64,000 nt of DNA from Burkholderiales bacterium. Lineage in GTDB: Bacteria; Pseudomonadota; Gammaproteobacteria; Burkholderiales; Burkholderiaceae_C. The stretch spans positions 1 to 64,000 of the forward strand of contig JAGWUS010000002.1 of assembly GCA_028868305.1 (NCBI GenBank), written 5' to 3'. Made by a program: the position numbers and the translations under genes. Numbering within the stretch: the first letter of the stretch is position 1; the number at the start of each line of letters is the position of its first letter. Positions 1 through 64,000 of this stretch are shown piece after piece. Below the pieces are notes generated by a model that was given only the letters and a program-made list of their open reading frames with translations, had not been told where the DNA came from and searched no databases.

Positions 1-1088
1 TGGGTTTTCTCGAAAACCGACACCGAAAGAATCTGTAGCAATGTGTAGAGCGAGGCATCCAATTGCAGGTCCTTCTTGACGATGGCGATGAGCACGTAAG
101 TGGACACGGCGCACCAGATTTGCGTCTTCACAGCGTTCTCGCTCGTTCCCAGAAAGCGCTTGATGCGCAGGTGCTGCTTGATCCACTTGAAGAACAACTC
201 CACCTGCCAGCGATTCTTGTACAAGGCTGCAATGGTCAGCGGCGGCAGGGCTGTGTTGTTGGTCAGAAATACCAGCGTCTTGCCCGACTCGGGGTCTTTG
301 AAGCGGATGCGGCGCAAGAGTTCGGGGTAGTCCTTGGAGATGTAAAAGCCGTTGAGCGCAATGCTCTGATCGCAGATCACCCCGGTATCCCGATCGGTTG
401 GCGCCGAATACACCCTGCGTGCATCCATACCCCGCTTGGCGCGGGTGACAAAGAAGGCCCCGGCCTGATGCATCTTGTACAACCGGGCGAAATCCAGGTA
501 TCCACGATCCATCACGTAGAAAGCACCTGCCTCGACCGGAAGGATGTCCAATACATTGACCTCGTGCATCTTGCCGTCGCTGATGTGAACGAAAGCAGGA
601 ATGGAGCCGCGCAGGTCCAGCAGCGTATGCATCTTCACCGCCGCCTTGGTTGTGCGAAACGGCGCCCAATCGAACAGGCTCAGACACAGGTCGATAGTGG
701 TTGCGTCCAGCGCGTAGACGGTAGCATCCAGGTCGATGTTCAACGCGTCTTGGGCATAGAGACTTCTGGCACGCTGAATCAAGCGCATCGCCAGCGCGTG
801 ATAGATGCGCCAATCGCGAAGGTTCAGCGCATCGGACAGCGTAGAACGCGCTGGCACGCCCTTCATCCCCATGTGAAACAGCTTGGCCCGGTTGGCAGTC
901 AGACAAACTTCGATGTCGCGCAGGGACTCGCGCCAGGTCAGTTGCGCAAAGGCCATTACGCGAAACAAATCGGCGCAACTCAAGGTGCGCACACCGCAAT
1001 CCCCACCATGGCGATCGATGATTCGACCGAACGTCTTCCATGGCACGTACTCCATGACCTGCGCAAACAGTGTCTTGCCCACGTTCAT
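1..1088 (-). CDS. IS4 family transposase (C-terminus beyond window edge)
   Basis: Reverse-complement reading MNVGKTLFAQVMEYVPWKTFGRIIDRHGGD...LDATT...VMDRGYLDF...YKNRWQVELFFKWIKQHLRIK; Y-(2)-R-(3)-E-(6)-K signature of IS4. Absent from the ORF track because it is open at the edge. Confidence 0.85.
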   Translation of the reverse strand, partial: MNVGKTLFAQVMEYVPWKTFGRIIDRHGGDCGVRTLSCADLFRVMAFAQLTWRESLRDIEVCLTANRAKLFHMGMKGVPARSTLSDALNLRDWRIYHALAMRLIQRARSLYAQDALNIDLDATVYALDATTIDLCLSLFDWAPFRTTKAAVKMHTLLDLRGSIPAFVHISDGKMHEVNVLDILPVEAGAFYVMDRGYLDFARLYKMHQAGAFFVTRAKRGMDARRVYSAPTDRDTGVICDQSIALNGFYISKDYPELLRRIRFKDPESGKTLVFLTNNTALPPLTIAALYKNRWQVELFFKWIKQHLRIKRFLGTSENAVKTQIWCAVSTYVLIAIVKKDLQLDASLYTLLQILSVSVFEKT

Positions 1089-1227
1089 GCGTCACCCCAG
1101 GCTGTTCAAACCCGAGAGCATCGCAAATGTGCAAATTGAAATTCAAATCGTGGACACCCATGAATCGCTTGAAACCCGCGTCGTCATTGGCTTGCAAGCC
1201 TTTGGCCATCATTTAAACCGGACACTA
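1..1227 (-). mobile_element. IS4-family insertion sequence, truncated by the window edge
   Basis: Minus-strand transposase plus a likely terminal repeat ttaaaccggacacta at ~1213-1227; the other end lies outside the window. Confidence 0.8.
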
Positions 1228-1481
1228 CTGATGCAACCACAAATTTGAATTCCGGCTGGGCATACGGACACACTTACGGCATGGGAAATTCGAATGGCGG
1301 TGTAAATATACTTGGCACTAACGGACTTCAAAATTTTAGGCTGCTCGGTCTGGAAGTCTTCACAATCTCGCCTTACCAGGCGGTTTCTGCCGTGCCTGAA
1401 CCCGAAACCTACGCCATGATGCTTGCGGGTTTGGGCTTGGTTGGCACCATCGTCCGCCGTCGCAAGGCCCAGCAAGCTTGA
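1228..1481 (+). pseudogene. 3' remnant of a PEP-CTERM sorting-domain protein interrupted by the IS
   Basis: Frame open upstream of 1245 into the IS; C-terminus VPEPETYAMMLAGLGLVGTIVRRRKAQQA is a PEP-CTERM motif, TM helix and basic tail. Confidence 0.75.
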
Positions 1482-1565
1482 TAGCGCTTTCTGAAGTGAT
1501 GCGACACGGGGGCCTTGGCCCCCGTTGATTTTTTTGGGTCCGCTATTCCAGCGGACAATCCCCCC

Positions 1566-2750
1566 ATGAAAACCATTCGTCTTCGCGCGGGCAAAGAGCG
1601 CTCGCTGCTTCGCCGCCACCCCTGGATTTTTGAATCGGCCATCGCCAAAGGCGGTGGTGACAGTGGCGAGACGGTGCGGGTGGAGTCGGCCGAGGGGCAG
1701 TTTCTGGGCTGGGCGGCGTTCAGTCCCAACTCCAAAATCCGTGCCCGGGTCTGGAGCTTTGATGAAAAGCAGCGCATTGACGCTAGCTTTTTTATAGCTG
1801 CTTGTGCAAATTCTGTGGGGGCTAGAGGCCGATTTGATATAAAAAGTGACGGCATGCGCCTGGTGCACGGTGAGTCCGACGGTCTGCCGGGGCTGATCGT
1901 GGACCGCTATGGTGACACCTTGGTGGCCCAGTTCACTTCGGCCGGGGTCGACAAGTGGAAAGACGTGATTGCCGATGCCCTGCTGGCCGCGACCGGCCTG
2001 ACCCGGCTGTATGAGCGCTCCGACGCGAGCAGCCGCACCCTGGAGGGCTTGCCCGAGGCTACTGGCTGGTTACGCGGGGAGGGTGCAACGGACCTGATCC
2101 TGCAGGAACACGACTGGAAACTGGCCCTGAGCATTGCCGAAGGCCACAAGACCGGCTTTTACCTGGACCAGCGCGACAGCCGCAAGAGGTTTGCCGAGAC
2201 CACGCGCCGGCTGAACTTCCAGCGCGTGCTCAACTGCTATTGCTACACCGGGGGCTTCACCGTCGCTGCCCTGTCGGGCGGTGCGGCGCATGTCACCTCC
2301 ATCGATTCCAGTGGCCCGGCGATCGAAAAAGCGGCGGCCAACGTGGCGCTCAACGGCTTTGACGCCAGCCGGGCGGACTTTATGGATGCCGATGTGAATG
2401 CCTCGCTGCGCAAGTTTGCGCAGGAAGGTCGCACCTTTGACGCCATCATTCTCGACCCGCCCAAGTTTGCGCCCACTGTGGCCCACGCCGAGCGGGCGGC
2501 CCGCGCCTACAAGGACATCAACCGCTTGGCCTTCAAGCTGCTGGAGCCGGGGGGCGTGCTGTTCACCTACAGCTGCTCAGGCGGTATCAGCGCCGACCTG
2601 TTCCACAAAATCGTGGCCTCTGCGGGGTGCGATGCCGGGGTGGATGGCTACATCACCGAGCGCATGGGTGGCGCGCCGGACCACCCGATGACCGTCAACT
2701 TCCCTGAAGGCGAATACCTCAAGGGCCTGGTCGTCATGCGGAAAGAATAG
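1566..2750 (+). CDS. rlmI: class I SAM-dependent rRNA methyltransferase, RlmI-like
   Basis: MKTIRLRAGKERSLLRRHPWIFESAI; GHKTGFYLDQRDSR; LDPPKFAP; COG1092-like. Confidence 0.8.
   Translation: MKTIRLRAGKERSLLRRHPWIFESAIAKGGGDSGETVRVESAEGQFLGWAAFSPNSKIRARVWSFDEKQRIDASFFIAACANSVGARGRFDIKSDGMRLVHGESDGLPGLIVDRYGDTLVAQFTSAGVDKWKDVIADALLAATGLTRLYERSDASSRTLEGLPEATGWLRGEGATDLILQEHDWKLALSIAEGHKTGFYLDQRDSRKRFAETTRRLNFQRVLNCYCYTGGFTVAALSGGAAHVTSIDSSGPAIEKAAANVALNGFDASRADFMDADVNASLRKFAQEGRTFDAIILDPPKFAPTVAHAERAARAYKDINRLAFKLLEPGGVLFTYSCSGGISADLFHKIVASAGCDAGVDGYITERMGGAPDHPMTVNFPEGEYLKGLVVMRKE
1782..1846 (+). repeat. dispersed palindromic repeat, copy inside the rlmI-like CDS
   Basis: tagctgcttgtgcaaattctgtgggggctagaggcc; matches intergenic copy at 31251-31304 (tagctggttgtgcatgttctgtgcgggctagaggcc). 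Confidence 0.8.
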
Positions 2751-2789
2751 AACGCTACACTCCACGCTGCTGATTTTTTGGGTTCCCAC

Positions 2790-3857
2790 ATGTCTTTGAT
2801 TCCTGCCACCATCCTGACCGGCTTTCTGGGTTCCGGCAAAACAACGCTTCTGAAGCGCGTGCTGGCAGAGGCCCACGGTCAAAAAATTGCCGTCATCGAG
2901 AACGAATTTGGCGAAGAAAACATCGACAGCGACATTCTGGTAAGCGACACCAACGAGCAGATCATCCAGATGAGCAACGGCTGCATCTGCTGCACCATCC
3001 GCGAAGACTTGCGCGCCACGCTGCGCGATCTGGCCGAGAAAAAGCGCAAGGGCGAACTGGTGTTTGACCGCGTGGTGATTGAGACCACCGGTGTGGCCGA
3101 CCCCGGCCCGGTGGCGCAAACCTTCTTTATGGACGACGAGATTGCCGAGAGCTACCTGCTGGACTCGATCCTGACGCTGGTGGACGCCAAGCACGCCGCC
3201 CAGCAGCTCAACGATCGCCAGGAGGCGCGCCGCCAGGTGGGCTTTGCCGACCAGATTTTCATCAGCAAGTCCGACCTGGTGTCCCAGGACGAGCTGGATG
3301 CGCTGATGCACCGCCTCAAGCACATGAACCCGCGTGCTCCGCAAAAAGCCGTGCATTTTGGCGAGGTATCGCTGGCCGAGGTGTTTGACCTGCGCGGTTT
3401 CAACCTGAATGCCAAGCTCGATATTGATCCCGACTTCCTCAAGGAAGACGACCACGACCATGGACACGACCACCATGACCATGAACACGGCCAGCACTGC
3501 ACCCATCCGTCGCACGCCCATGAGGGTGAACACGGCCATGGCCACCACCATCACCAGGACGACGATGTTAAAAGCTTTGTCTTCAAGTCCGAGCGGGCGT
3601 TCGACCCGGCCAAGCTGGAAGACTTTCTGGGTGCCATCGTCAATATCTATGGCCCCCGCATGCTGCGCTACAAGGGCGTGTTGTTCATGAAGGGCACCGA
3701 GCGCAAGGTGATCTTTCAGGGCGTGCACCAGTTGATGGGCAGCGACCTGGGGCCCGCATGGGCCGACGGCGAACAGCGCATTAGCAAAATGGTGTTTATT
3801 GGCATTGACCTGCCAAAAGACATTCTTTTGCAAGGTCTGGAGCAGTCGCTGGTGTAA
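2790..3857 (+). CDS. CobW/COG0523-family GTP-binding metallochaperone
   Basis: ILTGFLGSGKTTLLKRVL P-loop, CICC motif (NGCICCTIRED), His-rich segment DHDHGHDHHDHEHGQH...HGHGHHHHQ. Confidence 0.9.
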   Translation: MSLIPATILTGFLGSGKTTLLKRVLAEAHGQKIAVIENEFGEENIDSDILVSDTNEQIIQMSNGCICCTIREDLRATLRDLAEKKRKGELVFDRVVIETTGVADPGPVAQTFFMDDEIAESYLLDSILTLVDAKHAAQQLNDRQEARRQVGFADQIFISKSDLVSQDELDALMHRLKHMNPRAPQKAVHFGEVSLAEVFDLRGFNLNAKLDIDPDFLKEDDHDHGHDHHDHEHGQHCTHPSHAHEGEHGHGHHHHQDDDVKSFVFKSERAFDPAKLEDFLGAIVNIYGPRMLRYKGVLFMKGTERKVIFQGVHQLMGSDLGPAWADGEQRISKMVFIGIDLPKDILLQGLEQSLV

Positions 3858-4088
3858 ATGGGCAATGCACACCCTGTACTGGGTGCCAGGCAGCGCTTTT
3901 TTCGGACCCCATAACCAAGGGCAGGGAGCCTCATGATTGTCTCGATTTTGCAACTGATGGGTTTCCCCATGGGGAAACCTGTACACTCGCGCGCCGGAGA
4001 AACCCCGTCGGAGCGGCCCTTAAAAGCCAAGAGTGGGGACCACGGCACGAAAGACCACGCGCAGGCAAGTCCTGCCAGGAGACAAGAA

Positions 4089-5132
4089 GTGAAAGCCAAA
4101 CCCGGGAAATCCACACCAAGCAAACCCGCTGCCAAGGCACCCGTCAAGGCGGCTGCCAAGAAAGCAACGAAACCCGTGGTCAAGGCGTCAGCCAAGCCGG
4201 TGACCAAAGCTGCGGTAAAACCGGCTCCCAAGAAAGCTGCCGCCAAACCTGTGGTCAAGGCCGTTGCAAAGGTCGCCCCTCCCAAGGCAAAACCGAAAAC
4301 ACCTGCCAAGGCAATCCCGCCAGCGATGGCCAAGCCAGCGGCCAAAGCTGCCGCCAAACCAGTTACTAAGGCGCCCGTCAAGGCCGCTGCCCCTGTTAAA
4401 CCCGTAGTCAAGTCTGTGGCCAAACTGGCTCCTGTCGTCTCTGCATCCAAAGAAAAAGTACCAGCACCCATGCCACAAACTGTGCCCAAAGCCGCCCCCG
4501 CCCCTGTGGCGCCCGCGGTAGCGGCCGTTCCCCAAAAAGCCGGGCGCCCATCCTCGCGCCTGGCCCAGCTGACCGTCCCCTCCATGGCGCAATCTGTTGC
4601 GTCCACGGCGGCCAAAGCCAGCTACAGCCCCTCGATCCCTTCTCCTGTGATTGTTCCTGCCTTGCCTTCCTCGATCAAAAAAGACCCCAAATTGGCCAAC
4701 AACTGGAAAACAAAGCCAGTTGCTGAGCTGACCGATGCGGAATTGATGGCCATGCCTGACTCCGAGTACATGAACGATGTGCAGATGGCGGCATTTCGTC
4801 TCAAACTCTCCAAACTCAAGCAGGATATTTTGGCCAGCGCGGGCGAAACCACCGAGCACCTGCGTGAAGATACCTCGGTGGTGCCGGACCCCGCCGACCG
4901 TGCCACCATTGAAGAAGAGCATGCTCTGGAGTTGCGCACCCGTGACCGTGAGCGCAAGTTGCTCAAGAAGATTGAGCAGTCCATTGTCCGCATTGATGCC
5001 GGTGACTACGGCTACTGCGATGAAACCGGTGAACCCATCGGCGTAGGTCGTCTCTTGGCGCGCCCCACGGCGACACTGTCGCTGGAAGCGCAGCAGCGCC
5101 GTGAGCTCAAGCAGAAGATGTTTGGGGATTAA
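4089..5132 (+). CDS. dksA: DksA-family RNA polymerase-binding protein with long Lys/Ala/Pro-rich N-terminal extension
   Basis: C-terminal DksA domain MNDVQMAAFRLKLSKLKQDIL...DYGYCDETGEPIGVGRLLARPTATLSLEAQQRRELKQKMF; GTG start preceded by caggagac RBS (ORF open from 3933). Confidence 0.85.
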   Translation: MKAKPGKSTPSKPAAKAPVKAAAKKATKPVVKASAKPVTKAAVKPAPKKAAAKPVVKAVAKVAPPKAKPKTPAKAIPPAMAKPAAKAAAKPVTKAPVKAAAPVKPVVKSVAKLAPVVSASKEKVPAPMPQTVPKAAPAPVAPAVAAVPQKAGRPSSRLAQLTVPSMAQSVASTAAKASYSPSIPSPVIVPALPSSIKKDPKLANNWKTKPVAELTDAELMAMPDSEYMNDVQMAAFRLKLSKLKQDILASAGETTEHLREDTSVVPDPADRATIEEEHALELRTRDRERKLLKKIEQSIVRIDAGDYGYCDETGEPIGVGRLLARPTATLSLEAQQRRELKQKMFGD

Positions 5133-5171
5133 TTCGCCGCCAAAGTTGTACTCCTGCGATAAACTGCTCTC

Positions 5172-6851
5172 ATGGCCACTAAAGACGATCGCCCCGGTTT
5201 GCTATCGAAGGTCGCCAAGTTCGTCCGCAATCCGACCAAGGACTGGTCGGAACTGGACAATCCGGATCAGCCGCAGGAAAGTGGTTATGACAAGCAGGCC
5301 CTCAAGGCCATGATTGAGCGCAAACGGCAAAACGACTTTGTCCGCAAGCGAGAATTTGACCAGTTGCGCAAGCTGCGCAACCGCGATCCAGTGGCCATGG
5401 CCAATATGGCTCGGCCGTCTTTCTTCCAGTCCAGCGTTGCGACAGACCCCGATGGGCGTGCCGTGACCCTGAAGAAGATTGACGAAATTGAAGCCCAGAT
5501 GTCCAAGCAATGGTGGAAGGGCAAGCAGGAAGGGACAACACGCAATACGGATCTTGCCGTTGCGCGGGACTCCCGCCTCTTGGGGGACAGCCAGGGGCAC
5601 AGTTCAAGCCAGTACCCTACCCAGGCGCCAGCCCATTCGCCGCATCATTTCGCACCGACGGAAGCCGTGGGCTTGCGGGCTACGCCGGACTCCAACTCTG
5701 GCGAACTGCACTCCACCCAGATGCCGACGGAGCTTGCATCGTTGCGGGCAGCGGCGCCGCAGGGCTATGCAGTGGCACCCTCCTCGGCAGAGGATCAGAG
5801 TTTCTCGACGTCCGAGCTGTTTGCGATCGAAGTGGATGACATGACCACCGACCCCGAACTAGAAGAGGCTGCAATCCGCTTTGCCAATGGGGATGACGCA
5901 GGGGCAGAAAAAGGCCTGCTGGTGGCCCTGCGCGGCGAGGCTGTGCAACCCGAGATCGCGCTGTCCTGGGCGGCAGCACTGCTGGATTTGTACCGTGCCA
6001 CGGGTAACCGCACCCAGTTCGAAAGTGCGGTGCAGGAATTCCGTGTCCGTTTTGGACCGGTGGCGCCTTCCTGGGCCACCGTGCCCGGGCCGTCGGTGCG
6101 CACTGTAAAGACGCTTGCAGGCGGCGGGGGGCGTGACGTCCTGATCTGGGATAGTCCAGCAGTTCTGGATCTGCATGCCATGGAGGCCTTGCGCACGGCA
6201 CTGTCGTCCAGCCCGACACCCTGGTACGTGGGATGGGGGCGCCTGGAGAGCGTCACGGCAGATGCTGTTCCGCTGCTGAATGCATTGTTTGAGAGCCTGT
6301 GCGGAGAGTCGGTGGCCTTGCGTTTTTCGGGGGCTGACAGGCTGGTGCAGCGTCTGCGTGCCATGACACCGTCTGGTGATCGGGCGGTAGATAGAGGCTG
6401 GTGGCAGGTGCGTCTGAACGCACTGCGTTCCATGCATCTCATTGACGAGTTTGAACTGGCGGCGCTTGATTTCTGTGTGACTTTTGAAGTTGCGCCACCG
6501 GCATGGGTCGAGGCGCGGTGCCAGTACGAATCTACAGATTCCGGAGCTGCTTCCAGTGCCGATGCGGGTGCCGCTGGCGGGCCTGAGCTTCGCGGCGAGA
6601 TTCTGGGAGATGCCACGCAACTGTTGGCCGAGTTGGGCTCTGACGCCCAGACGGGCGCAACGCTGGAGGTGTCCTGTCGCAATCTGGTACGTGTGGACTT
6701 TTCTGCAGCGGGCAGTATTCTCAACTGGGTTACCCAGCGCCAGGCAGACGGTGCCAACGTCCAGTTTCGGGATGTTCATCGCTTGGTTGCGGCGTTCTTC
6801 AATGTGATCGGCATCAACGAGTACGCGCGGGTCATTCCCCGGACCATTTGA
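5172..6851 (+). CDS. STAS-domain-like conserved protein between dksA and hslV
   Basis: Long ORF with ATG start; C-terminal LRGEILGDATQLLAEL...LEVSCRNLVRVDFSAAGSILNWV resembles STAS fold; syntenic with dksA/hslVU. Confidence 0.65.
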   Translation: MATKDDRPGLLSKVAKFVRNPTKDWSELDNPDQPQESGYDKQALKAMIERKRQNDFVRKREFDQLRKLRNRDPVAMANMARPSFFQSSVATDPDGRAVTLKKIDEIEAQMSKQWWKGKQEGTTRNTDLAVARDSRLLGDSQGHSSSQYPTQAPAHSPHHFAPTEAVGLRATPDSNSGELHSTQMPTELASLRAAAPQGYAVAPSSAEDQSFSTSELFAIEVDDMTTDPELEEAAIRFANGDDAGAEKGLLVALRGEAVQPEIALSWAAALLDLYRATGNRTQFESAVQEFRVRFGPVAPSWATVPGPSVRTVKTLAGGGGRDVLIWDSPAVLDLHAMEALRTALSSSPTPWYVGWGRLESVTADAVPLLNALFESLCGESVALRFSGADRLVQRLRAMTPSGDRAVDRGWWQVRLNALRSMHLIDEFELAALDFCVTFEVAPPAWVEARCQYESTDSGAASSADAGAAGGPELRGEILGDATQLLAELGSDAQTGATLEVSCRNLVRVDFSAAGSILNWVTQRQADGANVQFRDVHRLVAAFFNVIGINEYARVIPRTI

Positions 6852-6916
6852 CGGCACGCCGTTTTTCGGCGTCTTCGCCCATTGCAATCCGGGCAAATGC
6901 CCGAATCTGAGTCTTC

Positions 6917-7465
6917 ATGGAACAATTTCACGGCACCACCATCATCAGCGTACGTCGCAAGACGCCCCAAGGGATGCAAGTCGCTATTGGCGGCGACGGT
7001 CAGGTCACTCTGGGTAATATTGTGGTGAAAGGCACAGCACGCAAGGTGCGTAAGCTCTACCACGGCAAGGTACTGGCGGGTTTTGCAGGGGCCACGGCCG
7101 ATGCATTCACCCTGTTTGAGCGTTTCGAAGCCAAGCTGGAAAAACACCAGGGCCATTTGGTGCGCGCTGCCATTGAGCTCACCAAAGACTGGCGCACAGA
7201 CCGCGTGTTGCGCCGCCTGGAAGCCATGCTGGCGGTGGCAGACAAAGACGCTTCGCTCATTATCACGGGCAATGGTGATGTACTTGAGCCTGAGAACGGC
7301 ATTGTGACCATCGGCTCCGGCGGCGCCTACGCCCAGGCGGCTGCAATTGCCTTGCTGAATAACACCGAGTTGGGCGCAACCGACATTGTCAAACGCTCAC
7401 TCGAAATTGCTGGCGAACTCTGCATCTACACCAATATGCAGCACACCATCGAAACACTGGACTGA
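6917..7465 (+). CDS. hslV: ATP-dependent protease subunit HslV
   Basis: [41 protein letters not shown]. Confidence 0.97.
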
Positions 7466-7473
7466 TAACCGAC

Positions 7474-8799
7474 ATGACTCCGCAGGATATCGTTACCGAA
7501 CTGGATCGCCACATCGTGGGGCAGGCCCAGGCCAAGCGGGCCGTGGCCATCGCATTGCGTAACCGCTGGCGCAGGCAGCAGGTGGAAGCAGGTTTGCGTG
7601 CAGAGATCACGCCCAAGAACATTTTGATGATTGGCCCCACCGGGGTGGGCAAGACAGAAATTGCACGTCGCCTGGCGCGCCTTGCGGATGCGCCGTTCAT
7701 CAAGGTTGAAGCCACCAAGTTCACGGAAGTCGGGTACGTTGGCAAGGATGTGGATTCCATCATCCGCGACTTGGCGGAAATTGCCGTCAAACAGACCCGC
7801 GAAGCAGAGAAGATCAAAGTGCGCGCGCGTGCCGAGGATGCGTCAGAAGACCGCATTCTGGACATCCTGATTCCTTCTCCCCGGGCAGAGTTCGGAATGA
7901 CATCCGGAACAGAGACACCCGAGAGCACAGCGCGCCAGACTTTCCGCAAGAAACTGCGCGAGGGGCAACTCGCGGATCGTGAGATCGAAATTGAGGTGGC
8001 GGCACCCGCGCCGCACATGGAGGTGATGGGGCCTGCCGGTATGGAGGAAATGACCGAGCAGTTGCGCGGCATGTTTGGCCAACTGGGCCAAGGGCGCAAA
8101 CAGACCCGCAAGCTCAGAATCAGCGAAGCACAGAAGCTGCTCGCCGATGAAGAGGCGGCCAAGCTCGTCAATGAGGACGATATCAAGACGCAGGCGCTAC
8201 AGATGCTGGAGCAAAACGGCATCGTGTTCATTGATGAGATTGACAAGGTCACATCACGCAGCGAGGGCAGTGGTGCTGAGGTGTCGCGCCAGGGCGTGCA
8301 GCGTGATCTGCTGCCGCTGGTCGAGGGGACTACGGTGACCACCAAGTACGGCATGGTCAAAACGGATCACATTCTGTTTGTCGCCTCCGGCGCATTCCAT
8401 CTGAGCAAGCCTAGCGACCTCATTCCGGAGTTGCAGGGGCGTTTTCCGATTCGCGTCGAGTTGCAATCGCTCTCGGTGAAGGATTTCGAGGCCATCCTGA
8501 CGCAAACGCATGCGTCGCTGATGAAGCAATACCAAGCCCTGCTGGCCACAGAAAATGTGGCGCTGGAGTTTACAGCGGAGGGGATTACCCGCCTGGCGCA
8601 GATTGCGTTCGACGTCAATGAACGCACCGAAAACATTGGCGCACGCCGCCTGGCCACAGTGATGGAGCGTTTGCTGGACGATGTGAGCTTTAACGCTGCG
8701 TCCATGGCAGGGCAATCCGTGGTGATCGACGGCCCTTATGTGGACGTCCGCTTGGCCGAACTCAGCCAAAACGAGGATCTGTCCCGTTACATCTTGTAA
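7474..8799 (+). CDS. hslU: ATP-dependent protease ATPase subunit HslU
   Basis: [49 protein letters not shown]. Confidence 0.97.
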
Positions 8800-8960
8800 A
8801 CGGCAGCGAGCATCGGGCTTCAAGCATCACTTTCACAAGGGGCGCTAAGTCCTTCATTTAGAACGATTTTTGGGTTCAGGTTGCCTTTGAAATCGTTTCT
8901 AAGTCCTTGATTTCATTGGAAAAAATTCTCGCAAGCCCTCTTGCAAGCAGTGCATTTGCT

Positions 8961-9000
8961 GATACAGTGCAAAAAAGTGCAATTAAGTGGTGAAAAGTGC
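8961..9000 (+). promoter_or_regulatory. candidate MraZ operator: four AGTG repeats with exact 10-bp period
   Basis: gatacAGTGc aaaaaAGTGc aattaAGTGg tgaaaAGTGc, ending 49 bp before the mraZ start. Confidence 0.7.
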
Positions 9001-9048
9001 CTCTGAATTGCCAATTCATGCTGTTGCGCAACAAAAGGGTGTTCTGCC

Positions 9049-9477
9049 GTGTTTCAAGGGGCTTCGTCTCTCAGTCTGGATGCAAAAGGTCGGCTTTCTG
9101 TGCCGACCCGGCACCGTGACGTCTTGAGCGCAACGGCCAGCGGGCAGTTGACCATCACCAAGCATCCGCATGGCTGTCTGATGGTGTTTCCCCGTCCCGA
9201 ATGGGAAAAATTTCGGGAACGCATTGCCGCCTTGCCCATGTCGGCCCAGTGGTGGAAGCGCATCTTCCTGGGCAACGCCATGGACGTGGAGATGGATGGC
9301 ACTGGCCGGGTGCTGGTGTCACCCGAGTTGCGTGCTGCTGCGGGTATTTCCAAAGACACGATGCTGCTGGGCATGGGCAACCATTTCGAGTTGTGGGACA
9401 AGGCGACCTACGACGCCCAAGAAGCGAAGGCCATGCAGGGCGACATGCCCGATGTCTTCAAGGACTTTTCGTTTTAG
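9049..9477 (+). CDS. mraZ: transcriptional regulator MraZ
   Basis: GTG start; [23 protein letters not shown]...[15 protein letters not shown]. Confidence 0.95.
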
Positions 9478-9486
9478 GCGACTACG

Positions 9487-10422
9487 GTGGAAACGACATG
9501 GAACCATGCCACCGTATTGTTGAACGAAGCGGTAGATGCATTGTTCAAGGACGGGGCCAACGACTTTGCCGGTGCAGCCGATGGCACCTACGTGGATGCT
9601 ACTTTTGGACGTGGCGGTCATTCCCGCCTGATTCTGTCGCACTTGTCCCCCCGGGGGCGATTGATTGCCTTCGACAAAGACCCCCAAGCAGTTGCCGAAT
9701 CGGCTGCCATAGCCGATCCCCGTTTCTCCATTCGTCACGAAGGTTTTGTGCATCTGGGCGAACTCCCGGTGCAGAGTGTCACGGGTCTGTTGATGGATCT
9801 GGGTGTGAGTTCACCCCAGATCGACAACCCAGCACGGGGGTTCAGTTTTCGTTTCGAAGGTCCGCTGGACATGCGGATGGATACCACACGAGGCGAGAGC
9901 GTCGCGCAATGGCTGGCAACAGCAGAAGTCAATCAAATCACGGAGGTGATACGTGAATATGGTGAAGAACGGTTTGCTGGGGCAATTGCAAAGGCGATTG
10001 TTGCTCGCCGACAGGAACGGGGCCCAATTTCAACCACCACCGAGTTGGCCCAACTCGTGGCTGACACGGTCAAAACCCGCGAGCCGGGCAAGGACCCTGC
10101 AACGCGCACATTTCAGGCTTTTCGGATTTTCATCAACGCCGAGCTTGAAGAACTGCAACAGGCGCTAGAAGCGAGTCTTGACGTGTTGCAGTCCGGAGGT
10201 CGTCTTGCAGTGATCAGCTTTCATTCCCTGGAAGACCGGATCGTCAAGCAATTCATCGCGAAGCATTCGCGCGATGCATACGACCGCCGCGCACCGTTTG
10301 CAGCACCCAAGGTCATGAAGCTGAAATCTCTGGGGCGCATCAAGCCCAGTGATGAAGAGGTGCGCGGCAACCCCCGTTCGCGCAGCGCCATCATGCGCGT
10401 GGCCATCAGGACAGCGGCATGA
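9487..10422 (+). CDS. rsmH: 16S rRNA m4C1402 methyltransferase RsmH
   Basis: [44 protein letters not shown]. Confidence 0.96.
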
Positions 10423-10721
10423 TCCGGCTGAATCTGGTACTGCTCGTCGCCGTAATGGCAAGCGCCGTGTATCTGGTCGGCGTGCAGTACGAGTCGCGCC
10501 GCGTGTTCACCGAGCTCGATAAGGCGCGCTCAGAGGCTCGTCGTCTGGAGATGGAGTATGAACGTCTGCAGGTGGAAAAGCGTGGCCAGGCGACCCCTGC
10601 CAGGGTGGAAAAACTAGCGCGCGAAAAGTTGCAGATGCGCCAAGCTACTCCGGCCATCACTACTTACGTGACCTATTCGACACCCACTGCGGGTGATGCC
10701 ACGCCGGGGGGTAAGCCGTGA
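10419..10721 (+). CDS. ftsL: cell division protein FtsL
   Basis: Small single-TM protein with coiled coil between rsmH and ftsI. Confidence 0.88.
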
Positions 10722-12451
10722 GCCGCAGCATTCAGTACACCTCCAGTCCGCTACTGGCCAGTCGTACGCCGGTATGGCGCAGCAAGTTTGTTGTCGGGGC
10801 CATTGCGCTGGCGTTTCTGGGATTGGCCGCGCGTGCCGCTTACATCCAGGTCGTGGCCAAAGATTTCTTTCAGCGCCAAGGCGTAGTGCGTTTCGAGCGC
10901 ACTCTGGATCTGCCGGCCAACCGCGGCCGCATCCTGGACCGCAATGGCCTAATTCTGGCCTCCAGTGTTCCTGCGCCCAGCATCTGGGCCATCCCTGAGG
11001 ACGTGAGTCTGGACAAGCAGCAGACACAGCGTCTGGCCAAGCTGTTGGACATGTCTGCAGCGGATCTGTCAAAGAAGCTTGCAGACGAGGACAAAACATT
11101 TGTCTGGATCAAGCGCCAGGTCGATGCCGGCGTAGCCAAGCAGATTGCGGAGATGAATCTCAAGGGGATTTACCAGCGCAAGGAATACAAGCGTGAGTAT
11201 CCTGAAGGTGAGGCTGCGGTGCACGTGGTCGGCTTCACCAATGTGGAAGACAAGGGCCAAGAAGGCGTTGAGCTCACGTTCAATAAAGAACTGGCGGGTA
11301 AAAACGGTTCACGCCGTGTCATCAAGGACCGTCTGGGGCGTGTGGTGGAGGATGTGGGCGACCAGATTCCCCCGGTGGAGGGGCGCGATCTTCAACTGAG
11401 CATAGATAGCAAGGTGCAGTTTTTTGCTTACCAGAAACTGCGCGACGCCGTTGTCGAGAATAAGGCTCAGGCGGGGAGCGTTGTGGTGCTGGATGTTCTG
11501 ACCGGTGAGGTGCTGGCATTGGCCAATTACCCCAGCTATTCCCCTGCCAAACGTACGAACCTCACCGGTGCGCAACTGCGCAATCGCGCGTTGACCGATA
11601 CGTTTGAGCCCGGCTCCACTGTGAAGCCTTTTGTCATTGCCCTTGCGCTGGAAAAAGGCCTGGTTAAACCCGAGACCGTGATCCAGACGGCGCCCGGCAG
11701 GATCACCATTTCCGGCTCCACCATTACCGACGCGCATCCACACGGTGCACTGACGGTCAATGAAGTGATCCAAAAGTCCAGCAATGTAGGCACTGTCAAG
11801 ATGGCCATGCAGATGCAGCCCCACGAAATGTGGGAAATGTACAGCCAGGTCGGCCTGGGGCAAAAGCCGCAGGTGCCCTTCCCTGGCGTGGTGAGCGGTC
11901 GTTTGCGTGCTTACAAGACCTGGCGCCCGATCGAGCAGGCCACCATGAGTTACGGCTACGGTCTGTCCGCCAGCCTGTTTCAACTGGCGCACGCCTACAG
12001 CGTGTTTGCACGCGATGGAGAATTGGTCCCTGTGACCCTGCTTAAGGGTGGCGACAAAGTCAGCGGCGTACGGGTCATAGAAGCACGCCATGCGCATGAT
12101 GTGCTCAACATGCTGCACATGGTGACCGGCAGCGGCGGCACTGCACCCAAGGCGCAAACCATGGGCTACTCCGTGGGTGGCAAGACCGGAACAGCCTACA
12201 AGCAGGAGGGGAAGGGTTACGCTGAAAAAAAATACCGCGGATTTTTTGTCGGCATCGCACCCATTGACAATCCCCGCATCATTGTGGCGGTCATGATTGA
12301 TGAGCCCACCAACGGCAAGTATTTCGGCGGCGATGTTGCTGCTCCGGTGTTCGCTGACACAGTGCAGCAAACGCTGCGCATGATGGGTGTTCAACCCGAC
12401 ATGGCGGTGCGCCCGCAGATTGTTGCCAAGGCCGTGGAGGAAAGCTTCTGA
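10718..12451 (+). CDS. ftsI: peptidoglycan transpeptidase FtsI (PBP3)
   Basis: FEPGSTVKPFVIALALE (SxxK), SSNVG (SxN), KTGTA motifs. Confidence 0.95.
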   Translation: MSRSIQYTSSPLLASRTPVWRSKFVVGAIALAFLGLAARAAYIQVVAKDFFQRQGVVRFERTLDLPANRGRILDRNGLILASSVPAPSIWAIPEDVSLDKQQTQRLAKLLDMSAADLSKKLADEDKTFVWIKRQVDAGVAKQIAEMNLKGIYQRKEYKREYPEGEAAVHVVGFTNVEDKGQEGVELTFNKELAGKNGSRRVIKDRLGRVVEDVGDQIPPVEGRDLQLSIDSKVQFFAYQKLRDAVVENKAQAGSVVVLDVLTGEVLALANYPSYSPAKRTNLTGAQLRNRALTDTFEPGSTVKPFVIALALEKGLVKPETVIQTAPGRITISGSTITDAHPHGALTVNEVIQKSSNVGTVKMAMQMQPHEMWEMYSQVGLGQKPQVPFPGVVSGRLRAYKTWRPIEQATMSYGYGLSASLFQLAHAYSVFARDGELVPVTLLKGGDKVSGVRVIEARHAHDVLNMLHMVTGSGGTAPKAQTMGYSVGGKTGTAYKQEGKGYAEKKYRGFFVGIAPIDNPRIIVAVMIDEPTNGKYFGGDVAAPVFADTVQQTLRMMGVQPDMAVRPQIVAKAVEESF

Positions 12452-13950
12452 TGCGCAAGCTTCACTCCCCATCTGAAGCAGCACAGTGGCTTCGCTCCCA
12501 CGTCAAGGGCGGGTTGACCGCCGACAGCCGCAAGGTGCACGCCGGTGACGGGTTCATTGCCTGGCCAGGTGCTGCGGTAGATGCGCGTCGATTTGCGAAG
12601 GCCGCCCTGCAACAGGGTGCAACTGCATGCCTGATGGAAGAAGAGGGCGCTGCCGGATTTGAATTGTCGGGCGAAGCCTATGCCTGCTACGCCGGCTTGA
12701 AAGCCGATACCGGCCCCGTTGCTGCAGAATTCTTTGGGCAGCCGTCGCATGCCTTGTCGGTGGTGGCAGTGACAGGGACCAACGGCAAGACCTCGACGGC
12801 GTGGTGGCTGGCTCAGGCGCTTTCAAGTTTGCCAGCGCAGTGGGTTCTGCCGTGCGGGGTTATCGGCACGCTCGGCGTGGGCTGCCCACCGGATGTGGTG
12901 TCAACTGGTCTGACCACTCCGGACCCGGTTCTGCTGCAGCAGACCTTGCGCCAATTTGTGGACGCCGGTCTGAAAGCATGCGCCATCGAAGCATCCTCTA
13001 TCGGCGTGATGGAGAACCGGCTCGATGGCACGCACATTCGCGTGGCAGTGTTTACCAATTTCACCCAGGACCATCTGGATTACCACGGCACCATGGATGC
13101 CTACTGGGAAGCCAAGCGTCGCGTATTCCAGTGGACTGGCTTGCGCAGTGCGGTGGTCAATGTGGATGATGCGCAGGGGGCCATGTTGGCAGAGCAATTG
13201 GGCGGGTTGCCACTGGACGTGTGGACCGTCTCTTGCCGACAGGCGGCGAGACTTCAGGCACGCAACATCCAGCACGAGGTACAGGGTCTGCGTTTTGATG
13301 TTGTCGAAGGGAGTGAGTCGCTCACTTTGCGCAGCCACATGATCGGCAGCTACAACGTTTCCAACCTGCTGGGCATCCTCGGGGCCATGCGCAGCCTGGA
13401 TGTGCCACTTGCGCAGGCAGTTCAGGCCTGCAGCCAGTTGCAACCGGTTCCCGGTCGCATGGAATGTGTGGGCGGGCAAAACCAGCCCCTGGTGGCGGTG
13501 GACTATGCGCACACCCCCGATGCGCTGGAGCAGGCTTTGCTGGCGCTGCGGCCACTGACTGCGCAGCGCCAGGGCGCACTTTGGTGTGTGTTTGGCTGTG
13601 GGGGTGATCGCGATGCTTCCAAACGTCCGATGATGGGTGCCATTGCGGCCCGGTATGCGGACCATGTCGTGGTGACCAGTGACAACCCGCGCAGTGAACG
13701 GCCGGAATCGATCGTTGCGCAGATTCTGCTGGGCATGCCAAAATCCAATGCCGTCGCCGTACAGGTGGACCGCGCGCAAGCCATCGCCGAGGCGGTGTCG
13801 GGTGCCGCTGTGCAGGATGTGATTTTGCTGGCGGGCAAGGGCCATGAAGCAGTGCAGGAGATTGCCGGCAGCAAGCTCGCATTCTCGGATCGCAGCCACG
13901 CAGAGCTGGCATTGGGCGCTCGCGCTGGCCAGGTGGGAGCGCAGGCATGA
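12451..13950 (+). CDS. murE: UDP-MurNAc-L-Ala-D-Glu:meso-DAP ligase MurE
   Basis: TGTNGKTSTAWWLAQAL; VAVDYAHTPDALEQ; SDNPRSE. Confidence 0.95.
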   Translation: MRKLHSPSEAAQWLRSHVKGGLTADSRKVHAGDGFIAWPGAAVDARRFAKAALQQGATACLMEEEGAAGFELSGEAYACYAGLKADTGPVAAEFFGQPSHALSVVAVTGTNGKTSTAWWLAQALSSLPAQWVLPCGVIGTLGVGCPPDVVSTGLTTPDPVLLQQTLRQFVDAGLKACAIEASSIGVMENRLDGTHIRVAVFTNFTQDHLDYHGTMDAYWEAKRRVFQWTGLRSAVVNVDDAQGAMLAEQLGGLPLDVWTVSCRQAARLQARNIQHEVQGLRFDVVEGSESLTLRSHMIGSYNVSNLLGILGAMRSLDVPLAQAVQACSQLQPVPGRMECVGGQNQPLVAVDYAHTPDALEQALLALRPLTAQRQGALWCVFGCGGDRDASKRPMMGAIAARYADHVVVTSDNPRSERPESIVAQILLGMPKSNAVAVQVDRAQAIAEAVSGAAVQDVILLAGKGHEAVQEIAGSKLAFSDRSHAELALGARAGQVGAQA

Positions 13951-15356
13951 GCACGATGATGACCTTGCAACAAGCCACCCAGTGGATGGCGGGTGCCCGC
14001 CTGGTGGGAGATGGCGCTCTGAGGGTGCTGCGTATTCATACCGACACGCGGTCTGTTGAACCCGGCGACTTGTTTGTGGCGCTGAAGGGCGAACGCTACG
14101 ACGCCAATGCATTCCTGTCAGAAGCACAAGTGCGCGGTGCTGTCGCGGTGGTGTGCCATGCAGGACTGGGTACCAGCCATCTGCCTGCGGGGCTGCCCCG
14201 CATCGAAGTGCAGGACACCAAAGCCGCTCTGCAGGCATTGGCCACTGCCTGGCGCACGCAGTTCGATCTGCCGGTGATCGCCGTGACAGGTAGCAATGGC
14301 AAGACTACGGTGACCCAGATGCTGGCGTCCATTCTGGATGCCCAGTGCCCGGACGACACATTCCTGGCTACCCGCGGCAATCTCAATAACGACATCGGCG
14401 TGCCGTTGACCCTGCTGCGCCTGCGTGCCTCGCACCGCATGGCGGTGGTGGAACTGGGCATGAACCACCCTGGTGAAATTGCCGTGCTGGCTGGCATGGC
14501 CCAGCCCACGGTCGCGCTGGTGAACAATGCCCAGCGTGAACACCTGGAATTCATGCAGACGGTCCGCGCGGTGGCGGCAGAAAACGGATCTGTCATTGCG
14601 GCCCTTGGGGCGCACGGGGTTGCGGTCATTCCTGAAGATGACGAGTTCACTGCCTTGTGGCAAGACCTGGCATCTCCCCGACGGGTGGTTCGGTTCGCGC
14701 TCGATGCACATGCGGCTGATGATGTGCTGACCTGTGCCCAGGCGCAGTGGTCCCATGGTGGATGGCGGGTGCTTGCCCAGGGCCTGGGTGTCACACTGAA
14801 TTACCGCCTCGGCATTGCAGGCCGGTACAACGTCAAGAACTCACTGGCAGCAGCAGCCTGCGCACTCGCGGCTGGCGCCACACCGCAAGCGGTTGAGCTG
14901 GGCCTGCAGAATTTTGTGCCTGTAAAAGGACGCTCCCGTGCCATGGAAATCGCCGTGCAGGGGAGTCAGCGCACCGTGATTGATGACACCTATAACGCCA
15001 ACCCCGACTCCGTTCGTGCTGCCATTGATGTGCTGGCGGACCTGCCCGGTCCGCGCATGCTGGTGCTTGGCGACATGGGCGAAGTGGGGCACGAAGGACC
15101 TGCCTTCCATGCGGAGGCGGGGCGCTATGCGCATGCCAGGGGCATTGAACAGTTGTTGGCCATGGGTGAGTTGACCTGCTCCACAACCGACGTATTTCCT
15201 GGCGCGCACCACTTTGATTCTGTTGAAGACCTCAATGCAGCCGTGCTCGCCGGCATGCCCCATGTGGGGAGTGTGCTGGTGAAAGGCTCTCGTTTCATGC
15301 GCATGGAACGGGTTGTGGAGTCGGTCGTGGCGCATTTTTCGAACGGAGAACACTGA
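13947..15356 (+). CDS. murF: UDP-MurNAc-tripeptide:D-Ala-D-Ala ligase MurF
   Basis: [36 protein letters not shown]. Confidence 0.95.
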
Positions 15357-16534
15357 TGCTGCTGAGCTTCACCCAATGGCTACATACTCTGTTACCCGAG
15401 TTCGGATTTTTCCGGGTGTTCCAGTACCTGACTTTTCGCGCAGTGATGGCCGCCCTGACAGCGCTCCTGATCGGCCTGGCTGCCGGTCCTGCTGTCATCC
15501 GCCGCCTGCGCGAACTCAAGATTGGCCAGCCTATCCGTGGCTACGGCATGGAGTCGCACCTGAGCAAGAGCGGGACGCCCACCATGGGCGGTGTGCTAAT
15601 TCTGCTGAGCATTGCCACCTCCACCCTGTTGTGGGCAGACTGGAGCAACCGGTTCGTCTGGATTGTGCTACTGGTGACGCTGGGGTTCGGTGCGATAGGC
15701 TGGGCAGACGACTGGCGCAAGGTGGTGCACAAAGACCCGGAAGGCATGCGTTCACGCGAGAAGTATTTCTGGCAATCGGTCATCGGCCTGTTGGCGGCGC
15801 TGTATCTGGTGTTCAGCATTTCCGAGAGTTCCAACCTGCGGGTGGTCGAGTTGTTCTTTAACTGGGTGCGCTCCGGCTTCGATGTGAACCTACCTCCGAA
15901 AGCAGGTTTGCAATTGCCTTTCTTCAAGGAGATCAGCTACCCGCTGGGTGTTCTGGGCTTCGTGGTACTGACCTATCTGGTCATCGTGGGCTCCAGCAAT
16001 GCGGTCAACCTGACCGATGGACTGGATGGGCTGGCCATCATGCCGGTGGTGATGGTGGGCTCGGCGCTTGGCGTGTTTGCCTATGTGACCGGTAGCTCGG
16101 TGTTTTCCAAATACCTGTTCTTCCCTTACATTCCCGGTTCCGGCGAGTTGCTGATTTTCTGCTCCGCCATGGCGGGCGCAGGGCTCGCATTTTTGTGGTT
16201 CAACACACATCCCGCGCAGGTTTTCATGGGGGACGTCGGCGCTCTGGCATTGGGTGGTGCACTGGGCACCATTGCCGTGATCGTTCGCCAGGAAATTGTG
16301 CTGGCCATCATGGGCGGCATCTTTGTTGCCGAGGCCTTATCGGTCATGCTGCAGGTGACCTACTTCAAGTACACCAAGAAGAAATTTGGCGAAGGCCGTC
16401 GCCTGTTGAAGATGGCGCCTCTTCATCACCATTTCGAGAAAACTGGCTGGAAGGAAACGCAGGTTGTCGTGCGTTTCTGGATCATCACCATGCTGCTGTG
16501 CCTGGTGGGGCTGTCTACCCTGAAACTGCGATGA
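15356..16534 (+). CDS. mraY: phospho-MurNAc-pentapeptide transferase MraY
   Basis: Polytopic protein with [25 protein letters not shown] motifs. Confidence 0.96.
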
Positions 16535-18306
16535 ACGAGAACGATACGCACATCCGCAGCGAGAGCCAAGCATCGTCCCCGGCGGACGATGCTGTGGTAG
16601 CGCCAGCCCCCGCACGCGAACTGCCCACCACGCTCACTGCTGCGCGCGACGCGGCGGCCTTTGTTGCACAAATTTTCGCTGACACCCAGGAAGAAAAAAT
16701 CGCGCCCGCTGCCCTGCCGGACGAAGCTGTGGCTCCCTTGGAGCAGGCCCCGGCTGACGTCCCGGAGGTCCAGGTGGATGCACCTTTTCTGCCGCTTCAG
16801 GGGCAGAACATTCTCATCCTGGGTCTGGGGGCTTCGGGTTTGGCCATGGCACGCTGGTGTGTGCGTACCGGTTCGGCAAGCGTGACCGTAGCCGACACGC
16901 GCCCAGTGCCTCCCCAACTGGTCAGCTTGCAGCAGGAACTGCCGCAGGTGCGTTTTGTGGCGGGTGAATTTCAGTCCACGCTGGTGGATGGGCAGGGTCT
17001 GCAGGCTGTGTACCGCTCGCCAGGGTTGAGTCCCGAGGTGGTTGCTCCGGTTTTGGACGCAGCCCGCGCCATAGGTCTGGTGGTGGGGGGGGAGTTGAAC
17101 CTGTATGCGATGGCACTGCAGGCACTGCGTGCCGCACGCGCCTACACCCCGGCGGTGCTGGCCATCACCGGCACAAATGGCAAGACGACCGTCACGTCTC
17201 TGACGGGGCAACTGGTCGCCCATGCGGGCAAGACCGTGGCCGTGGCCGGCAACATTGGCCCCACCTTGCTGGATACCCTTGCGGGTCATCTGGATGCCAA
17301 TACCCTGCCTGAGTGCTGGGTGCTGGAGTTGTCCAGTTTCCAGCTGGACGGTGTGACCGGTTTCGAGCCAACGGCCGCCGTGGTGCTCAATATCACCCAG
17401 GACCATCTGGACTGGCACGGCAGCATGCAGGCGTACGCACAGGCCAAGTCCCGCATTTTTGGCGCACAGGGCCTGATGGTGCTCAACCGTGACGATGCCA
17501 TGGTGATGGCCATGCTGCCCGAGCCGGTGCGCCTGAAATTGCAGCGTCCCCAGCAGCGAGCCCACATCACTTTTGGCAGTGGCATGCCGCAGCGACCAGG
17601 AGACTTTGGTTTTGAAGAGGTCAATGGCATGGTCTGGCTGGTGCGTGCACTGGAAGCCGACGAGACCCGCAAAAAGCGCAAGGATGATGAAGAAGAACTG
17701 CATATCCAGCGTCTTATGCCTGCCGATGCGTTACGCATCCGCGGTCGGCACAACGCCAGCAATGCACTGGCTGCATTGGCCCTGAGTGGGGCCGCAGGTT
17801 GTGCGCTCGGCCCGATCCTTTTTGGGTTGCGTGAGTACCGCGGTGAACCGCACCGTGTGGAGCCCGTCGGAATTCTCAACGGGGTCGAATTCTTTGACGA
17901 CAGCAAGGGAACCAATGTGGGCGCCACGGTGGCAGCTCTGCATGGCCTGGGAGCGGATCGCAAGGTGGTTCTGATACTGGGTGGCGAGGGCAAGGGCCAG
18001 GACTTCACGCCGCTGGCCACACCAGTGGCGCGCTATGCGCGTGCAGTGGTGCTGATCGGACGCGATGCCCCCCTGATTGGTGCAGCGCTGGAGGACACAG
18101 GTGTGGCCCTGTCCGACGCTGACAGCATGGAGTCGGCGGTGGCGCTGGCCAACCAGCGCGCCCATGTGGGCGATGCCGTGCTGATGTCACCTGCATGCGC
18201 CAGTTTTGACATGTTTGACAATTACGAACACCGCGCCCGCGTGTTTGTGGATGCCGTCAAGGCGCTGGGCATGGCTGCAGGTGTGGATATGGAGACCTCA
18301 GCATGA
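16531..18306 (+). CDS. murD: UDP-MurNAc-L-Ala:D-Glu ligase MurD with N-terminal extension
   Basis: [46 protein letters not shown]; ~85 aa precede the conserved domain. Confidence 0.93.
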
Positions 18307-19559
18307 GCGATCTGTTCCAGACGATCGGCGGCTGGTTTGCGTCGCGCATGGCACCGGCGGCAACCGGGCTGCCAGTGCGTCTGGGTGGCCGCGGTTCGTT
18401 CTCGGCCACCACATCGCCGGCCCGCGTACGCGGCTTTGACCAGCCGCTGGTGTGGGTGGTGGTGGCCTTGCTGCTTTGGGGCACGGTCATGGTCTATTCG
18501 GCGTCCATTGCGATGCCCGACAATCCCCGTTTCTCCAATTACAACCATACCCATTTTCTGGTGCGCCATGTGGTGTCCATCGGCGTGGCTTTTGTCGGTG
18601 CGCTGATTGCATTCCAGGTGCCGGTGCAAACCTGGGAGAAGGTGGCGCCCTGGCTTTTTGTCGCATCGCTGGTGCTGCTCATGGCGGTATTGGTCCCCTT
18701 CATTGGTAAAGGGGTGAATGGCGCCCGTCGCTGGATTGCACTGGGAATTCTGAATTTCCAGCCTTCCGAACTGGCCAAATTTGCCGTGTTGCTGTATGCC
18801 GCCGATTACATGGTGCGCAAGATGGAAGTCAAGGAGCGATTCTTCCGCGCGGTGATGCCGATGGCCATCGCTGTGGCGGTGGTAGGACTGTTGTTGCTGG
18901 CCGAGCCGGACATGGGCGCGTTCATGGTGATTGCGGTCATTGCCATGGGCATTCTTTTCCTGGGTGGTGTGAATGCCCGCATGTTCTTTCTGATTGCCAC
19001 GATTCTGGTGCTGCTGTTTGCGCTGGTGATCGCCACTTCGGAATGGCGGCGCGAGCGCATCTTTGCCTATCTGAATCCCTGGGACGAGAAGTTGACTCTG
19101 GGCAAGGGCTACCAACTCTCGCATTCGCTGATCGCCATCGGGCGCGGAGAAATATTTGGCGTGGGATTGGGCGGCAGCGTGGAAAAACTGCATTGGCTGC
19201 CCGAAGCCCACACCGACTTCCTGCTGGCGGTCATTGGCGAAGAGTTTGGTCTGGTCGGCGTCATCGCCGTGATTGGCGCATTCCTGTGGCTGACACGTCG
19301 CATCATGCACATCGGGCGCCAGGCGATTGCGCTGGACCGCGTGTTTGCTGGTCTGGTGGCGCAGGGCGTGGGTATCTGGATGGGCTTTCAGTCCTTCATC
19401 AATATGGGGGTAAACCTCGGTGCCTTGCCAACCAAGGGCCTCACACTGCCGCTGATGAGTTACGGTGGATCCGCCATCTTGATCAATCTGCTGGCAATTG
19501 CCGTCGTGCTACGCATTGATTTCGAGAACAGGCAAATGATGCATGGGGGGCGTGCATGA
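18303..19559 (+). CDS. ftsW: lipid II polymerase / cell division protein FtsW
   Basis: SEDS family; [38 protein letters not shown]. Confidence 0.95.
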
Positions 19560-20710
19560 TGGCGGCTTCCTCACAACGAACGGCTCTGATCATGGCTGGC
19601 GGCACCGGTGGGCATATCTTCCCCGGGCTGGCGGTGGCACAAGCCCTGCGCGACAAGGGCTGGCGTGTGCACTGGCTGGGAGCGCCAGACAGCATGGAAA
19701 GTCGCCTCGTGCCGCAGCGCGGATTTCCGCTGGAACTGGTCAACTTTTCCGGCGTGCGGGGCAAGGGGCTGCGCACCCTGGTGTTGCTGCCCCTGCGTCT
19801 GCTCACAGCTTTCTGGCAGAGCATCCAGGTGGTGCGCCGCGTGAAGCCGCAGGTGGTGGTGGGACTGGGTGGTTACATCACCTTTCCGGGCGGGATGATG
19901 GCTGCGGCACTGGGCAAGCCCCTGGTGCTGCATGAGCAAAACTCGGTCGCCGGCATGGCCAACAAGGTTCTGGCATTGGTGGCCGACCGCGTGTTCACCG
20001 CTTTCCCCAAAGTGTTCTCCAATGGCCAATGGATTGGCAACCCCCTGCGCGCGGAGTTCCTGACCCAGCCCGCGCCGCAGGAGCGCTTTGCGGGTCGCAG
20101 CGGGCCACTCAAGGTGCTGGTGGTTGGCGGCAGTCTGGGCGCACGTGCCCTCAATACCGTGGTGCCCCAGGCCCTGGCGCTGATACCTGCCAACCAGCGA
20201 CCGGTGGTAACCCACCAGGCGGGTGAAAAGCAGATCGACGAACTGCGTGCCAACTACGCGGCCGCAGGCATAGCTGTGAGCATCGCCGGGCCGTCCCAAG
20301 ACGCGAAGGCCACCGCGGGGGGCCGCACAGTACGCGAAGCGACAAGCGTGGGGGTCACTGTTACGCCCTTTATCGATAACACCGCCCAGGCCTTTGCGGA
20401 TGCAGATCTGGTCATCTGCCGTGCCGGGGCCAGCACCGTCACCGAAATTGCGGCGGTAGGTGCTGCGGCGGTCTTTGTGCCGTTTCCGTCGGCCGTGGAC
20501 GACCACCAGACTTCCAATGCCCGCTTTCTGGTGGACCAGGGTGCTGGCTGGCTGATGCCGCAGTCTGAAATGACACCCGAAGCACTTGCTGGCTTGCTAC
20601 AAAAAACAGAGCGATCTATTCTTTTGCAGCAAGGGCTAGCAGCCAAAAAAATGCAACAACTGCACGCCACCGACGCTGTCGTGGCAGCCTGCGAGGAACT
20701 CGCAAAATGA
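19556..20710 (+). CDS. murG: UDP-GlcNAc transferase MurG
   Basis: [46 protein letters not shown]. Confidence 0.95.
20290..20358 (+). repeat. 69-nt dispersed repeat, in-frame copy within murG
   Basis: gccgtcccaagacgcgaaggccaccgcggggggccgcacagtacgcgaagcgacaagcgtgggggtcac; ~57/69 identical by hand count to 22190-22258. Confidence 0.85.
20596..20648 (+). repeat. candidate degenerate repeat at the murG 3' end
   Basis: gctacaaaaaacagagc is identical to 22110-22126 at the murC 3' end; followed by gcaagggctagcagcc, resembling the tagctgctt family on the other strand. Confidence 0.4.
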
Positions 20711-22155
20711 AACACGCGATCAAACACATTCATTTCGTCGGCGTGGGTGGCTCGGGCATGTCGGGTATTGCCGAAGTGCTCAGCAACCTGGGGTACGTGA
20801 TTTCCGGTTCCGATCTGGCCGACAGTGCAACGCTCAACCGGCTGGCTTCGCTGGGCATCACGACCTATGTAGGGCACGGCGCTGCCAACGTGGCCGGCGC
20901 GGACGCCGTAGTCACTTCCACCGCGGTGCAGGCCGACAATCCCGAGGTAGTGCGTGCCCGCGAGATGCACATTCCCATCGTGCCGCGTGCCCTGATGCTG
21001 GCTGAGTTGATGCGCCTCAAGCAGGGCATTGCGATTGCCGGCACCCATGGCAAGACCACCACCACCAGCCTGGTGGCCAGCGTGCTGGCCGAAGCGGGGC
21101 TGGACCCCACTTTCGTGATCGGCGGACGCCTCAACAGTGCCGGAGCCAATGCGCGCCTGGGTAGCGGCGACCACATCGTGGTCGAAGCCGACGAGTCGGA
21201 CGCTTCCTTCCTGAACCTGCTGCCGGTGATGGCGGTGGTCACGAACATTGATGCTGACCACATGGAAACCTACGGGCACGACTTCGGCAAGCTCAAGAAA
21301 GCCTTTGTCGATTTCCTGCACCGCATGCCCTTTTATGGCACGGCGATTCTGTGCACTGATGACGCCGCCGTGCGTGAAATCTGCGAGCAGGTGACCTGCC
21401 CTATTACCAGCTACGGCTTCAACGAAGAGGCGCAGGTGCGGGCCATCAACGTGCGCGCCGTGAACGGGCAGATGCATTTCACCGTGCAGCGTCGTAACGG
21501 CGTGGTGCTACCCGACTTGGATGTGGTGCTCAACCTGCCGGGTCTGCACAACGTGCTCAACGCACTGTCTGCAATTGCCGTTGCGGTGGAACTCAATATT
21601 GGCGACGCCGCGGTCTGCAAGGCGCTGGCTGAGTTCAAGGGCGTGGGCCGGCGCTTCCAGCGCTATGGTGATCAGCCTTTGCCAGGCACCGATGGCAAGC
21701 AGGGTGGCATGGTGACCGTGATTGACGACTATGGCCACCATCCTGTAGAGATGGCCGCCACACTGGCTGCCGCACGCGGTGCCTTTCCGGGGCGGCGTCT
21801 GGTGCTGGCCTTCCAGCCCCACCGTTACACCCGCACCCGGGACTGCTTTGAAGACTTCGTCAAGGTCATTGGTCAGGCCGACGCCGTGTTGCTGGGCGAG
21901 GTGTATGCCGCTGGCGAAGCGCCCATTGTTGCAGCCGATGGCCGCTCCCTGGCGCGGGCGTTGCGGGTTGCAGGCAAGGTGGAGCCGATCTTTGTGGATG
22001 ACATCGCCGCCATGCCCCAGGCCGCCGTGGACAACGCGTTGCCGGGCGACGTATTGGTCTGCATGGGTGCTGGCTCGATTGGTGCCGTGCCCGGGAAAAT
22101 CGTAGAGCTGCTACAAAAAACAGAGCTGAATGTGGAGAAGGGGCGAGGGCTATGA
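20707..22155 (+). CDS. murC: UDP-MurNAc:L-Ala ligase MurC
   Basis: [45 protein letters not shown]. Confidence 0.96.
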
Positions 22156-23192
22156 GCACTTTCCATTCAAAAGACATGAGCGTCGCCGCGCCGTCCCAAG
22201 ACGCGAGAGCCCCCCAGGGGGGCAGCGCAGTACATGCAGTGACAAGCGTGGGGGCCACATTTGGAAAAGTGGCGGTGCTGATGGGTGGGGCTTCCGCTGA
22301 ACGCGAGGTTTCATTGATGTCAGGCGGTGGCGTGCTCAAGGCCTTGCAATCCAGGGGCGTGGATGCGCATGCGTTCGATCCGGCCCAGCGCCCGCTCGAT
22401 GACCTCAAGCGCGAAGGGTTTGCGCGCTGTTTCATTGCCCTGCATGGCCGCTTTGGGGAAGACGGTACGGTGCAGGGCGCCCTGGAATTGCTGGGCATTC
22501 CCTACACCGGCTCGGGTGTGATGGCATCAGCTATATCTATGGACAAGGTCATGACCAAGCGGATCTGGCGTTTTGAAGGGTTGCCCACACCGGCCTGGAG
22601 CCAGGTGAGCAGCGCAGCGCAAACCCGACTGGCATTTGCGGAGCTGGGCGCACCGATGATCGTCAAGCCTGCGCGGGAGGGCTCTTCCATCGGGTTCACC
22701 AAAGTCATGACGTTGGACCAGTGCGATGTGGCCTATGCAGCGGCCGCGAAGCACGACAACGAAGTGCTGTGCGAACAGTTCATTGCGGGTGACGAAGTGA
22801 CTTGCCCCATTCTTGGTCCGGCAGAGTCTCCCCGGGCGCTGCCGGTGATTCGCATCGTGGCACCCGATGGCAATTACGACTACCAGAACAAGTACTTCAC
22901 GGATACCACGCAGTACCTGGTGCCGGCAGGCTTGCCTGCCGGCGAAGAAGAAGCCATTCAGGACATCGTCTGCAAGGCCTACCAGGTGCTGGGTTGCCGC
23001 GGCTGGGCCCGCGCGGACGTGATGATCGACGCCACCACCCGCAGGCCATATTTGCTGGAGATCAACACCTCTCCCGGCATGACCAGCCACTCGCTGGTGC
23101 CTATGTCAGCACGCGCGGAGGGTATGAGCTACGAGGACCTGTGTATGCGACTGCTGGAACACACTGCGCTGGATGCGAGGGCGATGGGATGA
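22152..23192 (+). CDS. ddl: D-alanine--D-alanine ligase
   Basis: [65 protein letters not shown]. Confidence 0.95.
22190..22258 (+). repeat. 69-nt dispersed repeat, in-frame copy at the 5' end of ddl
   Basis: gccgtcccaagacgcgagagccccccaggggggcagcgcagtacatgcagtgacaagcgtgggggccac; partner of 20290-20358. Confidence 0.85.
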
Positions 23193-23974
23193 ACTCTGCC
23201 GTGGCCACCCCCATCGACGTGAAGCTGATGAACATGACCACCCTGGTCCTGGGGCTGGCTTTCGTTGTATTGGGCGCAGTGGCAATGGCGCGCTGGGTTT
23301 CACGTCTACCAGCGTTTGACATCAAGGGGATTCTTGTCACAGGCGATGTAAATCACAACAACAGCGTCACGTTGCGCGCTAATGTGGCGCCGCGCATAAA
23401 TGGCACTTTCTTCACTGTTGATCTGAGCCGCGTCAGGGCGGCGTTTGAGTCTGTGCCCTGGGTTCGCCGCGCCGTGGTGCGGCGTGACTTTCCCAACCGG
23501 CTGCGCGTGGAACTGCAGGAGCATCAGCCAGTGGCCTATTGGGGCAGTGATGGCAATGTGCGGCTGGTCAACAGCTATGGCGAGGTTTTCGAGGCCAATG
23601 TGGGTGAAGTGGAGCAGGACATGCTGCCCCGTCTCAATGGCCCTGAAGGTCAGGCGGCAGAAGCGCTGGCCATGTACCGGTCCCTGGCGGACATGTTTGA
23701 GCAGATGAGCCTGCCTGTTGAAGAGGTGGATCTCTCCAGTGGTGGTAGCTGGCGCGTTCTGTTGGATACCGGTGCCGCCATAGAAATGGGCCGGGGTTCG
23801 ACGGAAGTGGTGTCTGCCCGTGCACAACGGTTTTTGAAGACCCTGACGCAAGTGACTGCCCGTTATGGGAGACAGCCCGGTGCTGTGGAGTCAGCGGACT
23901 TGAGGCATGAAAACGGATACGCCATCCGGCTGCGGGGTGTCACCACCGTCGTGGCGGATGGCACAAAGAAGTAG
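23189..23974 (+). CDS. ftsQ: cell division protein FtsQ
   Basis: Single TM then POTRA-like [24 protein letters not shown]; position between ddl and ftsA. Confidence 0.93.
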
Positions 23975-24007
23975 AGAAAACCACAGAAACGTAGAGCAGG
24001 TGCATAC

Positions 24008-25237
24008 ATGGCAAAAGAGTACAAAGACCTCGTCGTAGGGCTCGATATCGGAACCGCCAAGGTCATGGCGGTGGTGGCCGAAGTCATGCCCGGGGGCGAA
24101 CTCAAGCTGGCGGGCCTCGGCATTGCGCCCAGCAATGGCCTCAAGCGCGGTGTGGTGGTGAATATCGATGCCACCGTCGCCAGCATCCAGCAGGCGCTGA
24201 AAGAGGCCGAACTGATGGCTGACTGCAAGATCACCCGCGTCTATACCGGCATCACCGGCAGCCACATTCGGGGCATCAACTCCAGCGGCATGGTGGCGGT
24301 AAAGGACCGTGAAGTGACGCAGGCCGATGTGGCGCGCGTGGTGGAAACGGCCAAGGCCATCAATATCTCCACCGACCAGCGCCTGCTGCTGGTGGAACCA
24401 CAGGAATTCATCATCGATGGCCAGGATGTGCGTGAGCCCATCGGCATGAGTGGTATCCGCCTGGAGGCCAAGGTGCACATCGTAACCGGCGCGCAGAGTG
24501 CCGCAGAAAACATCATCAAATGTGTGCGTCGCTGCGGTCTGGAGGTGGAGCAGCTCATGCTCAATCCACTGGCCAGCAGCTTGTCAGTACTGACCGAAGA
24601 CGAGCGCGAACTGGGCGTAGCCCTGGTCGACATTGGTGCGGGCACGACCGATGTGGCCGTGTTCACCAATGGGGCCATCCGCCATACCGCAGTAATTCCG
24701 ATAGCCGGTGACCTGATCACCAGCGACATCGCCATGGCGCTTCGCACTCCCACCAAAGACGCAGAAGACATCAAGGTGGAGTCGGGGCATGCCAAGCAGT
24801 TGCTGGTTGACCCTGAGACCCAGGTCGAAGTGCCGGGTCTGGGCGATCGTGGTCCGCGCATGCTGAGTCGCCAGGCACTGGCCGGCGTGATCGAACCCCG
24901 CATTGAAGAAATTTTTTCGCTGGTCAACCAGGTGATGCGTGAGTCCGGTTACGAGGAACTGCTCTCCAGCGGCATTGTGCTCACCGGTGGCAGCTGCGTC
25001 ATGCCGGGCATGGTGGAGTTGGGTGAAGACATCTTTCTCAAACCTGTGCGACGCGGTGTTCCCAAGTATTCCAGCGCGCTGGCCGACATGGTGGCGCAGC
25101 CCCGTGCCGCTACGGTGATGGGCTTGCTCGAAGAGGCTCGCCTGGCCCGCCTGCGCGGTTACAAGGTGGCCCAAAAGGCCGGCTCGGTCAAAACAGCGTT
25201 CAGCTCCGTCAAGGACTGGTTTGTGGGGAACTTCTAA
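24008..25237 (+). CDS. ftsA: cell division protein FtsA
   Basis: DLVVGLDIGTAKVMAVVAEV; GAGTTDVAVFTNGAIRHTAVIPIAGDLITSDIA. Confidence 0.96.
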   Translation: MAKEYKDLVVGLDIGTAKVMAVVAEVMPGGELKLAGLGIAPSNGLKRGVVVNIDATVASIQQALKEAELMADCKITRVYTGITGSHIRGINSSGMVAVKDREVTQADVARVVETAKAINISTDQRLLLVEPQEFIIDGQDVREPIGMSGIRLEAKVHIVTGAQSAAENIIKCVRRCGLEVEQLMLNPLASSLSVLTEDERELGVALVDIGAGTTDVAVFTNGAIRHTAVIPIAGDLITSDIAMALRTPTKDAEDIKVESGHAKQLLVDPETQVEVPGLGDRGPRMLSRQALAGVIEPRIEEIFSLVNQVMRESGYEELLSSGIVLTGGSCVMPGMVELGEDIFLKPVRRGVPKYSSALADMVAQPRAATVMGLLEEARLARLRGYKVAQKAGSVKTAFSSVKDWFVGNF

Positions 25238-25377
25238 CCATGAAACACAAACTTTGGCTGGCGAGGGGAAGTCCGCATGAACGATGGCGTGGCACAGGGC
25301 CACCTCCAACATTCGCAGAGTATTGCAACAGTCAAGCATCCAACCAATTGAAATTAGTGAAACCTCAGGAGAAAAAT

Positions 25378-26634
25378 ATGGCCATCGAAATGATTGAAGA
25401 AGAAGCTTTCAACCAGGGCACCCAAATCAAGGTCATCGGCGTGGGCGGCGGCGGTGGCAACGCCGTTGAGCACATGATTGCGACTGCCGTGGGCGGCGTG
25501 GAATTCATTTGCGCCAACACCGATGCGCAGGCCTTGAGCCGCAGTACTGCGCACAAGACCATCCAGTTGGGCGGCAGTGGCCTGGGTGCTGGCAGCAAAC
25601 CCGACAAGGGCCGTGAAGCGGCACAACAGGCAGAGGATGACATCCGCTCCGCCATCGATGGCGCACACATGCTATTCATCACCGCTGGCATGGGCGGTGG
25701 CACCGGCACCGGTGCGGCCCCCATCATTGCCAAGGTGGCCAAGGAGATGGGCATTCTGACCGTCGGCGTGGTGACCAAGCCCTTCGACTTTGAAGGTGGC
25801 CGCCGCATGAGCAATGCCGATGCCGGTTTGTCCGAACTCGAAGCCAATGTGGACTCGCTAATCGTGGTGTTGAACGAGAAGCTGCTCGAAGTGCTGGGTG
25901 ATGACGTGAGCCAGGACGAAGCCTTTGCCCATGCCAACGATGTGCTGAAAAACGCCGTGGGCGGCATTGCCGAAATCATCAACGTGCCCGGCCATGTGAA
26001 CGTCGACTTTGAGGACGTACGCACCGTCATGGGTGAGCCCGGCAAAGCCATGATGGGCACTGCGGTGGCCAAGGGCCCGGACCGCGCCCGCATCGCCGCC
26101 GAACAGGCTGTGGCCTGCCCCTTGCTCGAAGGCATCGACCTATCGGGCGCCAAGGGCGTGCTGGTGCTGATTACCGCAGCCAAGGGTTCCCTGAAACTGT
26201 CGGAGTCCAAGCTGGCGATGAACACTATCCGCGCCTATGCCTCGCCCGACGCGCATGTGATTTACGGTACGGCTTACGACGATGCGCTGGGTGAAGAAAT
26301 CCGCGTGACCGTGGTCGCTACTGGTCTGAGCCGTCAGGGACAAGTCCGGAGCCGCCCGCCCATGCAAGTCATTCAAACCGGCACGCGCACCGGAACCGAC
26401 AACGTGCCGTTCCATGTGCCCACATTGAACAACATTGCCCAGACCGCTGGCATTTCGGCATCGGCCGGTGGACTTGCCAGTGCTGGTATCACACAGCCCG
26501 ACTACGGCAGCATGGCCACCCCCAGCGTGTGGCGCACCAACCGCACCCAGGCAGCGGCCAAGGTGGATGCCCTGTCCAGCGGCGGCATGGATGACTACGA
26601 AATCCCTGCTTTCCTCCGGAAACAGGCTGATTGA
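25378..26634 (+). CDS. ftsZ: cell division GTPase FtsZ
   Basis: [41 protein letters not shown]-terminal [13 protein letters not shown]. Confidence 0.97.
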
Positions 26635-26657
26635 TGTGGCCCGGTAAAATCCATCCT

Positions 26658-27581
26658 GTGCTGAAACAACGAACGCTTAAATCCCTGACCCAGGCCGTCG
26701 GCGTGGGCTTGCACAGCGGGCAGCGGGTGGAAATCACCCTGCGCCCGGCTGCGCCGGATACAGGCATCGTGTTTCGGCGGGTGGATTTGCCGCAGCCGGT
26801 GGATATTCCGGTGTCTGCCACGGCAGTAACGGATACGCGCCTGGCGTCCACGCTCTCCCATGGCGACGCTCGCGTCAATACGGTGGAGCACCTTATGTCG
26901 GCCTGCGCCGGTCTGGGTGTGGACAACCTGTATGTGGACATTACGGCCGAGGAAATCCCGATTCTGGATGGCTCGGCTGCGTCCTTCGTGTTCCTGCTGC
27001 AAAGTGCGGGAATCGAGTTGCAGAATGCACCGCGCCGCTTTATCCGCCTGATTAAACCGGTCGAGGTGCGTGAGGGCACGGGTGCCAATGAAAAGTGGGC
27101 GCGCCTGGAGCCGCACCACGGCTATAAGTTGAGTTTCGAGATCGACTTCAACCACCCGGCGGTGGACACCACTGGACAGCGCGTGGAGTTCGACATGAGC
27201 ACCGGCTCGTATGCCCGCGACATCGCCCGTGCCCGCACCTTTGGCTTCACCAAGGACGTAGAAATGATGCGCGCCAACGGGCTGGCGCTCGGCGGTGGTC
27301 TGGACAACGCCATTGTGATGGACGACTACAAGGTCCTCAATGCCGACGGCTTGCGTTACGACGACGAGTTCGTCAAGCACAAGATTCTTGATGCAATGGG
27401 CGACCTCTACATCGTAGGCAAGCCCTTGCTGGCCAGCTACAGCGCATTTCGCTCCGGTCATGCACTCAACAACAAGTTGCTGCGCGAGCTTCTGGCCCAC
27501 CAGGACGCGTGGGACATAGTGACCTTTGAGGATGTGAAGCTCGCGCCTGCAGGCTTTGCAGTTCCTGCCCCTGCTTGGTGA
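26658..27581 (+). CDS. lpxC: UDP-3-O-acyl-N-acetylglucosamine deacetylase LpxC
   Basis: [48 protein letters not shown] start chosen to match family N-terminus. Confidence 0.94.
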
Positions 27582-27615
27582 CATGGCTCCAACGCTCCAC
27601 CGCTGTGGGTAAATC

Positions 27616-27792
27616 ATGCTGTTGTTTCGCTTCCTGATTCTTCTGTGCCTGCTGGCCAGCGCCGTGTCGTTTGCGCTGTACGTGGGCACTGGCCAACCCC
27701 GCTACAAAGACTGGGGCTGGAAGGTGCTGAAGTGGACGTTGCTGGCGGCGTTTTGCTTCTTCACTGTTCTTATTCTTGAGCGGGTTGCATAA
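27616..27792 (+). CDS. small membrane protein, 58 aa
   Basis: MLLFRFLILLCLLASAVSFALYVGTGQPRYKDWGWKVLKWTLLAAFCFFTVLILERVA; two hydrophobic segments; below the ORF-track length cutoff. Confidence 0.65.
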   Translation: MLLFRFLILLCLLASAVSFALYVGTGQPRYKDWGWKVLKWTLLAAFCFFTVLILERVA

Positions 27793-27799
27793 TACCCAC

Positions 27800-28099
27800 A
27801 TGGCTTCCATTTCAAGCATTGCACTCTCAGGCATGAACGCTGCGCAAACGCAGCTCAATGTGTCTGCGCATAACGTGGCAAACCTGTCTACCGAGGGCTT
27901 CAAGCGCCAGGAAGTGGTGCAGTCTGAACAGACTGGCGGCGGTGTGAAGACCACGGTGACGCGATCGCCTGCGGAAGGTTCCTCGCTGGAGGCTGATATC
28001 GTGTCCCAATTACAGGCCAAGAATGGTTTTCTGGCCAACCTCGCTGTGTTCAAGACCAGTAACCAGATGGTTGGCGTGTTGCTGGACAAGACCGTCTAG
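27800..28099 (+). CDS. short flagellar rod/hook-like protein (FlgB/FlgC/FlgE N-terminal type)
   Basis: SIALSGMNAAQTQLNVSAHNVANLSTEGFKRQ (rod-protein signature ANxxTxGFKR) and C-terminal FKTSNQMVGVLLD. Confidence 0.75.
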   Translation: MASISSIALSGMNAAQTQLNVSAHNVANLSTEGFKRQEVVQSEQTGGGVKTTVTRSPAEGSSLEADIVSQLQAKNGFLANLAVFKTSNQMVGVLLDKTV

Positions 28100-28341
28100 A
28101 AAATCAGGGTGGGAACGGCGCCCAATGGGTTTGCGCTATAACTTGTCAGAGAATGTCCCTGATGGGACAGGACCAGTTTGGCCCAGAGCTGACATCCAAT
28201 CTCCATGCCGTGCGTTCCGGTAGCGCTGGGTACTTTGAGCTATCTGCTGCTGGCACTTGTTGGGTTTGGACGGCGTGAAGTTGTGGTCTTGCTGCTGCCG
28301 ACTTCAACTTAATGCAGTCAATGCCCGATAAAGGCCTGGGA

Positions 28342-29505
28342 TCATGCCGCGAGCCAGTACAGAAGCATGGACCCGTGACCCTTGAGTTCCACGGGGCCGC
28401 GCTCTTCCATCGCATGCGTTGCCTGTAGTGCGCGATGCGCAGTGGCAGAGACAAGAATTCGGCCCGGTAAGGCTTGCCCCTGAACGCGGCTGGCGATGTT
28501 CACCGTGTCGCCGAAGATCTTGTAGTGAAACCGGTTTTCGCCCACGACCCCGCCATATATCGGACCCGTGTGCAGGCCGATTCGCAGTTGTACGCGTTCG
28601 GCATTCGACTCGGCGCATTCCGCAGCTGCGGTAATCAGCGCGCGTGCGAAATCCGCTGCAGCGGCAGCGTGCTGGCAGAGCGCCGCTGGGGCGCCGGCGA
28701 CCGCCAGGTAGCCATCGCCGGTCGTCTCGATCTTTTCCACGCCGTAGCGAGCCGCGGCGGCATCAAAGCGGCGGAAAAGATCGTTTAGCAGCAAGACGGT
28801 GCCTCTCGCGCCTAGGCGCTCTGCCAAAGGTGTGAACTCCACCAGATCTGCAAAGATCACCGTGACATCTGAAAACTGGTCGGCGATGGGCTTTTCGCCC
28901 AGCTTCAGCCGCCCGACGATCGGACCAGGCAGCATGTTGTGTAGCAGTTCATTTGACTTGCGTTCTTCGATTTCGAGCGCTTTACGAGTCGCGCTCTGGC
29001 GCCGCCTCAGCCCCCTGTTGGCCGTCGCAATGAGGCTGGTGTAAAACAGGATGGTCGAGACGCTGACCACCATGGTGATGGGCGAGGATTCTAGTTTGAC
29101 ATGGAACCCGAAAATAACCAGCGAAGCTACTACGCCCACCGAGAGCGGCAGGATCGCGCGCAACAGGAATCGCGGGCCACCGTAGAGTATGCCATTCAAG
29201 ATAGCGATCACGGCCATGGCAATAAGCGGCCAGAGTTGGAAGGAAGCGAACGCAGCGACCACGCCGAACCAGAAAAAGTCCAGGAGGACGTTGATCGTCT
29301 CTGCTCGGTGCATGTTCTGGGCGCGGTGCGCCATCCAATAAACGAGGTGCGGCCAAAGCAGCGCGATTGCGAACCACAGCCAAAACGCTGGGCTCCTCAA
29401 GTCCGCTGCAGTGCAAACGACAATAGCTAGGACCCACGCGCCCCCGATAGTGCGGAGCATGTGGTTGACTTGTGCGCTGGAGGGTGCTGGCCGGCCGTTT
29501 TTCAT
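28342..29505 (-). CDS. membrane class III nucleotide cyclase with MASE2-like N-terminus
   Basis: Multi-TM N-terminus; catalytic VTVIFADLVEFTPLAERLG, EKIETTGDGYLAVAG, HYKIFGDTVNIASRVQ. Confidence 0.88.
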   Translation of the reverse strand: MKNGRPAPSSAQVNHMLRTIGGAWVLAIVVCTAADLRSPAFWLWFAIALLWPHLVYWMAHRAQNMHRAETINVLLDFFWFGVVAAFASFQLWPLIAMAVIAILNGILYGGPRFLLRAILPLSVGVVASLVIFGFHVKLESSPITMVVSVSTILFYTSLIATANRGLRRRQSATRKALEIEERKSNELLHNMLPGPIVGRLKLGEKPIADQFSDVTVIFADLVEFTPLAERLGARGTVLLLNDLFRRFDAAAARYGVEKIETTGDGYLAVAGAPAALCQHAAAAADFARALITAAAECAESNAERVQLRIGLHTGPIYGGVVGENRFHYKIFGDTVNIASRVQGQALPGRILVSATAHRALQATHAMEERGPVELKGHGSMLLYWLAA

Positions 29506-29649
29506 TCCTACGCCTTGGTTGAGACGAGACTGTAAATTGCGCTCACCGGTGTCGACAAGCGAGAAAGAGCCCCCGCTGCTACATAGGTGGCCTGCTGTGC
29601 TATTCCGGCCTTCGCGTCGACAAATCGAACCATGACGTACCCCGAGAAA

Positions 29650-30309
29650 TCACGAGGTTGATTGCCCTGAATTCTGCGGTGACTGTCCCGGATTCAGCGC
29701 TTGCAGCGGATCAGCCACTTTGGCGTATTGCGTCAGCAGTCGGGCGATAAAAAATCCAAAGCTTGGTTCGAGATAAAAGAGTTCGACCACTTTCTCCTTG
29801 GTGATGACGAACAACTCGCTTTCGTCGTCGCACACCGCTGTCAAGGTGCGTTGCGCATGGTCCGAAAACACGCCGATCTCGCCAAACATTTTGCCCGCTG
29901 ACAAGAACTTCCCGATCTCGGTCAAGTAGATCCTTCCAGTGCGAATGAAATACACACGGTTTGCCGGGTCACCCCTTCTGAAAATCACATCCCCCTTGCT
30001 CCGTACCTCCTGTTTCATGAAGGGAATCAGGCCTTCCAGGGATTGCGCCTGGGTGGTCGCTGCTTTGACACCCCGGATGGTGGCCTGAATTTCGCGCAGG
30101 CGCAGGATGTTCAGCGGCAGCAACGAAAGGTGAAGTACTAGGATTGGCAATACCTTGTCGAAAACACCAAAGTGAAGACCCATGAGCGCATAAGCGATGA
30201 ACACCAAATTGCTGGCAATAGCTACTGTCCGCAGCGGCATGATGGTTTTCATGAAGAAGGACGCGAACACCAACCCGGACGCAAGCCATGCTAGTAACTG
30301 CATTTCCAC
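29650..30309 (-). CDS. membrane cyclic-nucleotide-binding protein (3 TM + CNBD, Popeye-like architecture)
   Basis: Hydrophobic N-terminus ...MKTIMPLRTVAIASNLVFIAYALMGL; CNBD: GDVIFRRGDPANRVYFIRTGRIYL..GKMFGEIGVFSDHAQRTLTAVCDDESELFVI. Confidence 0.85.
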   Translation of the reverse strand: MEMQLLAWLASGLVFASFFMKTIMPLRTVAIASNLVFIAYALMGLHFGVFDKVLPILVLHLSLLPLNILRLREIQATIRGVKAATTQAQSLEGLIPFMKQEVRSKGDVIFRRGDPANRVYFIRTGRIYLTEIGKFLSAGKMFGEIGVFSDHAQRTLTAVCDDESELFVITKEKVVELFYLEPSFGFFIARLLTQYAKVADPLQALNPGQSPQNSGQSTS

Positions 30310-30607
30310 TATTGACTCCTATCGACACTGAATTCTTAAACCGCAATCGATTCGCTTATGCTGTCGCGACCCGAGCCCCACCTGCCGTTACATAAATGTA
30401 ACAACCATCTTGCGCGCCGTCCCGCCCAGCGTTGAAAGTCCCCTTTGCACATCACCCGCGGCCGACATGACTTGTAAATAAGCGACATTGAATGCACCTT
30501 ACCAGCCAATAGTTTCCGGGTGAGATCCACTTCACCCATCGCTCGGGGCCAGTTGGGGTTGGTCGCCACTGACTGGTGCCGTGCCGCAGGCTGGGCCGCA
30601 CTCAATC

Positions 30608-30627
30608 CCTTGGGGTCAACCCCAAGG
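30608..30627. repeat. perfect inverted repeat
   Basis: ccttggggt ca accccaagg (9-bp arms, 2-nt centre) in intergenic DNA. Confidence 0.7.
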
Positions 30628-30689
30628 CATCCCCGGCGACATCAGTTAGCTGCATATTGTTTTCATCTTTTTTAGCCACAGTTTGCCCC

Positions 30690-31250
30690 CTACCGCGTCC
30701 GCCCCGCCCTATACGAAGCCTTCGCCCCCATTTTTGATACCCCTCCCAACCCATCGGCAGCAGCCAGCCGCGCCATGGCCTTGCCAGCATGGGCGTGGGT
30801 GATGGCCAGGCCCAGTGCGTCGGCCGCATCCGGTCCGGGCAGGCCGGGCAAAGCCAGCAGGCGCTTCACCATTTCCTGAATCTGGGATTTCTGTGCCCGC
30901 CCGTGGCCTGCCACCGCCTGTTTCATCTGCAGGGCGGTGTATTCGGCCACCGGCAGGTTCTGCGTGACCAGCGCGGTAATGAGCGCACCGCGCGCCTGAC
31001 CCAGCAGCAGGGTGGACTGCGGGTTGACGTTGACGAACACGATCTCGACGGACGCGCAGGTGGGCTGGTAGCGCTGCACCACCTCGCTGATGCCGTCAAA
31101 CAGCACCTTGAGCCGCTCAGGCAGGGCGCGGGTGTCCAGATGCTGGGTGCTGATGGTGCCGCTGGCCACATAGCGCACTTCGGCCCCGTGCACATCCACG
31201 ACGCCGAAGCCGGTGGTACGCAATCCGGGGTCAATGCCAAGTATCCGCAT
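30690..31250 (-). CDS. ruvC: Holliday junction resolvase RuvC
   Basis: [56 protein letters not shown]. Confidence 0.95.
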
Positions 31251-31304
31251 GCTATTGTTTTGGTAGCTGGTTGTGCATGTTCTGTGCGGGCTAGAGGCCA
31301 AAAT
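31251..31304 (+). repeat. dispersed palindromic repeat, copy between ruvC and the cdsA-like gene
   Basis: gctattgttttggtagctggttgtgcatgttctgtgcgggctagaggccaaaat; same family as 1782-1846; extends ~14 bp into the cdsA-like 3' end. Confidence 0.8.
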
Positions 31305-32280
31305 ACCATCTAGCCGAGTGGAAGAATACCGGCGCCGCAAAGCACAGTGCGTCTACCCGGTCCAGCAAACCGCCAGCGCCCGTGGTGGACTGACCCTGTG
31401 TGCCCCAGCTCGGAATGCCCCGATCACGCTTCAGCGCCTTCATCACCAGGTGTCCCATGGACCCTGCGAAACAGGCAATAAAGCTGAACGCAAACGCAGT
31501 ACCCGGCACCCAGGGCGTAATGCCGGCCAGCAGTGCGCCGCACAGACTGGCCACTGCCATGCCAATACCCCAGCTGCGCCAGTTGAAGCTCTGGCTGATG
31601 GCTGGCGCCACAGGGGGGCTTTGCAGGCGGCGCGAAACCAGGTGCTGCGTCACCATGCAGATTTGCACCACCAGTACCAGGAAGAACACCAGAAAAGCGT
31701 TCTTGCCGTCATAGCCCGGGAACTTGAGCATCAGCAGGGCAGGCACATGGCTCATGCCGTAAATGCACACCATGATGCCCCACTGCAGCTTGGCGTTGCG
31801 TTCCAGAAAGCGCAGCGGGTCATTGGCCAGCGCGCTCACCAGCGGCAAGGCCAGAAACACATAGACAGGAATGAATACCGCAAACATGTCGAAGTGCCTG
31901 CTGCCCACCAGCCAGTATTGCAGGGGCAGCACCACGAAGAACGCCAGCACTAGGCTGCGGTGGTCGCCTCGCCGGGTGGGCGAGAGCGTCAGAAATTCCC
32001 GCAGTGCAAAGAACGACACCAGACCAAACAGCGTCAGCCCCACCCAGTCCCCGGTGACCCAGCCCACCCAGAACACCAGCACCATTAGCCAGCTGGTGCG
32101 GATAACGCCGCTGATGCTCTTGAGGTTCTGGCGTCGCTGCTCGCCTTGCGCGTCATCAGCGTACTCGCGAAGCGACAGCATGACGACGGTGGCATTGGCC
32201 AACACCAGCAGGCCGAAAACGAGGATAAACAGGGCACCCACCTGCTGTGTGGGGCTGAGGTTCTTCAGGTAGAAATACAT
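31291..32280 (-). CDS. CdsA-family phosphatidate cytidylyltransferase-like protein
   Basis: Polytopic; [40 protein letters not shown] resembles the CdsA signature. Confidence 0.82.
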
Positions 32281-32298
32281 GGGTGTCTACTGTGCTTT

Positions 32299-32919
32299 CT
32301 ACACATCCCGCAGGGCGATCACGGCCTGGCGCGCACGGGTCAGGAATGCCTTGCATTCTTCGCCTTCCTGCACCTGCATGGGCGCGCCGAAGGTCACCGA
32401 GCACAGCACCGGTACCGGAATTACTTCTCCTTTGGGCAGCACGTGTTGCACATTGTTGATCCAGGCAGGAATCAGCACGGCCTGAGGGTATTTGCAGGCC
32501 AGGTTGTACAAACCCGCCTTGAACGCCTGGGGTTCCTCTGCGTGTCCGCGCGTGCCTTCCGGAAACAGGATGATGGAGTCACCGTTGGCCAGGGCTTCGA
32601 GCAGTGGTTCCAGCGGGTCCTCGTCGGCGGTGCGGTCACGCGACACATAGATTACGTTGAACACGGCGGTCGTCAGCCACTGCTTGAAGGGTGTTTTGGT
32701 CCAGTAATCGCGGGCGGCGATGGCGCGCGTGACTGCGCGCAATTCCTTGGGCAAGGCCGCCCAGATCATGACCAGATCGGCATGGCTCTGGTGGTTGGCA
32801 AAGTAAATGCGCTGCTCCGCTTTGGGTGGGCAACCGTGCCAGCGGGCCTGGGAACCGGTCAACACCCGGATCAGACCCAACAGAAACAGACTCATCAACT
32901 TGGCAAGCATGAAGGGCAT
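32299..32919 (-). CDS. lysophospholipid (1-acylglycerol-3-phosphate) acyltransferase, PlsC family
   Basis: FANHQSHADLVMIWA (NHxxxxD) and LFPEGTRG motifs. Confidence 0.9.
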   Translation of the reverse strand: MPFMLAKLMSLFLLGLIRVLTGSQARWHGCPPKAEQRIYFANHQSHADLVMIWAALPKELRAVTRAIAARDYWTKTPFKQWLTTAVFNVIYVSRDRTADEDPLEPLLEALANGDSIILFPEGTRGHAEEPQAFKAGLYNLACKYPQAVLIPAWINNVQHVLPKGEVIPVPVLCSVTFGAPMQVQEGEECKAFLTRARQAVIALRDV

Positions 32920-32962
32920 GATACAGAGGGCGCATGACGCGCCGCACCTATTGGGCCCGCCG

Positions 32963-34111
32963 TCAAGCGCTCAACGACAGAACATGTCCCACCCGCGGGT
33001 CGCCCCTGCCGCCGAGCACTTGCTGGTAGGCAGCTTGCACGGCTTCAGGCCCGTCGTGATGCATAACGCGCAGCCAGGGGTGATCCGGCTTGGCCACGGT
33101 AGCAATGAACTCCTGCCAGGATTGCACTAATCGCTGCCCCAGAACTTGTGGACCCCATTCATCGCTGCGCTTCTTGATCTGTGCCGGTGCAAAAAACAGG
33201 ATGGCCTTGGGGCCGGGGGTGTCTTTGGCGCCGCCCATTTCCGATACGTGCGTGGCGCCAATCGAGCAGCTGTAGCGCAGGCCTGTGCAATGGGTGTGTA
33301 TGGCCTTGCGCAGGGGTGCATTACCGGCAAAGTCGATGTAGATAGCGGGTGCGTCGGGCGCAATGGCATCCAACTGGTCGTAGGTCAAAACCCGGTGGTA
33401 GCAACCCAGGCTCTCGCAAAACGCCACATTGCCTGGCGAGGTGAGACCCACCACCTCCACACCCACCCGCTGTGCCAGCGCAAAGGCGGTGCCGTAGGCG
33501 GTTTTGCTGGACGCGCTGGAGAGTAGCAGCACGGGCCTGGCCCCGTTAGCGGAAGCACCAAAAAAGTCGTTGTCCGCCAGAAAGTCGTCAATCAGCCAAG
33601 AGGTGGTGAACAGGGGGCGCAGCAGGGCCTGAATGTCTTCGGTGTCGGCGGTGTAGAACGGGTCAGCCGCGCAGCGCACATACTGGTTGTAAACCCTGTG
33701 CAACGCTGCTCGGTGGGGTGAGGCATCCATGAAAGAGCCCGTAGCTACTTTGGCCGGCACCAGGTCCACCGCGCTCGACATCGGAAAGTAGCCATACAGT
33801 CGCTCGCCCACTGCCAGGTCCGGATGGCGCGACGCCTGCACTAATCCAAAACCCCATACCGGAACGCGGCCCCAGGCGATCCCATCGCCTGCATCGGCCA
33901 CCGGGTAAAACTGCCAATACTGCATCGCATCGCCCATGGCTGCATAGGTGATGTTGTTGGAGGTCAGCGCAAAGCTGTCTATGCCCACGCGCACGCTGCC
34001 CTCGGCCAACGGGCCCAAAGGTGAAGTGCGCAGCGCGGTGGTGGCGATCTGGTCTTTGCGGACCAGCAATTCAAGGGTGTCTGAGGTTTGCATGGCCTGA
34101 CAGTAATGCAA
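32963..34111 (-). CDS. DUF2855-family MDR-like protein
   Basis: VGIDSFALTSNNITYAAMGDAMQYWQFYP and LLLSSASSKTAYGTAF are typical of DUF2855; true start may be MQTSDTLELLV. Confidence 0.75.
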   Translation of the reverse strand: MHYCQAMQTSDTLELLVRKDQIATTALRTSPLGPLAEGSVRVGIDSFALTSNNITYAAMGDAMQYWQFYPVADAGDGIAWGRVPVWGFGLVQASRHPDLAVGERLYGYFPMSSAVDLVPAKVATGSFMDASPHRAALHRVYNQYVRCAADPFYTADTEDIQALLRPLFTTSWLIDDFLADNDFFGASANGARPVLLLSSASSKTAYGTAFALAQRVGVEVVGLTSPGNVAFCESLGCYHRVLTYDQLDAIAPDAPAIYIDFAGNAPLRKAIHTHCTGLRYSCSIGATHVSEMGGAKDTPGPKAILFFAPAQIKKRSDEWGPQVLGQRLVQSWQEFIATVAKPDHPWLRVMHHDGPEAVQAAYQQVLGGRGDPRVGHVLSLSA

Positions 34112-34242
34112 TCCGGCGTGAACATCAAGCCAACGCGCGTCACCCTACTGGGTAGGGCCTCCCTTGTCATTTCAGGCGCGCACCGGTTTAACGTGAAGGA
34201 TTCAAGCCGCGCTTTGATTTCATACACGGGGACAAACTCAAC

Positions 34243-35646
34243 ATGAATACGGACTACCTGATCATCGGCAGCGGCGCAGTCGGCATGGCCTTTGCCGACA
34301 CCCTGCTCGACGAGAGCGACGCACACATCACCATCGTGGACCGCCATGCCACGCCCGGCGGCCACTGGAACGATGCCTACCCCTTTGTAGCCCTGCACCA
34401 GCCGTCGGCGTTTTACGGGGTCAACTCCACCGAACTCGGAACCCGCCGCAAGGACGAGAGTGGCCCCAACCGTGGCATGTACGAACTTGCAGGGGGGGCT
34501 GAAATCATCACCTATTACGACAAAGTGATGCAACACAAGTTTTTGCCCAGCGGGCGCGTCAGCTACTTTCCTACAAGCAACTACGCGGGCGATGGCCGCA
34601 TCGTTTCCCTGTTGTCAGGCGCGCAGACAGCCGTCACCGCGCGCAAGAAAGTGGTGGATGCAACCTGGTTTTCTCCCAACGTTCCATCCACCCACACGCA
34701 CAATTTCACGGTGGCTGACGGTGTGCGCGTCATTGCGCCCAACGGTTTGCCCCAACTCTGGTTGCAGCGCGAGGGGTGGCCGGTGCCGCGAAAATTTTGC
34801 ATTCTGGGTGCAGGCAAGACGGCGATGGATGCAGCGGTCTGGCTGTTGCGCAATGGTGCAGCGCCAGATTCCATTCAATGGGTGATGCCACGGGATTCGT
34901 GGCTTGTGAATCGCCTGCAGACGCAGCCAGGCCTGGAGTTTTTTAACCACAGTATTGGTGGCGAGGCCGACAAACTCGGTGCCTTTGCAGAAGCCAGGTC
35001 AGTGGAAGAGGTGTTTTTAAAACTGGAGTCGCTCGGCCAGATGCTGCGCATCGACCGCAGCCACAGCCCCACCATGTTCCATTACGCCACCATCTCCACC
35101 GGTGAGGTGGACTTACTGCGAAAAATTCAGCATGTGATCCGCAAAGGCCGGGTGCAAACCATTGCGTCGGATGCCATGGTTATGGACCAGGGCACCGTTG
35201 CCATGGAGCCTGGGACGCTGTATGTGGACTGCACGGCCTCTGCGATATCGCACCGCATATGCGAGCCGGTGTTTCGGGAAGGCCGCATTCAAATTCAGCT
35301 GCTCCGGGCTCCCTTGGTGGCTTTAAGCGCAGCGTTGACCGCCTATGTCGAAGTCCATGGGACTGACGACGCCCACAAAAATCAACTCTGCGTTCCGGTG
35401 CCGTTTCCTGCGGATCTGGCGGGGTATGTGCCCGCTACGCAGGTCAGCATGATGAACCAGTTCCGGTGGTCGCAAGATAAGGCTTTGCGTCAGTGGGTGA
35501 GCAACTCCCGACTCGACGGCTTTGGGAAAATGGTGGCAGAACTAGACAAGGCCGATGCTGAGCGGCAAGCCGTTTTGGCCCGGCTGCGCACCAATGCGTT
35601 TGCGGCCATGGCCAACATGCCCAATCTGATGGCGTCGGCTGTTTAA
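34243..35646 (+). CDS. NAD(P)/FAD-dependent oxidoreductase
   Basis: YLIIGSGAVGMAFADTLL and CILGAGKTAMDAAVWLL Rossmann motifs. Confidence 0.8.
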   Translation: MNTDYLIIGSGAVGMAFADTLLDESDAHITIVDRHATPGGHWNDAYPFVALHQPSAFYGVNSTELGTRRKDESGPNRGMYELAGGAEIITYYDKVMQHKFLPSGRVSYFPTSNYAGDGRIVSLLSGAQTAVTARKKVVDATWFSPNVPSTHTHNFTVADGVRVIAPNGLPQLWLQREGWPVPRKFCILGAGKTAMDAAVWLLRNGAAPDSIQWVMPRDSWLVNRLQTQPGLEFFNHSIGGEADKLGAFAEARSVEEVFLKLESLGQMLRIDRSHSPTMFHYATISTGEVDLLRKIQHVIRKGRVQTIASDAMVMDQGTVAMEPGTLYVDCTASAISHRICEPVFREGRIQIQLLRAPLVALSAALTAYVEVHGTDDAHKNQLCVPVPFPADLAGYVPATQVSMMNQFRWSQDKALRQWVSNSRLDGFGKMVAELDKADAERQAVLARLRTNAFAAMANMPNLMASAV

Positions 35647-35667
35647 GGCAGTTGCGCATCCCCCATC

Positions 35668-36570
35668 TCAGGGGAGGTCGCGCAAGTGGTCCACAACAAA
35701 CTGGCGGAAATAGGTCATGGCCGGTGCCTGGGTGCGGCCTGCCAGGGTCACGTAGGCGAATTGCGCATGGGCCTGCAACTTGGGTTTCAGGTTCAGCTCC
35801 ACCAGGCTGCCGTCCTGCATCCCGCGCCGGGTGGCTGCTGTCACACCCAAAAAGATGGCGTCAGTCTGCGCCACAGTGGCAACCAGACTCGCCACATCGT
35901 CACAACGCAGCGTCACCATGTCTGCCGGGTTGGCTGTGGGGCCGTATTGGTCCACCATGAGGCGTGCCACCTCGTCAGACAGGGGCGTGGATGCCACCGG
36001 GTACGCCAGCACATCTGCCAACGAGACGGTTTTTTTGCGGCTCAGCGGGTGCTTGGCGCGTGCCACAAAGCCAGCCCGCAGTTCGGCCAGTGACTCGATG
36101 TTGAGATCGGTGGCGGGAGTGACCCGGCGCATATCGACCACCATCGCATCAAGCTGGCGACTGCGCAATTGCAGAATCTGCAGCTCGACAGGCCCTTGGG
36201 TCACCGCGACACGCATTCCCTTGTGCGACGTTGCGTCGCACATCAGCGGCACCATCAAAAGCGCAGCCGGACCCGAGCCCAGCCCCACACTGATGGCGCC
36301 CTTGCCACCCACCTGCAGTAGCCTGACGCTGTCGCGCAATTCCGCTGCGTCGCGAACAATGTGTCGAGCCCGGGACACGACATCCAGGCCCAGGGGAGTC
36401 AGTTCATTGCGCTTGCCGATGCGATCGAGGACTTTGCCGCCCAAATCTTCTTCCAGGTTTTGAATGCTGCGGCTCAACGCCGATTGGGTAATGAACAGCT
36501 TTTCTGCCGCGCGACTGAAGGAGCCGGTGTCGGCAAGCGCAAGCAGGTGCTCCAGATGCTTGATATTCAT
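35668..36570 (-). CDS. LysR-family transcriptional regulator
   Basis: MNIKHLEHLLALADTGSFSRAAEKLFITQSALSRSIQNLEEDLGGKVLDR. Confidence 0.93.
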   Translation of the reverse strand: MNIKHLEHLLALADTGSFSRAAEKLFITQSALSRSIQNLEEDLGGKVLDRIGKRNELTPLGLDVVSRARHIVRDAAELRDSVRLLQVGGKGAISVGLGSGPAALLMVPLMCDATSHKGMRVAVTQGPVELQILQLRSRQLDAMVVDMRRVTPATDLNIESLAELRAGFVARAKHPLSRKKTVSLADVLAYPVASTPLSDEVARLMVDQYGPTANPADMVTLRCDDVASLVATVAQTDAIFLGVTAATRRGMQDGSLVELNLKPKLQAHAQFAYVTLAGRTQAPAMTYFRQFVVDHLRDLP

Positions 36571-36702
36571 GGCACTTCGGGTTTAAAAAACCATGATAAA
36601 AATGAATGATAACCAGATAAATAATACATTGGACACATTCATATGTGCTCTCTACGATGCAGGCCATAACAGCGCCATTGCACCTTTCATCAGGAGACAA
36701 AC

Positions 36703-37692
36703 ATGTTCATCGGTATTCACAAAACCTTGCGCTCTTGCAGCGTATTGCTTGCTGGCTTGGCTATTGCTGCAGGGGTGGCAGCGCAAACTTTTCCGTCCAA
36801 ACCGGTCAACATGATCGTGGCGTTTCCGCCTGGTGGGGGTTCGGATGTGTTGGGCCGTGCGGTCGGCAAAGGTATGGCCGAAGTGTTGGGTCAGCCCGTC
36901 ATTGTTGAAAACGTGGTGGGCGTAGGCGGCGCTTTGGGGGTACTCAAGGTAGCTAACGCCCAGCCTGATGGCTATACCCTGTTGGCGGGCTCGCCGTTGG
37001 AGCTGATCTACACACCGTTGGGTGTGGCCGCGGCCAAGAACAAACCAGAAGACGTGCGCCTGGCCGCCTTGGTGGGGTACACACCCATTGCCATTGTCGT
37101 GCGCAAGGATTTGCCGGTGAACACACTCGAAGAGTTTGTAGCGTTTGCCAAGAAGGCGGACAAGCCACTGAGCTTTGGCTCCACCGGCATCGGTTCCCTC
37201 TACCACCTGATGGCTGAAAAAGCCTTGCAAACTGCTGGTGCCCAGGGCCTGCATGCACCTTACAACGGTATGGCTCCTTATCTCAAGGATTTGATGGGTG
37301 GTGTGATTGATTTTGCGGTGGTCCCCTTGGTCGGCCCGGTGATAGGCGCTATTGATGGTGGTCAAATCAAAGCGTTGGCCGTTGCCTCCAACCAAGCTTT
37401 GGCGCGCTTGCCCAAGTTGCGCCTGGCAAGCGCTACCAAAGGCTTTGAAGACTACCAGTTCAGTATCTGGATTGGCATTGAAGCAAGTGCCAAAACGCCG
37501 GATGCGCAAATGGCCGTCATACACAAAGCCGCCTACGCCGCACTGGGCAACCCGGACATTCGCAAAATCATTGAGACCGCCGGCAGCACCGTGGCCGAAC
37601 CCATGTCCTTGGCCCAGCTCGACGCCTTCTATAAAAAGGAAGTGGTCAAGGCCGCCGCGATTGCCAAGTCGATCAAACTGGAACCGCAGTAA
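36703..37692 (+). CDS. tripartite tricarboxylate transporter substrate-binding protein (Bug/TctC family)
   Basis: FPSKPVNMIVAFPPGGGSDVLGRAVGKGMAEVLGQPVIVENVVG. Confidence 0.92.
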   Translation: MFIGIHKTLRSCSVLLAGLAIAAGVAAQTFPSKPVNMIVAFPPGGGSDVLGRAVGKGMAEVLGQPVIVENVVGVGGALGVLKVANAQPDGYTLLAGSPLELIYTPLGVAAAKNKPEDVRLAALVGYTPIAIVVRKDLPVNTLEEFVAFAKKADKPLSFGSTGIGSLYHLMAEKALQTAGAQGLHAPYNGMAPYLKDLMGGVIDFAVVPLVGPVIGAIDGGQIKALAVASNQALARLPKLRLASATKGFEDYQFSIWIGIEASAKTPDAQMAVIHKAAYAALGNPDIRKIIETAGSTVAEPMSLAQLDAFYKKEVVKAAAIAKSIKLEPQ

Positions 37693-37696
37693 TTCC

Positions 37697-38875
37697 ATGT
37701 CCGCTACTTTGTCAGCACTGCACGCCCGCGCAGATTCCTTCACAGCGCTGCGGCGGGACATCCACAAGCACCCGGAAATTGGTTTTCAGGAGTTCCGCAC
37801 CAGTGATCTGGTGGCGCAGCGCCTGGAGCGCTGGGGCTATGCGGTCACGCGTGGTTTGGGCGGGACTGGTGTGGTGGGGCAGCTCCAGCGTGGCACCAGC
37901 GCGCGCAAACTGGGCTTGCGGGCTGATATGGATGCACTGCCAATCCAAGAGACCACCGGGTTGCCCCATGCGAGCGGTACTGCAGGCCTGATGCACGCCT
38001 GTGGTCACGACGGGCACACCGCGATGCTGCTGGCTGCCGCAGAATATTTGGCGACACAGGAGCAATTCGATGGCACTTTGAACCTGATATTTCAGCCCGC
38101 CGAGGAAAGCCTGGGTGGTGCGCGCAAGATGATGGAAGACGGTCTGTTTGACCGCTTCCCCTGCGATGCCATTTTTGCCATGCACAACATGCCTGGTTTC
38201 CGGCAAGGCCAATTGCTCCTTCGTGACGGCGCCACCATGGCATCGAGCGAAAACATCCTGGTTCATATTGAAGGCAAAGGCGGCCATGGGGCCATGCCGC
38301 ACCTGAGCGCAGATCCTGTCGTGGCGGGTTCGGCGATCGTTATGGCGCTGCAAACCATTGTGTCGCGCAACGTGCCTCCGCTGCAGATGGCGGTTATCAC
38401 GGTGGGCGCGTTTCAGTCTGGCGTGGCCAACAATGTCATTCCCCAAACGGCCACACTCAAACTCAGCGTACGCGCGCTGGACCGAGGTGTGCGAAGTCTG
38501 CTAAGAAGCCGCATTGTGGAGTTGGTCGAAGCGCAGGCACAAAGCTATGGCGTGGCGGCGCGGGTTGAGTTTTTGCCGGGCTATCCAGTCCTGGTGAACA
38601 CTCCTGCAGAAACCGCGTTGGCGCGCGAAGTGGCTGTGAATCTGGTGGGTGCGGACAACGTAGTGTTGCAGACCGAGCCACTCACCGGCAGCGAAGATTT
38701 CGCTTATATGCTCGAAAAAGTGCCAGGTAGCTATCTGTTCATCGGCAACGGTAATGCGGCCTCTGGCGGACACGGCGCCTGCATGGTGCATAACCCGAAC
38801 TACGACTTTGAAGACCGCAACATTCCAGTGGGCGCGGCCTTCTGGGTGCAACTGACGGAGCGTTTTCTGGCATAG
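37697..38875 (+). CDS. M20-family amidohydrolase (hippurate hydrolase-like)
   Basis: RRDIHKHPEIGFQEFRTSDLVAQRL; MHACGHDGHTAML; QPAEESLGGARKM; TGSEDFAYML. Confidence 0.92.
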   Translation: MSATLSALHARADSFTALRRDIHKHPEIGFQEFRTSDLVAQRLERWGYAVTRGLGGTGVVGQLQRGTSARKLGLRADMDALPIQETTGLPHASGTAGLMHACGHDGHTAMLLAAAEYLATQEQFDGTLNLIFQPAEESLGGARKMMEDGLFDRFPCDAIFAMHNMPGFRQGQLLLRDGATMASSENILVHIEGKGGHGAMPHLSADPVVAGSAIVMALQTIVSRNVPPLQMAVITVGAFQSGVANNVIPQTATLKLSVRALDRGVRSLLRSRIVELVEAQAQSYGVAARVEFLPGYPVLVNTPAETALAREVAVNLVGADNVVLQTEPLTGSEDFAYMLEKVPGSYLFIGNGNAASGGHGACMVHNPNYDFEDRNIPVGAAFWVQLTERFLA

Positions 38876-38891
38876 TTTGTTTTTGAAATTC

Positions 38892-39110
38892 AGATCGGGA
38901 GAGACAAGGTGACGCTACAGCGATGTTGTGGCGCAACTTTGCGCCGAAGGAGCAACCACCCCGGAAACTCTCAGGCAAAAGGACCGATTTAAATCGTTGA
39001 TCTCTGAAGAGCTGCCGGGCTTAGTCACCCGGCACACCGCAGGAGCAAGTGGCCTCACCGCAACGGGGTGGTCATGAATCTCTCAGGTTCCAAACAGAGG
39101 GGGTGCATGC
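38892..39110 (+). ncRNA. tandem glycine riboswitch
   Basis: Aptamer 1 gggagag...gcgccgaaggagcaa...aaactctcaggcaaaaggaccg; aptamer 2 ctgaagag...caccgcaggagcaag...gaatctctcaggttccaaacagagggg. Confidence 0.93.
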
Positions 39111-39175
39111 CGTGCATGGTGCCTGCGCATGCCTTTTGTCCTTGTGACACCCAGACGTGTTTGGAGATATGAACC

Positions 39176-40486
39176 ATGAAATCAAAGGCAGCATCCATCG
39201 CAGTTATTGGCGGCGGTATCACCGGCGTCACCACCGCTTATGCCTTGGCCAAGAGAGGCTTTGCCGTCACCCTGTTTGAAAAAAACCGCTATGCTGCGAT
39301 GGAAACATCGTTTGCCAACGGCGGGCAATTGTCGGCGTCCAACGCCGAGGTGTGGAACCACTGGTCCACCATCCTCAAGGGCTTGAAGTGGATGCTCAAA
39401 AGTGATGCACCGCTCTTGGTCAATCCCAAGCCCAGCTGGCACAAGCTGAGTTGGTTTGCCGAGTTCATCGGCAACATTCCTCACTACCGGCGCAACACGG
39501 TTGACACCACGCGCCTGGCCATTGCGGCGCGCGAACACCTGTTTGCGTGGGCGAATGCCGAAGGGGTGGACTTTGATCTCAAGAAAGAAGGCATCCTGCA
39601 CATCTACCGCGACAAAAAAGGCTTTGAGCATGCAGGTGCAGTCAGCAAATTACTGGCACAAGGCGGCTTGCCGCGCCGTGCGGTAACGCCTGCCGAGATG
39701 AGAGCCATTGAGCCCACGTTGGCGGGCAATTACTACGGTGGCTATTTCACCGAGAGCGATTCCACCGGAGATATTCACAAGTTCGCGACCGGCATGGCCA
39801 ATGCGGCGGAGCGTTTGGGTGTACGTTGTCTCTATGGTCAAAACGTCGTCGCGCTGCGCAGCGACGGCGCAAAGGCGGAAGTCACGGTGAATGAAGGCGA
39901 CGGCCAGTTAACGCACCACTTTGATGGATTGGTGGTGTGTGCCGGTGTGGAGAGCCGCAGCTTTGCCGCCCAGCTTGGCGACCGGGTCAACATCTACCCG
40001 GTCAAGGGTTACTCCATCACCGTCAACCTGCCAGACGAACAAAGCCAGGCGGCAGCTCCCACCGTAAGTTTGCTCGATGACGAGACCAAACTGGTCACAA
40101 GCCGTTTGGGCGTAGACCGCTTCCGTGTGGCCGGAACTGCCGAATTCAACGGATACAACAAGGACATTCGTGCCGACCGTATCCGCCCCCTGGTGGAATG
40201 GGTGAACCAATGTTTCCCGGGCATCAACACCCGCCAGGTGGTGCCATGGGCCGGGCTGCGGCCCATGTTGCCCAACATGATGCCGCGCGTGGGGCGCGGC
40301 AAAGCTGCCAATGTGTTCTACAACACCGGGCACGGGCACCTGGGCTGGACACTGTCTGCGGTGACTGCAGAGCTGGTTGCGCAAGTAGTGGTCGATAACC
40401 AAGACGTTCGCAGCGATGCGCCAACGCCTGTTATCAGCGATATTCCTGTCAGGGCAGCTGTGCGTCCCCCATGCGCCCCACAATAA
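39176..40486 (+). CDS. D-amino acid dehydrogenase (DadA-like FAD oxidoreductase)
   Basis: IAVIGGGITGVTTAYALAKRGFAVTLFEKNRYAAMETSFANGGQLSASNAEVWN; NTGHGHLGWTLS. Confidence 0.88.
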   Translation: MKSKAASIAVIGGGITGVTTAYALAKRGFAVTLFEKNRYAAMETSFANGGQLSASNAEVWNHWSTILKGLKWMLKSDAPLLVNPKPSWHKLSWFAEFIGNIPHYRRNTVDTTRLAIAAREHLFAWANAEGVDFDLKKEGILHIYRDKKGFEHAGAVSKLLAQGGLPRRAVTPAEMRAIEPTLAGNYYGGYFTESDSTGDIHKFATGMANAAERLGVRCLYGQNVVALRSDGAKAEVTVNEGDGQLTHHFDGLVVCAGVESRSFAAQLGDRVNIYPVKGYSITVNLPDEQSQAAAPTVSLLDDETKLVTSRLGVDRFRVAGTAEFNGYNKDIRADRIRPLVEWVNQCFPGINTRQVVPWAGLRPMLPNMMPRVGRGKAANVFYNTGHGHLGWTLSAVTAELVAQVVVDNQDVRSDAPTPVISDIPVRAAVRPPCAPQ

Positions 40487-41165
40487 CGCCGGTCCGCCCG
40501 GAGAGGTAAGCCGAGTTCGGCAGCTTCTCGAAATACTTGGGGCGTGGCAGCATGACGGCCAGGCGCGCGGCTTCATAGGCGCTGAGTTTGGAGGCCGGTT
40601 TGCGGAAGTAATGCTGCGCAGCAGCCTCGGCGCCAAATACGCCTTCACCCCATTCCACGCTGTTGAGGTAGATTTCCAGTATGCGCCGCTTGGTCAGCAG
40701 GCGCTCCAGCAGAAAGGTGAGCACAAGCTCCTGACCCTTGCGGATCAGCGTGCGCTCGCCGGAGAGAAACAGGTTTTTAGCCAATTGCTGGGTGATGGTG
40801 GAGCCACCCACAATCTTGGGTGGCTTGGTGGTGTTGCGCTGCTGGGCGCGCTGTTCGGCCTGGGTGTTTTTGGCCCAGGCTTTTTCCAGCGCATCCCAGT
40901 CCACGCCATCGTGGTTGGCAAAGCCATCGTCTTCCGATGCGATGACGGCGCGCTTGAGGTTTTCGGAAATCTGGGGGTAGTCGACCCACTGCTGGCGCCA
41001 GCGTAAGCTGCCTTTTTCGGTGCTGATGCGCCAGGCCTCGGAGCGCTCGAACGCAGTGGACTGCGGCGCCACAACAACCATAAGCGCCACGCGGAACACG
41101 AAATACAGCTGCAACGCGATCAGCGCCAGCACGCACAGGCCCAACCACCGCCATGCCGTCTTCAT
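40449..41165 (-). CDS. mtgA: monofunctional biosynthetic peptidoglycan transglycosylase MtgA
   Basis: VIASEDDGFANHDGVDWDALEKAW; GGSTITQQLAKNLFLSGERTLIRKGQE; EIYLNSVEWGEGVFGAEAAA. Confidence 0.93.
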   Translation of the reverse strand: MKTAWRWLGLCVLALIALQLYFVFRVALMVVVAPQSTAFERSEAWRISTEKGSLRWRQQWVDYPQISENLKRAVIASEDDGFANHDGVDWDALEKAWAKNTQAEQRAQQRNTTKPPKIVGGSTITQQLAKNLFLSGERTLIRKGQELVLTFLLERLLTKRRILEIYLNSVEWGEGVFGAEAAAQHYFRKPASKLSAYEAARLAVMLPRPKYFEKLPNSAYLSGRTGVIVGRMGDAQLP

Positions 41166-42031
41166 GGTCCAGCGGAGACGTTGGCTTCCAGGGTTTCGTC
41201 GCGGGTGAACTTGAAACGCGACACCACCAGAATCTGGTCAGCCTGCTGGCGCATGGCCTTGTTGAATGGCCCGAAAGGTCCGGCGGATTTGGCGATGACC
41301 ATGGCCCGGCGGTCCAGCGTGGGGTTGCCCGAACTCTGTACCACCTCGGTCTCCAGCACGCGTCCGTCATGGTTGACGGTGACGATCATGGTCAGTTCAC
41401 CATAGAGTTTCTTGCCACCCGCAGTGGGGAAGTTCTCGGTACCCTTGTCCTCAATCGCATGGCGCAAGGTGTCGTAATAGACCGCGTACACCGCCTCTTT
41501 GGTGGCCGGGCTGATGTAGCGTTTTTTGGGGCGTGAGTTCTCGACGTTGATGCGCCGCTCGATTTCGGCGAGCAACTTGATGAGCTGTTTGCGCTTTTCC
41601 TCCCGCTCGCTCTGTTCCGACTTGCTGGCGTTGTCGCGCGGATCAGGAGGGGGCATGCTGGCCAACTGATTTTTGACCTGCGCCAGCAGCAGGGTCTGGT
41701 GCTCCTGCAGGGTTTGCAACTGGTTGGCGCTGGCCTGTTCCATGGAGTCGCCCGCGTCCGTCGAGGGCGAGGGGGGCAGGGGGCTGGTAGCGCGACCCTT
41801 CTCGGCCTCTCCACCGCCGGCCAGCGAGGCCTGCGCAATGGCTTTGGCCTTTTCGGGCTTTTCACTGGTACGGGCGTTGACCAGAATCACCTCCAGCGGC
41901 GTGTCTTCAAACACGCGGTTAAAGCTGTCGGGGTCCACAAAGCGCACCGTCAACAACACCGCATGCACTGCGACGGAGATGCCAAGTGCCCATTGAATGG
42001 TGGTGAAGCGGGGTAAAGAGCGCAGATTCAC
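41162..42031 (-). CDS. TonB-like energy transducer
   Basis: N-terminal TM, Pro/Gln/Lys-rich middle, C-terminal GELTMIVTVNHDGRVLETEVVQSSGNPTLDRRAM. Confidence 0.8.
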   Translation of the reverse strand: MNLRSLPRFTTIQWALGISVAVHAVLLTVRFVDPDSFNRVFEDTPLEVILVNARTSEKPEKAKAIAQASLAGGGEAEKGRATSPLPPSPSTDAGDSMEQASANQLQTLQEHQTLLLAQVKNQLASMPPPDPRDNASKSEQSEREEKRKQLIKLLAEIERRINVENSRPKKRYISPATKEAVYAVYYDTLRHAIEDKGTENFPTAGGKKLYGELTMIVTVNHDGRVLETEVVQSSGNPTLDRRAMVIAKSAGPFGPFNKAMRQQADQILVVSRFKFTRDETLEANVSAGP

Positions 42032-42036
42032 AGTGG

Positions 42037-44157
42037 CTAATTATCGCTGGCGGGCTCGGGACTTTCGCTCACATCCACGGCAATGGCAATCGGGCCGGCC
42101 ACTTCCTCGTCGTCCTCTGCCTCTTCCGCCGCGTCGGCAGCGGCGTCCGCGGGCATATCCAGCCGTTCTACCACCGTGCCGTGCACATCCAGCGTGATCA
42201 GGTCCATCTCGCCGAGCTTGACGCGCACCTTGGCATTGCGCGGCAGGCCCTGGGCACCCATCACGGGCAGCACCAGAGGAATGTCGTCGGCGCGCACCAT
42301 GCCTTCCTTGAACACGCTGGCCACCAGTTCGGTGATGCCGTGCTGCTGCACATAGCGCATGGTCCAGAATCGCTCCATGGCGCCCTGGTAGCCGTTGTAG
42401 GCGCTGTAGGCGGCATCAAAGCTGCTGATGATGGAGAACAGATCTGCATCCTTGGGCTTGAAGGGCGCCACCAGCGCGGCGGTCTTGCCATGGCGCGCGC
42501 AGGCAATGATCTGCCACTGGTTGACCAGGTCCGTGTAGCGGCGTAGCGGCGATGTGCTCCAGGCGTAGCTTCTGACGCCAATGCCGGCGTGGGGCAGTGC
42601 CTTGGTGCCCATGCGCACTTTGACGCCCGGTGCCAGGCTGGCCTGGCTGCGGTAAATGCCGGGCACGCCGAGCTCGGCCATCCAGCTGCCCCAGGTGCTG
42701 TTGGCCAGAATCATGGCCTCGGCCACCATCAGGTCCAGCGGGGCGCCGCGCTGGCGGATGCTGATGTGAACGGTCTCGCTGCCTTGTGGCTCAGCGCCGT
42801 CGTTGCCTTGCAACTTGAAGTTGTAGTCCGGGCGGTTAAAGGTCTCGGGTTTGCCGCGAACCACCTCGCGCTTGGCCTTGAGGTCTTTGGCCAGGCGATA
42901 TAAAAATGATAGCTGCTTGTGCAATGTGGATGCGGGCTGGACATCGTTTTGATGCTCAACTGCAGCGTCGGAATTGGCCTCCAGCTCTGGCTTCGCCAGG
43001 CCCCCCGAGGGGGTGCAGCCATCCTCGGGGCGGCCCAGCGGATGGCTGAGCCAGGCCTCGGTGACCACGGCGTCGAGCTGGTCATGGCGCAGGTTGTGGG
43101 CAATGGGTACGCGCTCCAGCTTGGTTTCGCTGCCCTTGATCTCCAGTGTCGCTTCGTCCAGCGTGACGTACAGCGACACGGCAGGGCAGTCGCGCCCTTC
43201 CAGCAGGGTATAGGTTTGCACCACATCGTCGGGCAGCATGGTGACCTTGTAGCCCGGCATGTAGACGGTCGACAGGCGCGCGCGACCCAGCACATCCACC
43301 GGGCTGCCGGGTTGCACCGCCAGGCCGGGAGCCGCAATGTGAATACCAACGATGACCGTGCCGCTGCCCAGACCTTGCACGGACAGCGCATCGTCAATCT
43401 CGGTGGTTTGCGAATCGTCAATCGAAAAGGCCTGTACCGGCGCCAGCGGCAAAGCGTCGGCAATGGCCGGCGCGGTGATGGCGGGGAAGCCGGTGCCCTT
43501 GGGGAAGTTCTCCAGCAGGAAGCGCTTCCAATGAAACTGGTAGGGCGACGCAATGGCACCGGCCTTGTGCAGCAACTCCAGCGGCGCGGTGTGGGTGGCG
43601 CGGCTGGCCTCGACCACGGCCTTGTACTCGGGCGCGTTCTTGTCGGGCTTGAACAGGATCTTGTAGAGCTGCTCCTTGATGGGCTCGGGACAGATGCTGG
43701 CGCCCAGTTCGGTTGCCCACTGGGCAATCTGCTCGACGATCAGACGCTTTTTCTCAATGGCGGCCAGCGCCTGGGCGATGATGTCGGCAGGCGCCTTCTT
43801 GAAGCGGCCCTTGCCGGCACGGCGAAAGTAGTGCGGCGTGTCGAACAGCTTGAACAGCATGCCGGCCTGCTCGGTCAAGGTGGCCTGGGCCGAGAAATAG
43901 TCTTTGGCGAGGTCGGCAAAGCCGAACTCCGCTTCGGGCGCAAACGCGTAGGCCATGTCCAGCTCGATGGCCTGGGCCTGGGCCTGGGCGGCTGCAATCA
44001 GCTCAGCGGGCGCAGGCTTTTCAAACTTGATGAGGATATTGGCGCCCTTGACCTTGACGCGCTTGCCGGAATCCAGCTCCACCTGCGCAGAGGACTCCGC
44101 CTCCGACAGCACCCGACCGGCCATGAATTTTCCGGCTTCTTCAAACAGTACAAACAT
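42037..44157 (-). CDS. RNB-domain exoribonuclease (RNase II/R-like)
   Basis: FSIDDSQTTEIDDALSV RNB motif; YAWSTSPLRRYTDLVNQWQ; start chosen at MFVLFEEAGKF. Confidence 0.88.
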   Translation of the reverse strand: MFVLFEEAGKFMAGRVLSEAESSAQVELDSGKRVKVKGANILIKFEKPAPAELIAAAQAQAQAIELDMAYAFAPEAEFGFADLAKDYFSAQATLTEQAGMLFKLFDTPHYFRRAGKGRFKKAPADIIAQALAAIEKKRLIVEQIAQWATELGASICPEPIKEQLYKILFKPDKNAPEYKAVVEASRATHTAPLELLHKAGAIASPYQFHWKRFLLENFPKGTGFPAITAPAIADALPLAPVQAFSIDDSQTTEIDDALSVQGLGSGTVIVGIHIAAPGLAVQPGSPVDVLGRARLSTVYMPGYKVTMLPDDVVQTYTLLEGRDCPAVSLYVTLDEATLEIKGSETKLERVPIAHNLRHDQLDAVVTEAWLSHPLGRPEDGCTPSGGLAKPELEANSDAAVEHQNDVQPASTLHKQLSFLYRLAKDLKAKREVVRGKPETFNRPDYNFKLQGNDGAEPQGSETVHISIRQRGAPLDLMVAEAMILANSTWGSWMAELGVPGIYRSQASLAPGVKVRMGTKALPHAGIGVRSYAWSTSPLRRYTDLVNQWQIIACARHGKTAALVAPFKPKDADLFSIISSFDAAYSAYNGYQGAMERFWTMRYVQQHGITELVASVFKEGMVRADDIPLVLPVMGAQGLPRNAKVRVKLGEMDLITLDVHGTVVERLDMPADAAADAAEEAEDDEEVAGPIAIAVDVSESPEPASDN
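42897..42952 (+). repeat. dispersed repeat (tagctgcttgtgc family) inside the RNB exonuclease CDS
   Basis: gatataaaaatgatagctgcttgtgcaatgtggatgcgggctggacatcg; antisense to the gene, encodes ...DVQPASTLHKQLSFLY. Confidence 0.7.
43000..43035 (+). repeat. palindromic GC-rich repeat inside the RNB exonuclease CDS
   Basis: gccccccgagggggtgcagccatcctcggggcggcc; ccgagg/cctcgg arms; encodes GRPEDGCTPSGG. Confidence 0.6.
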
Positions 44158-44200
44158 AGGGCGCCATTGTCCCCGCAAATCGACCGGGCGCTGGGGTGCG

Positions 44201-44794
44201 TCAGTTCAGCCCCAAAAACTCCAAAACCGCAGGCAGGTGGTCTGCAAAATCGCTGATGGCGTGGTTGCCGCCTTCGACTAGCAGGCCGGGACAACCCGCG
44301 TACTTGCCATGCATTTCCCGCCAGTCCAGCACCTCGTCGCCTTTGGCAATCACCGCCAGGTACCGCTCTGGTTGGGTTAGGGCATCATTTTCCAGGCAGC
44401 GCAATTCCTCGACAAACTCTTCCTTGAAGAAGAAACGATCCTGCGGGTTATGCCAGCTGGTTTGTTCGCCAATGTATCTGGTCAGGTCTCTGGCCGGATG
44501 GACTGCCGGGTTCAGTAACACTGCCCTGCAGCCTGTCTGCTCTGCCACATGGGTGGCATAAAAGCCGCCCAACGAAGAACCCACCACCGCCATGCTTTTT
44601 CTAGGCCAGTTTGCAATACCTTGCGCAACCATCTGCATGGCTTCCTGGGGGGATGCTGGTAATTGTGGACACCACCAGATCACCTCCGGGTGGTGCGCTG
44701 CCATAGTGGAGGCCATCAGCCGGGCCTTGGTCGACTGCGGTGATGAGCGAAAGCCGTGGAGGTAGAGCAGGTGGGTTACAGGTTTTCCGGGCAT
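44201..44794 (-). CDS. YqiA-family esterase
   Basis: MPGKPVTHLLYLHGFRSSPQSTKARLM; VVGSSLGGFYATHVAEQ. Confidence 0.87.
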   Translation of the reverse strand: MPGKPVTHLLYLHGFRSSPQSTKARLMASTMAAHHPEVIWWCPQLPASPQEAMQMVAQGIANWPRKSMAVVGSSLGGFYATHVAEQTGCRAVLLNPAVHPARDLTRYIGEQTSWHNPQDRFFFKEEFVEELRCLENDALTQPERYLAVIAKGDEVLDWREMHGKYAGCPGLLVEGGNHAISDFADHLPAVLEFLGLN

Positions 44795-44865
44795 GCCGGC
44801 ATGATAGGGGGCAATCTTTGCGCGCCCGGCAATTCCATCGCGCCCGGCGATAATTCTGGGCAACC

Positions 44866-46020
44866 ATGGCCACCCACTTCAACAAAATCTCATTGCGCAG
44901 GCGCATCGCTCCCTGGTTTGCCGGGATTGATGGCCCCCTTGCGTTTGCCGTGTTCCTGCTGGCCTGTGCCGGGCTACTGACCATGTATTCGTCTGGGTTT
45001 GACCACGGTACCCGGTTTGAGGACCACGCCCGCAACATGCTGATTGCCGGCACCATCATGTTTGTGGTGGCCCAGGTGCCACCGCAGCGGCTGATGGCGC
45101 TGGCGGTCCCACTTTATGTTCTGGGTGTCACCTTGCTGGTGGGGGTGGCGGTGTTTGGCGTCACCAAGAAGGGCGCCCGGCGCTGGCTCAATATTGGTGT
45201 GACGATTCAGCCTAGCGAAATCCTCAAGATTGCCATGCCCCTGATGCTGGCCTGGTGGTTCCAGAAGCGCGAGGGCCAGTTGCGGCCGCTGGACTTTGTG
45301 GTGGCAGGTGCCTTGCTGGCGGTGCCGGTGGGGCTGATCATTAAGCAGCCCGACCTGGGGACGGCGCTGCTGGTGCTGACGGCCGGCATGTCGGTTATGT
45401 TTTTTGCCGGCATGAGCTGGAAATTGATTGTTCCGCCCGTGGTTCTGGGGCTGGTGGGCGTTGCACTGGTGGTTTTTTTTGAACCGCAGCTGTGTGCGGA
45501 TGGCGTGCGCTGGCCGGTGCTGCATGACTACCAGCAGCAGCGCATCTGTACCTTGCTGGACCCCACCCGGGACCCCTTGGGCAAGGGTTTTCACATCATT
45601 CAGGGCATGATCGCCATTGGCTCTGGTGGTGTGTTCGGCATGGGTTTCATGCAGGGGACGCAAACGCACCTGGAATTCATCCCCGAGCGCACCACCGACT
45701 TCATTTTTGCGTCTTTCTCTGAGGAGTTCGGGCTGCTGGGCAATCTGCTGCTTATTACTGCGTTCATCTTCCTGATACTGCGGGGGCTGGCTATTGCACT
45801 GGAAGCGCCAACGCTGTTTTCGCGCCTGCTGGCCGGTGCGGCCACCATGATCTTTTTTGCCTATGCCTTTGTGAATATGGGCATGGTCAGCGGCATCCTG
45901 CCGGTGGTGGGGGTGCCCCTGCCTTTCATCAGTTATGGCGGTACGGCGATGGTGACGCTGGGGCTTGCGTTGGGCATTCTGATGTCGATTGCCAACTCCA
46001 AGCGCTTGGTGCAGTCGTGA
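44866..46020 (+). CDS. rodA: peptidoglycan glycosyltransferase RodA
   Basis: SEDS protein: GARRWLNIGVTIQPSEILKIAMPL; IPERTTDFIFASFSEEFGLLG; VGVPLPFISYGGTAM. Confidence 0.93.
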   Translation: MATHFNKISLRRRIAPWFAGIDGPLAFAVFLLACAGLLTMYSSGFDHGTRFEDHARNMLIAGTIMFVVAQVPPQRLMALAVPLYVLGVTLLVGVAVFGVTKKGARRWLNIGVTIQPSEILKIAMPLMLAWWFQKREGQLRPLDFVVAGALLAVPVGLIIKQPDLGTALLVLTAGMSVMFFAGMSWKLIVPPVVLGLVGVALVVFFEPQLCADGVRWPVLHDYQQQRICTLLDPTRDPLGKGFHIIQGMIAIGSGGVFGMGFMQGTQTHLEFIPERTTDFIFASFSEEFGLLGNLLLITAFIFLILRGLAIALEAPTLFSRLLAGAATMIFFAYAFVNMGMVSGILPVVGVPLPFISYGGTAMVTLGLALGILMSIANSKRLVQS

Positions 46021-46910
46021 GTGTGCTAACCGTGGGGGCAATTTTTTCCGTAGGCATCATTGGCGTTGGAAACATGGGAGGCGCCATGGCGGCGCACTTG
46101 GGCGCACTGGGCTGGGCACCTTGGGTCCACGACCTCGATGTTGTCAAAGTGGCGAGTTTGATGCCGTTTGGGGCTATAGCACCGGTAGATATTGGACAAG
46201 CAGCTAGCAAATCCATAGCAACCATCGTCTGTGTGGTGGATGCCGCGCAGACGCGCGACGTGCTGTTCGGACCGAAGGGCATTGCCAAGAGTCTGCCGGC
46301 AGGGCACATCGTGGTGCTGTGCCCCACCATTGCGCCGGACGACGTCGAGGACATTGCCCGGGAGTTGCTGGCGCTGGGGGTGGACACGGTGGATGCCCCG
46401 ATGTCGGGTGGTCCGGCGCGTGCGCGTGACGGCTCCATGAGCCTGATGGTGGCCTGTGCCGATGCCGTGTTCGCACGGTGCCAGCCGCTGCTGGAGGCGC
46501 TTTCCGGCAAGGTGTTTCGCATCAGCCAGCGCGTGGGTGATGGCGCACGTACCAAACTGGTCAACAACCTGCTGGCGGGCATCAATCTGGTGGGAGCTGC
46601 GGAGGTGCTGGCCCTGGCGGACCGCATGGGTCTTGACCTGGACACGACGCTGAAGGTGATTGAGCAGTCTAGTGGCCAGAGTTGGATTGGCAGTGACCGC
46701 ATGCGACGCGCCATTGCCGGTGATCTGGCGCCGCGCGCCCATATGACGCTGCTGACCAAAGATACACGTCTGGCGGTAGAGGCTGCGCACGCTGCAGGCT
46801 ATTCCGGCCCCTTGGGCGAATCCGCCAGTCAGGTATTTGCCAAGGCAGTGCAAGCAGGGCTGGCCGACCTGGATGACGGCGCACTCCTGGGGTTTCTCCG
46901 GCGCCCCTAA
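46017..46910 (+). CDS. 3-hydroxyisobutyrate dehydrogenase-like NAD(P)-dependent oxidoreductase
   Basis: VGIIGVGNMGGAMAAHL; VDAPMSGGPARARDGSMSLM; KLVNNLLAGINLVGAAE. Confidence 0.87.
   Translation: MSVLTVGAIFSVGIIGVGNMGGAMAAHLGALGWAPWVHDLDVVKVASLMPFGAIAPVDIGQAASKSIATIVCVVDAAQTRDVLFGPKGIAKSLPAGHIVVLCPTIAPDDVEDIARELLALGVDTVDAPMSGGPARARDGSMSLMVACADAVFARCQPLLEALSGKVFRISQRVGDGARTKLVNNLLAGINLVGAAEVLALADRMGLDLDTTLKVIEQSSGQSWIGSDRMRRAIAGDLAPRAHMTLLTKDTRLAVEAAHAAGYSGPLGESASQVFAKAVQAGLADLDDGALLGFLRRP
46170..46215 (-). repeat. candidate dispersed repeat (tagctgcttgtgc family) within the HIBADH-like CDS
   Basis: reverse complement ...tttgctagctgcttgtccaatatctaccggtgctatagcccc resembles 1782-1846. Confidence 0.5.
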
Positions 46911-46919
46911 AATGGTCCG

Positions 46920-48380
46920 ATGATCTCTCGCGAACCCACTATCGAACGGCTGGCGACGGCCAAGTCCCTGCTTCTGACGCCCTTTGGGCTGGACGAGTCC
47001 CACCTGACCCGGGCGCTGAACGAAATCCGCGCTCACCGGGTGGACGAGGCCGACCTGTATTTCCAGTACACCCGCAGCGAGGGCTGGAGTCTGGAGGAAG
47101 GCATCGTCAAAACCGGGTCCTTCAGCATTGACCAGGGCGTGGGCGTGCGTGCGGTGAGCGGCGAGAAGACGGCGTTTGCCTACTCGGATGACATTTCGGA
47201 GGCATCGCTGCTGGATGCAGCCCGCACTGTGCGGTCCATTGCATCGGCAGCCCAGGCAGGACGTGCAAAATCAGCTGCTAAAAAGATAGCAGTTGGTCGC
47301 CGGCTGTACCCTGACACCGACCCGATTTCCACGCTGGACAGCACCACCAAGGTGGCCTTGCTGGGTAAGGTCGAAAAGCTTGCCCGCGCCAAGGACCCGC
47401 GCGTCATCCAGGTGATGGCGGGCCTTGCCAGCGAATACGACGTGGTGTTGGTGGCGCGGGCGGATGGCACCCTGGCTGCCGATGTGCGCCCGCTGGTCCG
47501 CCTGTCGGTGACGGTCATCGCCGAGCAGAAGGGCCGCCGTGAGGTGGGGTCCAGTGGCGGCGGTGGCCGGTTTGGCCTAGCCTATTTCAGCGATGCCCAA
47601 ATTGAAGAGTATGTGGACTTGGCGGTGCATGCCGCACTGACCAATCTGGAGGCCCGTCCAGCACCCGCTGGCGAGATGACCGTCGTTCTGGGCTCGGGCT
47701 GGCCCGGCATCCTGTTGCACGAAGCCATTGGCCACGGGCTGGAAGGCGACTTCAACCGCAAGGGCAGCAGCGCGTTCAGCGGTCGCATCGGCCAGCGCGT
47801 GGCGGCCAAAGGCGTGACGGTGCTGGATGACGGCACCATTGCGGACCGTCGCGGCTCACTCAATGTGGACGACGAAGGCAATGCCAGCCAGCGCAATGTG
47901 CTGATTGAAGACGGCATTCTGAAGGGCTACATTCAGGACGCGATGAACGCACGCCTGATGGGCGTGGCCCCCACCGGCAATGGCCGGCGCGAAAGCTATG
48001 CCCACGTGCCGATGCCGCGCATGACCAACACCTATATGCTCGGTGGTGACAAGGACCCGGCAGAAATCATCGCCAGCATCAAGAAGGGTCTGTACGCCCC
48101 CAACTTCGGTGGCGGCCAGGTGGACATCACCTCCGGCAAGTTTGTGTTCTCGGCGAGCGAAGCCTACTGGGTGGAAAACGGCAAGGTGCTGTACCCGGTC
48201 AAGGGCGCCACTATCATCGGTAGTGGCCCGGAGTGCCTCAAGCGCGTTGCCATGATTGGCAATGACATGAAGCTTGATCCCGGCGTGGGCACCTGCGGTA
48301 AAGAGGGCCAGAGCGTGCCGGTGGGAGTCGGGCAGCCAACCTTGCGCATGGACGGTCTGACGGTGGGCGGAACCGCCTGA
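46920..48380 (+). CDS. tldD: metalloprotease TldD
   Basis: TLAADVRPLVRLSVTVIAEQKGRREVGSSGGGGRFG; LLHEAIGHGLEGDFNRKGSSAF (HExxxH). Confidence 0.94.
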   Translation: MISREPTIERLATAKSLLLTPFGLDESHLTRALNEIRAHRVDEADLYFQYTRSEGWSLEEGIVKTGSFSIDQGVGVRAVSGEKTAFAYSDDISEASLLDAARTVRSIASAAQAGRAKSAAKKIAVGRRLYPDTDPISTLDSTTKVALLGKVEKLARAKDPRVIQVMAGLASEYDVVLVARADGTLAADVRPLVRLSVTVIAEQKGRREVGSSGGGGRFGLAYFSDAQIEEYVDLAVHAALTNLEARPAPAGEMTVVLGSGWPGILLHEAIGHGLEGDFNRKGSSAFSGRIGQRVAAKGVTVLDDGTIADRRGSLNVDDEGNASQRNVLIEDGILKGYIQDAMNARLMGVAPTGNGRRESYAHVPMPRMTNTYMLGGDKDPAEIIASIKKGLYAPNFGGGQVDITSGKFVFSASEAYWVENGKVLYPVKGATIIGSGPECLKRVAMIGNDMKLDPGVGTCGKEGQSVPVGVGQPTLRMDGLTVGGTA

Positions 48381-48427
48381 GCGGCCTTGTCAGCCTGCTG
48401 TTTTAAACCTGTGCTACATTGACACGC

Positions 48428-48496
48428 ATGAAGTCAGCCGTTTTCTTTTTTAGCTATTTTTGGTTCTCACGCGCATCCGGCGGTCGAGAGATCTGA
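48428..48496 (+). CDS. aroG leader peptide, MKSAVFFFSYFWFSRASGGREI
   Basis: 22-codon ORF with 7 of 8 consecutive aromatic residues (FFFSYFWF), upstream of terminator and aroG; below the ORF-track cutoff. Confidence 0.88.
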   Translation: MKSAVFFFSYFWFSRASGGREI

Positions 48497-48532
48497 ACGT
48501 ACCTAAAAGAAACGTCCTGAATCTTCCCAAAA

Positions 48533-48559
48533 ACCGCCGGCTTCCCCGGCGGTTTTTTT
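48533..48559 (+). terminator. attenuator terminator hairpin of aroG
   Basis: accgccgg cttcc ccggcggt tttttt; competing copy of the 3' arm, ccggcggt, at 48477-48484 inside the leader ORF. Confidence 0.9.
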
Positions 48560-48601
48560 ATGCCCCTTTCCACTTCAACTTTGACCTTAGGAGCCATCAA
48601 C

Positions 48602-49732
48602 ATGACAGCAAAAGCCTCTGCAACCGGTGACTGGTACGGGAAAGACCATCCCGCAGACCGCACCAGCAAAACCGACGACGCACGTATCAAGGACATCACC
48701 GTGTTGCCACCTCCTGAGCACCTCATGCGCTTTTTCCCCATCCGCGGCACCGCGGTGGAGAACCTGATCGCGGACACGCGCAAGCACATTCACCACATCA
48801 TGGGTGGCAAGGACGACCGCCTGCTGGTCATCATTGGCCCATGCTCCATCCACGACCCCGCCGCTGCGCTGGACTATGCCCGCCGCCTCAAAGAACAGCG
48901 CGAAAAGTACAAGGACACGCTGGAAATTGTGATGCGCGTGTACTTCGAGAAGCCACGCACCACCGTGGGCTGGAAGGGCCTGATCAACGACCCCTACCTG
49001 GACGAGACCTTCCGCATTGACGAAGGCCTGCGCATTGCGCGCCAACTGCTGATTGAAATCAACCGCCTGGGCCTGCCCGCTGGCAGCGAGTTTCTGGACG
49101 TGATTTCCCCGCAGTACCTGGGAGATCTGATTTCCTGGGGCGCCATTGGCGCGCGCACCACCGAGAGCCAGGTGCACCGCGAGCTGGCCTCCGGCATCTC
49201 CGCACCCATCGGCTTCAAGAACGGTACCGATGGCAATATCAAGATCGCCACCGATGCCATTCAGGCGGCAGCGGGTGGACACCATTTCCTGTCAGTGCAC
49301 AAAAATGGCCAGGTGGCAATCGTGCAAACCAATGGCAACCCGGACTGCCACGTGATCCTGCGCGGCGGCAAGGCGCCCAATTACGATACGGCCAGTGTGG
49401 CGGCTGCCTGTGCCGATCTGGCCAAGGCCAAACTGCATGAAACTCTGATGGTGGATTGCAGCCACGCCAACAGCAGCAAGCAGCACGAGAAGCAACTGGA
49501 TGTGGCAAAGGACATTGCCGCACAGATTGCGGGTGGTTCTAAAAGGGTATTTGGTGTGATGGTGGAAAGCCACCTCAACGCCGGTGCCCAGAAATTCACC
49601 CCCGGCAAGGACGACGCGACCCAACTGGAGTACGGCAAGAGCATCACCGACGCCTGCCTGGGCTGGGACGACTCATTGGCTTCGTTGGACGTGCTGTCGC
49701 AAGCCGTGCAGGCGCGTCGTAAACGCAAGTAG
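48602..49732 (+). CDS. aroG: 3-deoxy-7-phosphoheptulonate synthase (DAHP synthase, AroG type)
   Basis: LLVIIGPCSIHDPAAALDYARRL; MRVYFEKPRTTVGWKGLINDPYLD; VDCSHANSSKQH. Confidence 0.96.
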   Translation: MTAKASATGDWYGKDHPADRTSKTDDARIKDITVLPPPEHLMRFFPIRGTAVENLIADTRKHIHHIMGGKDDRLLVIIGPCSIHDPAAALDYARRLKEQREKYKDTLEIVMRVYFEKPRTTVGWKGLINDPYLDETFRIDEGLRIARQLLIEINRLGLPAGSEFLDVISPQYLGDLISWGAIGARTTESQVHRELASGISAPIGFKNGTDGNIKIATDAIQAAAGGHHFLSVHKNGQVAIVQTNGNPDCHVILRGGKAPNYDTASVAAACADLAKAKLHETLMVDCSHANSSKQHEKQLDVAKDIAAQIAGGSKRVFGVMVESHLNAGAQKFTPGKDDATQLEYGKSITDACLGWDDSLASLDVLSQAVQARRKRK

Positions 49733-49752
49733 CAGGCGGCGACGGGTGGGCG

Positions 49753-51231
49753 TTAGACGCCCTCGAGCAAGGCAAGCAGCTTGGCGTGGATGCCACCAAA
49801 TCCGCCATTGCTCATGCACAAAATATGGTCACCTGGCCGCGCCTGCGCCACCACCTGCTGCGCCAGCAGTTCAACGCTGCTGGCGACGGACGCTTTGGTG
49901 CCCAGCGGGGCCAGCGCTTCCGATGCGTCCCAGCCCAGGCCGCCCGTGTGGCAGAAAGCCAGGTCTGCTTCTTCCAGACTCCATGGGAGCTGCGCTTTTA
50001 TGGCCCCAAGTTTCATGGTGTTGGAGCGCGGTTCAAACACCGCCAGGATGCGTGCCGTGCCCACCTTGCGCCGCAAGCCGTTGATGGTGGTGCGAATGGC
50101 GGTGGGATGGTGGGCAAAGTCGTCGTACACGGTGACGGGTGCCGAGGTGGCTCGCCCGCCAAGCACCACTTGCCCACGGACCTCCATGCGCCGCTTGACG
50201 TTCTCGAAGGTCGCCAGCGCCTGTGCGGCCACCGCGGGAGCCACGCCAACGTGTTCTGCCGCAGCGATGGCGGCCAACGCATTGAGTTGGTTGTGCACCC
50301 CGCTCAGCGTCCATTGCACACGTGCAACCGGTGTACCGCGGTAAAGCACGCTGAAGTCGTGTGGATCACCCAAGGCGGTGAAATCGCTGACCGCCGCACC
50401 AAAACTGCGGGTTTCGCTCCACAGGCCCTGGTGCAGTACCCGGGCCAGGCTTTCTTCCAGCCCGTTGACGACGACGCGGCCAGTGCGGGGCACGGTGCGC
50501 ACCAGGTGGTGAAACTGGCGTTCGATCGCGGCCAGGTCATCAAAAATGTCGGCGTGGTCAAACTCCAGATTGTTGAGTACGGCAGTGCGGGGCCGGTAGT
50601 GCACAAACTTGCTGCGTTTGTCAAAAAAGGCGGTGTCGTATTCGTCGGCTTCAATCACGAACAGAGGGCGGTGGGGCGGCACTGGGCTCTGCTCCGTGTC
50701 CCCCGCCCGCGTTGCGGGCTCCTCCTTTACCTGCGCAGAACCCAGTGCCGCCCCTCCGCCCAGGCGCGCGGAGACGCCGAAATTCATGGGGACACCGCCG
50801 ACCAGAAAACCGGGTTGCAAACCCGCGCATTCCAGAATCCAGGCCAGCATCGCTGTAGTGGTGGTTTTGCCATGGGTGCCGGCAACAGCCAGCACGTGGC
50901 GACCCTGCAGCACATGCTCGGCCAGCCACTGGGGGCCGCTGGTGTAGGGCGCTCCGGCGTCCAGGATGGCTTCCATCAGCGGAAATTTGGGGTTGCCATC
51001 GGTCAGATGGGCGCGGCTGACCACGTTGCCGACCACATACATGTCGGGTTGCAACGCCATCTGCTCCGCACCAAAGCCTTCAATCAGTTCGATGCCCAGC
51101 GCCCGCAACTGGTCGCTCATGGGAGGGTAAACACTGGCATCGCAGCCGGTAACTGTGTGACCTGCCTCGCGGGCCAGGGCAGCCAGTCCACCCATGAAGG
51201 TGCCGCAGATGCCGATAATATGTATGTGCAT
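49753..51231 (-). CDS. mpl: UDP-MurNAc:L-Ala-gamma-D-Glu-meso-DAP ligase Mpl
   Basis: [90 protein letters not shown]. Confidence 0.95.
   Translation of the reverse strand: MHIHIIGICGTFMGGLAALAREAGHTVTGCDASVYPPMSDQLRALGIELIEGFGAEQMALQPDMYVVGNVVSRAHLTDGNPKFPLMEAILDAGAPYTSGPQWLAEHVLQGRHVLAVAGTHGKTTTTAMLAWILECAGLQPGFLVGGVPMNFGVSARLGGGAALGSAQVKEEPATRAGDTEQSPVPPHRPLFVIEADEYDTAFFDKRSKFVHYRPRTAVLNNLEFDHADIFDDLAAIERQFHHLVRTVPRTGRVVVNGLEESLARVLHQGLWSETRSFGAAVSDFTALGDPHDFSVLYRGTPVARVQWTLSGVHNQLNALAAIAAAEHVGVAPAVAAQALATFENVKRRMEVRGQVVLGGRATSAPVTVYDDFAHHPTAIRTTINGLRRKVGTARILAVFEPRSNTMKLGAIKAQLPWSLEEADLAFCHTGGLGWDASEALAPLGTKASVASSVELLAQQVVAQARPGDHILCMSNGGFGGIHAKLLALLEGV
50675..50752. repeat. nested palindromic element inside mpl
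   Basis: Outer arms ggcggcactgggctctgc / gcagaacccagtgccgcc (17/18 complementary); inner perfect hairpin gcccgc-gtt-gcgggc at 50705-50719. Confidence 0.85.
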
Positions 51232-51303
51232 GTGGGTATTTTAAGGCTCCAGCCCACGCTCTACGTGCACAGGTAGCTATCAAAAGTGAAGCAAAATGTG
51301 ACC

Positions 51304-51897
51304 ATGGATGCATTGAAGGAAGAAGTCGCCGCGACCGCCGCCCGCCTGGTGGTGGAAGAGGGACTGGAATATGGCGCGGCCAAGCGACGGGCCGTCAAAC
51401 AGCTGGGGCTGTCGGCGCGCGGAGGCTTGCCCGACAACGACCAGGTTGAAGCGGCTGTGCGCGAATACATCGCACTGTTTTGTGCGGACACCCAGCCGGT
51501 CGAGTTGTGTGCGCTGCGCGAAGTTGCGCTGCAATGGATGGAGCGCCTCGAGCGTTTTCGTCCGCATCTTGCCGGTGCGGTGTGGCACGGCACGGCAACG
51601 CGGCTGTCCGATATTTACCTGCAACTGTTCTGCGATGACCCGAAATCGGCCGAAATAGGGCTCATTGACATGGGGGTTCGCTTTGACGCGACCACGGTCA
51701 CCGGATTCCAGGGCGAACCGGTCGATGCCCTGAGTGTGCATGTTCGCGTTCCCGCATTGGGGGAGTCTGTGGGTTTGCACCTGATGGTGTATGACTTTGA
51801 CGACCTGCGCGGTGCCCTCAAGCCGGATGGCCAGGGCCGCCGCCCCAGGGGCGACCTGGCGGCCGTGCGTGCTTTGTTGCATGATGGCGGACCATGA
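51304..51897 (+). CDS. conserved hypothetical protein
   Basis: ORF 51286-51897; ATG at 51304 (MDALKEEVAATAARLVVEEGLEYGAAKRRAVKQLG) is a plausible start; overlaps the next gene start by 4 bp. Confidence 0.7.
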   Translation: MDALKEEVAATAARLVVEEGLEYGAAKRRAVKQLGLSARGGLPDNDQVEAAVREYIALFCADTQPVELCALREVALQWMERLERFRPHLAGAVWHGTATRLSDIYLQLFCDDPKSAEIGLIDMGVRFDATTVTGFQGEPVDALSVHVRVPALGESVGLHLMVYDFDDLRGALKPDGQGRRPRGDLAAVRALLHDGGP

Positions 51898-52466
51898 CGA
51901 CTAACAAGCAAGCTGACACGTCTCAAGACAACCCTGATCCCACGCCACGCCGTGTCATGCTGGCCGCAGCTGTGGCTGCGACCCTGGCGGGCTTGGCTGT
52001 GGCCAGGTGGCGCGCGCAGGATGCAGTGCCGGCACCCAATCCGGGGGCGCCCATAGATGGCTTCTGGGCATTGCAATGGGATGCGCCACAGGGTGGGCAC
52101 GTGAGATTGGTTGATTTTCAGGGGCGACCTTTGATCATCAACTTCTGGGCCACCTGGTGCCCTCCCTGTGTTGAAGAATTGCCGCTTATTGATGCTTTTT
52201 TCATGAAAAACAAGGCTAACGGCTGGCAAGTTATCGGATTGGCGGTGGATAAACTCTCTGCAGTGCAAGCCTTCCTGCAAAAAATGCCACTGCATTTTCC
52301 TGTTGGATTGGCGGGTCTGTCGGGGACAGAGCTGGGGCGGGGGTTGGGAAATTTGGCCGGCGGCCTTCCATTTACCATCCTGTTGGCTGCTGATGGTCGC
52401 GTGATACAGCGAAAAATGGGAAAGTTAACACCTGCCGACCTCGATACTTGGGCTGCATTAAAATAG
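51894..52466 (+). CDS. TlpA/ResA-like thioredoxin-family protein
   Basis: N-terminal TM; LIINFWATWCPPCVEELPLIDAFF (CPPC). Confidence 0.88.
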   Translation: MTTNKQADTSQDNPDPTPRRVMLAAAVAATLAGLAVARWRAQDAVPAPNPGAPIDGFWALQWDAPQGGHVRLVDFQGRPLIINFWATWCPPCVEELPLIDAFFMKNKANGWQVIGLAVDKLSAVQAFLQKMPLHFPVGLAGLSGTELGRGLGNLAGGLPFTILLAADGRVIQRKMGKLTPADLDTWAALK

Positions 52467-52637
52467 GCAATATGGGCTGTCCGTCTGTATACGGAACAAG
52501 CTCGGGAAGCAGGTGCTTGTTTCCTGGTTGTCGGAAGTATTTATCAATATTTAACCGAAATTAAATATATTTTCCGTCTGATAGGTGAGTTTTGCTGTAA
52601 ATTCGCCGCTTGAATTACGACGGTTGTTGGAGACTTC

Positions 52638-53099
52638 ATGGACTTACGCAAACTCAAAACCCTGATCGACCTGGTATCAGATTCCAATGTGTCTGAGCTG
52701 GAAATTACCGAAGCGGAAGGCAAGGTACGCATTGTCAAAGGTGGCGGTGCTCTGGTGCAAGGCTATGCACCTCCCCCGGTGTATGCGCAGCCGGTTGCTG
52801 CCCCCCCTGCAGCCCCTGCTCCGGCAGCCGCCGCAGCGGCTCCGGTGGTGGAAGCCGTAGCAGAAGGCCACACCCTCAAGTCGCCCATGGTTGGTACGTT
52901 CTACCAAGCGTCGTCACCCGGCGCCAAGCCCTTTGTCGAGGTGGGTGATTCCATCAAAGTCGGTGAGACCATCTGCATTATTGAAGCGATGAAGATCCTC
53001 AACGAGATTGAAGCAGACAAGTCCGGCACGGTGACGCGAATTTTGTGCGAAAACGGGCAAGCCGTAGAGTACGGACAACCCCTGTTCATCATCGAATAA
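52638..53099 (+). CDS. accB: biotin carboxyl carrier protein of acetyl-CoA carboxylase
   Basis: [50 protein letters not shown] biotinylation motif. Confidence 0.96.
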
Positions 53100-53116
53100 A
53101 CCAGCGCACGCAGCCC

Positions 53117-54466
53117 ATGTTCAAAAAAATCCTGGTCGCCAACCGTGGCGAGATTGCTCTGCGAATCCAGCGTGCCTGCCGCGAGTTGGGCGTCAAGGCG
53201 GTGATGGTGTATTCCGAGGCAGACCGCGACGCCAAATATGTGAAACTGGCCGAAGAGGCGGTTTGCATTGGCCCGGCACCCTCTGGTCAGAGCTATCTCA
53301 ACATGCCAGCCATCATATCTGCGGCGGAAGTCACGGATGCAGAGGCGATCCACCCCGGATATGGCTTTCTCAGCGAGAACGCCGACTTCGCCGAGCGGGT
53401 GGAAAAGAGCGGGTTCCAGTTCATCGGGCCTACCCCGGAGTCCATCCGCATCATGGGCGATAAGGTGTCTGCCAAGCAGGCCATGATCCGCGCTGGTGTG
53501 CCTTGCGTGCCGGGCTCCGAGGGCGAATTGCCGGACGATCCGGTACTGATTCGCCGTATTGCCAAGGCCATTGGTTATCCGGTCATCATCAAGGCTGCCG
53601 GCGGCGGCGGCGGGCGCGGCATGCGTGTGGTGCACACCGAAGCGGCCCTCGTCAACGCTGTGGCCATGACCAAGGCAGAGGCTGGCGCGGCGTTTAACAA
53701 TCCGGCGGTTTACATGGAGAAATTTCTCCAGAACCCCCGCCATATTGAAATTCAGATCATTGCCGACAAGCACAAGAATGCGGTGTACTTGGGGGAGCGC
53801 GATTGCTCCATGCAGCGCCGTCACCAGAAGATTCTGGAGGAGTCGCCAGCACCGGGTATCAATCGCAAACTGATTGAGCGCATTGGTGAGCGCTGTGTGG
53901 CGGCGTGCAAGAAGATCGGTTACCGCGGCGCTGGCACATTTGAGTTCCTGTATGAAGATGGCGAGTTTTACTTCATCGAGATGAACACGCGTGTCCAGGT
54001 AGAGCACCCGGTGACTGAAATGGTGACTGGCATCGATATCGTCAGAACCCAGATCATGGTCGCCGCCGGTGAGAAACTACCGTTCACTCAGCGCCAGATC
54101 GCGGTGCATGGACATGCCATCGAGTGCCGTGTGAATGCAGAAGATCCCTACAAATTCACCCCGTCGCCTGGTCGCGTGACCATGTGGCATGCGCCCGGTG
54201 GTCCAGGGGTGCGTGTGGACTCCCACGTATATACCAATTATTTTGTGCCGCCCAATTACGACTCCATGATCGGAAAAATCATCGTGCATGGGGATACCCG
54301 TGAACAGGCGTTGGCACGCATGTGCACCGCGCTGGCAGAAACGGTGGTGGAGGGCATCAACACCAATATTCCGCTGCACCGTGAACTGATGGTGGACGCC
54401 AAGTTCATGGCCGGTGGTACCAATATCCACTACCTGGAACATTGGCTTGAGCAGCATAAACGCTGA
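53117..54466 (+). CDS. accC: acetyl-CoA carboxylase biotin carboxylase subunit
   Basis: [59 protein letters not shown]. Confidence 0.97.
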
Positions 54467-54477
54467 AAAGACGCTGC

Positions 54478-55356
54478 ATGTTTGAACTGCGCCTGATGTG
54501 CCCGGAGGACCGGGTTGAGACTGTGAGTGACGCACTGGATGCGCTGGACGCACTGAGTGTTAGCGTGGAAGACGCGGATGCCCAGACGGACGCAGAGCAG
54601 GCACTGTTTGGTGAACCTGGAATGCCGCCCCCCAAGGACGGCTGGCAACGTTCCCGTGTGATCGCCCTTTTTGCGGATGAATCGCTGGCGCAGGAAGCGT
54701 CTGACCTGCTGCAGGCACAGGATTTTTTTCCTGGCTGCCGAGTGCTCGATATTGCCGCTGTGCCGGATCAGGACTGGGTCCGGTTGACCCAGTCGCAGTT
54801 CGCACCGGTTGAGGTGACTGCAGATTTCTGGATCGTACCGACATGGCATGAGCCACCTGCCCAGGCGCGCCAGGTGATTCGGCTTGATCCGGGACTGGCC
54901 TTTGGAACGGGAACCCATCCGACCACCCGCATGTGCCTGCGCTGGATTGCTAGGCATTCTGCCCACGAACGTGTACTGGATTACGGTTGCGGTTCAGGCA
55001 TCCTGGCAATAGGTGCAGCCAAATACGGTGCGCGGGAAGTCGTTGCGGTGGATATCGATGCGGCGGCTGTTCAGGCGACCGCACTCAATGCCGTGGCCAA
55101 CGAAGTCCAACTGTACGCCGGTCTACCTGACAACGCTCAGGGTAAATTCAGTTTGGTGCTGGCCAACATTCTTGCAACGCCGCTCAAGGTGCTGGCGCCA
55201 CTGCTGTGTGCCCATGTGGCGCAAGGTGGCAATCTGGTGCTGGCTGGCATTCTGGCCCGTCAGGCCGATGAGCTTACAGACGCTTATGCCCCCTACTGCA
55301 AGCTGGCTGTTGCCGACAGCGAGGATGGCTGGATTCTGATGACTGCCACCCTCTAA
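54478..55356 (+). CDS. prmA: ribosomal protein L11 methyltransferase PrmA
   Basis: DPGLAFGTGTHPTTRMCLRWI; VLDYGCGSGILAIGAAKYGA; LVLANILATPLKVLAPLL. Confidence 0.94.
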   Translation: MFELRLMCPEDRVETVSDALDALDALSVSVEDADAQTDAEQALFGEPGMPPPKDGWQRSRVIALFADESLAQEASDLLQAQDFFPGCRVLDIAAVPDQDWVRLTQSQFAPVEVTADFWIVPTWHEPPAQARQVIRLDPGLAFGTGTHPTTRMCLRWIARHSAHERVLDYGCGSGILAIGAAKYGAREVVAVDIDAAAVQATALNAVANEVQLYAGLPDNAQGKFSLVLANILATPLKVLAPLLCAHVAQGGNLVLAGILARQADELTDAYAPYCKLAVADSEDGWILMTATL

Positions 55357-55389
55357 ATCGCGCCCGTCGGGTTCTACAATGCTCTCTAG

Positions 55390-56421
55390 ATGAGCTTGAT
55401 TACCCAATGCCCTGCCTGCGCCACGATGTTCAAGGTCGTGCCGGATCAGCTTCGCATTTCAGACGGTTGGGTGCGTTGTGGTCAGTGTGACGAGGTCTTT
55501 GACGCCAACGCACATTTGCAACCCGCGTTCGAGACAGCGCCGGAGGTTGTGCAAAAGGAAACGCCGGCGGAGTTGGATTGGGGTGCCATGCTGGACACCG
55601 AGACCAGAACTCCGAAGCATGCCATGGCACTGGAGTTTCCAAAGACGGTGCAAGCTGAGTCCCCGGCTGTTGACGCGGTTGACTTCGACCCCATTCCGAG
55701 CGCGTTTTCAGACCGACACACCCCTAATGTGCCGGGTGACGCCGCATCAAAGGAAGCAGATTTTGATGTGATCGTTGATCCGCTGGATGCTGTTTCGACG
55801 GATGATACGGTTGTGTATGCTGGGTCTTCGATCGTGGCGGACCAGGAGCCACCACGGGATCAAGTGCCTGAGCCAGCATTCGCCTTGCAAGAACCCAAGA
55901 CTCCCCAGTTTCTGAAGCGCGACCGGCTACAGCGTGCAAAGGGTGCCAGGGGTGTGCGTGTGGTTTGGATGTTCTTGTCCGTGCTGATGGCCTGCGTGTT
56001 GGTCATGCAGGTTCTGGTGCAGGAACGTGATCGCATTGTCGCCACAACCCCTTCGATGTCTACCTGGATGCAACCCTTGTGTAATGCAATGGACTGCAAG
56101 ATTGCACCCCTCAAGCAAATTGAATCGATCGTGATTGATCAGTCGTCTTTCAGCAAGGCCAAGAGTGAAGGGTATTTGCTGGGTTTTTCAGTCAAGAGCA
56201 CAGCACTGACGGAGGTCGCCACCCCTTCGCTGGAATTGACGCTGACCGACATGCAGGACCGAGCCGTCGTTCGCCGCGTTTTTTCTCCGCGCGAATTGGG
56301 ATACCAGAGTCTGGTACTCAACCCGGGAGGGGAATGGTCAGGCTCTGTACCCGTGGACGTCAAACTGGCCGATGGCAGTGAACGTATTTCGGGGTATCGC
56401 CTGCTGGCCTTTTACCCGTAA
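55390..56421 (+). CDS. DUF3426 / zinc-ribbon (MJ0042-type) membrane protein
   Basis: MSLITQCPACATMFKVVPDQLRISDGWVRCGQCDEVFDANAHL; central TM. Confidence 0.85.
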   Translation: MSLITQCPACATMFKVVPDQLRISDGWVRCGQCDEVFDANAHLQPAFETAPEVVQKETPAELDWGAMLDTETRTPKHAMALEFPKTVQAESPAVDAVDFDPIPSAFSDRHTPNVPGDAASKEADFDVIVDPLDAVSTDDTVVYAGSSIVADQEPPRDQVPEPAFALQEPKTPQFLKRDRLQRAKGARGVRVVWMFLSVLMACVLVMQVLVQERDRIVATTPSMSTWMQPLCNAMDCKIAPLKQIESIVIDQSSFSKAKSEGYLLGFSVKSTALTEVATPSLELTLTDMQDRAVVRRVFSPRELGYQSLVLNPGGEWSGSVPVDVKLADGSERISGYRLLAFYP

Positions 56422-56452
56422 AAAAAGCCCGAAACTTTTCAGTTCCGGGCTT
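56420..56452 (-). terminator. Rho-independent terminator, U-tract on the minus strand
   Basis: agcccgaaacttttcagttccgggct stem; minus-strand read ends gggcttttttt. Confidence 0.8.
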
Positions 56453-56473
56453 GGACCTTTAATCGTTGAACGA

Positions 56474-56956
56474 TCAGGGCTTGCTGGCAGTCGGAAATGG
56501 CCAAGCAGCCTGAGGGTTCAGTGTGGTCTGTGCGGCTGGTGCAGCAGGAGCTGCTTTGGCAGCGGGTGCTTTCGCGGCTTTCTTCGCAGCCGGCTTTTTG
56601 GCTGCCTTTTTAGCTGCTGGCTTCTTGGCTGCTGCAGCTTTTTTGGCTGGAGCCTTCTTGGCCGCTGCTTTCTTGGCCGGTGCAGCCTTTTTAGCGGCTA
56701 CTTTTTTCGCAGGTGCTGCTTTCTTGGCAGCTGGCTTTTTGGCTGCTGCAGCTTTTTTGGCTGGAGCGGCTTTCTTAGCGGGTGCTGCCTTCTTAGCGGG
56801 AGCAGCTTTCTTTGCAGCTACTTTCTTAGCGGGAGCAGCTTTCTTAGCAGCTACTTTTTTCGCGGGAGCAGCTTTCTTAGCAGCTACTTTTTTCGCGGGA
56901 GCAGCTTTCTTAGCGGGAGCGGCCTTTTTTGCGGCCGGTTTTTTTGCAGTTGCCAT
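56474..56956 (-). CDS. histone H1-like Lys/Ala/Pro-rich protein
   Basis: MATAKKPAAKKAAPAKKAAPAKKVAAKKAAPAKK...; alternative start codon directly upstream. Confidence 0.85.
   Translation of the reverse strand: MATAKKPAAKKAAPAKKAAPAKKVAAKKAAPAKKVAAKKAAPAKKVAAKKAAPAKKAAPAKKAAPAKKAAAAKKPAAKKAAPAKKVAAKKAAPAKKAAAKKAPAKKAAAAKKPAAKKAAKKPAAKKAAKAPAAKAAPAAPAAQTTLNPQAAWPFPTASKP
56801..56899 (-). repeat. 33-bp tandem repeat (11-codon unit) within the H1-like gene
   Basis: agcagctttcttagcagctacttttttcgcggg; copies 56834-56866 and 56867-56899 identical, 56801-56833 diverged by a few bases. Confidence 0.85.
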
Positions 56957-57126
56957 CATTTTCTCCTTGATCAATTTACAAAGAGCACTTCTTGCGTGTT
57001 GGATACAAGAAGCGATTCATTCCGTTGGGTTTGGTCCCAGCGAAATGAACTCGGTGACACGTCCTCCGACAACCCTCGTTGTGGTCTTGCGGAGTGGCGT
57101 GAAATTCTTAAAAACATATTGATTCG

Positions 57127-58320
57127 TTAATCCCAGGACAGTGCGCCGCCCGACTGGTATTCAATGACGCGCGTTTCGAAAAAGTTGCGTTCCTTCTTCA
57201 GGTCGATCATTTCGCTCATCCAGGGGAAAGGATTTTCTTCGTTGGGGAAGAGGGCCTCGAGACCAATCTGCGTGGCCCGGCGGTTTGCGATGTAGCGCAG
57301 GTAGCCCTTGAACATCGACGCATTCATGCCCAGTACGCCACGTGGCATGGTGTCTTCAGCGTAACGGTATTCCAACTCCACGGCCTTCTCAAACAGAGCT
57401 TTGATTTCAGCCTTGAACTCAGTGGTCCAGAGGTTGGGATTCTCAGCCTTGAGCTGGTTGATCAGGTCGATGCCGAAGTTACAGTGCATGGATTCGTCGC
57501 GCAAGATGTACTGGTACTGCTCGGCGGCGCCCGTCATCTTGTTTTGGCGACCCAGCGCCAGAATCTGAGTAAAGCCGACGTAAAAGAACAGGCCTTCCAT
57601 CAGGCAGGCGAACACGATCAGGGACTTGAGCAGTGTCTGGTCAGTGTCCTGGGTACCCGTGTGGAAGTTGGGGTTCATAATCGCCTCGATGAAGGGGATC
57701 AGGAACTCGTCCTTGTCACGGATGGACTGCACTTCGTTATAAGCGTTGAAAATCTCGCCTTCATCGAGCCCCAGCGACTCCACGATGTACTGGTAGGCAT
57801 GTGTGTGGATGGCTTCTTCAAAGGCCTGCCGCAACAGGAACTGACGGCACTCAGGCGCCGTGATGTGGCGGTAGGTGCCCAGCACAATGTTGTTGGCAGC
57901 CAGTGAGTCAGCTGTCACAAAAAAGCCCAGATTGCGCTTGACGATGCGACGCTCGTCTTCGGTCAGACCATTGGGATCTTTCCAGAGCGCGATGTCGCGG
58001 GTCATGTTGACTTCTTGCGGCATCCAGTGGTTGGCGCAGGTAGCGAGGTACTTCTCCCACGCCCACTTGTACTTGAAGGGCACCAACTGGTTGACGTCGG
58101 TCTGGCCGTTGATGATGCGTTTGTCGGCGGCACGCACACGACGTGGTGCAGCCGCTGGTGCGGCGTGGATGGCGGAGGTGGATTGAAATACCGCTCCATC
58201 GTTCAGAGTGCGCACGTTTGGAGAAGAGGGAGACTCCTGCACCAGCGGTGCATTGATAGCAGCCGTACGTGCAAAATTTGTCGGCGTTGCGGGCTTAACT
58301 TCGTCGTCCCAGGTCAGCAT
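57127..58320 (-). CDS. nrdB: ribonucleoside-diphosphate reductase class Ia, beta subunit
   Basis: [54 protein letters not shown]; start could also be METSMLTW at 58332. Confidence 0.94.
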
Positions 58321-58439
58321 AGATGTTTCCAATCAGCGAATTATGAGAGCAGTGAAATGAAATGAAAAGCGATCATGTCATTCACTGCATATTTGTGTTG
58401 TTCAATAGCATCGCATTGAAGCTGCGTTGTCGCGCAACT

Positions 58440-61376
58440 TCACTGGCACGACTCGCATGTGGGGTCGTCAACGCCGCAAAATTTGATGTCGGTTGCTGCG
58501 TTGGTTGCCATCTCCATTTGCATTTGTGCGGCCGCTGCTGCTGCTTCCAGTGCGCTCGATGCGCGTGTGGATCCCTGTGCATCATTGCCTGAAGACACCG
58601 CGTTCAGGCGACCTGCGGATACAGTGGACTTCTCGGCGTGCGTAGCCGACATGGTGCGCAGGTAGTAGGTGGTCTTGAGACCACGCAACCAAGCCAGCTT
58701 GTAGGTCTCGTCGAGTTTCTTGCCAGAGGCTCCGGCCATGTAGATGTTCAGTGACTGTGCTTGGTCGATCCACTTCTGGCGACGCGCTGCGGCCTCCACC
58801 AGCCAGCGCGTTTCCACTTCAAAGGCCGTCGCGTACAACTGCTTGATTTCGGCCGGCACACGGTCGATGGGGCTGAGCGATCCATCGAAGTGTTTCAGAT
58901 CCATCACCATCACGTCGTCCCACAGACCCAGACGCTTGAGATCGCGCACCAGGTAGCTGTTGATCACGGTGAATTCACCCGATAGGTTGGACTTGACGGA
59001 CAGGTTGCCAAAGCAGGGCTCGATGGAAGCATCGACGCCAATGATGTTGGAAATGGTCGCTGTAGGTGCAATCGCCACGCAGTTGGAGTTGCGCATGCCG
59101 TCCTGTGCAATTTTCTTCCGCAGTGCATCCCAGTCCAGCGTGGAAGAGCGGTCCACTTCCACGTAGCCACCGCGCGCGGTGGCCAGCATGTCAAGGGTGT
59201 CCAGAGGCAAAACGCCCTTGTCCCACAAGGAGCCCTTATAGCTGGAGTACTTGCCGCGCTCACGGGCGAGTTCGGTGGAGGCCCAGTAGGCGTAGTAGCA
59301 CACGGCCTCCATAGAGGTGTCTGCAAAGGCGACGGCCGCGTCGGACGCGTAGGGAATGCGCTGGGCGTACAGGCTGTCCTGAAAGGCCATGAGCCCTAAG
59401 CCTACCGGGCGGTGGCGCAGGTTGGAGTCACGCGCCTTCTTGACAGCGTAGTAGTTGATGTCGATCACGTTGTCCAGCATGCGCATGGCTGTCGTGATGG
59501 TGCGTTTGAGCTTGTCGTGGTCAAGTTCCTTGCCGTTGGCGCCGACTTTCAGGTGCTGTAGCAGATTGACCGAGCCCAGGTTGCAGACAGCAGTTTCAGT
59601 GTCGCTGGTATTGAGCGTGATCTCGGTGCACAGGTTGGAGGAGTGCACCACGCCAGCGTGCTGCTGGGGCGAGCGCACATTGCAGGCATCCTTGAAAGTG
59701 ATCCAGGGGTGCCCGGTTTCGAACAGCATGGTCAGCATCTTGCGCCACAGGTCAGACGCCTGTACCGTGCGGGCCGGCTTGATTTCGCCGCGTGCGGCCT
59801 TCTCTTCGTAGGCCACGTAAGCCTTTTCAAAGTCGGTACCAAACAGGTCATGCAAATCAGGCACGTTGGACGGGGAGAACAGGGTCCAGGTGCCCTTTTC
59901 CATCACACGGCGCATGAACAGGTCGGGAATCCAGTTGGCCGTGTTCATGTCGTGCGTGCGGCGGCGGTCATCGCCGGTGTTCTTGCGCAACTCCAGGAAC
60001 TCTTCAATATCCAGGTGCCAAGTTTCCAGGTAGGTGCAGACCGCGCCCTTGCGCTTGCCACCCTGGTTCACTGCCACGGCGGTGTCGTTCACCACTTTGA
60101 GGAAAGGAACCACGCCTTGGGATTCGCCGTTGGTGCCCTTGATATGGGAGCCCAGGGCGCGCACGCGGGTCCAGTCATTGCCCAGGCCGCCCGCAAATTT
60201 GGAGAGCAGGGCGTTTTCCTTGATGGATTCGTAAATGCCATCCAGGTCGTCGGGCACGGTGGTCAGGTAGCAGCTGGAGAGTTGCGAACGCAGCGTGCCG
60301 CTGTTGAACAGCGTGGGCGTGCTGGACATGAAGTCGAAGCTGGACAGCACTTCGTAGAACTCGATGGCGCGGGCTTCGCGGTCGATTTCATTGAGTGACA
60401 AGCCCATGGCCACGCGCATGAAGAAGGCCTGGGGCAGTTCGATGCGGGTCTTGCCTTCGTGCAGGAAGTAGCGGTCGTACAGGGTTTGCAGGCCCAGGTA
60501 GTCAAACTGCAGGTCGCGGCTGGCCTTGACAGCAGCGCCCAGGCGCTTCAGGTCGAACTGCAGCAGTTTTTCGTCCAGCAGCTCGGCATCCACTCCGCGC
60601 TTGATGAAGCCGGGGAAGTAATCGGCATAGGCCTGGCCCATGTCTGCCTGCGCCACGTCACGTCCCAGCACCTCGCGGGAGATCGTGTGAAACAGCAGGC
60701 GTGCGGTAGCGTAGGTGTAGTCCGGATCCTTTTCAATCAGTGTGCGGGCCGCCAGGATGGAGGCTTTGTAGACCTCGTCCATGGGCACGCCGTCATACAG
60801 GTTGCGCATGGTTTCGGCGACGATGGGGTCGGCCTTGACATCGGCACCCAGGCCGGAGCATGCGACTTCAATGCGGGTCTTGAGTTCATTAAGGTCCAGT
60901 GCAACACGCTGGCCACCTTCCAGGACATGCAGAGTGGGTGCTACGGGGGCTGTCTGCGCGACCTGCTTGGCACGTTCCTGGGTGCGGCGCTCGCGGTACA
61001 GCACATAGGCGCGGGCAATTTCGTGGTGGCCACCGCGCATCAGGCCCAATTCGACCTGATCCTGAACATCCTCAATATGGAAGGTTCCCCCACCGGGGCG
61101 TGAGCGCATTAGGGCACGAATGACTTGTTGTGTCAGCTCATCAACCGTTTCCCGCACACTGGCAGATGCGGCGCCCTGAGTGCCGTGCACGGCCAGAAAA
61201 GCCTTCATCATGGCTACAGCAATCTTGTTGGGTTCAAAAGAAACCACAGAACCATTGCGTCGAATGATCTGGTAGTGGGCCAGCGGACTTGCGGATTCCC
61301 GGGCAAGGCTTGTGACGCCTTGGCTGCCCGTGCTGCTGGTCTGAATGGATGGGGATGCAGGTGAAACAGATTGCAT
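58440..61376 (-). CDS. nrdA: ribonucleoside-diphosphate reductase class Ia, alpha subunit
   Basis: ATP-cone YQIIRRNGSVVSFEPNKIAVAMMKAFLAV; SSCYLTTVPDDLDGIYESIKENALLSKFAGGLGNDWTRVRA; C-terminal CGVDDPTCESCQ; start chosen at MQSVSPASPS. Confidence 0.95.
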   Translation of the reverse strand: MQSVSPASPSIQTSSTGSQGVTSLARESASPLAHYQIIRRNGSVVSFEPNKIAVAMMKAFLAVHGTQGAASASVRETVDELTQQVIRALMRSRPGGGTFHIEDVQDQVELGLMRGGHHEIARAYVLYRERRTQERAKQVAQTAPVAPTLHVLEGGQRVALDLNELKTRIEVACSGLGADVKADPIVAETMRNLYDGVPMDEVYKASILAARTLIEKDPDYTYATARLLFHTISREVLGRDVAQADMGQAYADYFPGFIKRGVDAELLDEKLLQFDLKRLGAAVKASRDLQFDYLGLQTLYDRYFLHEGKTRIELPQAFFMRVAMGLSLNEIDREARAIEFYEVLSSFDFMSSTPTLFNSGTLRSQLSSCYLTTVPDDLDGIYESIKENALLSKFAGGLGNDWTRVRALGSHIKGTNGESQGVVPFLKVVNDTAVAVNQGGKRKGAVCTYLETWHLDIEEFLELRKNTGDDRRRTHDMNTANWIPDLFMRRVMEKGTWTLFSPSNVPDLHDLFGTDFEKAYVAYEEKAARGEIKPARTVQASDLWRKMLTMLFETGHPWITFKDACNVRSPQQHAGVVHSSNLCTEITLNTSDTETAVCNLGSVNLLQHLKVGANGKELDHDKLKRTITTAMRMLDNVIDINYYAVKKARDSNLRHRPVGLGLMAFQDSLYAQRIPYASDAAVAFADTSMEAVCYYAYWASTELARERGKYSSYKGSLWDKGVLPLDTLDMLATARGGYVEVDRSSTLDWDALRKKIAQDGMRNSNCVAIAPTATISNIIGVDASIEPCFGNLSVKSNLSGEFTVINSYLVRDLKRLGLWDDVMVMDLKHFDGSLSPIDRVPAEIKQLYATAFEVETRWLVEAAARRQKWIDQAQSLNIYMAGASGKKLDETYKLAWLRGLKTTYYLRTMSATHAEKSTVSAGRLNAVSSGNDAQGSTRASSALEAAAAAAQMQMEMATNAATDIKFCGVDDPTCESCQ

Positions 61377-61474
61377 GGATTTCCTCGTCTTAATCGGTGA
61401 TCTTTTTCTTGGGGTTGTCTGCGCGTCTACCGGAATATTGTTGCCGTTGTGTGACGCGTCGGAATAAACAGGAC

Positions 61475-61522
61475 ACACTATATCTGGGGTGTGGGGTGGT
61501 GACAAGCCACTACCGGTAGTGT
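61475..61522 (-). promoter_or_regulatory. candidate NrdR box pair upstream of nrdA
   Basis: acactatatctggggt (61475) and ccactaccggtagtgt (61507); starts 32 bp apart; matches ACACWATATATWGTGT at 13/16 and 11/16 by hand. Confidence 0.75.
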
Positions 61523-61773
61523 ATCCAAGGAATTGCGGCTTGCCGGGTTCGCCATCTGAAATCTGTTGTGCGGCGATGAAAAACTGGCTTGACATTCCCG
61601 TGATGGCAACCCTGCGCGCGTCCTTGATGTGTGCGGCTCTGTGTGCCAATCTCTTCAGCCAATGCGGGTTGCCGGGGGTTTTTCAGCGCATGGCCGCGCC
61701 AGTATTGATGCTATGGTTTTTTTTGGCAGTACCGCTGCTGCTGCCGGCTTGCACAGCGGCCTTCGATGTGGTT

Positions 61774-62382
61774 TCAAAAAGAATTTTTGTCGACAACGCC
61801 ATCGGGAAAACACTGAGAAGAAAACCCCAGTGTCTGTTGCAAAAAAAGCCACTGGAAGCCAGGTCCTGGATCAGTTTTGCGCCCCGGGGCAATGTGTTCA
61901 TGGCCAGCAATGTGGGCGATCGGGTAGTTCTGCGCGATGGCCGGGCATAGCACCTGCAGTGCCTCGTACTGTGCGGGTTCAAACGACTCGCCTTCCAGGC
62001 CTTCCAGTTCTATTCCTATTGAATCGTCATTGCAGTTGCTGCGTCCCCGGTAGCAGGAAGCACCGGCATGCCAGGCGCGCGCATCGCAACTGACAAATTG
62101 CCAGATCTCACCGCCGCGCTGTATGTAGAAGTGGCTGGAAACCTGCAGCCCTTCAATCGTCTTGAAGTAAGGGTGTGCGTTCCAGTCCAGCGTGTTGGTG
62201 AACAGGTGCTGGACCTGGGTGCCGCCATAGACCCCCGGTGGCAGGCTGATGGAATGCAGGACGATCAGATCAATCTGAGCGCTTGCGGGCCTTGGTCCAA
62301 AATTGGGAGACGGCAGTTTTCTGGCATATTGGTACCAACCATCTTCCCAGAGGGCGTGTGTTGGGGGGGGCCTTTCAGTCAT
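61774..62382 (-). CDS. ampD: 1,6-anhydro-N-acetylmuramyl-L-alanine amidase AmpD
   Basis: IDLIVLHSISLPPGVYGG; AHPYFKTIEGLQVSSHFYIQRGGEIWQFVSCDARAWHAGAS; IAGHEHIAPGRKTDPGPGFQW. Confidence 0.92.
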   Translation of the reverse strand: MTERPPPTHALWEDGWYQYARKLPSPNFGPRPASAQIDLIVLHSISLPPGVYGGTQVQHLFTNTLDWNAHPYFKTIEGLQVSSHFYIQRGGEIWQFVSCDARAWHAGASCYRGRSNCNDDSIGIELEGLEGESFEPAQYEALQVLCPAIAQNYPIAHIAGHEHIAPGRKTDPGPGFQWLFLQQTLGFSSQCFPDGVVDKNSF

Positions 62383-63853
62383 CCGGCTCATCCTCGGCCG
62401 ATTGTTGTGCATCGATTTTCAGGCGTGCAATGCGGTAGCGGATCTGTCGCAGACTCAAGCCCAGGCGGGTGGCTGCCAGCGTACGGTTGAATCCGGTTTC
62501 TTTCAGGGTGCGCACCAGTATTTCGCGCTCCTGCTGGTCCAGGTGGGATTGCAGGTCGGCGGGCAAGGTTTCCGCCGCGACAACTGCGGCAGGTGACGCT
62601 TGCGCCTCGGCACCCAATGCTGCGGGTTGGCTTGCGCTGTGGGCGTGCACGTCCAGGTGCAATTCGCCGCCCTCCGACAGGGCCATGGCACGGTGCAACA
62701 GGTTTTCCAACTCGCGTACATTCCCGTTCAGTGGCAAGCTGGCCAACTGCGCCAGGGTCTGTTGGGGCAGGGCAGGCGCTGGCTGGCCAGATTCTGCTGC
62801 GATGCGCTGAACCAGCGCTTGGCACAGTGCCGGCAAGTCCTCGCAACGCTCACGCAGCGGCGGAATGTGAATGTCAATAACGTTCAGCCGGTAAAAAAGA
62901 TCCTGACGGAACCGTCCCGCAGCGACTTCGACTGGCAGGTCCTTATGGGTGGCACTTACGATGCGCACGTCTACGGACTCTTCCTGGCTGGTTCCGATTG
63001 GCCGAATGCAACGTTCCTGAATGGCGCGCAGAAGTTTGGCTTGCATCGCCAGCGGCAGGTCTCCAATTTCATCCAGAAACAAAGTTCCTCCGCTGGCGGC
63101 ACGGAAAAAGCCTTCGCGGTCCTGGCTGGCGCCTGTGTAGGAACCTTTCTTGGATCCAAAAAACTCGGCCTCGAGCAGGTTCTCCGGTATGGCGCCGCAA
63201 TTGACTGCTACCCAGGGCCCGCTGGATCGGTGACTGTTGGCATGCAGCGCATTGGCAACCAGTTCTTTTCCAGTGCCCGACTCTCCGCGGATCAGCACCG
63301 GTGCCATGCTGCGCGCCACCTTCACGATGCGGTCCTTGACACCGCGCATGGCTGCCGATTCGCCAGCTAGCAAAGCCAGCGCCGCGTCGCCACTTGCCGA
63401 GCGTTCCGAGTGGGGCATTGGCCTGGCATCCGGCATTGGCTGTGCGTTCAATGACTTCTCGGCGCCTGCATTGACCTGCATGGCGGCTGCAACCACTGCG
63501 CGGAACTGCTTGAGGTCAACGGGTTTGGTCAAGTAATCGAAAGCGCCCGCTTTCAGGGATTCCACAGCGTTTTCTGCAGAACCATAGGCTGTGATAACCA
63601 CGCAGCGTTCGGTCCGTTGCTGGACACGCAGATCCTTGAGCAGTGCCGTGCCCATGCCGTCAGGCAAGCGCATGTCGGTGATCAGCAGATCGAACTTCCC
63701 TTGCGTAAGTGCATTACGCGCCTGTTCCACAGTGCCAGCAGTTTCGACCTGGTAGCCCTCGCGCAGCAGCGTCAGTTCATACAGTGTGCGCAGGTCGGGC
63801 TCATCGTCGACCACCAGAATGCGCAGGTTGTTCAGTACAGTGTTTTTTGCCAT
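62375..63853 (-). CDS. pilR: sigma-54-dependent response regulator PilR
   Basis: REC domain ILVVDDEPDLRTLYELTLLREGY; GESGTGKELVANALH; GSYTGASQDREGFFRAASGGTLFLDEIGDLP; Fis-like HTH. Confidence 0.9.
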   Translation of the reverse strand: MAKNTVLNNLRILVVDDEPDLRTLYELTLLREGYQVETAGTVEQARNALTQGKFDLLITDMRLPDGMGTALLKDLRVQQRTERCVVITAYGSAENAVESLKAGAFDYLTKPVDLKQFRAVVAAAMQVNAGAEKSLNAQPMPDARPMPHSERSASGDAALALLAGESAAMRGVKDRIVKVARSMAPVLIRGESGTGKELVANALHANSHRSSGPWVAVNCGAIPENLLEAEFFGSKKGSYTGASQDREGFFRAASGGTLFLDEIGDLPLAMQAKLLRAIQERCIRPIGTSQEESVDVRIVSATHKDLPVEVAAGRFRQDLFYRLNVIDIHIPPLRERCEDLPALCQALVQRIAAESGQPAPALPQQTLAQLASLPLNGNVRELENLLHRAMALSEGGELHLDVHAHSASQPAALGAEAQASPAAVVAAETLPADLQSHLDQQEREILVRTLKETGFNRTLAATRLGLSLRQIRYRIARLKIDAQQSAEDEPDD

Positions 63854-64000
63854 GGTGTATTGGTCACCGGGTTGCCTTGCGCAGCCGCATCAGCGGACGG
63901 TGCAGGCAATAGTGTCATGACGAATTCATTGCCTTCGGTGGCTTGTCCCTGGACCATTCTGGGGGTGCGCTGGTAAGTGATCGTGGCGCCATGTCGCTCG
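63832..64000 (-). CDS. pilS: C-terminus of the PilS sensor kinase (truncated by window edge)
   Basis: Reverse-complement reading ERHGATITYQRTPRMVQGQATEGNEFVMTLLPAPSADAAAQGNPVTNTPWQKTLY*, overlapping the pilR start. Confidence 0.7.
   Translation of the reverse strand, partial: ERHGATITYQRTPRMVQGQATEGNEFVMTLLPAPSADAAAQGNPVTNTPWQKTLY

Follow-up and report, generated by a model that had tools for sequence, protein, structure and literature searches.

Aromatic leader between tldD and aroG

The window analyzed here, a 64,000-nt stretch of a Comamonadaceae genome near Rhodoferax, carries between tldD and aroG a short leader ORF rich in codons for aromatic amino acids, which is followed by an intrinsic terminator (Table 1). 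The product of aroG scores 535 bits against TIGR00034 aroFGH (cutoff 173), its best match is that of Rhodoferax bucti at 90% identity, and its top matches in the PDB are DAHP synthases, Phe-sensitive AroG among them. A second DAHP synthase with 56% identity to the aroG product is encoded in the same genome. The upstream region of this second gene (L231, G000:C80:34931-35491) has no such leader, and the two isoenzymes are therefore probably under different control.

Table 1. Positions of the genes and of the observed or predicted leader features in the window.
Feature	Position	Strand	Remarks
tldD	46920-48380		Upstream neighbor of the leader
Extended -10 element, TGC-TACATT, TGCTACATT	48412-48420	+	Predicted transcription start at ~48427-48428, at the leader ATG
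Leader ORF, MKSAVFFFSYFWFSRASGGREI	48428-48496	+	22 codons; ATG at 48428, stop codon at 48494-48496
Control codons, FFFSYFWF	48443-48466	+	5 Phe, 1 Tyr, 1 Trp and 1 Ser in 8 residues
Segments 1 and 2, putative protector hairpin (1:2)	~48459-48497	+	Overlaps the last Phe-Trp-Phe-Ser codons; core UCUC (segment 1)/GAGA (segment 2)
Segment 2, CCGGCGGT	48477-48484	+	Putative 5′ arm of the antiterminator; same sequence as the terminator 3′ arm
Intrinsic terminator (3:4), AAAAACCGCCGG-CTTCC-CCGGCGGTTTTTTT	48529-48559	+	From folding and paired changes in relatives
Segment 3, ACCGCCGG	48533-48540	+	Arm common to the antiterminator (2:3) and the terminator (3:4)
Segment 4 (terminator 3′ arm), CCGGCGGT	48546-48553	+	T tract next to it
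aroG, class I DAHP synthase (3-deoxy-7-phosphoheptulonate synthase)	48602-49732	+	Putative regulated gene; own SD AGGAG; TIGR00034
mpl	Downstream of aroG	Opposite	

Both the aromatic composition of the leader ORF and the identity of segment 2 with the 3′ arm of the terminator had been pointed out in a first-pass annotation of this DNA, and direct reading of the window bears them out. When all ATG-initiated ORFs of 10-45 aa on both strands of the window are considered, this leader is the only one with at least six aromatics in eight residues. No such ORF appeared in 40 order-1 shuffles, and thus it is not expected by chance. The strong terminator with a U tract proposed in the same annotation also holds: ViennaRNA folds it as a 12-bp stem of -18.5 kcal/mol with a U tract after it, and its core is invariant among relatives. 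The 2:3 duplex reaches -16.9 kcal/mol, and the CCGCC core of segment 3, which both hairpins would use, is nearly invariant. A simple promoter and terminator scan with default patterns reported nothing, the terminator hairpin included.

The -10 element and the leaderless feature are additions to the first-pass annotation. A -10 box (TACATT, mostly preceded by TGN) ends 6-8 nt 5′ of the leader ATG in 69 of 70 relatives; its placement is similar in several other families and is not evident in f3, f8, f20 and f32. An SD-like motif (GGAG, GAGG or AGGA at -20 to -4) was found in none of the 70 leaders compared with 38 of 43 aroG starts. Because the -10 box sits so close to the ATG and no SD precedes it, the leader ORF is probably read as a leaderless mRNA, with a start site predicted from the position of the -10 box.

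Conservation and pairing in relatives

For the near set, the 80 aroG loci closest to that of the window were taken from the GTDB species collection; a contig edge truncates one of them, which leaves 79. An aromatic-rich short ORF lies upstream of aroG in 76 of these. It is missing at three loci, a chromosome-2 copy in Cupriavidus and two loci from Polynucleobacter. The -10 region, the ATG, the core of segment 2, GAGAG, and segments 3 and 4 stand out as conserved blocks in the aligned near set. In Polynucleobacter (L079 and L081), neither leader nor terminator is present and aroG directly follows tldD, a clear instance of the attenuator having been lost in nature. Leader and terminator are also missing from L192 and L193, small genomes near Polynucleobacter in sequence.

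Of 29 good genomes in the genus, 28 matched a covariance model. Among 300 genomes sampled evenly across the order, 90 matched at E ≤ 0.01, ~78 of them below 1e-3; the matches that were inspected individually span at least 13 families of the order. All 68 matches of the first set outside the genome analyzed here precede aroG on the same strand. Four strong matches were found outside the order, in two families, all in front of an aroG that groups with the aroG of family f4, which fits horizontal transfer or deep ancestry. Weak out-of-order matches (E 1e-5 to 1e-2) had no aroG and were discarded. The upstream regions of 60 DAHP-synthase genes, taken for the most part from genomes that the model did not match, contain no comparable leader except at L233, which is itself a covariance-model match; a few of the 60 regions contain weaker runs of 4-5 aromatics that are not convincing. 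A contig named Solimonas (gamma-proteobacteria) carries a Comamonadaceae-like aroG (79%) together with the leader (L070:1273-1419), and either horizontal transfer or contamination could account for it.

Paired changes were scored for all three hairpins. In the terminator (82 relatives), 96.5% of cells are paired, with 44 double-sided changes vs. 15.5 in shuffles. The first-pass annotation had proposed that segments 2 and 3 pair as an antiterminator, and this pairing is borne out in 80.5% of cells. The key 2:3 position (77 cells) is CG in 28, UA in 24, UG in 2 and other in 23, so that 23 of the 77 cells are unpaired there though the GGCGG/CCGCC core holds. The same segment 3 base forms GC in 40 and AU in 36 cells of the terminator pair. 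Triples across segments 2-3-4 are C-G-C in 60 cases and U-A-U in 21, with the mismatched C-A-U in just 2. On these pair counts, segment 3 changes together with both of its partners. The covariation is limited because segments 2-4 vary at few positions, and the covariance-model alignment for distant families leans to 1:2 and 3:4, not 2:3. The aroG tree requires at least five switches of segment 3; among its well-supported independent pairs, the switch is matched by segment 2 in 2.5 of 3 and by segment 4 in 2 of 3. This is the expected direction and alone not significant, with 3 to 5 independent switches, and since the events are too few we make no claim of significance from the tree. The first-pass annotation had named a comparative search as a check on its reading, and the two things it looked for, a leader conserved in Burkholderiales and covarying stems, were both found.

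The 1:2 hairpin, which the first-pass annotation missed, folds in relatives. Its cells are paired in 79.3% of cases with 30 double-sided changes vs. 14.7 in shuffles, and the pairing falls to 48-56% when it is slid by 1-3 columns. The inner part of the hairpin in the clade of the window differs from the Hydrogenophaga/Limnohabitans type. A protector hairpin lying over the last control codons would make the element a full three-hairpin attenuator of the trp type.

To follow the segments through the states of the leader, minimum-energy structures were computed for 130 leaders from the RNA left free by the ribosome before segment 4 exists, the ribosome being assumed to cover 12 nt counted from the first base in its A site. 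With a ribosome stalled on a middle aromatic codon, 129 of 130 leaders have segment 3 paired upstream (515 of 1300, ~40%, in composition shuffles), compared with 1 of 130 when the ribosome is at the stop codon and 61 of 130 with no ribosome. An earlier folding of 70 leaders under another criterion gave 67, 22 and 25, respectively, and the leader of the window was paired in the stalled state and unpaired in the other two. The folding of 130 relatives reproduces the earlier proposal that stalling frees segment 2 and that a ribosome at the stop codon masks it. In these models the stalled and stop states match the demands of attenuation and the untranslated state is ambiguous. Since upstream pairing of segment 3 occurs in 61 of the 130 ribosome-free folds, basal termination without translation is unsure, and because the 1:2 hairpin is not dominant in the same folds, its support is moderate.

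Phe is encoded in all of 138 leaders, together with Tyr and Trp in 97 and with Tyr only in 34, and it is plausible from this composition that the leader integrates all three aromatic amino acids. The run always lies 5′ of segment 2, and the distance from the first base of its last aromatic codon to GGCGG is mostly 11-15 nt. In Aquabacterium and relatives (L041, L044, L058 and L072) the aromatic run of the aroG leader also includes His codons (RYHFWHFHIQH, FYFWHFHLPPH), which may point to an input that has been added or altered. Segment 2 occurs in ORF reading frames 0, 2 and 1 in 71, 59 and 8 of the 138 leaders, in different lineages, and thus it is the RNA and not the peptide tail that is conserved. 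TTT makes up 66% of the Phe codons in the leaders vs. 23% in the aroG genes that they precede (Fisher p ~1e-34), a preference that fits sensitivity to charged tRNA, and the Phe codon after Trp, which is part of segment 1, is TTC in 45 of 50, which fits the 1:2 stem.

These features also bear on nascent-peptide arrest as in TnaC, in which the peptide would sense a free aromatic amino acid and stall the ribosome, with an RNA switch to follow. The good conservation of the YFWFS run within the family of the window could be read in this way, but it is explained by the pairing of segment 1, and the order and number of aromatics differ between families (FGFF, FWYYF, FSYS). The tail after the run shifts frame or ends early (PGGREA, PGG-stop, PAAER, PPAAER, HRPAEE), and the TTT preference fits stalling that depends on codons. 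Because peptide order and tail vary, we reject arrest of this kind as very improbable.

Probable attenuation of aroG

Taken as a whole, the element is very probably a ribosome-mediated transcription attenuator of aroG of the trp/pheA type. This assessment rests on sequence anatomy, conservation, pair support, the independence of segment 2 from the reading frame, codon bias and the folding of states, and from these we infer the point at which transcription starts, leaderless translation, ribosome stalling, termination, and a response to amino acids. Transcription would begin at the leader ATG or one base before it, and the 22-codon ORF would be a leaderless mRNA. Segments 1 and 2 would be transcribed first and could form a hairpin. 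With ample charged tRNA-Phe, tRNA-Tyr and tRNA-Trp, the ribosome would clear the aromatic run, halt at 48494 and mask segment 2, or alternatively segment 2 would refold onto segment 1; in either case the 3:4 terminator would form before aroG. If any aromatic tRNA were short, the ribosome would stall on FFFSYFWF, covering segment 1 and leaving segment 2 free to pair with segment 3, so that no terminator would form and aroG would be transcribed. The classical trp/pheA attenuation logic seen by the first-pass annotation is supported, with the 1:2 protector hairpin and probable leaderless translation added to it.

A more elaborate version is conceivable, which we put forward tentatively as it is rather doubtful in its entirety. 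The leader may act as a leaderless three-input OR gate in which a stall at Phe, Tyr or Trp lifts the repression of the enzyme at the shikimate entry, with rare TTT codons as tuning except for the TTC forced by the stem, and its ~130-nt terminated RNA may act in trans like rnTrpL of Sinorhizobium meliloti.

It might also be argued that the leader chiefly yields a small protein with a function of its own, or an sRNA acting in trans, and that attenuation of aroG is secondary. Such products have a precedent in the trp attenuator of S. meliloti, which according to PMC7298713 yields the trans-acting sRNA rnTrpL and the trans-functional peptide peTrpL. Here, however, the leader always lies directly before aroG and the peptide tail is not conserved, which leaves room for a side function of the terminated RNA and makes it highly unlikely that such a product is the main one. 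Hardly any credence can be given to a plain tldD terminator with a chance ORF before it: tldD is directly upstream in 58 of 70 relatives, where a terminator would be useful, but leader and terminator are still kept in the 12 without a same-strand upstream tldD match, a promoter-like element lies between tldD and the leader, and the aromatic density is conserved and absent from shuffles, so this reading is already refuted by conservation, the element persisting without tldD.

Relation to known leaders and significance

The attenuator proposed for aroG shares with those of E. coli trp and pheA the control codons in a leader, the mutually exclusive 1:2, 2:3 and 3:4 hairpins and a terminator before the first structural gene. 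It differs in its target, aroG at the entry of the shikimate pathway, in the presence of three aromatics in most leaders and in being probably leaderless. The Rfam model Phe_leader (RF01859) scores 20.7 bits vs. a gathering score of 55 and is placed at 48504-48561, outside the control codons, and no leader family fits under permissive thresholds. At gathering score, Rfam 15 has no family at the leader, and its only match in the whole window is a glycine riboswitch at 38886-38996 on the forward strand (RF00504, 63.7 bits). The neighbors of this riboswitch are an amidohydrolase ORF and, at 39176-40486, an ORF matching D-amino acid dehydrogenase PRK12409, and not a gcv operon.

A large regulon study describes TyrR and TrpR as regulators of the DAHP synthase genes in E. 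coli and relatives; it assigns aroG to TrpR or TyrR in some gamma-proteobacteria and lists attenuation for trp and pheA (PMC5343134). The trpL of S. meliloti (rnTrpL/peTrpL) is likewise an amino-acid attenuator, and its transcript starts at the leader ATG and may be a leaderless mRNA (PMC7298713); it differs in having Trp codons, in targeting trpE(G) only and in belonging to alphaproteobacteria, while the start in the aroG leader is deduced from the -10 box. Attenuation has also been proposed for uORFC-13-1 before aroF (DAHP synthase) in Acholeplasma, a uORF with Phe codon(s) and a terminator (PMC8632094). By its description this uORF is set apart, with 24 sequences from Acholeplasma and unassigned environmental DNA, an RBS and at least one Phe codon; the RBS trait was not seen in any of the 70 leaders scanned for GGAG, GAGG or AGGA at -20 to -4. 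The mycobacterial polycysteine attenuators, going by a title cited in PMC13236596, are leaderless short ORFs acting as amino-acid attenuators but differ in their Cys codons, their hosts and their target genes. We found no earlier description of an aroG attenuator in beta-proteobacteria in the open-access literature, and subscription papers or supplements may list one. The mechanism is of a known kind, and the family, missing from Rfam 15, was not described in any of the sources searched.

For many Burkholderiales, an attenuator before aroG would mean that aromatic amino-acid synthesis is controlled at the RNA level in its first step. The family can be annotated from the alignment made here. 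It would also offer a natural system for leaderless translation coupled to transcription, for the sensing of several amino acids at once and for codon choice under the joint constraint of RNA and codons. In laboratory Burkholderiales, removing the attenuator would be a direct way to bring about aromatic overproduction.
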